41,429 bases of DNA from Bryobacteraceae bacterium (GTDB taxonomy: Bacteria; Acidobacteriota; Terriglobia; Bryobacterales; Bryobacteraceae), in NCBI GenBank assembly GCA_025055455.1, contig JANWXD010000033.1, positions 1 through 41,429 of the forward strand, written 5' to 3'. Shown piece after piece: positions 1 to 41,429 of the stretch. Position numbers and translations under genes: made by a program. The notes beneath the pieces are model-generated. The model worked only from the letters and a program-made list of their open reading frames with translations. It searched no databases and was not told the DNA's origin. The stretch's first letter is position 1. Every line of letters begins with the position of its first letter.

Positions 1-360
1 GACCAGCCCAGCTTCCACCGTGACGTCCGTGAACGTTCCGTCGCGGTTATTCTTGTACAGCCGGTTGGTGGGCGCCTGGTCGGGCGGCCATTTGGCCTCG
101 AAGCGCGTGCCGTTGACCAGGAAAATGTCCAGCCAGCCGTCGTTGTCGTAGTCGAAGAACGCGACGCCGCAACCCGTGGTTTCCAACAAGTAGCGGTTCC
201 GTTTTTCGTCGCCGAAGATGGTCTTGGCGCGCAATCCGGCCTCGCGCGCCACGTTGACGAACTGCACGGGCAGCGGCTGGCCGCGCACGAGCTGGTCAAA
301 AGAGAATACGAGGGCGGAGCGGCACAGAGATGTGATGAATTCTCGACGCGAACGGCGCAT
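1..360 (-). CDS. FG-GAP/VCBS repeat protein, CRTAC1-like (3' end outside window)
   Basis: This is the N-terminal 120 codons of a gene that runs out of the window at position 1. Translation from the ATG at 358-360 gives MRRSRREFITSLCRSALVFS, which has a twin-arginine-like SRREFI motif, so export by the Tat route is likely. About 40 residues later comes a calcium-binding FG-GAP/VCBS motif, FFDYDNDGWLDIFLVNG, followed by NRLYKNNRDGTFTDVTVEAG. Both are the usual signature of the CRTAC1/ASPIC-UnbV beta-propeller family. It lies 167 bp downstream of the TPR protein on the same strand, a pairing common in acidobacteria, so the two may be cotranscribed. No Shine-Dalgarno sequence is evident before the ATG. 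The function is unknown; a secreted or surface beta-propeller is the safest description. Confidence 0.85.
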   Translation of the reverse strand, partial: MRRSRREFITSLCRSALVFSFDQLVRGQPLPVQFVNVAREAGLRAKTIFGDEKRNRYLLETTGCGVAFFDYDNDGWLDIFLVNGTRFEAKWPPDQAPTNRLYKNNRDGTFTDVTVEAGLV

Positions 361-527
361 TGGAACACGCACGCGGGGCGCCAAACGACGCCCTCTTTTC
401 AAAGCTAGCAGCTTTCCGCGCACCCGTTCCGGCGCAGACCTTGGGGACCTGCTGCGGCAGGCCGCGGAGGCCCGCCAGCGTGCTCCGTTGGGAGGTGGGT
501 TCCTCTCGGGTGTTTCCGCCGCCGGCT

Positions 528-1988
528 TCAGCGGCGGGGCTCCCGCACGAAGCCGAAGCGCCGCAGCGCGTCCAGATGCGCGCTGGCGCCCTGCCGTCGG
601 AGTTCTTCGGCTCGGGCCAGGAACCGACGGGCCTCGGCAAGCCGACCCCGTTTTTGCAACACCTGAGCCAAGTACCGATGTGCCAGGTCCCAGTGGGGCG
701 CGGCCTGAACTGCCTGGCGGAACTGTTGTTCCGCCTCTTCGAACTGTCCCGCTTCCATCTTGGCGAGGCCCGTGTTGACGTTGAACATGGCTGCCTGCTC
801 GGCCTCGCGCAACCGCTGGATGCGGGTCGCCTCGGAAAAGGCCAATTTGCTGCCCTCGAAATCGCCTTGAGCTCGCAAGATGTGGCCGAGGGTGTTGTAC
901 GGTCCCGGACTGCTCGGGTTCAGCCGGATGGCCTCTTGGAGGGCCGCTTTCGCTTCCTCGAGCCGGCCGGCTGCTCGCAGCGCAGCGCCCAGCATGTAAT
1001 GGGCCTCGGCGTAGTCGGGACGTATGGCCACCGCGGCGCGCAGCTGGCGGGCCGCATCGTCGAACTCGCCCGCTTGCCAATGCGTGACGCCCAACGCATA
1101 GCGTGCCTCGGCGAAATTCGCATCCAAGGCAACCGCTTTTTGCAGCTCCCGCTTGGCGCCCTCTAGATCGTCCTGCTGCTTGAGCGCTAAGCCCAAGTTG
1201 TACTGGGCCACGGCATCGGCGGGATTGCGCTCAAGCGCGGCCCGAAACTGCGCCATGGCTCGCTCGTGTTGATTTTTTTGCAGCCACGCATAGCCGAGGT
1301 TCACCTGAGCCGCGGCATTGGCCGGATCCTTTCGCAGGATCTGTTCGAACTGCCCGATGCTTTCGTCGACCCGACCCGTTTCCACGAGCAAAAAACCGTA
1401 GTGGTTCCGGTAGGCAAGGTTATCGGGTTCCAGTTCCAAGGCGCGCCGTAACGCCTCCCGAGCGCGGTGCAGATCGCCGGCACGCTGCCGCGCCAGCCCC
1501 AGGGCGCTCCAGGCATCGGCCCGTTTCGGGTCGGCTTGAATCGCCCGCTCGAGCTCGGCGGCGGCCTCGCTCGACTGCCCGGACTCGAGCAACGCCACCC
1601 CGAGGCGGTAGCGGTAGTCGAACTGGCGCGGCGCCAGCCGCACCGCTTCGCGCAGAGATGCAAGGGCTTCCTGTCGCGCCCCTTCCAGCCACAGCGCCGC
1701 TCCGAGATGGTAATGCGCCCGGGCCAACTTTGGATCGAGCGTCACCGCCCGACGAAACCGCTCCAGCGCTTCCTGCCTCCGCCCGAGCACCGCAAGCAGG
1801 AATCCCATCTCGTCCTCGAGAACCGCCGATGGTGGGGAGCGCTGCGCGGCCTTGTCGAGAAGCGCCAGTGCTCCCGCGGCATCCCCTTTTGCCTTGAGCC
1901 CCTCGGCCTGGCGTCGGAGCTCCGCCACGGTCTGCGCCCAGGCGCTCATGCAGACCACGGACAGGAGCACAATCCGACAACCGCCCAT
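528..1988 (-). CDS. Secreted tetratricopeptide-repeat protein
   Basis: A 486-residue protein that is almost wholly TPR. It starts with a short hydrophobic signal peptide (MGGCRIVLLSVVCMSAWAQ, likely cleavage after AWA), then about a dozen 34-residue helical repeats with the W/LG-Y-A-F-A-P pattern, for example residues spelling NPADAVAQYNLGLALKQQDD and PDYAEAHYMLGAALRAAGR. The repeats are regular to near the C terminus, which ends in a basic tail (REPRR). TPR proteins of this kind scaffold protein-protein contacts in the periplasm or at the outer membrane. The neighbour downstream is an FG-GAP protein. A perfect TATAAT lies 25-30 bp upstream of the start codon. The specific partner is not predictable from sequence. 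Confidence 0.9.
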   Translation of the reverse strand: MGGCRIVLLSVVCMSAWAQTVAELRRQAEGLKAKGDAAGALALLDKAAQRSPPSAVLEDEMGFLLAVLGRRQEALERFRRAVTLDPKLARAHYHLGAALWLEGARQEALASLREAVRLAPRQFDYRYRLGVALLESGQSSEAAAELERAIQADPKRADAWSALGLARQRAGDLHRAREALRRALELEPDNLAYRNHYGFLLVETGRVDESIGQFEQILRKDPANAAAQVNLGYAWLQKNQHERAMAQFRAALERNPADAVAQYNLGLALKQQDDLEGAKRELQKAVALDANFAEARYALGVTHWQAGEFDDAARQLRAAVAIRPDYAEAHYMLGAALRAAGRLEEAKAALQEAIRLNPSSPGPYNTLGHILRAQGDFEGSKLAFSEATRIQRLREAEQAAMFNVNTGLAKMEAGQFEEAEQQFRQAVQAAPHWDLAHRYLAQVLQKRGRLAEARRFLARAEELRRQGASAHLDALRRFGFVREPRR

Positions 1989-2012
1989 AGTCCCGAAGCC
2001 GTGTCAGCCGCC

Positions 2013-2018
2013 ATTATA
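2013..2018 (-). promoter_or_regulatory. Candidate -10 box for the TPR gene
   Basis: The minus strand reads TATAAT here, a perfect sigma-70 -10 hexamer in a GC-rich neighbourhood, with about 24 nt between it and the ATG at 1988. No convincing -35 hexamer sits 16-18 bp further upstream. The region between the TPR gene and the next gene (1989-2161) holds nothing else I can recognise. Confidence 0.5.
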
Positions 2019-2161
2019 CTGGGCCGCGGGGCGAGCCGCTGTTCGGCAGCGTCGCCGTCCGCCCATGGGGTCGGACACGGCGGTGAGTGCGCCGCAGTCA
2101 GGACCGGTGGGGACCGCCGGCGTCGAAGCCGCCGCAGGGAAACGACTCGTGATGATAGACC

Positions 2162-3040
2162 TTACGCCACGAACGCGGCGCGCATGTCTTTGACCGCTTT
2201 GGTCAAGCTTTCGACTGGATCCCCCAGCGGCAGGTACTCCATCGTAATGTAACCGCTGTAACCCGTTTTCCGAATCGCCTTGTAAATGTTCGCATAATTC
2301 AGCTCGCCCGTGCCAGGGTCGTTGCGGCCCGGATTGTCCGCAATGTGAAACACCGACACATAGGGCGCCGCCTCGGTGATCGTGCGGATCACGTTCCCGA
2401 TCTGCACCTGTTCGTGATAGATGTCGAACAGCAGGCGCACGTGAGGATGGTCGACCTCGCGGATGAGCCTCAGCCCGTCCACGCACGTCGTCAGGAAGAA
2501 ACCTTTATGATTCACCTTGTTGTTGAGGGGCTCGACGATGAGCGTCAGGTTGGCCTTGGCCGCCAAGTCTCCAGCGCGCTTGGCGCCTTCGACGAGGCTG
2601 GCCCACTGTTCCTCGCGCGTGCGGCCGGGAATTTCGTTGCCGCTCATCAGGATGATCTGCGGGATCTCCAGTTTCTGCGCGAACGTGATGGCCTGCCGAA
2701 CATCGTTGAGAAAGTTCTCGCGGTGCTCCGGATTCACCATCGACACGGGACGGTTGGCCCAATTGGGCGTGGCGATGATGGTGTCCATCCCGAGGCCGAG
2801 CGAGCGGGCTAACTTCTTCACGCGTTCGATGTCGGCGTCGGACCACTGGACATGCTCGGCCACCAGCTCCACCGATTCCAAGCCTGCCTTGGCGGCCGTT
2901 TCCAGGCGCTGCTCGAAGGTACCGCGCAGCGTCCAGAGCATGACCGAAGCCGTGATTCTGGGTTTCTTCGAGGCCTGCTGAAGGCCCGAACCGGCGAGGG
3001 CCGCTCCGGAAGCAGCCAGGAAGGTACGTCGCGCCATCAT
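2162..3040 (-). CDS. Tat-exported sugar phosphate isomerase/epimerase (hydroxypyruvate isomerase-like TIM barrel)
   Basis: A 292-residue AP-endonuclease-2-type TIM barrel. The N terminus MMARRTFLAASGAALAGSG is a twin-arginine signal (ARRTFLAAS) with a hydrophobic stretch. The barrel has the hallmark metal-site segments of the hydroxypyruvate isomerase branch: IVEPLNNK (Glu on strand 5), LLFDIYHEQ (Asp/His), FHIADNPGRNDPGTGELNY and a final YITMEYLP (Glu). Hydroxypyruvate isomerase interconverts hydroxypyruvate and tartronate semialdehyde, but this family is broad and the real substrate may be another keto sugar or sugar acid. It is followed downstream by the TPR gene and preceded by a second isomerase on the same strand. 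Two ATGs are adjacent (3038-3040 and 3035-3037). A TATGCT box only 8 nt upstream suggests a very short leader. Confidence 0.85.
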   Translation of the reverse strand: MMARRTFLAASGAALAGSGLQQASKKPRITASVMLWTLRGTFEQRLETAAKAGLESVELVAEHVQWSDADIERVKKLARSLGLGMDTIIATPNWANRPVSMVNPEHRENFLNDVRQAITFAQKLEIPQIILMSGNEIPGRTREEQWASLVEGAKRAGDLAAKANLTLIVEPLNNKVNHKGFFLTTCVDGLRLIREVDHPHVRLLFDIYHEQVQIGNVIRTITEAAPYVSVFHIADNPGRNDPGTGELNYANIYKAIRKTGYSGYITMEYLPLGDPVESLTKAVKDMRAAFVA

Positions 3041-3123
3041 GGCACGTCAGCATAGCACAGGCCGAACCTGGCGCACTGCACTCGCGCGGGGAAACTCCTC
3101 GCCGGCGGCCGATCGGCCTCGAG

Positions 3124-4113
3124 TCAAATCCCCAACCGCTCCCGGGCGTAATGCAGGCACTGCTTGACGTTGTCTTCTTCGAGCCGCAGCAGCGGCGCGG
3201 CGCCGAGCCTCGCCGGCCGCGGCAGTTTCTGCTGTTGTCTGCGCACCCACACGAGCGTCCGCGCCAGATCGCGAGCGTCCCGCCGCGGCATCGCCGTCCA
3301 GTACCTCGGAGAAAGACACGGAACCGGCGTGGGATCCCGCGTGATCATCTCCAGCGTCCACTTGACGTCGGGCCGGGCGCGCCGGATCGTCTCCACCATG
3401 CGGGGCACGTCCAAAGCGCCCTCTCCGAGAGGCACTTCCACCAGATAAAAGCCCTCCTCGTACTCCTCGACGCCCATGTCCTTGATGTGCGTCGAGACCG
3501 CATATGGCGCCAGCCGCTCCACCACCTCCATGGGATCGTCGAGCAGGGCGATGTTGTTGCCCGTGTCCAGGCACACGCCGACAAATTCGCTCGAATACTC
3601 CTTCAAGAGGAGCAAGAACTCCTCGAGCGTCCAGTCGCGGTGGTTCTCGATCGCCAGGGGGAGGCGCAGCTTCTCGACGACCGGCACGGCCGCCTTGATT
3701 CCGGCCCGGGCGCGAGCCGCCGCCGCTTCCCAGGCCTCGCGGCTCTCGAACGCCTCGTACCGGCGCGGTCCGGGCGCGGTCGTGCGAAGGACCAGCGCGC
3801 CGGCTTCTTTGGCCGCGCCGGCGGTGCGCTCGAACGCCGTTGCGTCCTCACGCGGCAGGCTCACCATCGCCTCGAAGTACATCCCGAGCTCTTCCAGCCT
3901 CCGCCGCAGCCGGGCGATATAGGCGGCTTCCACGGAAGTCAGCGGCGCCTGGATCCCGCCCGCGCCCAGGCCATGGCAATATTCGAGGAACTCGAGCGTG
4001 TCCTTAGGACGCCGGGCCGTCATGAAGCAGGTGGTGGCGATCCCCATCCGGGAGCGCGGCGCGGTGGAGGCTGCGGCCGCTGCGCTTGCGGCCAGGAACG
4101 TTCTTCGCGTCAT
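3124..4113 (-). CDS. Tat-exported sugar phosphate isomerase/epimerase family protein
   Basis: A 329-residue TIM-barrel protein of the Xyl-isomerase/AP-endonuclease-2 superfamily. The N terminus MTRRTFLAASAAAAAS is a Tat signal. Conserved metal-site pieces are visible: LPLAIENHRDW (Glu/His), FVGVCLDTGNN (Asp), VSTHIKDM (His) and VKWTLEMITRD (Glu). These Glu/Asp/His positions fit an active divalent-metal site. The C-terminal extension of about 60 residues (PVPCLSPRYW onward) exceeds the compact barrel. The gene starts 3 bp downstream of the stop of the oxidoreductase gene, so the two form one transcription unit. Its substrate is not predictable. Together with the neighbouring oxidoreductase it fits the common acidobacterial/planctomycetal sets that process modified sugars. 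Confidence 0.85.
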   Translation of the reverse strand: MTRRTFLAASAAAAASTAPRSRMGIATTCFMTARRPKDTLEFLEYCHGLGAGGIQAPLTSVEAAYIARLRRRLEELGMYFEAMVSLPREDATAFERTAGAAKEAGALVLRTTAPGPRRYEAFESREAWEAAAARARAGIKAAVPVVEKLRLPLAIENHRDWTLEEFLLLLKEYSSEFVGVCLDTGNNIALLDDPMEVVERLAPYAVSTHIKDMGVEEYEEGFYLVEVPLGEGALDVPRMVETIRRARPDVKWTLEMITRDPTPVPCLSPRYWTAMPRRDARDLARTLVWVRRQQQKLPRPARLGAAPLLRLEEDNVKQCLHYARERLGI

Positions 4114-4116
4114 CGC

Positions 4117-5481
4117 TCAAGCCTCCGGCGTTTCCACCCTCAGGCTGCGCAACACCTCGTCCCAGGGCTTGCGGTATGGCCGCACCAGCATCGCCCCCGC
4201 CTCGCGGTCGCCGAGGATTTCCTCGCGTTCGGCATCCCAGCGGATCTTGCGGCCCACGCGGAGCGAAATATTCGCCAGGTGGCAGGAGGTCGCCACGCGA
4301 TGCCCGTCTTCGACGTCAGCGTTGGGCCGCTGCCGGGTCTTGATGCAATCCAGGAAGTTCCGCACGTGCAAGTCGAACTGTTCCTCGGAGGAGCCGGTTT
4401 CGCGCAACGGCTCGATCCACCGCTCTTTGGATCCGCGGGTGCGCTGGGGGCCGCCGGCCGGGTGCCCGCGAAACACGGGGATGGCATCCTCCGGCGCGAT
4501 CTTTGTGTCCGCGTGGATTTCGAAGCCACTGCGCCCGAGCGTCATGCTCCCCTTGGAGCCGATGAACTCCAATCCGGCGCCCGCCCCGCGCCCGAAGCCG
4601 GCCTCGCGGTGGGACCACAGCGCCGTAAAGCCCGGGTATTCGAACAGCGCGTCCTGCGTGTCGGGCGTTTCGCCGTTGTCTTCCAGGCAAAACCGCCCGC
4701 CGCTCGAGGCCACGGCCATCGGGCCCGTCACGCGCATCGCCCAATGAACCACGTCCAGCTGATGCGAGCCCAGGTTCGTCATCTGGCCGCCCGAATAATC
4801 CCAGAACCAGCGAAAGTGATAGAGCGACCGGTGCGGGTTGTAAGGCCGCTCGGGAGCCGGCCCGAGCCAGAGATCGTAGTCCAACTCGGGCGGCGGCGCG
4901 GCGTCCGGTGGCCGGCCGAAGCCCGGCATCACGTTGCGAAAGGCGCCCATGCGGACGCTGTGGATCTTGCCGATATAGCCAGCCCGCAGCAGTTCGACGG
5001 CCTTCTGATAGTGGCGGCCGCTGCGCTGCTGCGTGCCCACCTGCACCACACGCCGCCAGCGCCGCGCCGCGTTCACCATCCAGCGCCCTTCGCGCACGAA
5101 CAACGTCAGGGGTTTTTCAACGTAGACGTCCTTGCCCGCCGCGCACGCCAGCATGGTCATCAGCGCGTGCCAGTGGTCCGGCGTGGAGATCACCACCGCG
5201 TCCACGTCCTTCGACTCGAGCAAGTGGCGAAAATCCCGGTAGCCTTTGGCCCGTGGCCCGCAAGCCGCCAGCCCTTGCTCGAGCCGCGGTTGGTAGACGT
5301 CGCACACCGCCACCAGATCCGCGTCTTTCTGATTCTTGAAATCGTGGACATGCTGCGCCCCGATCAGCCCGTAGCCGATAAAGCCCACTCCAACCCGGTC
5401 GTTTGCCCCGAGAATGCGCTGGTACGAAGCGGCGGTCAGTGCGCCCAGAAACCGGCGACGCGTCGCTCGCATGGGCAGCAT
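4117..5481 (-). CDS. Gfo/Idh/MocA family oxidoreductase, Tat-exported
   Basis: A 454-residue NAD(P)-dependent oxidoreductase. An N-terminal Tat signal ([14 protein letters not shown]) precedes a Rossmann fold beginning [15 protein letters not shown]. The family EKP motif appears as [11 protein letters not shown] about 100 residues in, and a GFO_IDH_MocA C-terminal alpha/beta domain follows. Exported members of this family often use a tightly bound nicotinamide cofactor on sugars or glycosides. It is the first gene of a minus-strand unit with the 329-residue isomerase. A second in-frame ATG at 5472 gives [10 protein letters not shown] and is an equally plausible start. The divergent yjhG-like gene begins only 50 bp away, so both promoters must share that gap. 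Substrate unknown. Confidence 0.9.
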
Positions 5482-5531
5482 CTTATCACCGCTCGCGGAT
5501 CGGCGGACGCTCCCTTGTTAGCATCCAGGTA

Positions 5532-7496
5532 ATGACCGAGATTCGACTGGAGACGCTTCTGGACTCGGGCGACGAGTCCATCTACAACGTGCCCACCAAG
5601 ACGCCCGGCCCCCGCGGCGCCCTGCCCCTAACCCCGGAGATGCTCCTACAGTGGCCTTCCGGGGATCTGTTCGGCTGGACCCAAGACGTTGGCATGGGCT
5701 GGGACCCGGCGCGGCTCGGTGGCAAGGAGATCCTGATTCTGAGCACGCAAGGAGGGGTACGCGCGCCGGACGGCACGCCCGTGGCGCTGGGCTATCACAC
5801 GGGCCACTGGGAAGTGGGCTTGCTGGTCGCCGCGGCGGCCGAGGAGCTCAAATCTCTCGGCGCGATTCCCTTTGCCGGCTACTGCTCGGATCCGTGCGAC
5901 GGGCGCACGCAGGGCACCACCGGTATGTTCGACAGTCTTCCCTATCGCAACGACGCCGCCATGGTGCTGCGGCGTCTGATCCGGTCGCTGCCCACGCGCG
6001 CCGGAGTGATCGGCGTCGCCACCTGTGACAAGGGGCTACCCGCCATGATGATGGCGCTGGCGGCGATGCGGAACCTGCCCTGCGTGCTGATTCCCGGCGG
6101 AGTCACATTGCTCGCCGAGGACGGCGAAGACGCCGGGCTGGTGCAGTCCATCGGAGCGCGTTTCGCCCACGGCAAGATCACGCTCGAGCAGGCAGCCGAG
6201 GCAGGCTGCCGCGCTTGCGCTTCGCCCGGCGGCGGATGTCAGTTCCTCGGAACCGCTGCCACGTCCCAAGTCGTGGCCGAAGCGCTCGGGTTGGCAGTTC
6301 CGCATTCGGCCTTGGCGCCGTCGGGACAGCCCATCTGGCTCGATGCCGCCCGCCGCAGCGCCCGGGCCGTTTTGGCGCTCGAGGCGCGCGGAATCCGCAG
6401 TCGCGACATCCTGACGGAAGCCGCGCTGCGCAATGCGTTAGTCACGCATGCCGCCTTCGGCGGATCCACCAACCTCATCCTTCACCTTGCGGCGATCGCC
6501 CATGCGGCTGGATTGCCCCGCCCCACACGGGACGATTGGGCCGCGGTCAACCGCCGGGTGCCGCGCCTGGTGGACGTACTGCCGAACGGACCGCGCAATC
6601 ATCCGACGTCGCAAGTGTTTCTGGCCGGCGGGGTGCCCGAAGTGATGCTGCACCTGCGCGCGGCGGGTCTACTCGAGCTGGAAGCGCTCACCGTGACCGG
6701 CCAGCCGCTCGGGCGCGTGTTGGAATGGTGGGAGCGCTCCGAGCGCCGCGCGCGGCTGCGCGCCCTGCTCAAAGCACGCGACGGCGTGGATCCCAACGAT
6801 GTGATCATGGATCCGGAGACCGCGCGACAGCGCGGGATCACCTCCACGGTGGTGTTTCCGACGGGAAACCTGGCGCCCGAGGGCGCGGTCATCAAAGCGA
6901 CGGCCATCGATCCGAGCGTCGTGGATCCCGACGGCGTCTACCGCATGCGCGGTCCGGCGCGCGTGTTCGTCTCCGAGCGAGCCGCCGTCGCCGCCATCAA
7001 AAACGGCGCCATCCGGGCCGGCGACGTGCTCGTTTTGGCCGGCCGCGGTCCGATGGGCGCGGGCATGGAAGAGACGTATCAAATCACCTCGGCGCTCAAA
7101 TATCTGGACTTCGGCAAGCACGTGGCGGTGGTGACCGACGCGCGCTTCAGTGGCGTCTCGACCGGCGCCTGCATCGGTCACGTCTCCCCCGAGGCGCTGG
7201 CCGGCGGGCCGATCGGCAAGGTGCTCGACGGCGACTTGATCGAAATCGTCATCGACCGCCACCGGCTCGAAGGAAGGGTCGACCTGGTGGGTGCGGACGG
7301 CGCCGTTTTCGGGCCGGAGGAAGGGGCGCGCCTGCTGGCCTCGCGCCCGCCGCGGCCGGATCTGGCCCCCGACCCGGACCTTCCCGACGACACGCGGCTG
7401 TGGGCCGCGCTGCAAGCCGTCTCGGGCGGATCGTGGGGCGGCTGCGTGTACGACGTCGAGGCGATCCTGGCGCGATTGCGGGGCCAACGAGCTTGA
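5532..7496 (+). CDS. yjhG: YjhG/YagF-type dihydroxy-acid dehydratase family protein (D-xylonate dehydratase-like)
   Basis: The 654-residue product matches the length of Escherichia coli YjhG/YagF (about 655) rather than IlvD. It belongs to the IlvD/Edd iron-sulfur dehydratases. Putative cluster-ligand segments are [25 protein letters not shown] and [15 protein letters not shown], and the C-terminal domain has [14 protein letters not shown] and [11 protein letters not shown]. The family removes water from sugar acids such as D-xylonate to give 2-keto-3-deoxy acids. I chose the ATG at 5532, giving [15 protein letters not shown], because it fits the family length; upstream in-frame codons overlap the divergent gene. 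A TAGCAT box lies 7 nt before it. The nearby galactarate dehydratase and polyol dehydrogenase support a role in sugar-acid catabolism. Substrate choice among pentonates is inference. Confidence 0.9.
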
Positions 7497-7640
7497 CGGC
7501 AACCACCGTAAACGCGATCGTCGCCGATTGAAAATCCCCAGGTTCGCCGCTCTCGTTAACGGAGGCAAAGCGACCCACCTCGATCCTGCGCGACCCCGGC
7601 AACGAAAAAGCCGAGTGGCGCACAAGACAAGCGGGCGAGG

Positions 7641-7687
7641 TGACGCATCTTGACATCATTTTGCGGCTATGACATCATATCATCGAG
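7641..7687 (+). promoter_or_regulatory. Promoter and repeated operator-like sites of the toxin-antitoxin pair
   Basis: The 9-mer TGACATCAT occurs twice, at 7651-7659 and 7670-7678, exactly 19 bp apart, and a degenerate third copy (TGACGCATC) sits at 7641-7649. TTGACA at 7650-7655 and CATCAT at 7673-7678 have a 17-bp spacer and resemble -35 and -10 boxes. They coincide with the repeats, as expected for autoregulation by a ribbon-helix-helix antitoxin. The predicted transcription start falls 0-4 nt before the ATG at 7688, and no Shine-Dalgarno sequence is present, so a leaderless mRNA is likely. Confidence 0.6.
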
Positions 7688-7951
7688 ATGCGCACCACCC
7701 TCAATCTGGACGACGACGTCTATGCCCTCGCCAAAGCCTTGGCCGAAGCACGCCGCATTTCGCTCGGCGAGGCGGTTTCCCACCTTGCTCGGCGGGGCGC
7801 CATAACCCAACCACCCGTCAGCGTCGAGGACGGATTTCCCATATTCCACGTCGAGCCCGAGACACCCCCGTTCGGTCCGGAAGATGTGGATGCGGCTCTG
7901 CAAGCGGAGGACTTGGCTTGGGCGCGGCAGTTCGTAAGCCCCAAGCGGTGA
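7688..7951 (+). CDS. VapB-like ribbon-helix-helix antitoxin
   Basis: An 87-residue protein. The N terminus MRTTLNLDDDVYALAKALAE is a typical ribbon-helix-helix DNA-binding segment (beta strand TTLNL, then helix), followed by RRISLGEAVSHLARRGA as the second helix. The acidic C-terminal half (FGPEDVDAALQAEDLAWARQ) would wrap the toxin. It sits 4 bp upstream of a PIN-domain gene, the standard VapBC order. The repeated operator-like sequence immediately upstream supports autorepression. Confidence in the type of antitoxin is high; the assignment to a numbered VapB group is not possible here. Confidence 0.85.
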   Translation: MRTTLNLDDDVYALAKALAEARRISLGEAVSHLARRGAITQPPVSVEDGFPIFHVEPETPPFGPEDVDAALQAEDLAWARQFVSPKR

Positions 7952-7955
7952 GTTC

Positions 7956-8405
7956 GTGCCCGTAGCCCTCTTGGACGTGAATGTCCTGCTGGCCTTGGCG
8001 TGGCCGAACCATATCTGTCACAGGGCGGCCCGCAAGTGGTTCTCCGCGCACCGACTCGACGGTTGGGCAACCTGCACCCTCACTCAGCTTGGATTTGTGC
8101 GCCTCAGTAGCCTGGAGGCCGTAACCAAGAGGCCCGTCACGGTGCAGGAGGCCATGCGCGCCCTGGCAACCGCCACCACGGCTCCCGAACACGTGTTCTG
8201 GGGTATGGACTCCAGCCTCGTGCACATCCATCCGGAAATAGGCGCGCGGCTGATGGGTCATCGCCAGCTAGTGGATGCCCTGCTCCTCGATCTGGCGATA
8301 CGGAACGGAGGGAAACTGGTCACCTTCGATCGTCGCGTAGAGAATCTGCTGCCCGCCGACTCTCCACACCGAGATGCTTTGGAGATCCTGCCCATAGACG
8401 ATTGA
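7956..8405 (+). CDS. VapC-like PIN-domain ribonuclease toxin
   Basis: A 149-residue PIN domain starting at a GTG 4 bp after the antitoxin stop. Acidic metal-site residues are recognisable: ALLDVNVLLALAW (first Asp), HRQLVDALLLDLAIRNGGK (third position) and LVTFDRRVENL (last Asp). The central TLTQLGFVRLSS is characteristic of the TIGR00028-like branch of VapC toxins. Family members cleave specific RNAs, often tRNA or rRNA, when the antitoxin is degraded. All key residues appear present, so the toxin is probably active. The gene is convergent with the zinc dehydrogenase, 71 bp apart. Confidence 0.87.
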   Translation: MPVALLDVNVLLALAWPNHICHRAARKWFSAHRLDGWATCTLTQLGFVRLSSLEAVTKRPVTVQEAMRALATATTAPEHVFWGMDSSLVHIHPEIGARLMGHRQLVDALLLDLAIRNGGKLVTFDRRVENLLPADSPHRDALEILPIDD

Positions 8406-8476
8406 GGCCGCAGCGAAGCCCTTCACCACTCCCACTGGAACCTCCGGAGTCGGCAACAGCCTAGCGCCGGCTCGCC

Positions 8477-9589
8477 TCATATCCCCTCCCACGGCACGAG
8501 GACCGCCTTGCCGCACCGCCACTCGCGGACGGTTGCGAGGGCCTCGTTGGCCTGTTCGAGCGGGAAACGGTGGGTCACGTGCTGGGCAAATTTGCGCTGC
8601 CACTCGGGATCCTCTAGCAGGCGCAGCGCTTGATCCAAGTGGCGCGGCTCGAACCCCCAGCTGCCAGCGACCTGCAACTGCTTGCGCGTGATCGTGTGCG
8701 GACGAATCGCGACTTCGCCCGCGTCGGCGTACTGACCAAGCACCAGATACGTTCCCCCGTCGCGGCACAGTTCGAAACCCTCGGGGATGACTGCCGGGCT
8801 GCCGACGCATTCGATCACGACATCGGCGCCATAGCCGCCCGTCTCTTCCAGAACGCGCCTCCGCCGCTCCTCGGCGTCCGGTACTTCCTCGACAGAGACG
8901 ACGACCTCCGCGCCGAACTGGCGAGCGCGCTCCAGACGGTGAGCGGGTCCCCCCACCACGACGACTTTCGCCGCACCCGAACGCCTGGCCACCGCCAAGG
9001 CGGCCAGACCCACCGGCCCGGAACCTTGGATGACGACGATGTCTCCCAGAGTGATCGAGGCTCGTTCGAGCCCGTGCAGCGCGGTCGTGAGCGCGCAACC
9101 GGCTCCCACCACAGCTTCTGCCGGCAACGCGTCCGGCAATCGGAAGATCGCCGAACCCGCGCGCAGGTGGATGAATTGGGCGTAGCCGCCGCGCAGGTGG
9201 GGCGCTTCGTCGGCGCAATAGGAGATGCCGTAAGCCTTGCGGTGAAGGCAACGCGTAGGCTGGCGCTTGATGCGACAGTAGTAGCATTCCCCGCAGGTGA
9301 CCGAGCTTGCCCAGGTCACGCGGTCGCCGACCTCGAGCCGCGCACCCCGCCAGTCCTTGCTCAGGCCCGGACCGAGCCTTTCGACCCGGCCCACCGATTC
9401 GTGCCCGAGAATCACGGGCAGTGGAATGGGCAATTCTCCCCGCCACAGGTGCACATCCGTTCCGCAGATGCCCGCCATCTCGATCCGCACCAGCGCCTCG
9501 CCCGGCTCGAGCCGCTCGGGCAAGGGATAGCTTCGCAGCTCGAAAGGTTCGCGGTAGTGCACGAGTACTGCCGCCTGCGCCACGCTCAT
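8477..9589 (-). CDS. Zinc-dependent medium-chain alcohol/polyol dehydrogenase
   Basis: A 370-residue MDR-family dehydrogenase. The catalytic zinc segment is AGICGTDVHLWRG (Cys42, His47) with GHESVGRV (His63-Glu64). The structural zinc loop has Cys99, Cys102, Cys105 and Cys114 (CGECYYC...TRC), with one more residue than usual before the last cysteine. The NAD(P)-binding fold is VVIQGSGPVGLAALAVA. I chose the ATG at 9589 (MSVAQAAVLV) because GGAGGAG lies 7 nt upstream at 9597-9603; a longer frame exists but lacks this site. Relatives oxidise polyols or sugar alcohols, including L-threonine- and sorbitol-type substrates. The location beside sugar-acid dehydratases suggests a sugar or polyol substrate. 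Confidence 0.9.
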   Translation of the reverse strand: MSVAQAAVLVHYREPFELRSYPLPERLEPGEALVRIEMAGICGTDVHLWRGELPIPLPVILGHESVGRVERLGPGLSKDWRGARLEVGDRVTWASSVTCGECYYCRIKRQPTRCLHRKAYGISYCADEAPHLRGGYAQFIHLRAGSAIFRLPDALPAEAVVGAGCALTTALHGLERASITLGDIVVIQGSGPVGLAALAVARRSGAAKVVVVGGPAHRLERARQFGAEVVVSVEEVPDAEERRRRVLEETGGYGADVVIECVGSPAVIPEGFELCRDGGTYLVLGQYADAGEVAIRPHTITRKQLQVAGSWGFEPRHLDQALRLLEDPEWQRKFAQHVTHRFPLEQANEALATVREWRCGKAVLVPWEGI

Positions 9590-9735
9590 GCTCGCGCTCC
9601 TCCGGACATCCGGCCCTCCGTCGCCGGACACGATCGTTCGCACATTATGGATCGGAGGCCGATCCGTTTGCACCCCTTGCCGGCGCTGTACGCCCGTGGC
9701 CTCCGTTACAACGACAGCCAGCCGTCGCTGTCCGC

Positions 9736-11214
9736 ATGCATTCCGCCATCGAGAGGCTCGCCGATCTCATTCACTCGGGAACGCTTGACGGCTGGGCCGC
9801 GCGCAACCAGGACGTGTTTCAGGCCCTCTTTGGCGGGCCACACGGCGGCTATCCGGCCAAGGCCAAAGAAACCGTCGTGCTGCGTGCCCCGGAATTTCGC
9901 GAGGAATCTGGCGTTCCCTTCGCCGCCTACATCGCCAGACCGAACCCCGACTCCGGGCCCTACGGCGGCATGTCCTTCGTGATGTTCCCCGTCTCGGGAA
10001 AGCCGTGCCTGATCGGCATGGTCGTCGGAACGCAGGGCCTTGCGCCCGACGAAGCCATACTCGGCCGGCCGGGCCATGCCCGCAAGATGCAGGCGATCTG
10101 CGCCTGGCTGAACGATCGCCGCGGCTCGGAAGAGCGAGCAGCCTGGGCCAAGCAAGATCCTACGCGGACCGACCTGGAAATCCCCGAGAACGTCCGCCGG
10201 GCCTGGCCCGAGTACACGGATGTATTCAAGCGGTATGGCAGGGTCATGTACGCACTCTACCGGCCGGGCGAGAACCGGAGCGAGACCGCGGAGGCTGCTG
10301 CCGCCCTGCTGGACGTCATGTTCGAAGAGCGCGGTTTTTTTGCCGCTCGAGGCCTACCGGGACGAGGCGGACCGACTGCGCGCGGCGTGGTTCGAGTACC
10401 TCATGCCTTCGACCACCAGAGAGGATGTGGCCCGGCTGCTCGCAGCGCGGCGCTACGTTATCCGCCAGGGCCCGCCAGGCACGGGCCACGCATGGCGCGC
10501 CTCCTGCTACAGCAGGAATACGCCGGTTTCGGCATGTCGATTCAGTTTCATCCCGGCACAACCTACGAAAAACTTCGTCGGTGGCCTCGCTCCCGTGCAT
10601 GGCCACGGCGACCTGGGCTTGCGCTTCGCCCCCACGCCGGGCTTTCTCATGCGCGCCGCAACGGAGGCAGCCCGAGACCCCTCTCGCAACTACCTGCTTC
10701 ACATCGACGAAATCAACCGGGCCGACTTGGCGAAGATCCTCGGCGAGGGCGCTTTTGCTCTTCGAGCCCGATCCGGAATATGAACGCAGCATCGAGCTGC
10801 CGTACGATTTCGGCGAGCCGTTCCATAAAAGCTTCCGGTTGCCCCCGAACCTGCACGTGCTCGGGACCATGAACACGGCCGACCGCAGCATCGCCATCGT
10901 GGATCTGGCCGTGCCGCGCCGGTTCGCTTTCGCCACGCTGTGGCCCAGTGCGCAAGTGGTTGAAGAGCACAGCCGTGAACCCGGCCCGCAGGCATTCCGC
11001 GAACTCCTGGCCCTGTTCATCGAGCATGCGCCGGAGGAGAGCCTGACGCTCCTTCCCGGCCACTCCTATTTCTTGGGCGACACTGAGGAGCAGGTGCGGG
11101 TGAAGTTGCGCACGGCCCCGGCGGCGCTGTTCGAAGAATACTTGGTGCAGGGCTATGTCGCCGGCTTCAGCGGAAGCCGCCCGCGCCTACTTGCAGTGGT
11201 TGCGCACGCTGTGA
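9736..11214 (+). pseudogene. mcrB: mcrB, 5-methylcytosine restriction NTPase, broken by several frameshifts
   Basis: McrB is the AAA+ GTPase motor of the McrBC restriction enzyme. The gene reads in one frame from the ATG at 9736 (MHSAIERLADLIHSG), then changes frame five times before a TGA at 11212-11214. Four changes are explained by one surplus base in a short run: T7 at 10335-10341, A5 at 10568-10572, G3 at 10747-10749 and TT at 11166-11167. Removing each restores conserved text: RGFLPLEAYRDEADRL, TTYENFVGGLAP, ILGEALLLFEPDPEYE and GSAEAARAYLQWLRTL. The fifth, at 10487-10491, is inside Walker A: GPPGTG is followed by five bases where Lys-Thr should be, then MARLLLQQEY. Intact motifs include HIDEINRADLAKILGE (Walker B) and GTMNTADRSIAIVDLAVPRRF, the McrB GTPase signature. 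Restored length would be about 490 residues. The first 200 residues form an unassigned N-terminal domain. Confidence 0.88.
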
Positions 11215-12674
11215 GCGGGCGCCGCCGCACACCTCGCGCCAGCGGAGGCCCGCTTCGGCCGGGCGATATTTCTCTGGAAGACAACGCCGCGCTGGTACAG
11301 CCGGCCGCCGAGCTGTTCGGCCTGGCGCGGGAACGCGGCGTCGAGCAGCAAGCCGCGCGCTTGGCCGAACAGTTCATCGTGCAGAACCTCGACCTGTGTG
11401 CGCTACTCGAGGTCTCGATCCGGCGCGATTTCGACGGTGGGGAAGTGTACCTCCAGCTCGACTCCGGAAACATGGTTGGCGCTGTCCCGCTGCGATCGCC
11501 ACTTACGCAGCGCTTCGACTTCGGCTTGCTCGTGCAACCGCGCTTCCCCTGGCCCGGAATTGGCGCCCTGCTGGCGGAGACCGGCTGGCTGGTCGCTCCG
11601 GCGCCGCTACGGCTCCCCCTGCTCACACGCTCCGAACGTCGCATACCACCATGGGTGCTGGCGTACATGGTGCTGGCACGCCTCAAGACGCTGCTCGATC
11701 ATCTGGAGCGACGGTTCGAAATCGCCAGCGAGAACCGCAGCGCGCCCAAGGGCAGCGTGAACTGGGGCGTTTACGCTGCGCGCAGCTTGCCTCGGGGCGC
11801 ATTCCTCGCCGTGCCCTGCTCGTTTCCGGACCTGCGCGACGACCGGCTGCTCCAAGGCGCCATCCGCTTCACGCTCGAGCGGCAGGTCCGGTCGCTGGAA
11901 ACGCAGCGCGAGCAAGGCGCTTTCGTTCACCGGCTGATCGCCTTCGCCGAGGGGCTGTTGCGGCGAGTCCAGGGCATCGCGCCGCGCCGGCCCTCGCCGC
12001 TCGAACTGGATGCCTGGCTGCGCCAACCGCTGCGGAGCGAACCCCTGCTCGAAGGACTTCAAGCCATCCAGTGGACCGCCGAAGAACGTGGCCTGGCGGG
12101 CCCGAGCGAGCTCGAGGGCCTTCCTTGGAAGATGCCGATGGAGGCGTTCTTCGAGGCTTGGGTGGAGACCGTCCTGAGGCGCGTAGCCCGCTCGACCGGC
12201 GCGGAGCTGCGGGTGGCACGCCGCCGTCAGACGACCGTACCGCTGCACTGGGATCCGCCCTACGCCGACACACAGAAGGGGCTGGCGCCTGACTTCCTAC
12301 TCCGTTTTGAGGGCTGCGTCGTGATCGTAGACGCCAAGTACAAACGTCACTGGGAAGAGATGCGACATTCCGCGTGGGCGACGGTTTCCGAGGAAACGCG
12401 GGAACAGCACCGCCAAGATTTGCTTCAGGTGCTGGCTTATGGCAGTGCAGCCGGCGCAAACCATACCGTGTGCTGTCTGACTTACCCCTGTTCGTTGCAA
12501 ACCTGGCAGTCGCTTTCGGACCGGAAACGGCTGTTCGACTGCGCCGAAATCCCGGCCCGCCCCCGGCGGCTCCAGCTCTGGCTCACCGCTGTGCCGATGC
12601 AGCCCGATGTCGAATCGATCGCGGCGCCGTGGATTCGGCAATTGGCGCAGGTGCGCGGTGCCGCCCTAGGATAG
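11211..12674 (+). CDS. mcrC: McrC, nuclease subunit of McrBC-type restriction system
   Basis: A 487-residue protein starting at the GTG at 11211, which overlaps the mcrB stop by 4 nt (GTGA), typical of translational coupling. The C-terminal part carries the PD-(D/E)XK nuclease site: GLAPDFLLRFEGCVVIVDAKYKRHW, i.e. PD, about 12 residues, then DAK. The middle holds PKGSVNWGVYAARSLPRGAF, a region conserved in McrC family proteins. The frame is uninterrupted along its whole length, in contrast to mcrB. McrC cuts DNA only when stimulated by the McrB GTPase, so an intact mcrC beside a broken mcrB would be inactive unless another McrB exists in the genome. The start region (SGRRRTPRASGG) is basic and weakly conserved, so a later start is possible. 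Confidence 0.88.
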   Translation: MSGRRRTPRASGGPLRPGDISLEDNAALVQPAAELFGLARERGVEQQAARLAEQFIVQNLDLCALLEVSIRRDFDGGEVYLQLDSGNMVGAVPLRSPLTQRFDFGLLVQPRFPWPGIGALLAETGWLVAPAPLRLPLLTRSERRIPPWVLAYMVLARLKTLLDHLERRFEIASENRSAPKGSVNWGVYAARSLPRGAFLAVPCSFPDLRDDRLLQGAIRFTLERQVRSLETQREQGAFVHRLIAFAEGLLRRVQGIAPRRPSPLELDAWLRQPLRSEPLLEGLQAIQWTAEERGLAGPSELEGLPWKMPMEAFFEAWVETVLRRVARSTGAELRVARRRQTTVPLHWDPPYADTQKGLAPDFLLRFEGCVVIVDAKYKRHWEEMRHSAWATVSEETREQHRQDLLQVLAYGSAAGANHTVCCLTYPCSLQTWQSLSDRKRLFDCAEIPARPRRLQLWLTAVPMQPDVESIAAPWIRQLAQVRGAALG

Positions 12675-12683
12675 AAGAAGCCC

Positions 12684-14216
12684 ATGCCGCCCCGCTACGT
12701 GCGCGTGCATCCCCGCGACAACGTCGCCATCATCGTGAACCCGGAAGGCCTGCCGGCCGGCACGCGCTTTTCCGACGGACTCGTGCTCCGGGAGTTCCTC
12801 CCGCAGGCCCATAAAGTCGCGCTGCGCGACATCGAGGAAGGCGAAGCCGTGATCCGCTACGGCCACCCCATCGGCTACGCCACGCGCCGTCTGGCCGCCG
12901 GCTCTTGGGTGCGCGAGGAACTGGTGCAGTTGCCACCGCCACCGCCCCTCGACGAGCTCCCGCTGGCCACGGCGACGCCGCCGCCGCTTCCGCCGCTCGA
13001 AGGGTGGACCTTCGAGGGCTATCGCAACGCCGACGGCTCGGTCGGCACCAAGAACCTGCTCGGGATTGCGACCACCGTGCAGTGCGTAGCGCCCACGGTG
13101 GAATATGCCGTGCGGCGCATCCAGAACGAGATTCTGCCGCGCTATCCCAACGTCGACGGCGTGGTGGCCCTGACGCATCTTTACGGCTGCGGCGTGGCGA
13201 TCGAGGCGCCGGGCGCGGAGATTCCCATCCGCACCTTGCGCCATCTCTGCCGGCATCCGAATCTCGGCGGCGATGCGCTGCTGGTGAGCCTGGGCTGCGA
13301 AAAGCTGCAACCGGAGCGGCTCTTGGCCGACCCCCGGCTGCCGCTGCTGGACGCTCCTCCGTACGTGATCCGCCTTCAGGACGCGGAGCTGCGCGGCTTC
13401 GGCGACATGGTGGCGGCCATCCTGCGGGCCGCCGAGAAGCGCCTGGAGGAATTGAACGCCCGGCGACGGGTTCCCTGCCCGGCCTCCGAACTCGTGGTAG
13501 GCTTACAATGCGGTGGAAGCGACGCCTTCTCCGGAGTGACGGCCAACCCTGCCGTGGGTTACGCGGCGGACTTGCTGGTGCGCGCCGGCGCCACCGTGCT
13601 GTTTTCCGAAGTCACCGAGGTGCGCGACGCCATCCACCTGCTGACGCCGCGCGCCATCAACGAACAGGTGGCGCGCGACCTGATCCGCGAGATGCGCTGG
13701 TACGACGAGTATCTGGCGCGCGGCGGCGCGGACCGCAGCGCCAATCCCACGCCCGGCAACAAGCGCGGCGGGCTGGTCAATGTGGTCGAGAAAGCGCTCG
13801 GCTCGGTGGCCAAAGCCGGCACCACGGCCATCATGGCCGTAGCCACCCACGGCGAACGGGTCCGTGCCAAAGGGCTGGTTTTTGCCGCCACTCCCGCGAG
13901 CGATTTCATCTGCGGCACGACTCAGCTGGCCTCGATGAACCTGCATGTGTTCACCACCGGCGAGGGAAGCCCGTACGGCTTGGCGCTCGTCCCGGTGATC
14001 AAAGTCTCCTCCCGCACCGCTCTGGCGGAGCGCTGGCCGGACTTGATCGATCTGGATGCGGGCCGCATCGCCACCGGCGAAGCCACGATCGAACAAGTCG
14101 GCTGGGATTTGTTCCGGCTCATCCTGGAGGTGGCCAGTGGCCGCAAGAAAACCTGGGCCGATCACTGGGGTTTGCACAACGCGCTGGCCCTCTTCAACCC
14201 CGCGCCAGTGACTTAA
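12684..14216 (+). CDS. garD: Galactarate dehydratase / UxaA family hydrolase
   Basis: A 510-residue protein of the GarD/UxaA family. An N-terminal SAF domain (residues about 10-90, [12 protein letters not shown] to [13 protein letters not shown]) is joined by a proline-rich linker ([11 protein letters not shown] and PPPLPPLEG) to the large dehydratase domain. That domain contains [62 protein letters not shown] and [19 protein letters not shown], all recognisable as galactarate/altronate dehydratase blocks with metal-binding Cys and His. GarD converts galactarate to 5-keto-4-deoxyglucarate; altronate dehydratase is the alternative, but the length (about 520) and single-chain SAF fusion favour GarD. 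A purine-rich GGATAGAAGAAG stretch precedes the ATG by 4 nt. It lies 9 bp after mcrC, but the two are probably unrelated in function. Confidence 0.88.
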
Positions 14217-14229
14217 ATGAGAGCCTCGC

Positions 14230-14619
14230 TCAACCCAGCCGCCGGTGCTCCTTGAGGATGCAGCGGTCCATGACCACGAACAGCCCCGCCTGACGGGCCC
14301 GCTGGGCCGCTTCTTCGTTCACCACGCCTTCCTGCAACCAGATCGCTGGAGCCCCGACGCGAATGGCGGCTTCGACGATCTCCAGCACGAACTCCGGGCG
14401 CCGGAACACGTTGACGATGTCCACCTTCTCCGGCACCGCTTCCAGACGGGGATAGGCTTTCTCGCCCAGAACCTCCGTCTCGTTCGGATTGACGGGAATG
14501 ATCCGGTAGCCGGCGCGCTGCATGTACTCGGCCACGCCGTGGCTGGGCCGCCACGGCTTGCTCGACAGGCCCACGACCGCGATCGTCCGGGCGGAACGCA
14601 ACAGCTCAGCGATGCTCAT
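14230..14619 (-). CDS. CoA-binding domain protein (YccU-like)
   Basis: A 129-residue single-domain CoA-binding Rossmann protein. It has the family landmarks IAVVGLSSKPWRPSHGVAEYM (nucleotide loop), IIPVNPNETEVLGEKAYPRL, VDIVNVFRRPEF, AIWLQEGVVNEEA and VVMDRCILKEHRRL near the end. Relatives such as YccU are small cytosolic proteins, some shown to bind CoA or act in CoA-related metabolism, but with no settled function. Its ATG overlaps the end of the upstream pseudouridine synthase gene by 14 nt, so it is probably the last gene of the scpA-scpB-rluB-like unit. It converges on garD with 13 bp between stop codons. Confidence 0.9.
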   Translation of the reverse strand: MSIAELLRSARTIAVVGLSSKPWRPSHGVAEYMQRAGYRIIPVNPNETEVLGEKAYPRLEAVPEKVDIVNVFRRPEFVLEIVEAAIRVGAPAIWLQEGVVNEEAAQRARQAGLFVVMDRCILKEHRRLG

Positions 14620-15346
14620 CGGCCGGCAACTTCAGCATACTGCGAAATTGCGCTACTTCGGCGGCTGTCAAGGAACGGAACTCGCCGGGCTTGAGCGAGC
14701 CTAAGTCCAGGAATCCGATTCGGACCCGCTTGAGCTTCTCCACCAGCCGGCCGAAATGCCGGAACATGAGCCGGATCTGGTTCTGGCGTCCCTCGATCAG
14801 ACGCACTTCATACCAGGGGTTCTTCGCCCGCCGGATCAGCCGCAAACCGGCGGGCGCAGTGCGCCGCCCGTACAGCGGAATCCCCTCGCGGAATTCGCGC
14901 TCCTGCTCGGGCGTCAGCGGTCCGTTGACTTTCACCAGGTACGTTTTCGGTACGCGGCTGGAAGCCGACATCAAGCGGTTGGCGAACTCGCCGTCGTTGG
15001 TCAAAAGCAGCAGCCCTTCGGAGTGATAATCCAACCGCCCGACCGGGTACACGCGCTCCTTGATACCGCGCAGGAAATCCATCACGGTGGGGCGGCCCTG
15101 AGGGTCGTGCAACGTGGTGACGCAGCCTTTGGGCTTGTTCAGGGCCAGATAGAGCAGCCGCCGGGGCGGTCGCACGCGCCGGCCATCCACTTCGATACGA
15201 TCCCGCTCCGGGTCGGCTTTGGCGCCCAGCTGCATCACTACCTCGCCGTTGACCGTGACGCGCCCTTCCAGAATCAACTGCTCGGCTTTGCGCCGACTCG
15301 TCACGCCGGCTCGCGAGAGGATCTTTTGCAGGCGTTCTAGCGCCAT
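14606..15346 (-). CDS. rluB: RluB/RsuA-family rRNA pseudouridine synthase
   Basis: A 246-residue protein with an N-terminal S4 RNA-binding domain (residues 2-60, MALERLQKILSRAGVTSRRK and GRVTVNGEVV), followed by the RsuA-type catalytic domain. The catalytic aspartate is Asp106 in VGRLDYHSEGLLLLTNDG, and the basic block GRQNQIRLMFRHFG is also present. The family converts a specific uridine in 23S (RluB/RluE/RluF) or 16S (RsuA) rRNA to pseudouridine; RluB is the best match because of its common scpA-scpB-rluB gene order in bacteria. It follows scpB after 25 bp on the same strand. The C-terminal tail (KLPADEHR) is short. Confidence 0.88.
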   Translation of the reverse strand: MALERLQKILSRAGVTSRRKAEQLILEGRVTVNGEVVMQLGAKADPERDRIEVDGRRVRPPRRLLYLALNKPKGCVTTLHDPQGRPTVMDFLRGIKERVYPVGRLDYHSEGLLLLTNDGEFANRLMSASSRVPKTYLVKVNGPLTPEQEREFREGIPLYGRRTAPAGLRLIRRAKNPWYEVRLIEGRQNQIRLMFRHFGRLVEKLKRVRIGFLDLGSLKPGEFRSLTAAEVAQFRSMLKLPADEHR

Positions 15347-15371
15347 TTCGATGGCCCGAGGCTCCTGGCCG

Positions 15372-16046
15372 CTACGGCGGCGCCTCGCCGGGAGCAGACC
15401 CGGTCTCCGGTTGGGCCGAGGACGGCCCGTCGTCCTCGAGCGCCATGCGCCGCAGTTCTTCGAACTCTTTGAGCGTGGGTAGCTCGCTCAAGTCCTTCAA
15501 GCCGAATTGTACGAGGAACTCTTTGGTGGTCTTGTAAAGAATGGGCCGGCCCACGACGTTCTTGCGGCCCGCCGTGGTGATGAGCTTGCGGTCCAGGAGG
15601 GTCTTGAGCACGCCCGCGCCTTGGACGCCGCGAATGGCCATGATCTCCGGCGCGGTGATCGGTTGCTTGTAGGCGATCAGCGCGAGCGTCTCGAGCGCCG
15701 CCATGGAGAGCTTCAGGGGCGGCTTGAGGTTCTTGACGAACGCGCGGACCGCCTCGTGGTGTTCCGGCTTGGTCGTCATTTTGTAGCCGCCCGCGATCAG
15801 GCGAACCGCCAGGCCGTGGTGCGGTTTGTCGTATTCTTCCACGAGCGACCTCAGCAACCGCTCGATCCTGTCCTGCGGTTCGCCGAGCGCAGCGGCGATC
15901 TGCGCCGGCGTGAGCGGCTCATCGGTTACGTAGACGATCGCCTCGAGCACCGCGCGGAGGCGCTCTTCGGCCGCGTCGCGTGCCGGTTCCGGCTCGGGGT
16001 CGGTTTCCCTCGCCGGCGCAACCGCGTTGGCGTCGAACGAATCCAT
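15372..16046 (-). CDS. scpB: Segregation and condensation protein B
   Basis: ScpB forms tandem winged-helix dimers that bridge ScpA on the SMC chromosome-condensation complex. The 224-residue product has an N-terminal linker rich in Glu/Pro (ETDPEPEPARDAAEERL), then the two winged helices: ILYKTTKEFLVQFGLKDLSELP is the second, while ALIAYKQPITAPEIMAIRGV and LLDRKLITTAGRKNVVGRP form the well-conserved core. I place the start at the ATG at 16046 (MDSFDANAVAP). A TTG at 16052 adds two residues and would abut the scpA stop directly; both are possible. The C-terminal tail is acidic, with PSSAQPETGSAPGEAPP. It is cotranscribed with scpA. Confidence 0.9.
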   Translation of the reverse strand: MDSFDANAVAPARETDPEPEPARDAAEERLRAVLEAIVYVTDEPLTPAQIAAALGEPQDRIERLLRSLVEEYDKPHHGLAVRLIAGGYKMTTKPEHHEAVRAFVKNLKPPLKLSMAALETLALIAYKQPITAPEIMAIRGVQGAGVLKTLLDRKLITTAGRKNVVGRPILYKTTKEFLVQFGLKDLSELPTLKEFEELRRMALEDDGPSSAQPETGSAPGEAPP

Positions 16047-16052
16047 AGCCAA

Positions 16053-16838
16053 TCAGCGGTAGCCCTCTTCGATGGCTGCCAGCGCCTCTGGGCAAGCCAG
16101 AACCTCTGCGAACCGGCGATGGCGCTGGATGGCAATGTCACCGAACAAATCCTTCTGCACGAGCCGGATGGCTTGGAGCTTGGCCATCTCGAGGATCGCC
16201 AGAAACATGGCCACCACAGCGCGGCGGCTTTTTTGCCGTTCGAAGAGCTCGCGCACCGACAGCGTCTCGCCGGCCGGAGTATGTTCGAGCAGCTCCTTGA
16301 GCCGTGCCATCATCTCCGGCACGCTGACGTCCTCGTCGGCCACCTCGTAGACCGGCCGGCGCCGCGCCCGCTCGAGCACCTGCTCGAGCACCTTGACCAG
16401 ATCGAACAGCGTGACGGCCAGGCCCGGCTCCTCCTCGTCGTCGAGGAACTGGTGGATCTGCGGGTTGGACCAGACCGCCTCCTCGAGGATGCGCTTCTGG
16501 TAGAGCATCTCGGCGGCGTGTTTGAACCGCTCGTGCTCGAGCAGTCGCTCGACCAGCTCGCGGCGGGGATCCTCTTCGGGCTCCAGCTCCGCCAGCGCCG
16601 GATCGCGAGGCAGCAGCATGCGCGACTTGATGTGGATCAGCGTCGCCGCCATGTAGACGAACTCGGCGCCCAGCTCGATGTCCAATTCCGCGGCGCGCTG
16701 CATGTACTCGAGGTACTGGGCGGTGATGCGGGCGATGGGAATGTCGTAGATGTCGATTTCCTGCTTGCGGATCAGATCGAGCAGCAGGTCGAGCGGCCCC
16801 TCGTAGTGCTCGAGCTGAACATTCAGCGGCGACGACAC
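16053..16838 (-). CDS. scpA: Segregation and condensation protein A
   Basis: ScpA is the kleisin subunit that links the SMC heads. The 261-residue product begins at a GTG with SSPLNVQLEHYEGPLDLLLD and LIRKQEIDIYDIPIARITAQY, the classic kleisin N terminus. It continues through the conserved EFVYMAATLIHIKSRMLLP helix, and the C-terminal winged helix (RRAVVAMFLAILEMAKLQAIRLVQ) is intact. The gene is first in the minus-strand unit scpA-scpB-rluB-CoA-binding. Upstream of the GTG the minus strand reads GTGTTATGGTGAGAAGTT; a TATGGT box there could give a very short leader, and a clear Shine-Dalgarno is absent. Confidence 0.92.
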   Translation of the reverse strand: MSSPLNVQLEHYEGPLDLLLDLIRKQEIDIYDIPIARITAQYLEYMQRAAELDIELGAEFVYMAATLIHIKSRMLLPRDPALAELEPEEDPRRELVERLLEHERFKHAAEMLYQKRILEEAVWSNPQIHQFLDDEEEPGLAVTLFDLVKVLEQVLERARRRPVYEVADEDVSVPEMMARLKELLEHTPAGETLSVRELFERQKSRRAVVAMFLAILEMAKLQAIRLVQKDLFGDIAIQRHRRFAEVLACPEALAAIEEGYR

Positions 16839-17280
16839 AACTTCTCACCATAACACGACGCTGCGGGGGCTATTTGGGGCTTGGGCTCGGATGTTAGCGC
16901 GTGCAATCATTCGTGTTATTTTGTTGCCGGCCCAGCACGTAGATCACCTTTTTGCTGCGGATGCCAGAACCCGATCTCCCTCGGCGGCAAGAGTGCCTGA
17001 TCACTCCTGCGCCCGCGGCGGCGTGCGGTAAACTAGCCGGCCTACGAAAATTGGGAATGCCAGGAGAGCTCGGTTTGTGGTTTTCCAGCAGTCATGAATC
17101 CCAATTCGTTCGCCGGAAACTGCTGACGTAGGGTCGTGGCCAATGTCAGCAACGCATGGCCCGGCGCGGCCGGCAACCAAGACTTCGGCCCGATCCTGAT
17201 GCCTTCGCCATAGCGCGCGGCCCGAGAAGATTCCGCGAACGAATCCCCGCGCGGCGCTGACGGCTGCGGCGGGGCTCGCC
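16839..17280 (-). other. Long intergenic region with a possible gene remnant
   Basis: About 440 bp between scpA and the Sco gene. The part nearest scpA (16839-17040) should carry its promoter; I see no convincing full promoter or RNA gene. The part 17042-17260 holds an open minus-strand reading that looks protein-like: RYGEGIRIGPKSWLPAAPGH, ALLTLATTLRQQFPANELGF and MTAGKPQTELSWHSQFS, ending at a TAG. It has no start codon of its own in a credible position and its upstream frame is only the antisense-frame shadow of the Sco gene. It may be the 3' end of a decayed gene. I do not recognise the family. Confidence 0.4.
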
Positions 17281-17844
17281 TCAAGCCGGCTCCTTGCGCA
17301 GCGCCTCCACATCGGCGCGGATTTTCCGGAGATCCAGACCCTCGGCGGTCCCGTAGTAAGCCCGAATCCGACCGCGCTGGTCCACGAGGACGAAGTGAGT
17401 GCTGTGGTTCAGACTGCCGTCCACGTCGCCCACTTTGAAGGCATCGCGGCTGAGGCGATGCAGCGTCTCCATCGGTCCCGTCAAGAAGATCCAGCGGCCG
17501 GGTTGGGCTTGGTAGCGCCGGGCGTAGGCGGCGAGCACCTCCGGGGAGTCCCGCTCCGGGTCTACCGTGAAGGACACCAGCCGCAGCTCGGCCACATCCG
17601 CGAGGGATTCCTGAATCAGCCGCATCTGTGAGCTCATCCGTGGGCAGGGCCCGGGGCAATTGGTGAAGATAAAGTCGGCAATCCAGATCTTGCCGCGCAG
17701 CTCGGCGCCGCGGAAGGGCTTGCCAGTCTCCGCCGTGAGCTCGAAATCGGGAATCTCCCCGTAGACGGGCAGGGAGACCTGAGGCTTTCTTGCACAAGCG
17801 ACCGCTGCCACCAACAGTAAGCAGACCAAACAAATCCCTTTCAT
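17281..17844 (-). CDS. SCO1/SenC-family copper chaperone for cytochrome oxidase assembly
   Basis: A 187-residue thioredoxin-fold Sco protein. The N terminus (MKGICLVCLLLVAAVACARK) is a signal peptide; AVAC resembles a weak lipobox, so a membrane-anchored lipoprotein is possible. The copper site is complete: Cys63 and Cys67 in FTNCPGPCPRM, and His150 in SLNHSTHFVLVD. Sco proteins deliver copper to the CuA site of haem-copper oxidases or maintain its thiols. It is the last gene of the large respiratory run, overlapping the ABC permease by 4 nt (ATGA). This position beside haem o synthase makes a role in oxidase assembly likely, though no oxidase subunit gene is in the window. Confidence 0.92.
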   Translation of the reverse strand: MKGICLVCLLLVAAVACARKPQVSLPVYGEIPDFELTAETGKPFRGAELRGKIWIADFIFTNCPGPCPRMSSQMRLIQESLADVAELRLVSFTVDPERDSPEVLAAYARRYQAQPGRWIFLTGPMETLHRLSRDAFKVGDVDGSLNHSTHFVLVDQRGRIRAYYGTAEGLDLRKIRADVEALRKEPA

Positions 17845-18659
17845 GCCGTGCTTCTCCCTGGGCGGCGGCGTACCGAGAGTGTCGCCAGTGCCAGCAGCGT
17901 CAAAGCGTACACGAGCGTCACCGTCAGACTGAGTCGCAGTCCCGGCTGCGGCGGCGTCCCCATGGGATCCAGCACCTGGCGCAACGCCGCCATCTCATAG
18001 GTTAGCGGATTGACGCGCATGATGGCCCGGATCCAGCCGTGCGCTTGCTCCATGGAGAACAGCGAACCGGAAACCATCCACAAGGGCACCAGCACCAGGT
18101 TGATTACCGCGTGAAATCCCTGAGTGGACTCCAAGCGCCAGGCCAGCCAGAAGCCGAGCAGCGTCAGCGTGAGAGCCATCAGGAAGATCACGCCACCGGT
18201 GGCGGCCAGCGATCCGACCGACACCGGAATGCCGGCCAAGGGCGCGAAGGCCAGGAACAGCACGCCTTGGATCCAGGCCAGCGTCGCCGATCCCAGCGTC
18301 TTGCCCAGCACTAAAGCGTGGCGCGGCGCCGGCGAGACCAGCATCGAAAGCAGGAACCCCTCGCGCCGGTCTTCGATCAGCGACATCGTGGAGAAGATGG
18401 CGGAGAACATCACGGTCAGCGCCAGCGCCCCTGGGAAAAAGAAGCGGAGGTCGCCGAAGCCGGATCCGATCAGCAGCCAAAACACCAGCGGGGAGCCCAC
18501 AAAACCCAGCACGCGCGCCTTCTCGCGCCAGAAGCGCACGAGTTCCCGCCGCCACAGCGTCCACACCGCCAGCCCGAACAATTTCGGGGACAGGTTACGC
18601 CATCCCGAAACTCGACCGGTTTCGTTTGCGGGCAATTTGGGGGTTGCGTGGCCGATCAC
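17841..18659 (-). CDS. ABC-2 type transporter permease
   Basis: A 272-residue integral membrane protein with about six predicted transmembrane helices, for example VLGFVGSPLVFWLLIGSGFG, FFFPGALALTVMFSAIFSTM, VGSLAATGGVIFLMALTLTL and LTVTLVYALTLLALATLSV. The order of helices and the middle RREGFLLSMLVSPAPRHALV and MRVNPLTYEMAALRQVL segments are typical of ABC-2/NodJ-like exporters. It overlaps the ATPase gene upstream by 4 nt and the Sco gene downstream by 4 nt, so the three are translationally coupled. Substrate unknown; because the pair sits inside a haem/copper assembly operon, a role in cytochrome biogenesis or metal export is an inference, not a family fact. Confidence 0.88.
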   Translation of the reverse strand: MIGHATPKLPANETGRVSGWRNLSPKLFGLAVWTLWRRELVRFWREKARVLGFVGSPLVFWLLIGSGFGDLRFFFPGALALTVMFSAIFSTMSLIEDRREGFLLSMLVSPAPRHALVLGKTLGSATLAWIQGVLFLAFAPLAGIPVSVGSLAATGGVIFLMALTLTLLGFWLAWRLESTQGFHAVINLVLVPLWMVSGSLFSMEQAHGWIRAIMRVNPLTYEMAALRQVLDPMGTPPQPGLRLSLTVTLVYALTLLALATLSVRRRPGRSTA

Positions 18660-19567
18660 CGAAATTGGGCGCCAGTTTCGTCCAAGAAGACGTCCTCGAG
18701 GGTGGGCTTGTGCAGTGCGACCGAGCGCACCTGGCCGGGAAAGGCCTCTACCACTTCCGCAATGAAGCGATGGCCGTTGGCGATCTCCACCCGGACCCTC
18801 CCGTCCACTACCCGCAGGTCAACCCCAAAACGCTCGCGAATCCGCGGCCCCAGCCCGTCCGGATCCGCCGCCTCGAGCACCACCACATCTCCGCCGATGC
18901 GCGCCTTCAGTTCGGCCGGGGCGCCTTCGGCCACGATCCGGCCTTCGTGCAGCAGCGCCAGCCGGTCGCAGCGCTCGGCTTCCTCCAAAATGTGTGTCGC
19001 CAGTAGCACCGTCACCCCTTGGCGCTCGCGCAGATCCTCGATATGCTGCCACAACTCGCGGCGCGCCCCCGGATCCAGGCCGCTCGAAGGTTCGTCCATC
19101 AGCAGGACTTCCGGCTGGTGGAGCAGCGCTTTGGCCACCTCCACCCGCCGCCGCAAGCCCCCGGACAAGCGTTCCACCAGCTCCCGGCGCCGCTCCGTCA
19201 AACCGAGCGTGCCCAGCACGGACTCCACCCGCTGTCGCAACGCCCGGCCCGCAAGGCCGTACAGATGTCCCTGGCTGCGAAGGTTTTCCTCCACCGTAAG
19301 CTTCTTGTCTAGACTTTGCGATTGGAACACCACACCGATCCGCTGGCGCACCGCCTCCGGTTGCCGATCCACGTCGAACCCCGCCACCACGGCGCGACCG
19401 GACGACGGAGCCATCATAGTGGAGAGAATCCGAAACAACGTGGACTTGCCGCTGCCGTTCGGACCGAGCAGGCCAAAGATTTCGCCGCGGCGGACCGCGA
19501 AACTCACGCCGGCTAGCGCCTGCCGCGAACCGTAGTAATGGGCCAGCTGTTCGACGGCAACGATCAC
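18656..19567 (-). CDS. ABC transporter ATP-binding protein
   Basis: A 303-residue ATPase beginning at the GTG at 19567, which overlaps the ctaB stop by 4 nt (GTGA). Walker A is GPNGSGKS (residues 35-42), the Q-loop is VVFQSQSLD, the signature is LSGGLRRRVEVAK, Walker B is VLLMDEPSSGLDPG, and the H-loop is LLATHILEEAERCDR. The final 70 residues (GDVVVLEAADPDG to KPTLEDVFLDETGAQF) are the C-terminal domain usual in drug/antibiotic-type ABC-2 ATPases. An open frame continues upstream but is only the wrong frame of ctaB. It works with the permease encoded directly downstream. Confidence 0.9.
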   Translation of the reverse strand: MIVAVEQLAHYYGSRQALAGVSFAVRRGEIFGLLGPNGSGKSTLFRILSTMMAPSSGRAVVAGFDVDRQPEAVRQRIGVVFQSQSLDKKLTVEENLRSQGHLYGLAGRALRQRVESVLGTLGLTERRRELVERLSGGLRRRVEVAKALLHQPEVLLMDEPSSGLDPGARRELWQHIEDLRERQGVTVLLATHILEEAERCDRLALLHEGRIVAEGAPAELKARIGGDVVVLEAADPDGLGPRIRERFGVDLRVVDGRVRVEIANGHRFIAEVVEAFPGQVRSVALHKPTLEDVFLDETGAQFR

Positions 19568-20415
19568 ATCCCCGGCCGGTCCGCCACCATCAGGCCGTAA
19601 AGCAGCGGCAGGTAGACCACCGAGGCCAGCAGGACTGCTCGGGCCCGCGCCGCCGTCCGCTCCACCGCCGCGCGCCAACCGGCGGCGAAATACAGCGAAC
19701 TCAGCACGAGCGCGCCAGCCAAATACGCCTTGCCCGTCATGCCCAGAAAACCCGGCAGCACGCTGGCGGGAATGAGCAGCAGCGAATACCACAGGATCTG
19801 GCGCGCCGTCGAGCGGCAATCCGGTTCCACCACCGGCAGCATGCGGATGCCGGCGCGGGCGTAGTCGCTGCGGTACATCCACGCGATGGCGAGAAAGTGC
19901 GGAAACTGCCACAGGAACAGAATGGCGTACAGCGCCCAAGCCTCGGCCGTCAGCTCGCCGCGCGCCGCGGCGTAGCCGATCAGCGGCGGCATGGCTCCTG
20001 GAATCGCCCCGACCGTCGTCGAGACCGGAGACCGCTTCTTGAGCGGCGTGTATAACAGCAGGTAGCTCAGCAGGGTCGCCAGCCCCAGGGATGCGCTCAG
20101 CGGGTTCACGCCCCACCAAAGCTCCAAGAAGCCGGCGAGCGCGAGCGCCGTCCCGAAGAGAAACGCGCGCCGCGGCGCGACGCGGCCGGACGGAATCGGC
20201 CGGTGCTGGGTGCGGCGCATGAGCGCGTCTTCGCGCCATTCGTACCACTGGTTCAAGGCCGCGGTTCCGGAGGCGAGTAGCCCTGTGCCGAGCATGGTGT
20301 GCAGCAACTCCACCAGGTCCCAGCCCGCTTGCCGGCCGAAGAAATAGCCCACCGCCGTGCTCATCAAGATGAGCCAGGTGATGGAAGGCTTGGTCAGATC
20401 CAAGTAGTCTTTCAT
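19564..20415 (-). CDS. ctaB: Protohaem IX farnesyltransferase (haem o synthase)
   Basis: A 283-residue polytopic UbiA-family prenyltransferase. The first prenyl-diphosphate/Mg site is at residues 55-74, NQWYEWREDALMRRTQHRP, a form specific to haem o synthases, and the second region reads SDYARAGIRMLPVV. CtaB/CyoE transfers farnesyl to haem b to make haem o, the precursor of haem a. It stands between the cupredoxin-like lipoprotein and the ABC ATPase; 78 bp separate it from the former. Its presence implies a haem a- or o-containing terminal oxidase elsewhere. The intervening 20416-20493 has no visible promoter or terminator. Confidence 0.93.
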   Translation of the reverse strand: MKDYLDLTKPSITWLILMSTAVGYFFGRQAGWDLVELLHTMLGTGLLASGTAALNQWYEWREDALMRRTQHRPIPSGRVAPRRAFLFGTALALAGFLELWWGVNPLSASLGLATLLSYLLLYTPLKKRSPVSTTVGAIPGAMPPLIGYAAARGELTAEAWALYAILFLWQFPHFLAIAWMYRSDYARAGIRMLPVVEPDCRSTARQILWYSLLLIPASVLPGFLGMTGKAYLAGALVLSSLYFAAGWRAAVERTAARARAVLLASVVYLPLLYGLMVADRPGM

Positions 20416-20493
20416 CGCCTGCGCCGACGGCGCTGCGCCTTCGGGCGATCGCGGCAGGCGACGGGGCTCCGGCGCCCGCCGAAAGCTTTCATT

Positions 20494-21276
20494 TTATCCT
20501 TTGTAGGTGAAGTCTGCCGTCTTGGTTTCCTTTGGGCCGACCGCCACCTTCAGCTCCTGCGTGCCGTATCGCTCGTGCCAGGCTTCGATCGTGTACTCAC
20601 CCGGCGGCAGCCCCTTGATGGTGAACGTCCCGTCGGCGCCCGTTACCGAGAAAAACGGATGGGAAACGACGCCGATATAGGCCCGCATCCACGGATGCAC
20701 GTTGCACTTGACCGGGATCATGATCTCCTGCCGGGCGAAGCTCTTGATCTTCGGCTCCCCGCCCGGAGGCTGCGACTCGTTCCATTCCCGGTTGATCTTG
20801 GGCAGCGGGTGAATGTTGTGGTTGGTCGGGTCGCTGTTGAGGATGCGAATCGGCTGATTGGTCATCACACCGATCACCCGCGGCTTGTAGATGCAAGTAT
20901 GTTGGTCCAAGGTCACCGGTTCGGAGGGCGTCGGCCATTGGGTGTCGGGCAGCCCCGCCTTCACCCAAACGAAGACATTGCGCAAGGTGCCGTTGTCGTT
21001 GACCACCACCTCTTCGGAGCGGGGCGGCGTGGGATGCTGCCGTGAGCAGGCCGGCACCGCATCCATGCTGATCGGCCGCATCACCGGCTTGGTGCCCGTA
21101 AAGAGCACCTTTCCCGTAATGGTCGCCGCCGTGGCTGGATCCACGACCGGCGCGGCGGCGGTCGGTGCAGCCGCCGGCGCCGCTTCCTCCGTCCGGGCGG
21201 GTTCCTCTTTCTTGGCGCAGCCAGTGAGCAGGATTGCTGTCCCGGCCGCCAATACGATCGAGAGTTTCGTCCTCAT
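20494..21276 (-). CDS. Cupredoxin-like lipoprotein with carboxypeptidase-regulatory C-terminal domain
   Basis: A 260-residue lipoprotein: lipobox LTGC at residues 17-20, then a charged Ala/Pro/Glu linker (AKKEEPARTEEAAPAAAP). The middle domain (about 50-200) holds probable metal ligands in NHNIHPLPKINREWN and VKCNVHPWMRAYIGVVSHPF, a His/Cys/His/Met arrangement as in blue-copper folds. The C-terminal segment GADGTFTIKGLPPGEYTIEA is a carboxypeptidase-regulatory-like beta sandwich. It lies 7 bp downstream of the octahaem cytochrome gene. I infer a periplasmic copper or electron-transfer role; a purely structural domain is the alternative. Related proteins are usually annotated as hypothetical or 'methylamine utilisation'-like. 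Confidence 0.8.
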   Translation of the reverse strand: MRTKLSIVLAAGTAILLTGCAKKEEPARTEEAAPAAAPTAAAPVVDPATAATITGKVLFTGTKPVMRPISMDAVPACSRQHPTPPRSEEVVVNDNGTLRNVFVWVKAGLPDTQWPTPSEPVTLDQHTCIYKPRVIGVMTNQPIRILNSDPTNHNIHPLPKINREWNESQPPGGEPKIKSFARQEIMIPVKCNVHPWMRAYIGVVSHPFFSVTGADGTFTIKGLPPGEYTIEAWHERYGTQELKVAVGPKETKTADFTYKG

Positions 21277-21283
21277 TCGTTCC

Positions 21284-24200
21284 TCACCTCGTCCTCTGAT
21301 TCATCGCGATCGCGTTCCCACGCACGGCGCTTCCGCCTGCGGCCCGCAGCCGCGAAAGCTCGTCCGGCGTGAACTGGAACATATAGCGGACCAGCAGGTC
21401 CGCGTGATCCTTTTCGTAGCCCTGGAAACTGGGCGGCAGCGGCCCGGCGAAAATCCAGCGGTCTCCCTGGCGCGTGAACAGTCCCGAGGGCATCGCTGTG
21501 CCCGGCATGATCATCGCTGGATCCAGCAGCCACCGCCGGGTCCAACCCGGCTTGAGCCGCTCCTTGGCCAGCAAGAAGTTGGGGGCCGTGGCTCGTCGGT
21601 CATGAGCCGGGTCGCCCGTCGCGTGACAGCTCAGGCACGGCGCCCCTTCGCTGGTGAACAACTGCCGGGCCATGAGCCGCTCGCGCTCGGTCAGGGTTTC
21701 CAGCCGCGGCGGAATGTACGGCTGAGCTTGCGAGGACAGCGCCTCGAAGAACCGCACCAGCTTCTGGATCTCGCCGTCGGAGAAGTAAAAGGTCGGCATG
21801 CGGGCCCGCAGGTACGGCCGCACGCCGTTGCGATTGGTGTCCGTGGCGCTCATGGCCGGGTTGGCCAGGAATTTCATCAGCCACTCGGGATTCACCCGCG
21901 CCCCCTCGCCGATCAAACTGGGCGGTTTTTGTTCCTTCCAGTCCGGCTCTTGATACCGCGGCAGCGTGTCGAAGACCGTTTTCTGGCCTACCATCATCTG
22001 GTGGCAGCCCATGCAGTTGTACTTGCGCACGATCCACCAACCTTCTACGATGTCCCGTTTCGCGCCGGTCGGGTTGTAGAAATAGCGCGGCGGCAGCGTA
22101 GACTCCACCGACCCCAGCAGGAAGGTCGTCAGCGCGTCGATTTCCTGCTTGGTCAGGTGGAAGTTCGGCATCTTGAGCCGCTCCAACTTGTCGGGTTTCT
22201 CCTTGCCCAGATCGAAGATCGCCGGATCTTTCAACTTGCGCTCGAAAAACCCTTTGTGGTTGTACCAGCCCTCCTTCTTGGCTTTTTGCGTGAGCAGGGC
22301 GAAATCCAGCCGGTCGATCGGTTTGGAACCCTCGTGTGTCAGCTCGGTGCCCACGCGCTGCTCTTCTTCCAAACCTTTGATCTCATGGCAGCCGGCGCAA
22401 CCGTAGAACCGCACCAAAAACTCGCCCCGGGCCTTCAACTTGGGATCCTCCAGGTAGGGAGCCGGGGCGTAGGTCAGACCCTCCCGTCGGCGCGTCATTA
22501 GGTAGCTGGCGATATCGCGCGACTCTTCAAGTGTGAGCCGCAAGCTGGGCATGGGCGTCATCTGCTGCACCACCAGCTCGTGCCCGTCGTTGGGGCAACG
22601 GCTGTTTTCGAAGTCGAAGACGAACGGCAGCCCCTTCTTGCGGTAGTCCTCCTCGGTCAGGTCGCGGCGCTCGAGCGGACAGTAAGGCAGCGTGCGCTTG
22701 CGCGGGTCGTGGATCCACCGCACCAGGTAGTCGTAGTTCACCTTCTCGCCGACCCGGCTCAGGTTGGCGGCAAAGGTGCCGCCGATCTGCTCGGCCCCCT
22801 CCCCGATCGAATGGCAGCCCAAGCAGCCTCGCGTTTCAAAGGACTCCTTGCCCCGGACCGGATCCCCCAGCGGCTGCTTCTCGAGCTGGCCGGTCACGCC
22901 GGACTGCCAGATGAACGCCGCAATGGCCCGCACCTCTTCGTCATCCAGACGGAAGGTCGGCATCTTGGTTCCCGGCCGATACTGGTGCGGGTCTTTGATC
23001 CACACCGGCAGCCATTCCGGCCGCAGTTTCATGCGCACTTCCTTCAGGCTCGGCCCGATCTTCTTCACCTCGCGCAGCAAGTTCCGGGAGCGGATGTCGA
23101 GCTGCTCGATGCGCGCATTGATGCTGCTGATGCGCAACTTGAGATTGTCCGCATGCTGGTAAAGACGCTGCGCCTCGGCGTTGTCCTGTGCCCGGTCGCC
23201 CTTTTCGATGGTGAACTGAATCTGGCGCTCGAACTCGGCGCGCTGCTGCTCGAGCTGCCGAATCTCCTGGCGCACGGCCGCCAGCTCTTCGGTGTCCCGG
23301 TCGAAGCCTTCGTAGCGGTGACAGCCGTAGCAGCCCCGGAGCCGGAACAGCTCCCGGCCCTGGTTGAGCGTGTCGGCCATCTCCGTAATGATTTCCCCGG
23401 CGTGGCACTGCTGGCAGCCGGCCTCGAAGTTCTCCCGCTTGTACAAGGGCCACAGCCAGTGCTTGTAGTAGCCGTGCGCCTTGGTCACGCTGGTGAGGGC
23501 GATGCCGTTGCCGTTGTGGCAGGGCGTGCAGCCGAAGCGTTCCGGATCGTGAATGCGCAGCAGTTCCCGGTTGGGATGGCTGGTGAACGCCGCCTCGCCT
23601 CCCATGGCGGCCTTGGTGAGCACCACGGGCTCGCGGATGCCCAGGTGACAGGACTCGCAACGATCCACCAGATCCACGTCCCGCACGTGAATCTGGCGGA
23701 TCTCGATGGGAAAATTCTCGAGTTTTCGACGCAGACCGGCCAGGACCGTCGAACTCACTTCCGGGATCCGGTCCGCCAGGTACTGGTCGCGCTTGCGCCG
23801 CAACTCCTCGGCGGGCGCCATCAGTTCCACGCGCCGCTGGAGCAGCGCCGCCTTGCGGTCTTTCCACTGGCGCAGGTCGCGGTCCATTTGCTCGAACGTG
23901 TAGCGCACCTTGCGCGTAGAGCCGTCCGGCTCGGGCAGCGCCACCGTGACCTCCCGCTGCTTGACCCGGGCGATGCGCTCGCGCAGGCGTTGCTTTTCCG
24001 GCTCGCTCGAGGCCACCTCCAGCTCGTAGGTCAGCGCCCCGATCTCCATGCGCAGCTCCTGGAATTTCTCGTTGAGCACCATGATCTGGGGCGTGAGCTT
24101 GCGGTTGATCTCTTCGTCAATGCGCCGCACGTCCGCCAGGACCCGCTGCTCGGCCTCCCGCATGGCCCGATCGAGCGCCTGATACTCCGGCGACGCTTTG

Positions 24201-24421
24201 ATGCGGCGCTCCATCTCTGCCTGGTTCGGAATCAGGTTGTTCAGAAACGTCGCGTACGTCTCGCGAAACCGTTTCTGGTACGACTTCCACGGCCGCATGG
24301 CGTAGATTTCGTCGTACAGCGCCCAGGCCAGCGACAGCACGAGCAACGCCGAGGAAATCAGCAACGGCCGGCTCAACGAGGAATCGACAATCGGATCCTT
24401 GTCCAGGTCTTCGGGCTTCAT
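21284..24421 (-). CDS. Octahaem c-type cytochrome with coiled-coil region, in bc-complex operon
   Basis: A 1045-residue membrane-anchored cytochrome. The start ATG at 24421 overlaps the cytochrome b gene stop by 4 nt. A transmembrane anchor (about residues 19-38) precedes a strongly helical charged region (about 60-240), probably coiled coil. Eight CXXCH haem sites start at Cys255, 298, 336, 364, 533, 675, 803 and 929. The first three have no following Met-Pro. Each of the last five is followed 48-123 residues later by a Met-Pro typical of class I cytochrome c axial ligands: KMPTF, PMPSL, KMPNF, RMPTF and AMPSG. A second helical stretch (380-450) separates haems 4 and 5. Two extra cysteine-proline pairs (Cys581, Cys609) flank a loop. 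The protein probably receives electrons from the Rieske/cytochrome b complex. It may be a fusion of a multihaem cytochrome with tandem cytochrome c modules. Confidence 0.9.
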   Translation of the reverse strand: MKPEDLDKDPIVDSSLSRPLLISSALLVLSLAWALYDEIYAMRPWKSYQKRFRETYATFLNNLIPNQAEMERRIKASPEYQALDRAMREAEQRVLADVRRIDEEINRKLTPQIMVLNEKFQELRMEIGALTYELEVASSEPEKQRLRERIARVKQREVTVALPEPDGSTRKVRYTFEQMDRDLRQWKDRKAALLQRRVELMAPAEELRRKRDQYLADRIPEVSSTVLAGLRRKLENFPIEIRQIHVRDVDLVDRCESCHLGIREPVVLTKAAMGGEAAFTSHPNRELLRIHDPERFGCTPCHNGNGIALTSVTKAHGYYKHWLWPLYKRENFEAGCQQCHAGEIITEMADTLNQGRELFRLRGCYGCHRYEGFDRDTEELAAVRQEIRQLEQQRAEFERQIQFTIEKGDRAQDNAEAQRLYQHADNLKLRISSINARIEQLDIRSRNLLREVKKIGPSLKEVRMKLRPEWLPVWIKDPHQYRPGTKMPTFRLDDEEVRAIAAFIWQSGVTGQLEKQPLGDPVRGKESFETRGCLGCHSIGEGAEQIGGTFAANLSRVGEKVNYDYLVRWIHDPRKRTLPYCPLERRDLTEEDYRKKGLPFVFDFENSRCPNDGHELVVQQMTPMPSLRLTLEESRDIASYLMTRRREGLTYAPAPYLEDPKLKARGEFLVRFYGCAGCHEIKGLEEEQRVGTELTHEGSKPIDRLDFALLTQKAKKEGWYNHKGFFERKLKDPAIFDLGKEKPDKLERLKMPNFHLTKQEIDALTTFLLGSVESTLPPRYFYNPTGAKRDIVEGWWIVRKYNCMGCHQMMVGQKTVFDTLPRYQEPDWKEQKPPSLIGEGARVNPEWLMKFLANPAMSATDTNRNGVRPYLRARMPTFYFSDGEIQKLVRFFEALSSQAQPYIPPRLETLTERERLMARQLFTSEGAPCLSCHATGDPAHDRRATAPNFLLAKERLKPGWTRRWLLDPAMIMPGTAMPSGLFTRQGDRWIFAGPLPPSFQGYEKDHADLLVRYMFQFTPDELSRLRAAGGSAVRGNAIAMNQRTR

Positions 24422-25371
24422 ATGTTGAACCAAGGAGTGACCCAGATGTACTTGATGCGGAACAGCAGCCGCAGCAGCATTTTCACCGGCAACAGCAGCA
24501 TGGTGATGAGGAAAAACTGCATCACCACGTACTGCAACAGACTCATGCGCGCGTAGATCTTGCGGTTGAACGGCGTCAGCGTGATCAGCTTATGAATCAG
24601 CCAGCCGGCCAGCACCACGTAAATCCCCATCACGGCGGCGCCGAACAGGCCGCGCACCGGCTGGGTCTTGATGCCCGGGATGTAGGAGAACGGCGCGATG
24701 TCCGGCAGGTCGCGGTTGACTTCGAAAATCAGCTTGTTGTGGTCCCACGTCTGTCCCGGCCAGAACCACATCCAGCCCGGGCCGCGGATCATCGTGCCGA
24801 TCACGATCATCGAGACCCACAACACGATGAACCCGAAGATGAACGTGAGAATCGCGAACTTCCTCTGGCGGAATGTGTAATAGCCGTTGCCGAGCGGGTT
24901 TTCATCGATGTAGGGGATCGCCATCAGCCCGAGGATGATCAGCGTCGGCATCACCACGCCCGCCATCCAGGGGTCGAAATAGACCAGCATCTCTTGCAAG
25001 CCCAGAAAGTACCAGGGCGCCTTGGAGGGGTTCATCGTGAGGTTAGGATTGGCCGGCTCCTCTAAAGGGGCATCGAGCGTGATGGACCAAACCATGAGGA
25101 TGACGGTCACCACGATCGCCGCCAGCAATTCGATCCGCAGCAGGTAGGGCCAAACATGCACCTCGCGCGGCCAGCCCGGCTTGTACGGGTAGACCTTCCG
25201 GTGGTGCGTCTTGGCCATCTCCGGATTGGCCTCGAGCTGAGCGATCAGCCGATCGTTGGCCAACGCCTGGCGCAGCCCATACCAGGTGTAAAACGGCACG
25301 AGAAACAGCAACGCCGTGATGGGGATGTTGTCGGGTGTGGTGAGGATGGTCCAGAGTTGATGCCAATCCAT
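24418..25371 (-). CDS. Cytochrome b C-terminal subunit (subunit IV-like)
   Basis: A 317-residue membrane protein matching the C-terminal half of cytochrome b, extended at both ends. After an N-terminal helix (ITALLFLVPFYTWYGLRQAL) and a soluble stretch, the Qo-site motif appears as NPSKAPWYFLGLQEM, with APWY (118-121) in place of the usual PEWY. Several helices follow: AGVVMPTLIILGLMAIPYID, FAILTFIFGFIVLWVSMIVI, GLFGAAVMGIYVVLAGWLI and a final SLLQYVVMQFFLITMLLLP. Together with the upstream b6-like gene it forms a split cytochrome b, as in b6f-type complexes. The length exceeds b6f subunit IV (about 160), with two or three additional C-terminal helices. It oxidises quinol at the periplasmic side. 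Confidence 0.9.
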   Translation of the reverse strand: MDWHQLWTILTTPDNIPITALLFLVPFYTWYGLRQALANDRLIAQLEANPEMAKTHHRKVYPYKPGWPREVHVWPYLLRIELLAAIVVTVILMVWSITLDAPLEEPANPNLTMNPSKAPWYFLGLQEMLVYFDPWMAGVVMPTLIILGLMAIPYIDENPLGNGYYTFRQRKFAILTFIFGFIVLWVSMIVIGTMIRGPGWMWFWPGQTWDHNKLIFEVNRDLPDIAPFSYIPGIKTQPVRGLFGAAVMGIYVVLAGWLIHKLITLTPFNRKIYARMSLLQYVVMQFFLITMLLLPVKMLLRLLFRIKYIWVTPWFNI

Positions 25372-25381
25372 GGCACCCCCC

Positions 25382-26311
25382 TCAAAGCTTCCGCGGCTCC
25401 TTGATTTCCGACTCGAGCATCACCGGCGCCGGTCCGGAGATGCCCCCATCTTTGCGCACACGCCAGAAGTGGACGATCATGAAGGTCGAGGCGATGATCG
25501 GGAGCGCCACGCAGTGCCAGATGTAGGCCCGCAACAACGCGTTGGCGTCCACGATGGAGCCGCCCAGCAGCCCGAACCGCACGTCGTTGAACGGCGTCAT
25601 GCCGAGCTGCGGCCCGAACGGCCCGTCGTGGCCCAGCAGCGGCGTCGCCCGCGCCATATTCGTCCCCACGGTCACCGCCCAGAAGCCGAGCTGGTCGTCC
25701 GGCAACAGGTACCCGGTGAAGCTCAACAGCAGCGTCAACACCAGCAAAATCACACCCACCACCCAGTTGAACTGCCGGGGTGGTTTGTAGGAGCCGGTCA
25801 AGAAGACGCGGAACATGTGCAGCTCCACGGTGATCACCATCAAATGCGCCGCCCAACGGTGCATGTTCCGCAACAGCTTGCCGAATGGCACGTCGTGTTC
25901 CAGATACAGGATGTCGCGGAAGGCCACCACCTTGGTGGGATGGTAGTAAAACATCAGCAGCACGCCCGTGAACACCAGCACGATGTAGAGATAAAAACTG
26001 ATGCCTCCCATGCCCCAGGTGTAGCTGTAGCGCACCGCGTCGCGGTTGATCTTGGCCGGATGCAGGTGCAGGAAGACGTTGGTCAGCACGCCGAGGGCGC
26101 GGCTGCGAGCCGTCTCGTCGTGCTTGACCCGAAACATCGACTTCCACAAGACCGTCTTCTGGGGCTGCTTGAGCGCTTTGATCTCCTCGATGGCGCGCTG
26201 GCGGATGGCTTTGGAATCTTCGAGCAGCGCCGCCAGCGTGGAGCGCCTGCCGTTGCCGGCCGGGGTCTTGGACTCCGGCGCCCCGCCGTTCTTTCCATCG
26301 GTGTCAGCCAT
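25382..26311 (-). CDS. Cytochrome b N-terminal subunit (b6-like)
   Basis: A 309-residue haem-carrying half of cytochrome b. The two haem pairs are His151/His165 ([11 protein letters not shown] and TVELHMF, 13 residues between) and His266/His281 (YIWHCVALP and MIVHFW, 14 residues between). The 14-residue spacing in the second pair is the b6f-type form. An N-terminal soluble extension of about 95 residues (to [10 protein letters not shown]) is longer than in standard b6. GGGAGGCAAACG-type sequence precedes the ATG: GGGAGG ends 6 nt upstream. The gene is 10 bp upstream of the C-terminal half. The complex transfers electrons from menaquinol or ubiquinol to the Rieske protein and cytochrome c. Confidence 0.92.
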
Positions 26312-26322
26312 CGTTTGCCTCC

Positions 26323-26922
26323 CTAGACCCGGATGATGGCGCCCGGGTCGTTGAACTCGGACCGCTCACCCTTCGGCCACTTGTACAGCCGGCTGAGATC
26401 GACCACGATCTGGCCGTCCACATCGAGCTCCACATGCGCCCGGTCCATGGGTCGGGGGGCCGGCCCTTCGAAGTTGATCCCTTCGCTGTCGTAGCCGCTG
26501 CCGTGACACGGACATTTGAATTTGTTCTCGCTCGGCTTCCAGTCCGGCGTGCAACCCAAATGCGTGCAAACGGCATAGATCACGAAGATGCCCTCGGTGT
26601 TGCGCACCACCCAGATGCGGTACTTGTTTTGGAACCGTGTGTCGACGCCGAAGTTGAAATCGGACGGGTAGCCGATCTTGAAGGTCGTCTTGGGCTCGAA
26701 CAGGGCGCGGGGGAAAAAGAACCGCAGAAACATCACGAAGTTCACCCCGAGGAAGCCGAGGATGGAAGCGGTCACGAACCGGCGCCGGCGCGCGATGACC
26801 TCCGGCTGCGGCTCCAGTTGCCGTGGCGTGCGGAACAAAGCCCGCAGCGCCTCCATCAGTCGGGGTTTGCGCCTGACCTGGCGCTCCACCGCTTCGGCGG
26901 GCTCAACGCTAGGAGCCGGCAT
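26323..26922 (-). CDS. Rieske [2Fe-2S] subunit of the quinol:cytochrome c oxidoreductase
   Basis: A 199-residue Rieske protein. A basic N terminus and one transmembrane helix (about 49-70, [20 protein letters not shown]) anchor the soluble head. The cluster ligands are Cys119/His121 in CTHLGC and Cys137/His140 in CPCHGSGY, with Cys124 and Cys139 available for the stabilising disulfide. The position of the stop, 11 bp before the cytochrome b gene, and the AGGAGG site 7 nt before the ATG mark it as first gene of the operon. It takes the second electron of quinol oxidation to the downstream cytochrome. Confidence 0.93.
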
Positions 26923-27081
26923 ACCTTGCCTCCTGAACTGTCAGGGAAAGGCAGGACTGCCCGGCCTTGTGCCTAAGGGATTAGTTGACAAACAGTGCGC
27001 TTTTCGATCTGGTCGTTTTGCATCCCCGAGCCGCAGGCGCCCAGTGGCAGCCCCTCTTTCCCAGTTTCATTCTTGTCTGAG

Positions 27082-27109
27082 ATTTTACACCCTCGGAGGA
27101 AAGATGCAA
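27082..27109 (-). promoter_or_regulatory. Candidate promoter of the Rieske/cytochrome b operon
   Basis: On the minus strand TTGCAT (27104-27109) and TAAAAT (27082-27087) are separated by 16 bp and resemble sigma-70 -35 and -10 boxes. A transcript would start near 27075 and carry a leader of about 150 nt before the Rieske ATG at 26922. The leader is long enough to hold regulatory structure, but I see no known riboswitch pattern. The gap 26923-27209 otherwise contains nothing that I recognise. Confidence 0.5.
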
Positions 27110-27209
27110 CTGCCCCCGTCAGGCCCTACAGCCAGCTCAGCGTCGCCGGGGCGCGACGGCTGAAGTTTGTTCCCCGCTGCGGGTCGAACGCCCCGTCGCG
27201 TAGCGCCGT

Positions 27210-27827
27210 TCAGAAGCTGAGCCCGAATTCCCCGAAGACATTGACCCAGCGGTCTTGCGTGCGAATGCCCGGCACTTCTCCTAGGGGGTCGCCTTCGGTG
27301 TGCCCCCGATAGACTTTGGAAGTCGCCCCGACCCAGAGGTGGCGCCCTGCGTCCAGTGCGAAACGCCCGCCCACCAGAGCGTAGTACCCCCACCCGCTCC
27401 GCGAACGGCACACTGGACACGCCACCCGGATATAGTCGCTCGGCTGGCTCAACCGCTCCGAATAGCGCAAGTATGCCCCGCCCCCGCCGCCGGACACGAG
27501 CACCCGCCCTGAAGCCAGCGGCAGGATGGCGCGGCCACCGAACGGCAGGAAGAACTGGTAGTCGCTGATCCGCAAGTACCCGAGACGCGTGGGCAGAAAG
27601 TCCCGGATGCGCGCGGCTCGAAACACCGTATCCAGCCCGATATCCGCCTGGAAATACCGGTGCCACCGATAGCCGTAGCCGACCGAAACGGCGCCGCTGT
27701 TGTTGAGCGGCCCGGCCAGCTGGCCGCGCGGTAGCCCGGCGCCCGCACCGGCCGTGATGTTGTGCTTGGGGTACCAGGACTGCCCCGCCAGCGGCAGTGC
27801 CACAAGCAAAACCCAGACCGCTCTCAT
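27210..27827 (-). CDS. Secreted, probable outer-membrane beta-barrel protein
   Basis: A 205-residue protein. I chose the ATG at 27827, which gives a clean signal peptide (MRAVWVLLVALPLAGQS); an upstream frame extends without one. The mature part has alternating hydrophobic strands with aromatic girdles, e.g. GAVSVGYGYRWHRYFQADIG, GRVLVSGGGGGAYLRYSERL and WVGATSKVYRGHTEG, and ends in the terminal phenylalanine pattern FGEFGLSF typical of outer-membrane barrels. The length fits an eight-stranded OmpW/OmpA-type barrel. A pair of cysteines (VACPVCRSR) is unusual in such a protein. Function unknown; it lies apart from the respiratory run, 287 bp upstream. Confidence 0.75.
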   Translation of the reverse strand: MRAVWVLLVALPLAGQSWYPKHNITAGAGAGLPRGQLAGPLNNSGAVSVGYGYRWHRYFQADIGLDTVFRAARIRDFLPTRLGYLRISDYQFFLPFGGRAILPLASGRVLVSGGGGGAYLRYSERLSQPSDYIRVACPVCRSRSGWGYYALVGGRFALDAGRHLWVGATSKVYRGHTEGDPLGEVPGIRTQDRWVNVFGEFGLSF

Positions 27828-27944
27828 GCTGCCATTTCTGACGGCCTCCGCGGACCGGTGGTTCCCATCAAGATGCACGGCGTACTCCCCCGCGTTCACC
27901 CCTCATTTTCTCCTAACAAGGCTCCGAAAGGTCATCAGCTGCTG

Positions 27945-27950
27945 TATAAT
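27945..27950 (+). promoter_or_regulatory. Candidate -10 box for the DUF1549/DUF1553 gene
   Basis: A perfect TATAAT preceded by TG, placed so that transcription would begin about 10 nt before the ATG at 27967. No matching -35 is seen. The gap between the divergent outer-membrane gene (27827) and 27967 is 139 bp and probably carries promoters for both. Confidence 0.5.
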
Positions 27951-27966
27951 CCCGTCAATTGCTGTC

Positions 27967-29892
27967 ATGACGGGGAAGGCTGGGTTGCGACGCGCTTTGC
28001 TTTGGACGACGGTCTTGGCAGCTCTGGCGTTCCTTGCGGGGCTTGCCTCGGCCCGGGATGAACTGTCCGACTCCGAGAGGCGGGTGGGACGCGACGACTG
28101 CACGTTCGCGGTCGATCGCGAAGATTACCTCACCCGAGAGTCCCGGCAACGGCGTGAGCTGTTCGAGCGGGTCCGCGCCTTCGCCAAGTCCGAACCTCAG
28201 CGCCTGGCGGCTGCCGCGGTGCCCGCCGACCGGATCCCTCGGCGCAACTTCATTGATGACGAAATTTTCGGCCGCTTGGCGGCGCGCGGGATCCCGTCGG
28301 CGCCCTTGGCCTCCGACGCCGAGTTCCTCCGTCGCGTCTCGCTGGACTTGACTGGGCGCTTGCCCACCCCGGAGCAGATCCGGTCCTTCCTGGCGGATCC
28401 GTCCCCGGATAAACGCGACCGCTTGATCGACCGGCTCCTGGACTCCCCCGAATTCGTGGACAAGTGGACGATGTGGCTCGGCGACTTGCTCGAAAATAAC
28501 GCCCAAGCCTCCAACTTCAGCCGCCAGATCAACGGGCGCAACGCCTTCCATCACTGGATTCGCTCGGCCATCGCCCAGGACAAGTCGTTCCGGGACATCG
28601 CCTACGAAACCATCTCGTGGCGGGGCAACAACTATGACAACGCCACGGGCGCGGTGAACTGGGCGGCGAGCGCGCGCACGCCCATGGGACCCATCCAGGA
28701 CACCTACGACGCCATGCTGGCCCGCACCGCCACGGTCTTCCTCGGCTTGGGCCATTACGATTGCCTGCTGTGCCACGACGGACGCGGACACCTGGAACAG
28801 GTCAGCCTGTGGGGCGCTCGCGCCACGCGGGCCGAAGCTTGGCGGATGGCGGCTTTCTTTTCGCGGATGAGCCTCAATACCCGGCGGGTTTCCCAGGACG
28901 ATTTCTATTACCTGAGCGTGGACGTCGGGGACGCCTCTTCCGGCAACTATGCGCTGAATACGAACTATGGCAACCGTCCGCCGCGCCGGCCCATCGGAAC
29001 GCTCACCAGCATCAACCCCGAATATCGTTTGCATCGCGCCACGCCCGCTGACGGCAACTGGCGCAAGGCCTTCGTGGACAACCTGATCCAGGATCCGATG
29101 TTCGCCCGCAATTGGGTCAACCGGATCTGGAAACAGATGTTCAACTACGGCTTGGCCGAGCCGGTGGACGCCCTGGATCCGGCGCGTTTGGACCCGGACA
29201 AACCCCCGAGCGAACCGTGGACTTTTCAGACTGCTCATCCGGTGTTGCTCGAGCGCTTGGCCGGCGAGTTCCGCAATCTCGACTTCCATCTGCGGCCGTT
29301 CCTCCGGCTGCTGGCTCAATCCTCGGCCTATCAGCTCAGCGCGCGCTACGACGGGGAGTGGAAGCTCGACTATGTGCCGTTGTTCGCGCGGCGCTATCCG
29401 AGGCGCCTGGAAGGCGAAGAAATCCACGACGCCATCGCTCAGGCCACCGGGGTCCTCGGCCGTTACACCGTGCAAGGCTGGACGGAACCGGTGCTGTGGG
29501 CCATGCAATTGCCGGAGCCGGTCGAACCTCGGTCCAACCGGGCGGTGGCCAATTTCATGAACGCCTTCTTCCGCGGCAACCGCGACACGCAGCAGCGCAG
29601 CCAGTCCGGCTCCATCCTGCAACAGTTGAATCTGATGAACGACAACTTCGTCTTGAGCCGCGTGCGTGTCTCCGCCTCGCCGACGCTGCAAGCCGTGGCC
29701 CAGCTTCCCACAAACGGCGCAGCGCTCGACGAGCTGTTCTTGCTGTTTCTCGGCCGGCTGCCGACCGCCACCGAGCGGGCCGCGGGGCTAGCCCACTTGG
29801 ACAAGGCCGCCTCGACGGCCCAACGCCGCGCCGCCATCGAAGACTTGGCCTGGGTGTGCATCAACAAGACCGACTTCTTGTTCAGCTACTGA
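27967..29892 (+). CDS. DUF1549/DUF1553 domain protein with haem-type CXXCH motif
   Basis: A 641-residue secreted protein. A signal peptide (RRALLWTTVLAALAFLAGLA) is followed by the DUF1549 domain: FIDDEIFGRLAARGIPSAPL, RVSLDLTGRLPTPEQIRSFL and DSPEFVDKWTMWLGDLLE. It has one CXXCH motif (YDCLLCHDGRGHLE, about residue 266), where the family usually has CLGCHDHK. The DUF1553 region follows with FVDNLIQDPMFARNWVNRIW, LDFHLRPFLRLLAQSSAYQL and LQQLNLMNDNFV. Paired DUF1549-DUF1553/DUF1501 genes are abundant in Planctomycetes and acidobacteria, with roles in surface or polysaccharide processing suggested but not established. It is 13 bp upstream of the DUF1501 gene. The chosen ATG excludes an upstream open frame that has no signal peptide. 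Confidence 0.88.
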   Translation: MTGKAGLRRALLWTTVLAALAFLAGLASARDELSDSERRVGRDDCTFAVDREDYLTRESRQRRELFERVRAFAKSEPQRLAAAAVPADRIPRRNFIDDEIFGRLAARGIPSAPLASDAEFLRRVSLDLTGRLPTPEQIRSFLADPSPDKRDRLIDRLLDSPEFVDKWTMWLGDLLENNAQASNFSRQINGRNAFHHWIRSAIAQDKSFRDIAYETISWRGNNYDNATGAVNWAASARTPMGPIQDTYDAMLARTATVFLGLGHYDCLLCHDGRGHLEQVSLWGARATRAEAWRMAAFFSRMSLNTRRVSQDDFYYLSVDVGDASSGNYALNTNYGNRPPRRPIGTLTSINPEYRLHRATPADGNWRKAFVDNLIQDPMFARNWVNRIWKQMFNYGLAEPVDALDPARLDPDKPPSEPWTFQTAHPVLLERLAGEFRNLDFHLRPFLRLLAQSSAYQLSARYDGEWKLDYVPLFARRYPRRLEGEEIHDAIAQATGVLGRYTVQGWTEPVLWAMQLPEPVEPRSNRAVANFMNAFFRGNRDTQQRSQSGSILQQLNLMNDNFVLSRVRVSASPTLQAVAQLPTNGAALDELFLLFLGRLPTATERAAGLAHLDKAASTAQRRAAIEDLAWVCINKTDFLFSY

Positions 29893-29905
29893 GGGCAAAG
29901 CCGCC

Positions 29906-31297
29906 ATGAAAGACCGATTCGGATTGGATTGGGGCGGGATTTCCGGAACCAATTTCTGGAGCCGCCCGGAGATCGGGCGCCGGGTCTTTTTCCGCCACCT
30001 CGCCGCCGCCGTCGGCGGTTATTTTTTGCTGCCCGGACGCTCTCCGGAAACCGTCGCGCACGCGGCGGTCACGCCGATCGCTAAAGCGAAAAACTGCATC
30101 TTCATCCTGCTGGCCGGCGGACCGAGTCACATCGACACCTTTGACTTGAAGGAAGGCCCGTGGACGCCGCGGGAGTTCAACCCCACAACGTATGGCGAGA
30201 TTCGCTTCCCTCAAGGATTGATGCCCACGCTGGCCGAGCACATCGAATCGCTAGCCTTGCTGCGCTCGGTCCGCGCCTGGGCGGCCGTCCACGGACTGGC
30301 CCAGACCTGGGTGCAGATCGGCCGCAATCCCACCAGCGCCCTGGGCAAGATCGCGCCTCACATCGGCTCGGTCGTCTCCCTGGAGCTCGGGCCCAAGAGC
30401 GAAAAACAGATAATGCCCGCTTTTGTTTCGCTCAACACCAGCGGCGGCGTCGGTGCGGGATACCTGCCTGCGGAGCACTCGCCGTTCTTCGTCTCCCCGA
30501 CCGGCGGGGGCCTCGGCAATACCACTCACCGGCCCGAAGGGCGCGACGACCCCAGCCGCTTCGACGTGCGCTACCAGCTGCTGCTGCAAATGGACTCGGA
30601 ATGGCGCGCCGGTCCGGATCTGGGCGCGGGGCCGGCCGAGAGCGCCGTCTTCCGCGAGCGGGCCCGCGCGCTCATGTACAACCCGGTTGTCGAAGGCATC
30701 TTCACGTTCAGCGCCGAGGAGCGAGCGCGGTACGGAAATAACTCCTTTGGCAACGCGTGCATCACCGCCCGCAACCTGCTCCGCGCCGGACTCGGCACCC
30801 GCTTCGTCCAGATCACGCTGGGGGGCTGGGACAACCACTCGGCGATCTACACCACCGCGCTCAATGCCGCGAACGAAAATTCGCTCGCCCGGCAGTTCGA
30901 CAAGGCGCTGGGCACACTGATCGCCGACCTCAAAGCGGACGGCACGTTCGATCACACGCTGATCGTGGCCATGGGCGAATTCGGCCGCACGGTCGGACCG
31001 CTCAACGCTCAGAACGGCCGCGACCACTTCTTGCAGCAGACCGTCTTGATGGCCGGGGCGGGCATCCGCGGCGGCCGCGTCATCGGCGCCACCGACGCTC
31101 AAGGCAGCGCTACGACCGAACCGGGCTGGTCGCGCCAGCGGGACATTCGACCCGAGGACATCGAGGCGACCATTTACTCCGCTCTCGGCATTGACTGGAC
31201 CACGGTGCGCTACGACGACCCGTTGGGCCGCGGCTTCGAGTATGTGCCCTTCTCCGACCGCGACCTCTACGGGCCGGTGCACGAGCTCTGGAGCTAG
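29906..31297 (+). CDS. DUF1501 (sulfatase-fold-like) protein
   Basis: A 463-residue DUF1501 protein of the alkaline-phosphatase/sulfatase-like superfamily. The N terminus contains a Tat-like segment (GRRVFFRHLAAAVGGYFLLP). Core motifs are NCIFILLAGGPSHIDTFDLK (metal-site Asp), WAAVHGLAQTWVQ, TLGGWDNHSAIYTTAL and VAMGEFGRTVGPLNAQNGRDHF, in which Asp/His residues could bind metal. Family members usually stand with DUF1549/DUF1553 partners, as here. The stop codon (31295-31297) is immediately followed by the stop codon of the convergent rhamnulokinase, with no bases between and no terminator hairpin. Biochemical function unknown. Confidence 0.88.
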   Translation: MKDRFGLDWGGISGTNFWSRPEIGRRVFFRHLAAAVGGYFLLPGRSPETVAHAAVTPIAKAKNCIFILLAGGPSHIDTFDLKEGPWTPREFNPTTYGEIRFPQGLMPTLAEHIESLALLRSVRAWAAVHGLAQTWVQIGRNPTSALGKIAPHIGSVVSLELGPKSEKQIMPAFVSLNTSGGVGAGYLPAEHSPFFVSPTGGGLGNTTHRPEGRDDPSRFDVRYQLLLQMDSEWRAGPDLGAGPAESAVFRERARALMYNPVVEGIFTFSAEERARYGNNSFGNACITARNLLRAGLGTRFVQITLGGWDNHSAIYTTALNAANENSLARQFDKALGTLIADLKADGTFDHTLIVAMGEFGRTVGPLNAQNGRDHFLQQTVLMAGAGIRGGRVIGATDAQGSATTEPGWSRQRDIRPEDIEATIYSALGIDWTTVRYDDPLGRGFEYVPFSDRDLYGPVHELWS

Positions 31298-32770
31298 TCA
31301 GGCGCGGGCTTCGCTCAGACGCAGAAAACGCTCGTAGGCTGCCTCCCACCGCGAGTCAGCCCGGGGTTCGAAAGTGGTCAGATCGAAGGAGCGCCGCACC
31401 AGCTCCCGCGCCTCCTCCAAACTCCTCAGCAGGCCGGCTCCCATCGCTTGCACGAGGACGTTGCCCGCAGCGGTGGCCTCCGCGGGTCCGGCGATGACCA
31501 CGCGCCCCGTGGCGTCGGCCGCCAGTTGGTTGAGTAGCTCGTTGCGCGAGCCGCCCCCCACGATGTGAATCGTCTCGAGCCTTCTTCCCAGCAGGGATTC
31601 CAGGTTTTCCAGCACCTGCCGGTAGCGCAAGGCGAGGCTCTCGAGGATCGTGCGGCAGAACTGTCCCGGCGTTTGCGGCGGGGGCTGGTTGGTGGCGCGG
31701 CAGAACGCAGCGATTTTGGCCGGCATGTCCCCCGGATGCAGAAATGCGTCTGGCTGGATCAGGGGTCCGAAAGGCGGCGCTGCTGCCGCCATGCGCGCCA
31801 GCTGCTCGTAGGTATAGTCAGCGCCTTCGAGAGCCCAGGCGCGCCGGCACTCCTGAAGCAGCCACATGCCGGCAATGTTTTTGAGAAACCGGATTCGCCC
31901 GGCCGCGCCAATTTCATTGGTGAAATTCAGCGCGAGCGACTGCGCGTTGATCACCGGCTTGTCGAGCTCCACACCCATCAGGGACCAGGTCCCCGAACTG
32001 ATGTAGCACCAGCCGTCGCCCCTGGCGGGCACCGCCGCCACGGCGGAAGCTGTGTCGTGACACGCGGTGGCGTAGACCGGCGCAGCGGCCAGTCCGGCGG
32101 CTTCGGCAACATGCGGCAACAGGGATCCGAGTCGCGTGCCCGGCGGAACGATTTCCGGCAGGATGCGCGACGGCAGGCCCAGCCGATCGAACAGTTCGGT
32201 CGCCCAGCGTCCCGCCACCGGATTGTAGAACTGCGAAGTGCTCGCGATGGTTAGCTCGGAGCGCTGCACGCCGGTAAGCCAGTAGTTGAACAGATCCGGC
32301 ATGAAGAGCAGTTTGTCGGCCACCTCCAGCGCCGGCGAACTGGCGAGCTTCATGCTGTAGAGCTGGTAGAGGCTGTTGAGCTGCAGGAATTGGATGCCGG
32401 TCTGGGCGAATATCTCCTCCCGCGGCACGACGGCGAAGGTGCGCTCCAGCATCCCGTCGTTGCGCGAGTCGCGGTAGTGCATGGGATTGGCCACCAGGGT
32501 CCCGTCGCGCGCCAGCAGGGCGAAATCCACGCCCCAAGTGTCGACGCCGATGCCGTCGAGCTGGAGCCGGCGCTCGCGACCGGCCAAGGCCAAGCCCAGC
32601 TGGATTTCGTAAAACAGCCGGAAGCTGTCCCAGTACAGGCCAGTCGGCAGCCGGACGGGAACGTTGGGGAAGCGGTGCAATTCCTCCAGTGTCAGCCGCG
32701 AATCGGAAATCGAGCCGAGAATCGCCCGTCCGCTTTCCGCCCCGAGATCGAACGCCAGGTAGTGCCTCAT
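31298..32770 (-). CDS. rhaB: L-rhamnulokinase (FGGY family)
   Basis: A 490-residue FGGY carbohydrate kinase; I chose the ATG at 32770 (MRHYLAFDLGAESGRAILGS). RhaB-type motifs are present: the ATP-phosphate loop in DLGAESGRAILG, IGVDTWGVDFALLARDGTLV with the catalytic base region, NPMHYRDSRNDGM, ATACHDTASAVAAVPA, YISSGTWSLMGVELDKPVIN and HIVGGGSRNELLNQLAADAT. It phosphorylates L-rhamnulose at O1, in the rhamnose pathway. It is not next to an isomerase or aldolase here. A relaxed member acting on another ketose is possible. It lies 118 bp downstream of the three-gene ATPase cassette and converges on DUF1501. Confidence 0.88.
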   Translation of the reverse strand: MRHYLAFDLGAESGRAILGSISDSRLTLEELHRFPNVPVRLPTGLYWDSFRLFYEIQLGLALAGRERRLQLDGIGVDTWGVDFALLARDGTLVANPMHYRDSRNDGMLERTFAVVPREEIFAQTGIQFLQLNSLYQLYSMKLASSPALEVADKLLFMPDLFNYWLTGVQRSELTIASTSQFYNPVAGRWATELFDRLGLPSRILPEIVPPGTRLGSLLPHVAEAAGLAAAPVYATACHDTASAVAAVPARGDGWCYISSGTWSLMGVELDKPVINAQSLALNFTNEIGAAGRIRFLKNIAGMWLLQECRRAWALEGADYTYEQLARMAAAAPPFGPLIQPDAFLHPGDMPAKIAAFCRATNQPPPQTPGQFCRTILESLALRYRQVLENLESLLGRRLETIHIVGGGSRNELLNQLAADATGRVVIAGPAEATAAGNVLVQAMGAGLLRSLEEARELVRRSFDLTTFEPRADSRWEAAYERFLRLSEARA

Positions 32771-32888
32771 AAGAATCGATCGGCTTGGCGCCCCGCCCTC
32801 TTGCTGGCCGGTATTTTTACTCCCGGTACGGCCTCCGGAGGCACCAAGGCAGAGCCAGAGCATGCATCCTTCATCGCCAGACTTCCAA

Positions 32889-33457
32889 TCATAATCCGGC
32901 TGGATGCGCGGGCCGGCGACCCATCACGGCTTGTCCGAGGACCGGCTCAAACACAAACAGAATTCGGTCGAGCACCTCGAACGGCGTTAGAACAGGCGAC
33001 GGAACCCGGACGTTGTAAATGTTCGGGTGCAAATGACACCGGGGCTCGATTAGTGGGTCATGGTGCCCGTCCCGTCGCAGCTCGAAGCGTGCAAAGCCCG
33101 CATCCCAGTTGAGTTGAAAGCGGTAAGCAACGAGCTCAGAATACTCTCTTCTGTCTCGTACTGTGATCCCGAAGCTAAGGCGCGCTCCGGAGGGGGTGAG
33201 AAATGCTCCGGTGTTGGGCCTTTATCAATCTGAGGGCCGAGCTCAATCACCGCCAGACCGCCTGAGTCAGGACCGTGGATCTTGATCAAGTCGTACACAT
33301 TGGTTTGAATTCCTGACTCCTCGGTATAGCGATGCAAATAAGCGCGCAGTAGGCTGAACAATCGCTTCGGCGGTTCCACTCGGACCTGAGCGCGGTGCGC
33401 TTCCAGTCGTATGTCTAGTTCCTTGGCGCGCTCCAGGGCCTCATCGCGAATCGTCAC
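32889..33457 (-). pseudogene. Third cassette gene, unknown protein interrupted by one frameshift
   Basis: Reading from the GTG at 33457 (VTIRDEALERAKELDIRLEA) gives about 80 clean residues (LFSLLRAYLHRYTEESGIQT; GGLAVIELGPQIDKGP), then the frame degenerates and stops at 33050. Shifting by one base at the G-run 33216-33218 restores a protein-like text that continues past that false stop: NTGAFLTPSGARLSFGITVR, YRFQLNWDAGFARFELRRDG, IEPRCHLHPNIYNVRVPSPV and LTPFEVLDRILFVFEP, ending at TGA 32889-32891. One missing base accounts for it. The restored length is about 189 residues. The GTG overlaps the upstream gene by 4 nt. The C-terminal part has histidine and aromatic motifs that remind me of small TumE/DUF6516-like toxin-associated domains, but I cannot assign it. 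Confidence 0.75.
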
Positions 33458-34044
33458 ACCAGGTCCCCGCGGCCAAGGAGCACGAGCCACTCGGCGAACT
33501 CCGGGTCACGCGGCAATTCACCGGCCTGCGCTCGCCGGATGACCTCCTGGTCGGTCAAGCCATAATGCTCCGCAAGGACCTGGAGCCGCTTTGTTCGCTC
33601 CTGCTCCGTCATCAACCCCCCTTCGGGCCCCAGCTCGAAGAAACTCCGGCCGATAAGACTCCGCAAATTCGGCGCATAACGGCACAAGGTATTCGCGTCC
33701 TTCTTCGAGAGCCAGAAAACGACCGGCCCTTCGCGTTGCAGTACATCCCGGTGAATGTCAAGAGCCTGCCAGTCCTCCTGGCTGAAGCTCTCGAAGCCGT
33801 AAACGACAACGATATCGTCCGGCGGGCTCTCGAGGACCTCCCTGATTTCGAGCGGCTCCCGCCCTGCGACCGAGAGAACTCGAGTCTGCCGATTCGTCAA
33901 GCTTTCCAGTTCCGCACATAGCCGCTCCAGTTCTGAGGGCTCGGGGGTCGAATGTGAACCGATGACCGCTACCCAGGTGGCCGAACCGCGTAGTTCAATC
34001 CGTCGTGCTATTTCGAACGCCGGCCCCTGCGCAAATCTATTCAT
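33454..34044 (-). CDS. Unknown protein with STAND-accessory-like segment
   Basis: A 196-residue cytosolic protein; the start ATG at 34044 (MNRFAQGPAFEIARRIELRG) overlaps the ATPase gene end by 8 nt. Residues 76-115 read DDIVVVYGFESFSQEDWQAL, DIHRDVLQREGPVVFWLSKK and then APNLRSLIGRSFFEL. This pattern (a Leu/Ile-x-x-Arg, bulky Pro-Val-Val-Phe-Trp-Leu, then a downstream Ala-Pro-x-Leu) resembles a segment I recall N-terminal to the NTPase in many bacterial STAND/TPR proteins. That is recollection, not a search. Its C terminus (LAEHYGLTDQEVIRRAQAGE) looks helical. No catalytic motif is obvious. It is probably a functional partner of the upstream ATPase. Confidence 0.7.
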   Translation of the reverse strand: MNRFAQGPAFEIARRIELRGSATWVAVIGSHSTPEPSELERLCAELESLTNRQTRVLSVAGREPLEIREVLESPPDDIVVVYGFESFSQEDWQALDIHRDVLQREGPVVFWLSKKDANTLCRYAPNLRSLIGRSFFELGPEGGLMTEQERTKRLQVLAEHYGLTDQEVIRRAQAGELPRDPEFAEWLVLLGRGDLV

Positions 34045-35290
34045 TGCCTGACTTTTCAATGACCTTGTCAATAAAATCCAACCATGGAGCCAACGACGGA
34101 TGCACTCGAAAGTCGGTAACGGAATATTCAAGAACCCGGCGTGTCGCCAACAACTCTATGTGGGCCGGTTCAGTCAAACGGAACACTCCAGATCTTCGAA
34201 GTGACCGGAGGATTTCAAGCTGGGTCGGTCCAAGCCCGCGTAGGTAAGACAATCCCAGTTGGCTCACCGCCGTCTCCACGTGTGCTGATTCGATTCGTTC
34301 ACTGCCGGCCAGGGAGGCTTCCTCTCCGGCGTCGCGCGCCAGAGTAATCAGGTCGCGTAACACTCCTCCGGACGTTTCGCAAAGACGGGTCTTCTCCCCG
34401 TCGCCGATCATATTTGAGCCGTCGCGGCGGTCCAACACAGCGCGAAGCTCTTTCCGGTTCCACGGATGCGGCCCCAACGGGGTGAGGTGGTGGACACGGT
34501 CGAACTGGTCCATGACAGAGCGCGCTGGCTCGAATAGGACCGCAAGCGGGGCCGCTGAGATGACAGAGACGGTCAGGTCACGCAACAGTCGAAAATCCTG
34601 TTCAACGACTTGCCAAAAGCGCTCGGTCGTCATGAGGCGGTCCAGGCCATCGAAGATGGCCACGGGGTCGCGCCCCCGCCGGCTAGCCTCGAGGAGCGCG
34701 TTCAAGGGCTTCTTGATTTCCTTCAAGTCCCGTTGGAGAGCAGGAAACGGCCAGCGAAGCTTGCCCGGTTGCCAGGAGAATGAACTTTCTGGAGATGCCG
34801 GCTCGACCCGCTCCGGTGGCTCTGCGGACGGCTTGCCATATGCAAATTCGAAAAGCGATTTGGTTAGATCTTTAGGGAGCTGCTCAATCAGTCGCCCGCC
34901 TGTGTCTCGGTCTAAAAACAGCCTCCGTAACAAGCTCACCGACAAACCGGCAACGAGCGTACCAGCGCCTAAGCTTACCAACTCTGTCTCTCGCGGTACG
35001 TCTACATACACCGGCAGCAGACCGTCCTCCGCGAGGGTCTTCTCCGCCAGCAGTAATACGGTTGTTTTCCCCGAACCGACACCCCCCACCACGAGCTGTT
35101 GACTCCCCGGCTCCAGGTCCGCTCTTGCCGCGAGGTGCTTGTGGACTCCGCCGTGAATTTCCTCAATCACCAGTCCCCCCTCGATCGCTTCGCGAGGGGC
35201 TGCACCGGGATTGAACTGCCGCATGAACGCACGAAACCTTTCCCTGCGCGTCAGCGGCGGCGATCCGACCTGTTCCACGGATTCCGGCAC
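34037..35290 (-). CDS. P-loop ATPase, STAND/KAP-like, of unknown role
   Basis: A 417-residue NTPase. Walker A is GGVGSGKT (residues 69-76), Walker B is PVAIFDGLDRL (209-219, Asp214 and Asp217), with a short insertion between. A C-terminal winged-helix-like part (GLGPTQLEILRSLRRSGVFR; VLEYSVTDFRVHPSLAPWLD) fits STAND-type architecture. The start is the GTG at 35290 supported by GAGGAGGA at 35294-35301. It is the first of three overlapping genes, with downstream overlaps of 8 and 4 nt. A sampled 60-nt line of the cassette (33301-33360) is 48% GC, below neighbouring genes, suggesting recent acquisition. Such ATPases occur in anti-phage and other conflict systems, but no named family is assured. 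Confidence 0.8.
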   Translation of the reverse strand: MPESVEQVGSPPLTRRERFRAFMRQFNPGAAPREAIEGGLVIEEIHGGVHKHLAARADLEPGSQQLVVGGVGSGKTTVLLLAEKTLAEDGLLPVYVDVPRETELVSLGAGTLVAGLSVSLLRRLFLDRDTGGRLIEQLPKDLTKSLFEFAYGKPSAEPPERVEPASPESSFSWQPGKLRWPFPALQRDLKEIKKPLNALLEASRRGRDPVAIFDGLDRLMTTERFWQVVEQDFRLLRDLTVSVISAAPLAVLFEPARSVMDQFDRVHHLTPLGPHPWNRKELRAVLDRRDGSNMIGDGEKTRLCETSGGVLRDLITLARDAGEEASLAGSERIESAHVETAVSQLGLSYLRGLGPTQLEILRSLRRSGVFRLTEPAHIELLATRRVLEYSVTDFRVHPSLAPWLDFIDKVIEKSGNE

Positions 35291-35488
35291 CCGTCCTCCT
35301 CAACCAAGCATATCGCTTCCGGCACGGCGGCCTGGAGTTTGCGGTTCAAGCTTGGGGTGCAGCTCGAAGGGGGCGCAAACTCGCAGGTTGATGCTCCAAC
35401 CGTCTTTCGCTTGCAAGAGCCCACTTCTCCGGCTCGCTTTGCGAGAACCTGATTTTTCGGCGCCTCGGCGTCGCGCCCGCCCGTACGG

Positions 35489-38400
35489 TCAAAATTCCAG
35501 TTTCAAGCCGAACTGCATTTCGCGGGGCCGCTGTGCAGAGCTGATGCTGCCGAAGACCGGCGCCGTCACGTTGGTGATCCGGTTGGGCTGATGGAAGTTG
35601 GCGCGATTGAACAAGTTGAAAAACTCCACTCGGAATTGTAAGTTGTAGCGCTCCGACAGCGCGGTATGCTTCGTCACGCTGAAATCCCACAGGTTCAGAC
35701 CCGGACCGATCAGGATATTGCGCCCGGAGGTGCCGAAGCGCGTCGCGCCGGCCGGCAGATCCACGAAGGACGACGTCGTGACGCCGCAAGCCGGATTGCG
35801 GCGGTCCACGATGTAGCAATCCGGGTTTCGCGGCCGGTATGTCACCGGTCCGACCACGTCCGGACGGTCCGCGATGCCGTCGCCGTTGACGTCACCGCTC
35901 ATCAGCGGGGTCGTGGGAAAACCACTCTGGAACTGGGTGATGCCGCTGATTTCCCAGCCTCCCAGAATCTTGTCCGCGGCCGGGCTCCGGTCGGACAGGA
36001 ACCTGCGACCCCGCCCGAACGGCAGCTCCCAGACATAGCTGGTCACGAAGCGATGCCGGACGTCGAAGCCCGAAAGGCCCCGGGAATAGCCCCGCAGGTC
36101 GCGCGGGTTGCCGCCGCCGGTATCAAAGCCGCCGCCCCGGTCGCCGGAGCCCCGTTCGCTGGACAGATCGATGGACTTGGACCACGTATACGCCGTAAGG
36201 AACGACAGACCGCGCATGGCCCGCTTCTGGGCCTTCACCTGAAGAGAGTGATAGTTGGATGTGACGTAGGAGTCCAGGCTCAGCGCGGTGCCCCAACGAG
36301 GAAATGGCCGCCGGGCTTGAATGGTAGCGGTCGGCCCCGGAGTCGGGATGTTGTAGAAGATCAGTTCTCCCAGGGCCGTGCCCTTGTTGGCCACGTAGCC
36401 CACGTCGAGGCTAACCCGGCCGGGGAATTCCCGCTGGATCGTCAGGTTCCAGTGCTGGGTGTACCCTTCCCGAAAGTTGGGATTGATGTTCTGTGTGCCA
36501 ATCACCAAGGGCGCCGTGGCGCCGACGAAGGGATCGGCGATGTTGATCTGGGGCGTGGCGGTGGAGGAGGTGACCTGCTGCGTCTCGGCAAACGGCGGCT
36601 GGCGGCGGTTGATGACGAAGTTATTCACAAAATTTTGGGAATTCGTGTAAAAGATGCCATAGCCGCCGCGGATCACCGTTTTCGGCGTGAGCGTGTACGC
36701 AAAACCGAAGCGGGGCGCCCAGTTATTGCGATCCGCACGGTACAGAGCACGAGCGCTGACGCCGCTGAGGCCCAGCAGGTTTTTCGCCTCGGCGCTGTTG
36801 GCCACGATAATTTGCCCGGGAAGGCCCGTACCATAGTCATTCAGAAGCGGATAGAAAACCGAGCGCCGGTTCAGTATGTCCACTAGCGGGCTGACATACT
36901 CGTAGCGCACCCCCAGGTTGAAGGTCAAGTTCCGAGTGACTTTCCAATCGTCGTTGATGTAGTAACCGTGCCACGTCGAGCGACCGGTTTCCACGCCTTT
37001 GCCCACCACGCGCGAGGCGCTGAACGGAAACCCGAGGATGAAGTCCGCGAAGGCGTGCCCCGTGAAGTCGCCGCGAAAGTTGAAGCTGCCGCGCCGCAAA
37101 CCCGTGACCGGCCCGGGCGTGTTCTGTTGGTACCGGGTCACGGTGAAGCCCGACTTCAACGTGTGTTGGGATCGGATCCACGTGAGGCTGCCCGCATAGT
37201 TGAACTCATTGGATATATCGCGCTGCGTGTTGAAATCACCCTCGCCGAAAGGCGTCAAGGTGATGCCGGTAAAGGTCAGCGTCGGCGCGCCCTCGAACTG
37301 GGGTCCCGCCAAGGGGTTGTTAATGCCGTACTGCGCGTAAGTGCCCACCTTGCCGGTGTTTGGACTGCGCTGAACGAATTCCGATCGAGTAAATGCGAAG
37401 CGCAGCTCGCCGAGCAGGACCGGCGTGAAGATGTGGGTGTGTGCGAGGGAGGCGACGTGATTGCGCGGCGGGATGATCTGTTCGAAGGTCGGCAGCAGGG
37501 GCGTGCTCACTTCGTCGCGGGCGGCGCGGGAGTAACGCCCCGTCAGCCGATCGCCGCTGCGGACGTCCCAGTCGCCCTTGACCGTGAACTGGTCGTCGGT
37601 GATTTCTACCGGCCGCGTGACCAGCAGATTGTTGGCCAGACGCGTCGCGTCGCCGAGGTTCTGCGCCGGCCAGTTCGCGATCGCTGTCTGCGCCGTGCGA
37701 CTGAACCGGGAAGCCGGAATGCGGTTGCCCGGAAAGGGTTGTCCAGAAGCCATCGGGTCGCGCAACACCAGGTTCGGCACCGCGGAAAAGTCGCCTTGGC
37801 GCCACGGCGCTACGGGCACCGACCGGAACGTCTCCACGCCGCGTCGCTCTCGCGTGCCCTCGTAGTTGACGAAGAAGAAGACGTGGTTGCGCACGATGGG
37901 GCCTCCGGCCGCGACCCCGAACTGATTGCGGTTGAGCTTGCTCCGGCGCGGCAGGAAGAAATTCCGGGCGTCGAACTTGTCGTTGCGCACGAATTCGAAC
38001 AGCGCACCGTGAAACTCGTTAGTCCCCGACTTGGTGATCAGGCTAATCTGTCCCCAGGCCGAGTGGCCGAACTCGGCCGAATAGGAGTTCGACTGCACCT
38101 GGAACTCCTGGATGGCGTCAATCGAGGGTTTGATGGCGATATTGCCGAACTGGCGGGCATTGTTGCTGGCGCCGTCCATGACAAAGTTGTTGTAATTGTC
38201 CCGCCCCCCGATGGCGACGCCCGAGCCGAGGGACCCGGTGGCCGCGCCGCTGGCATAGGTGATCGCCCCCGGACGGGTGACCGCCCCCGGCGCCAGCAGC
38301 ACGAGCTGCGAGAAATCCCGCCCGTTCAAAGGGATCTGCGTGTTGTAGCGGTTATCGATCACCTGGCCCACGGCCGCGTTCTCCGACTGCAGCAGCACCG

Positions 38401-38764
38401 CCTGACCTGTGACGCTGACGGTCTCGGTGAGCTGCCCGACTTCGAGCGTCAAGTCAATGCGCGCTTCCTGGTTCACCTCGAGGACGATGCCGCTGACGGT
38501 AGTGCGCTTGAAGCCGGCCATCTCGGCCGTGACCGAGTAGGTGCCCACCGGCAGCGCGGGAATGACGTACATGCCGCTCGGGGTGGTGCGCGTCTCGCGC
38601 CGGAGTCCAGTCTCGGCCTGGGTGACGCGGACAAGAGCGTTCGGCACGACGGCGCCGCTCGGGTCCGTAACCGTGCCCACGATCGTTGCCGTGGTCTGCG
38701 CGCGCGCCGCCAAGCCCGCGCTCAAAATGACGATAAAGCTCGCGCACAACCAATGGTGCTTCAT
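35489..38764 (-). CDS. TonB-dependent receptor, Oar-like with CarboxypepD_reg N-terminal domain
   Basis: A 1091-residue outer-membrane receptor of the kind expanded in acidobacteria. A signal peptide (FIVILSAGLAARAQ) is followed by a carboxypeptidase-regulatory-like beta sandwich (about 25-105, ATIVGTVTDPSGAVVPNALV; GTYSVTAEMAGFKRTTVSGI). The plug domain spans roughly 115-230 (QLTETVSVTGQAVLLQS; QIPLNGRDFSQLVLLAPG; DAIQEFQVQSNSYSAEFGHS), and the rest is a large beta barrel ending in EMQFGLKLEF with the terminal Phe of outer-membrane proteins. GGGGGAGGGA lies just before the ATG (38767-38776). Members import large substrates such as siderophores or glycans; the substrate here is unknown. A divergent gene starts at 39008. 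Confidence 0.92.
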   Translation of the reverse strand: MKHHWLCASFIVILSAGLAARAQTTATIVGTVTDPSGAVVPNALVRVTQAETGLRRETRTTPSGMYVIPALPVGTYSVTAEMAGFKRTTVSGIVLEVNQEARIDLTLEVGQLTETVSVTGQAVLLQSENAAVGQVIDNRYNTQIPLNGRDFSQLVLLAPGAVTRPGAITYASGAATGSLGSGVAIGGRDNYNNFVMDGASNNARQFGNIAIKPSIDAIQEFQVQSNSYSAEFGHSAWGQISLITKSGTNEFHGALFEFVRNDKFDARNFFLPRRSKLNRNQFGVAAGGPIVRNHVFFFVNYEGTRERRGVETFRSVPVAPWRQGDFSAVPNLVLRDPMASGQPFPGNRIPASRFSRTAQTAIANWPAQNLGDATRLANNLLVTRPVEITDDQFTVKGDWDVRSGDRLTGRYSRAARDEVSTPLLPTFEQIIPPRNHVASLAHTHIFTPVLLGELRFAFTRSEFVQRSPNTGKVGTYAQYGINNPLAGPQFEGAPTLTFTGITLTPFGEGDFNTQRDISNEFNYAGSLTWIRSQHTLKSGFTVTRYQQNTPGPVTGLRRGSFNFRGDFTGHAFADFILGFPFSASRVVGKGVETGRSTWHGYYINDDWKVTRNLTFNLGVRYEYVSPLVDILNRRSVFYPLLNDYGTGLPGQIIVANSAEAKNLLGLSGVSARALYRADRNNWAPRFGFAYTLTPKTVIRGGYGIFYTNSQNFVNNFVINRRQPPFAETQQVTSSTATPQINIADPFVGATAPLVIGTQNINPNFREGYTQHWNLTIQREFPGRVSLDVGYVANKGTALGELIFYNIPTPGPTATIQARRPFPRWGTALSLDSYVTSNYHSLQVKAQKRAMRGLSFLTAYTWSKSIDLSSERGSGDRGGGFDTGGGNPRDLRGYSRGLSGFDVRHRFVTSYVWELPFGRGRRFLSDRSPAADKILGGWEISGITQFQSGFPTTPLMSGDVNGDGIADRPDVVGPVTYRPRNPDCYIVDRRNPACGVTTSSFVDLPAGATRFGTSGRNILIGPGLNLWDFSVTKHTALSERYNLQFRVEFFNLFNRANFHQPNRITNVTAPVFGSISSAQRPREMQFGLKLEF

Positions 38765-39007
38765 AATCCCTCCCCCCTCGAACCCGGACCTCCAAGCCTC
38801 GGAGCCGATTCAACGCCAATGTATCCTTCTACGCCTCGCGCGTCAAGCCTTCGTGTTTCAGCATCCCGTGAGCCCGCTATGCAGCACGCCGTTTTTCGCC
38901 GCCTGGCAAAGCTGCTCTCGTCCGACAGACGACGAGCGCGCCGCGGCGGGAGGACTCCTCCGGACCCTTCACCGCCCGTGCTAGCATACCCGCAGGCGGC
39001 AACGAAG

Positions 39008-39655
39008 TTGAGTCTCGCGCAGTGGTTCGTCCGGATCTGCCTGGGCGTGGCGCCGCTCATGGGGGAACAAGCGCTCACCGTCCGGGGCGTGCTCATCGAG
39101 TGGGAAGGCTCCGCGCACGCCGGCGAATTCGCCATCCGGCACGTGGCTACCTTCGAGGTGTATCGCATCCTCTATGACGCGCGGACCGACTTCCAATTTG
39201 ACGGCGGCCCCTTTTCGATGACCGAGGCGCGCCTCGGAGACGTCTTCGAAGTGACCGCCGAGCCGCCCCCGGGGCGCCTCGGCAGCCTGGCCCGCACGGT
39301 CCGGGTCCTCCAGCGCGGCCCCGAGCCTCCGCCGCCACCCCGCCGACGTGCCCGCCCCCGGCCCGTCCCCTTCGCCGATGACCGCTTTCCCCGCGGCAAT
39401 CTCGCTCTCGCCGGGGTGGTTATCCGCGTGGATCCCGGCGCCTTGGTGCTGCGCACGCGGCGCGACGGCGAAAAAATCTTCCTCTTGCGCCCAGACACCC
39501 GCTACAGCGAGGACGGCGCTCCGGTGGAAGCCTCCGCTTTGCGCGTGAACACCCCCGTCTTCGTCCGCGCTGGGTTGAACTTCAACCAGGAGCTGGAGGC
39601 CTATCAGGTGATGTGGGGCCGGATCCTTGCCCCGACGGCCCGCCGCTTCCGCTGA
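39008..39655 (+). CDS. Secreted DUF5666-like protein
   Basis: A 215-residue protein. I chose the TTG at 39008 because AGGCGG lies 8 nt upstream (38994-38999) and a TAGCAT box (38982-38987) precedes that; an in-frame ATG at 39059 is the conservative alternative. The N terminus from the TTG (SLAQWFVRICLGVAPLMG) is hydrophobic. Two beta-rich units follow, separated by a proline/arginine linker (PEPPPPPRRRARPRPVP). The second, GVVIRVDPGALVLRTRRDGE to RVNTPVFVRAGLNFNQELEA and VMWGRI, resembles DUF5666. The first (LTVRGVLIEWEGSAHAGEFA; YRILYDARTDFQFDGG) may be a relative. Function unknown. The next gap, 39656-39850, shows nothing recognisable. Confidence 0.6.
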   Translation: MSLAQWFVRICLGVAPLMGEQALTVRGVLIEWEGSAHAGEFAIRHVATFEVYRILYDARTDFQFDGGPFSMTEARLGDVFEVTAEPPPGRLGSLARTVRVLQRGPEPPPPPRRRARPRPVPFADDRFPRGNLALAGVVIRVDPGALVLRTRRDGEKIFLLRPDTRYSEDGAPVEASALRVNTPVFVRAGLNFNQELEAYQVMWGRILAPTARRFR

Positions 39656-39850
39656 ACCGCCGAGCGAGGCAAACGGAGTCCAGCTTGTCGAACACACCGC
39701 CCGTTCCCTCGGCCGCCGCCGTGCGCCCGCCGGTCTCCCGGCCCCGAACGCAAACCAGGCGCTTGTTGACCGTCCTCTCCGTACGCCTTCCGTGCGTGGC
39801 GTTTCATCGCGCCAGGGAAACGCGCCCTGTTCTCGCCCCGTCGAACCTGT

Positions 39851-39859
39851 TGTTATACT
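39851..39859 (+). promoter_or_regulatory. Candidate extended -10 promoter of the NHL-repeat gene
   Basis: TGTTATACT fits an extended -10 element (TGn then TATACT) and lies 37 nt before the ATG at 39897. The -35 region is weak, as expected for extended -10 promoters. Confidence 0.55.
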
Positions 39860-39896
39860 AGTCGTGTCCCCGTCCCAATCGGTGTATCGCACCCGT

Positions 39897-41429
39897 ATGA
39901 GAATTCTCGCCTTGATCCTGGCGGCCGGGCTGGCGACAGCCGCCGATTTCCGAACGGGACAGGCGGCGCGCGTGGTCATCGGCCAGCGCACCTTCAGCGC
40001 CCAGGATCCGAGTTTCAGCGACGAGACCCTAGGAGCGGTGGGCGGGGTGGCGTACGCCAACGACATGCTTTTCGTGGCCGACGCCAACCGCGTGGGCGCC
40101 ACGCCCCTGAACCATCGGGTGCTGATCTTCAAGGATCTGTCGCGCATGATCCCCGCCCCCACCGACGAGCTGCAATACGACCGGCGGTGTCCGGCCTGCC
40201 GCGGCAAAGCCACCCTCGTGCTGGGCCAGACCGATTTCACCAAGAACGACATCGGTCTGTCGCAGACCGGCTTGCGGTTGCCCACGGCCGTGGCCAGCGA
40301 CGGCGTGCGCCTCGTGGTGGCCGACACCGACAACAATCGTGTGCTCATCTGGAACCGCATCCCGGATGCCCACGGTGCCCCGGCCGATGTGGTCGTCGGG
40401 CAACCGGACTTTCGGAGCAACGCGGCGCCCCGGCCGCCGAATGCCCGTTCTTTGCGCGGCCCGCAGGGTGTTTGGATCCAGGACGGCCGTCTCTTCGTGG
40501 CCGACACGCAAAACCACCGCGTGCTGATCTGGAACTCGATCCCCACCGCCAACGGGGCGCCCGCCGACATCGTCCTCGGTCAGCCCGATTTCACCACCTT
40601 CGTCCAGGACGACCTGACGCGGTCCCCCGTAAAGCCCGCGGCCAACACGTTGCTGAACCCGGTTTCGGTCACCTCTGACGGCCAGCGGCTCTATGTCGCC
40701 GACTTGGGCCACAATCGCGTGCTCATTTGGAACTCCATTCCCACGCGGAACCAGCAGCCGGCCGACGTGGTGGTGGGCCAGCCGGACATGGAAAGCGCCG
40801 TGCCCAACAACGTCCAGAAGCTGTGCGCGCCCACGGGCAAAGACTCCGAGGGGAAGGACATCTTTCCGAAACTCTGTGGCGCGACCCTGGACTTTCCCCG
40901 CTTTGCCCTCTCCGACGGCCGCCGCCTGTTCATCTCCGACGGCGGCAATGACCGCGTGCTGGTGTTCAACAGCATTCCCACCTTCAACGGCCAGAGCGCC
41001 GACGCGATTTTGGGGCAACCTGACGCTCAGGTGAACATGGCCTCCGACAGCGCCGACCCGCTGCGCCGCTCCAGCGCCGACTCGGTGCGTACCCCAATGG
41101 GTTTGGCCTGGGACGGCACCAACCTCTACGTGGCGGATCCGTTCAACCGCCGCGTGCTGGTCTTCAGCCTGGCCGAGCCGGTTTTGCCCTTTACCGCCGT
41201 GCGCAACTCCGCCAGCTTGCAAGTCTTCGCCACGGGTGCCGTGACGTTTTCGGGCGAGGTCAAAGAAAACGACGAAGTCACCATCAAGATCGCCGGCAAG
41301 GAGTACAAGTACAAGATCGCCAAGGGAGACACCTTCGCCAAGCTCGTCGAGAAGCTGGCGGAAATCATCAATGCCGGGGCGGGCGATCCCAACGTCACCG
41401 CCACGCCGAATACGACGCTGGGCGCCATC
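39897..41429 (+). CDS. NHL-repeat beta-propeller secreted protein (3' end outside window)
   Basis: The open frame runs for 511 codons from the ATG at 39897 to the end of the window. A signal peptide (MRILALILAAGLATAADFRT) precedes at least five NHL-type blades, each carrying a close variant of FVADTQNHRVLIWNSIPT and of VVGQPDF. Examples: VVADTDNNRVLIWNRIPDA, YVADLGHNRVLIWNSIPT, FISDGGNDRVLVFNSIPT and YVADPFNRRVLVFSLAEP. Two cysteine residues occur early (RRCPACRGK). The last visible part (RNSASLQVFATGAVTFSGEV) leads into a different C-terminal region. Such repeats form beta-propellers used for binding or scaffolding; the ligand is unknown. Confidence 0.9.
   Translation, partial: MRILALILAAGLATAADFRTGQAARVVIGQRTFSAQDPSFSDETLGAVGGVAYANDMLFVADANRVGATPLNHRVLIFKDLSRMIPAPTDELQYDRRCPACRGKATLVLGQTDFTKNDIGLSQTGLRLPTAVASDGVRLVVADTDNNRVLIWNRIPDAHGAPADVVVGQPDFRSNAAPRPPNARSLRGPQGVWIQDGRLFVADTQNHRVLIWNSIPTANGAPADIVLGQPDFTTFVQDDLTRSPVKPAANTLLNPVSVTSDGQRLYVADLGHNRVLIWNSIPTRNQQPADVVVGQPDMESAVPNNVQKLCAPTGKDSEGKDIFPKLCGATLDFPRFALSDGRRLFISDGGNDRVLVFNSIPTFNGQSADAILGQPDAQVNMASDSADPLRRSSADSVRTPMGLAWDGTNLYVADPFNRRVLVFSLAEPVLPFTAVRNSASLQVFATGAVTFSGEVKENDEVTIKIAGKEYKYKIAKGDTFAKLVEKLAEIINAGAGDPNVTATPNTTLGAI

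Follow-up and report, generated by a model that had tools for sequence, protein, structure and literature searches.

Genes of the operon

The window, the whole stretch of 41,429 nucleotides analysed from contig JANWXD010000033.1 of a Bryobacteraceae bacterium (Acidobacteriota), carries on its minus strand an operon in which a Rieske gene is followed by genes for a b6-like cytochrome b, a subunit-IV-like protein, an octahaem cytochrome, a predicted cupredoxin lipoprotein and the synthesis of haem A. The 199 aa Rieske [2Fe-2S] subunit (26323..26922, minus strand; PF00355) has two cluster motifs, Cys119/His121 and Cys137/His140, whose cysteines and histidines are kept in all 65 aligned rows. Its best match among solved structures is Kustd1480 of Kuenenia (9rk3; E 4.7e-42, 147 bits), with weaker matches to 9rk4 (88 bits) and to b6f Rieske proteins (65 bits at best). 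Ser142 is present in 65 and Tyr144 in 61 of the 65 rows, and Ser and Tyr at these positions are tied to a high potential in the available text of PMC12954380.

Cytochrome b is split over two genes. The first encodes a 309 aa b6-like N-terminal protein (25382..26311, minus strand; PF00033), most similar among solved structures to cytochrome b6 (E 1.3e-41), with the haem-b ligands His151, His165, His266 and His281 found in all non-gap rows (67, 69, 68 and 69, respectively) and also in 14 rows of a second alignment. In cytochrome b6, Cys35 binds haem ci covalently; the equivalent position here is Gly100, a glycine in 65 of 65 non-gap rows. The second encodes a 317 aa subunit-IV-like C-terminal protein (24418..25371, minus strand; PF00032), for which all solved matches with E < 0.001 are b6f subunit IV chains. 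Its Qo motif, APWY, conserved in 74 of 74 non-gap rows, differs from the PEWY or PDWY by which this motif is usually named. A cytochrome b tree of 38 rows, part of those on hand, had good support for 12 of its 35 inner branches and contained one very long branch. The two Cys/His motifs of the Rieske protein, together with the four haem histidines and Qo motif of cytochrome b, place these subunits in the bc superfamily, and the division of cytochrome b and lack of a cytochrome c1 family match set them apart from cytochrome bc1.

The octahaem gene (21284..24421, minus strand) starts with an ATG at 24421, so that its first 4 bases are also the last 4 of the subunit-IV-like gene, and encodes 1045 aa before a stop codon ending at 21284. 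A plus-strand reading of the same interval was rejected, as it contains an internal stop when read in the first frame. Among the scanned genes of the operon Pfam revealed no second c-type cytochrome, nor did it reveal an NAD(P) oxidoreductase domain in the 16 window genes comprising the operon and its neighbours; none of the five operon proteins compared with NCBIfam had a match above a curated cut-off.

Immediately downstream lies a lipoprotein gene (20494..21276, minus strand), the product of which is predicted to contain a plastocyanin-fold cupredoxin (about residues 119-204) within a carboxypeptidase-D-regulatory-like domain. The putative copper ligands, in a His...Cys-x2-His-x2-Met arrangement, are His153 or His156, Cys191, His194 and Met197; all of these, and the lipobox Cys20, are present in 72 of 72 non-gap rows, and from its spacing we take the CxxHxxM loop to be of the amicyanin type. 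The structure model has a mean pLDDT of 83.8 and aligns over 85 residues with plastocyanin 1jxd (VIA-align Z 11.0, rmsd 1.9) and with amicyanins and pseudoazurins at Z of about 9.5-10, in a list that best covers residues 76-235 and where teneurin and carboxypeptidase, aligned to the rest of the model, reach scores similar to that of plastocyanin. Foldseek E values are weak (NirK 3.2e-4 at best, plastocyanin 2.0e-3, most listed cupredoxins 1.4e-3 to 1.2e-2), as are sequence profiles, Cupredoxin_1 matching 11 of 31 lipoprotein members with a best E of 0.024. A PDB sequence search with the lipoprotein returned no cupredoxin, its best matches being C-terminal and mostly to monobodies; the domain came to light only through fold comparison. 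Further along the same strand are a UbiA-family prenyltransferase gene (19564..20415; PF01040), probably the haem O synthase CtaB to judge from its context, and one for a SCO1/SenC-family protein (17281..17844; PF02630), a family that delivers copper to oxidases.

Haem sites and predicted helices of the octahaem protein

Eight CXXCH motifs are found in the octahaem protein, at residues 255, 298, 336, 364, 533, 675, 803 and 929, against 0.0065 expected from composition and a maximum of two in 20,000 shuffles; Met-Pro pairs occur at residues 487, 624, 751, 875, 972 and 977. Hydropathy indicates a single hydrophobic segment at about residues 11-39. The anchored eight-haem protein of 1045 residues described in the first-pass annotation, which gave no strand, is therefore borne out on the minus strand. 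Pfam matches comprise Cytochrom_C in four stretches and Cytochrome_CBB3 in two (PF00034, PF13442), plus Cytochrome_C7, best over residues 252-340, and include neither the cytochrome c1 nor the cytochrome f family up to an E of 1. The NCBIfam dihaem QcrC match is weak (E 1.1e-5; 24.8 bits against a cut-off of 200), and a PDB sequence search gave weak class I cytochrome and chance matches only (best E 0.056).

The transmembrane helix and the long helices after it (about residues 14-235; 23717..24382, minus strand) precede a triheme domain (residues 245-345; 23387..23689, minus strand) that holds the CXXCH motifs at 255, 298 and 336, corresponds to the Cytochrome_C7 match and is also matched, below its cut-off, by an MtrC-like profile. 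His282, His291 and His316, each present in 81 of 81 aligned rows, are likely to be the distal ligands of these haems; His245 is found in 57 of the 81. Five class I modules follow on the same strand, each consisting of a CXXCH and a downstream axial methionine: module 1 (residues 354-507; 22901..23362; CXXCH364/Met487), which includes a helical insert at about residues 371-455; module 2 (519-645; 22487..22867; CXXCH533/Met624), with an insert whose Cys581 and Cys609 are both present in 61 of 81 rows; module 3 (660-772; 22106..22444; CXXCH675/Met751); module 4 (787-897; 21731..22063; CXXCH803/Met875); and module 5 (912-1018; 21368..21688; CXXCH929/Met977). The first four axial methionines are found in 81 of 81 rows, and Met977 in 78 of 79, confirming the earlier division into three haem sites lacking a methionine motif, now recognised as a triheme domain with conserved distal histidines, and five class I sites.

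Coiled-coil-like regions had been suggested at about residues 60-240 and 380-450. AlphaFold2 places helices at residues 18-75, 78-136, 140-155, 176-218, 371-410 and 414-455, with pLDDT, in blocks of ten residues, of 73-92 over 51-220 and 72-84 over 381-440, but of only 40-65 for the membrane segment (11-50), 37 for 371-380 and 58 for 441-450. Overall the model, built from 13 sequences, is poor (mean pLDDT 51, pTM 0.30) and unusable outside some of the helices. A hydrophobic periodicity of 3.4-3.6 residues exceeded that of shuffled segments (p 0.001-0.025, over seven overlapping segments and uncorrected for multiple tests). The helices thus stand as predictions and a coiled coil is plausible, but not proven. 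The second such stretch is an insert within module 1, between CXXCH 364 and Met487, where the spacing from CXXCH to methionine is 122-124 residues in 81 of 81 aligned sequences; it is 46-59 residues in those paralogues, 13 of 15, with a Met-Pro at this place.

The triheme (His/His) domain and the fourth haem site form the core common to shorter paralogues, which four more class I modules extend in the octahaem protein. The Met-Pro complement of these paralogues is incomplete, with none following the fourth CXXCH in both seven-haem proteins or the last CXXCH in all four short eight-haem proteins, and consequently their further sites are established as haem sites but not in every case as class I modules. 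Three six-haem paralogues (L029-L031) lack His316.

Conservation and gene neighbourhood

Homologous loci were studied in the best 80 of 411 relatives (the top 80 below), 75 of which have acidobacterial titles. The locus scan used two patterns including haem motifs 1 and 2, making the conservation of these partly a matter of construction; haems 3-8 played no part in the selection. The two sets of loci were counted apart, as several loci of one are probably the same DNA as loci of the other; L023 and L056, for instance, lie on contigs of equal length. Exactly eight CXXCH motifs in a single ORF were found in 79 of the top 80 loci, the exception, L079, having seven and one split over two ORFs, and in 19 of 19 full-length loci among relatives, that of the window included. 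This conservation of the eight-haem architecture, which the first-pass annotation had proposed seeking in homologues, excludes the fusion artefact that it had raised as a concern: most loci lie on metagenome-derived contigs, but the same arrangement recurs across independent assemblies, leaving a negligible chance that the gene was fused through misassembly or frameshift.

The distribution of the gene is patchy. A full-length match is present in four of 25 sampled genomes of the window's own family (its own included) and absent from the other 21, some of which are incomplete; in a search over 41 genomes, three had no match. Across the phylum, 26 of 396 sampled genomes have a full-length match and 343 have none at 1e-60, and among the 53 with a match, 27 are partial (208-268 bits), three of which (L135-L137) were inspected and represent another octahaem subfamily.

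Genes for the Rieske protein and both parts of cytochrome b precede the octahaem gene in all 61 of the top 80 loci that have at least 2600 nt upstream. Wherever found in this set (64, 69 and 77 loci for Rieske, N-terminal and C-terminal cytochrome b, respectively), they invariably lie upstream on the strand of the octahaem gene, and their order does not vary. The computed gap to the subunit-IV-like gene, with start codons guessed by script, is -4 in 15 of 77 of the top 80 loci, and the upstream gap exceeds 200 nt in three of the 77. Downstream, the lipoprotein gene is found in 69 of the 71 top 80 loci with at least 900 nt of flank, and in the 72 loci of this set where it was detected it always lies on the same strand, more than 7 kb away in two. 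The two loci with sufficient flank and no lipoprotein match are L075, in which oxidase genes take its place before the contig ends, and L086. Of the top 80 loci, 57 have a UbiA-family gene further down the same strand, and 52 have CtaA, judged by similarity to one query.

Linkage to an oxygen-reducing oxidase is confined to part of the loci. COX1 is near the octahaem gene in 24 of the top 80, lying downstream in 22 and sharing its strand in 20, and is absent downstream in 30 of the 50 with at least 5 kb of downstream sequence; the COX1, COX3 and CtaA of the query locus were confirmed by Pfam. Neighbouring COX2 proteins lack a CXXCH in 25 of the 25 top 80 loci that have one, some of them truncated. 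In the window's genome COX1 occurs only on two other contigs, away from the octahaem operon. One (C68) encodes an oxidase with a subunit II that lacks CXXCH; the oxidase of the other (C55) has a cytochrome c domain fused to it, and the NrfD-family and iron-sulphur/molybdopterin genes next to it resemble an alternative complex III.

Known relatives and the probable role of the octahaem protein

An octahaem c subunit in a bc operon is not in itself new, contrary to what the first-pass annotation implied: such subunits beside b/b6-type Rieske/cytochrome b genes are described for Nitrospina, Kuenenia and Methylomirabilis in the available text of PMC3578206 and PMC12954380. In Nitrospina gracilis, Kuenenia and Methylomirabilis oxyfera the octahaem protein is, in the part of PMC3578206 consulted, the only c-type cytochrome of the operon, and an octahaem (or hexahaem) c subunit as sole c cytochrome is likewise what the window holds; these are bacteria of the nitrogen cycle, and the part consulted gives no account of domain order, coiled coils or a copper partner. 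The Kuenenia stuttgartiensis complexes Kustd1480-1485 and Kuste4569-4574 share a b6-like cytochrome b and a subunit-IV-like protein with the window, and their Kustd1480 is, of all solved Rieske proteins, the most similar to the window's. Kustd1485, which the available text of PMC12954380 presents as a large multihaem c subunit, anchored in the membrane and having long helices, is likened to the octahaem protein by description, not by sequence. According to the same source these complexes also contain haem cN and a putative NAD(P) oxidoreductase; the window lacks the haem-ci (cN) cysteine, and the neighbours here are genes for a cupredoxin lipoprotein and for haem A or an oxidase.

Cytochrome b6f with plastocyanin offers another parallel, in its split b6 and subunit IV and in a predicted plastocyanin-fold copper protein as the likely partner. 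Unlike b6f, the window has neither a cytochrome f match nor the haem-ci cysteine, and its copper protein, encoded within the operon, is a lipoprotein whose loop resembles that of amicyanin. In actinobacterial bcc-aa3 a multihaem c subunit feeds the oxidase without a soluble cytochrome c, but the dihaem QcrC has two haems, compared with eight here. Closer in taxonomy, cultured acidobacteria have bc1-caa3 superoperons in which complex III and type A1 haem-copper oxidase genes form one operon with transcription data; these are termed bc1, and the available text of PMC8407424 uses neither 'multiheme' nor 'cupredoxin'. Four features are apparently new: a series of Acidobacteriota c subunits that combine a triheme start with three, four or five further haem sites, the copper protein as an unvarying partner, the helical segment inserted into module 1, and the loss of the haem-ci cysteine.

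With the gene linkage, the haem and ligand conservation, the predicted cupredoxin fold and, in part of the loci, the oxidase linkage read from these sequences, the octahaem protein is probably the c subunit, and wired outlet, of a b6f-like quinol-oxidising Rieske/cytochrome b complex of Acidobacteriota. Very probably it takes the place of cytochrome c1 or f, because it is the sole c-type cytochrome in the scanned genes of the operon and is linked to the b and Rieske genes in 61 of 61 of the top 80 loci with enough flank, in keeping with the first-pass proposal of a cytochrome c1 equivalent. The built-in wire, also proposed there, is made more concrete by the copper lipoprotein (69 of 71) and oxidase genes (24 of 80) in this best-80 set, and is probably a route for electrons to oxygen; most loci, on the other side, lack an adjacent oxidase. 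In the physical complex that we infer, along with its electron order, the role of each haem and the use of the array as a wire, the octahaem protein would be anchored by its one N-terminal helix. Quinol, which we take to be probably menaquinol, would give up its electrons at the Qo site: one would pass to the b haems in a Q cycle and the other, by way of a Rieske protein of high potential, to the haem array. From there it would reach the membrane-tethered cupredoxin lipoprotein, or directly the CuA of an aa3-like oxidase with a subunit II that lacks a cytochrome c domain, or both.

His/His haems are normally low in potential, and if so the three of the triheme domain would be poor acceptors for a high-potential Rieske protein, which counts against the proposal. 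These haems suggest an alternative, that the oxidase receives its electrons from the five His/Met haems and the triheme domain exchanges electrons with another, lower-potential partner, the subunit sorting electrons between two chains. The conserved histidines, in place of methionine, at the first three haems, the match of this domain to cytochrome c7 and, below cut-off, to an MtrC-like profile, and its place in the core most common to shorter paralogues are all in keeping with such a hub; we nevertheless consider it unlikely, given that His/His haems can have raised potentials and that, among relatives of the chosen proteins, only cupredoxin, CtaA/CtaB and oxidase genes were seen beside the operon.

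As the association rests on gene order, and the size of the protein is unusual for a c1 equivalent, the octahaem protein might instead be a free periplasmic conduit encoded within a bc operon. This is rather improbable in view of the invariant linkage (61 of 61 in the top 80), the lack of a second c-type cytochrome in the scanned part of the operon, and the 4-base overlap with the subunit-IV-like gene, mirrored by the -4 gap at 15 of 77 of the top 80 loci; such subunits also form part of the Kuenenia complexes, and all the subunits of Kuste4569-4574 are reported to comigrate (PMC12954380, in the available text). The nearest solved Rieske protein belongs to a complex for which that text carries a proposal of electron bifurcation to reduce NAD(P) in place of a Q cycle. 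By analogy the same could be imagined here, but the haem-ci cysteine is missing and no NAD(P) oxidoreductase domain was found among the window genes scanned, making this very unlikely.

The preferred reading, of the octahaem protein as the c subunit and wired outlet of the complex, can be extended, tentatively and with considerable doubt, to an aerobic chain that follows b6f-plastocyanin logic without a soluble cytochrome c. The modular haem arm of a b6f-like complex devoid of haem ci might reduce a tethered amicyanin-like copper protein, and this in turn a CuA oxidase, with the number of haem sites beyond the triheme domain (three, four or five) determining how far the arm reaches. Depictions of respiratory complex III usually give it an outlet of one or two haems; part of a phylum abundant in soil conserves one of eight haems, linked with a predicted copper protein and, at some loci, also with an oxidase.

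The octahaem gene and its operon

On the minus strand of the window, genes for a Rieske [2Fe-2S] subunit (26922-26323), a b6-like N-terminal cytochrome b (bN; 26311-25382) and a subunit-IV-like C-terminal cytochrome b (bC; 25371-24418) precede that for an octahaem cytochrome c (24421-21284), the start of which overlaps the preceding gene's stop by 4 bases. Downstream on the same strand lie genes for a lipoprotein (21276-20494), a UbiA-family prenyltransferase, probably CtaB (20415-19564), ABC transporter components and SCO1 (17844-17281). The solved chain nearest to the b6-like protein is cytochrome b6, and, of the solved structures, b6f subunit IV chains alone match the subunit-IV-like protein with E < 0.001; in this subunit-IV-like protein (window 24418-25371), the usual Qo motifs, PEWY or PDWY, are replaced by APWY, as in 74/74 non-gap homologues. 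A DUF1549/DUF1553 and DUF1501 gene pair adjoins the operon on the plus strand (window 27700-31297).

The 1045 aa octahaem protein has a single hydrophobic segment close to its N-terminus, which, judging from its sequence, is a membrane anchor. CXXCH motifs occur at residues 255, 298, 336, 364, 533, 675, 803 and 929, against an expectation of 0.0065 from composition and a maximum of two in 20,000 shuffles, and Met-Pro motifs at residues 487, 624, 751, 875, 972 and 977. The Pfam family Cytochrome_C7 covers haems 1-3, with Cytochrom_C matching four stretches and Cytochrome_CBB3 two.

All 19 full-length loci from a set of 41 genomes (the window's own and relatives) encode eight CXXCH motifs. A scan of named genome contigs returned 411 relatives, and 79 of the best 80 have all eight within one ORF. 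The titles of 75 of these 80 loci carry an acidobacterial taxon, the exceptions being L048, L059, L068, L072 and L087; those of L048 and L059 read Acidimicrobiia, yet the acidobacterial operon is present, and both are probably mislabelled bins. Across the 80 loci and the window, His282, His291 and His316, as well as Met487, Met624, Met751 and Met875, are invariant (81/81), and Met977 is retained in 78/79; haems 1-3 are thus probably His/His ligated and haems 4-8 His/Met ligated. Cys581 and Cys609 (window 22595-22681), the latter within a CPNDGH motif, lie in an insert of class I module 2 and are both kept in 61/81 rows, possibly forming a metal-binding site or disulfide.

Rieske, bN and bC genes accompany the octahaem gene in all 61 loci having at least 2600 nt upstream, and the lipoprotein gene in 69 of the 71 having at least 900 nt downstream; wherever found, the former are upstream, the latter downstream, and all on the same strand, without exception. 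The first-pass annotation had proposed a cytochrome c1 doubling as a built-in wire, unless the gene proved a fusion artefact. The gene is real, conserved and apparently functional, and the cytochrome c1 role is well supported by this linkage and by the lack of any further c-type cytochrome family among the window genes scanned; a role as a wire is plausible. The distribution is patchy, with full-length matches in 26/396 sampled genomes of the phylum and 4/25 genomes of the window's family.

A series of haem arms

The novelty implied for such a subunit is weakened by precedent: PMC3578206 places octahaem c subunits next to Rieske and b/b6-type genes in Nitrospina, Kuenenia and Methylomirabilis. 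Among solved chains, Kuenenia Kustd1480 (9rk3) is also by far the nearest to the window's Rieske protein (147 bits, the next scoring 88 and 65), so the kind is already known. In the AlphaFold3 models of PMC12954380, Kuenenia Kustd1485 is a large subunit with many haems, and its long helices encircle half of the complex. A full-text literature search, with most subscription papers and supplements outside it, turned up no account of an octahaem subunit of this kind in acidobacteria, of its haem series or of its putative copper partner.

In related operons of other Acidobacteriota, the c subunit consists of the same triheme start plus three, four or five more haem sites, the triheme and fourth CXXCH being alignable in 21/21 rows compared. 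Four of six 6-haem ORFs encode 462-478 aa, the other two being longer, probably through overlong starts; further forms comprise 7-haem, short 8-haem (631-825 aa ORFs) and 941-970 aa 8-haem proteins. Met-Pro follows neither the fourth CXXCH of the 7-haem proteins (two of two) nor the last CXXCH of the short 8-haem proteins (four of four), so class I status is not shown for every extra site. The longest form, that of the window, is set apart by its N-terminal helical region, part of which, by eye, seems present in the 941-970 aa form (locus L136). Its class I module 1 spacing is 122-124 residues, compared with 46-59 in paralogues with Met-Pro there, and is predicted by modelling to hold a helical hairpin. 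A tree built from 38 cytochrome b rows groups the window's form into one clade (support 100/99), whose sister is the 941-970 aa form (99/95); the haem-ci position is Cys in all three members of the sister group and Gly in 65/65 non-gap rows of the window's clade.

At L034 (1-8450), the gene for a ten-CXXCH MtrC/MtrF-like cytochrome precedes a related lipoprotein gene and a short octahaem Rieske/cytochrome b operon, a hint that one version of the complex may serve extracellular acceptors. The window's own genome has a second Rieske/cytochrome b operon (L127, contig C33, 4540-7455), in which cytochrome b is a single chain and the accompanying cytochrome has nine CXXCH, lacks Met-Pro motifs and gave no match to the octahaem protein at E 0.001.

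A putative copper partner and oxidase genes

In the structural model of the lipoprotein (mean pLDDT 83.8), roughly residues 119-204 adopt a plastocyanin-like fold, which sequence profiles alone scarcely detect. This domain superposes on plastocyanin 1jxd with Z 11.0 over 85 residues (rmsd 1.9 A) and on amicyanins and pseudoazurins with Z of about 9.5-10; the remainder resembles carboxypeptidase-D-regulatory-like domains. Foldseek E values were weak (NirK best, 3.2e-4; plastocyanin 2.0e-3). His153, His156, Cys191, His194 and Met197 are each present in 72/72 sequences, and the last three have the Cys-x2-His-x2-Met spacing of amicyanin.

Of the 80 loci, 24 have COX1; in 22 it lies downstream of the octahaem gene, and in 20 the two share a strand. 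Where 5 kb or more of downstream sequence is present (50 loci), 30 show no COX1 in it. COX2 was found in 25 of the 80, none with CXXCH, and CtaA relatives in 52. At L074 and L083, oxidase genes sit between the octahaem and lipoprotein genes. The window's genome encodes two oxidases: subunit II has no CXXCH in that of contig C68, whereas a cytochrome c domain is fused in that of contig C55, which adjoins NrfD-family genes. Cultured acidobacteria have bc1-A1 caa3 superoperons, according to PMC8407424, and PMC10564751 reports a cytochrome bc complex of the acidobacterial MAG CO124 up under oxic conditions; the isolate behind L055 is labelled MAG_CO124, the match of its operon to those genes being putative.

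A proposed electron route

Gene linkage, ligand conservation and a predicted cupredoxin fold are evident from the sequences. Quinol would be oxidised at Qo, passing an electron to a high-potential Rieske protein and thence through the haem array to the cupredoxin and/or CuA. The Rieske protein (window 26323-26922) is called high-potential because it keeps Ser142 (65/65) and Tyr144 (61/65), the equivalents of which are linked to high potential in PMC12954380. The weak point of this route is what the three His/His haems do, since they would normally be low-potential; as the triheme is the constant part of the haem series, we favour placing it near the membrane core and regarding the class I modules as the extension. 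Acidobacteria probably use menaquinone. The combination of a high-potential Rieske protein with a low-potential quinone, as in Kuenenia, would mean an unusually large energy drop.
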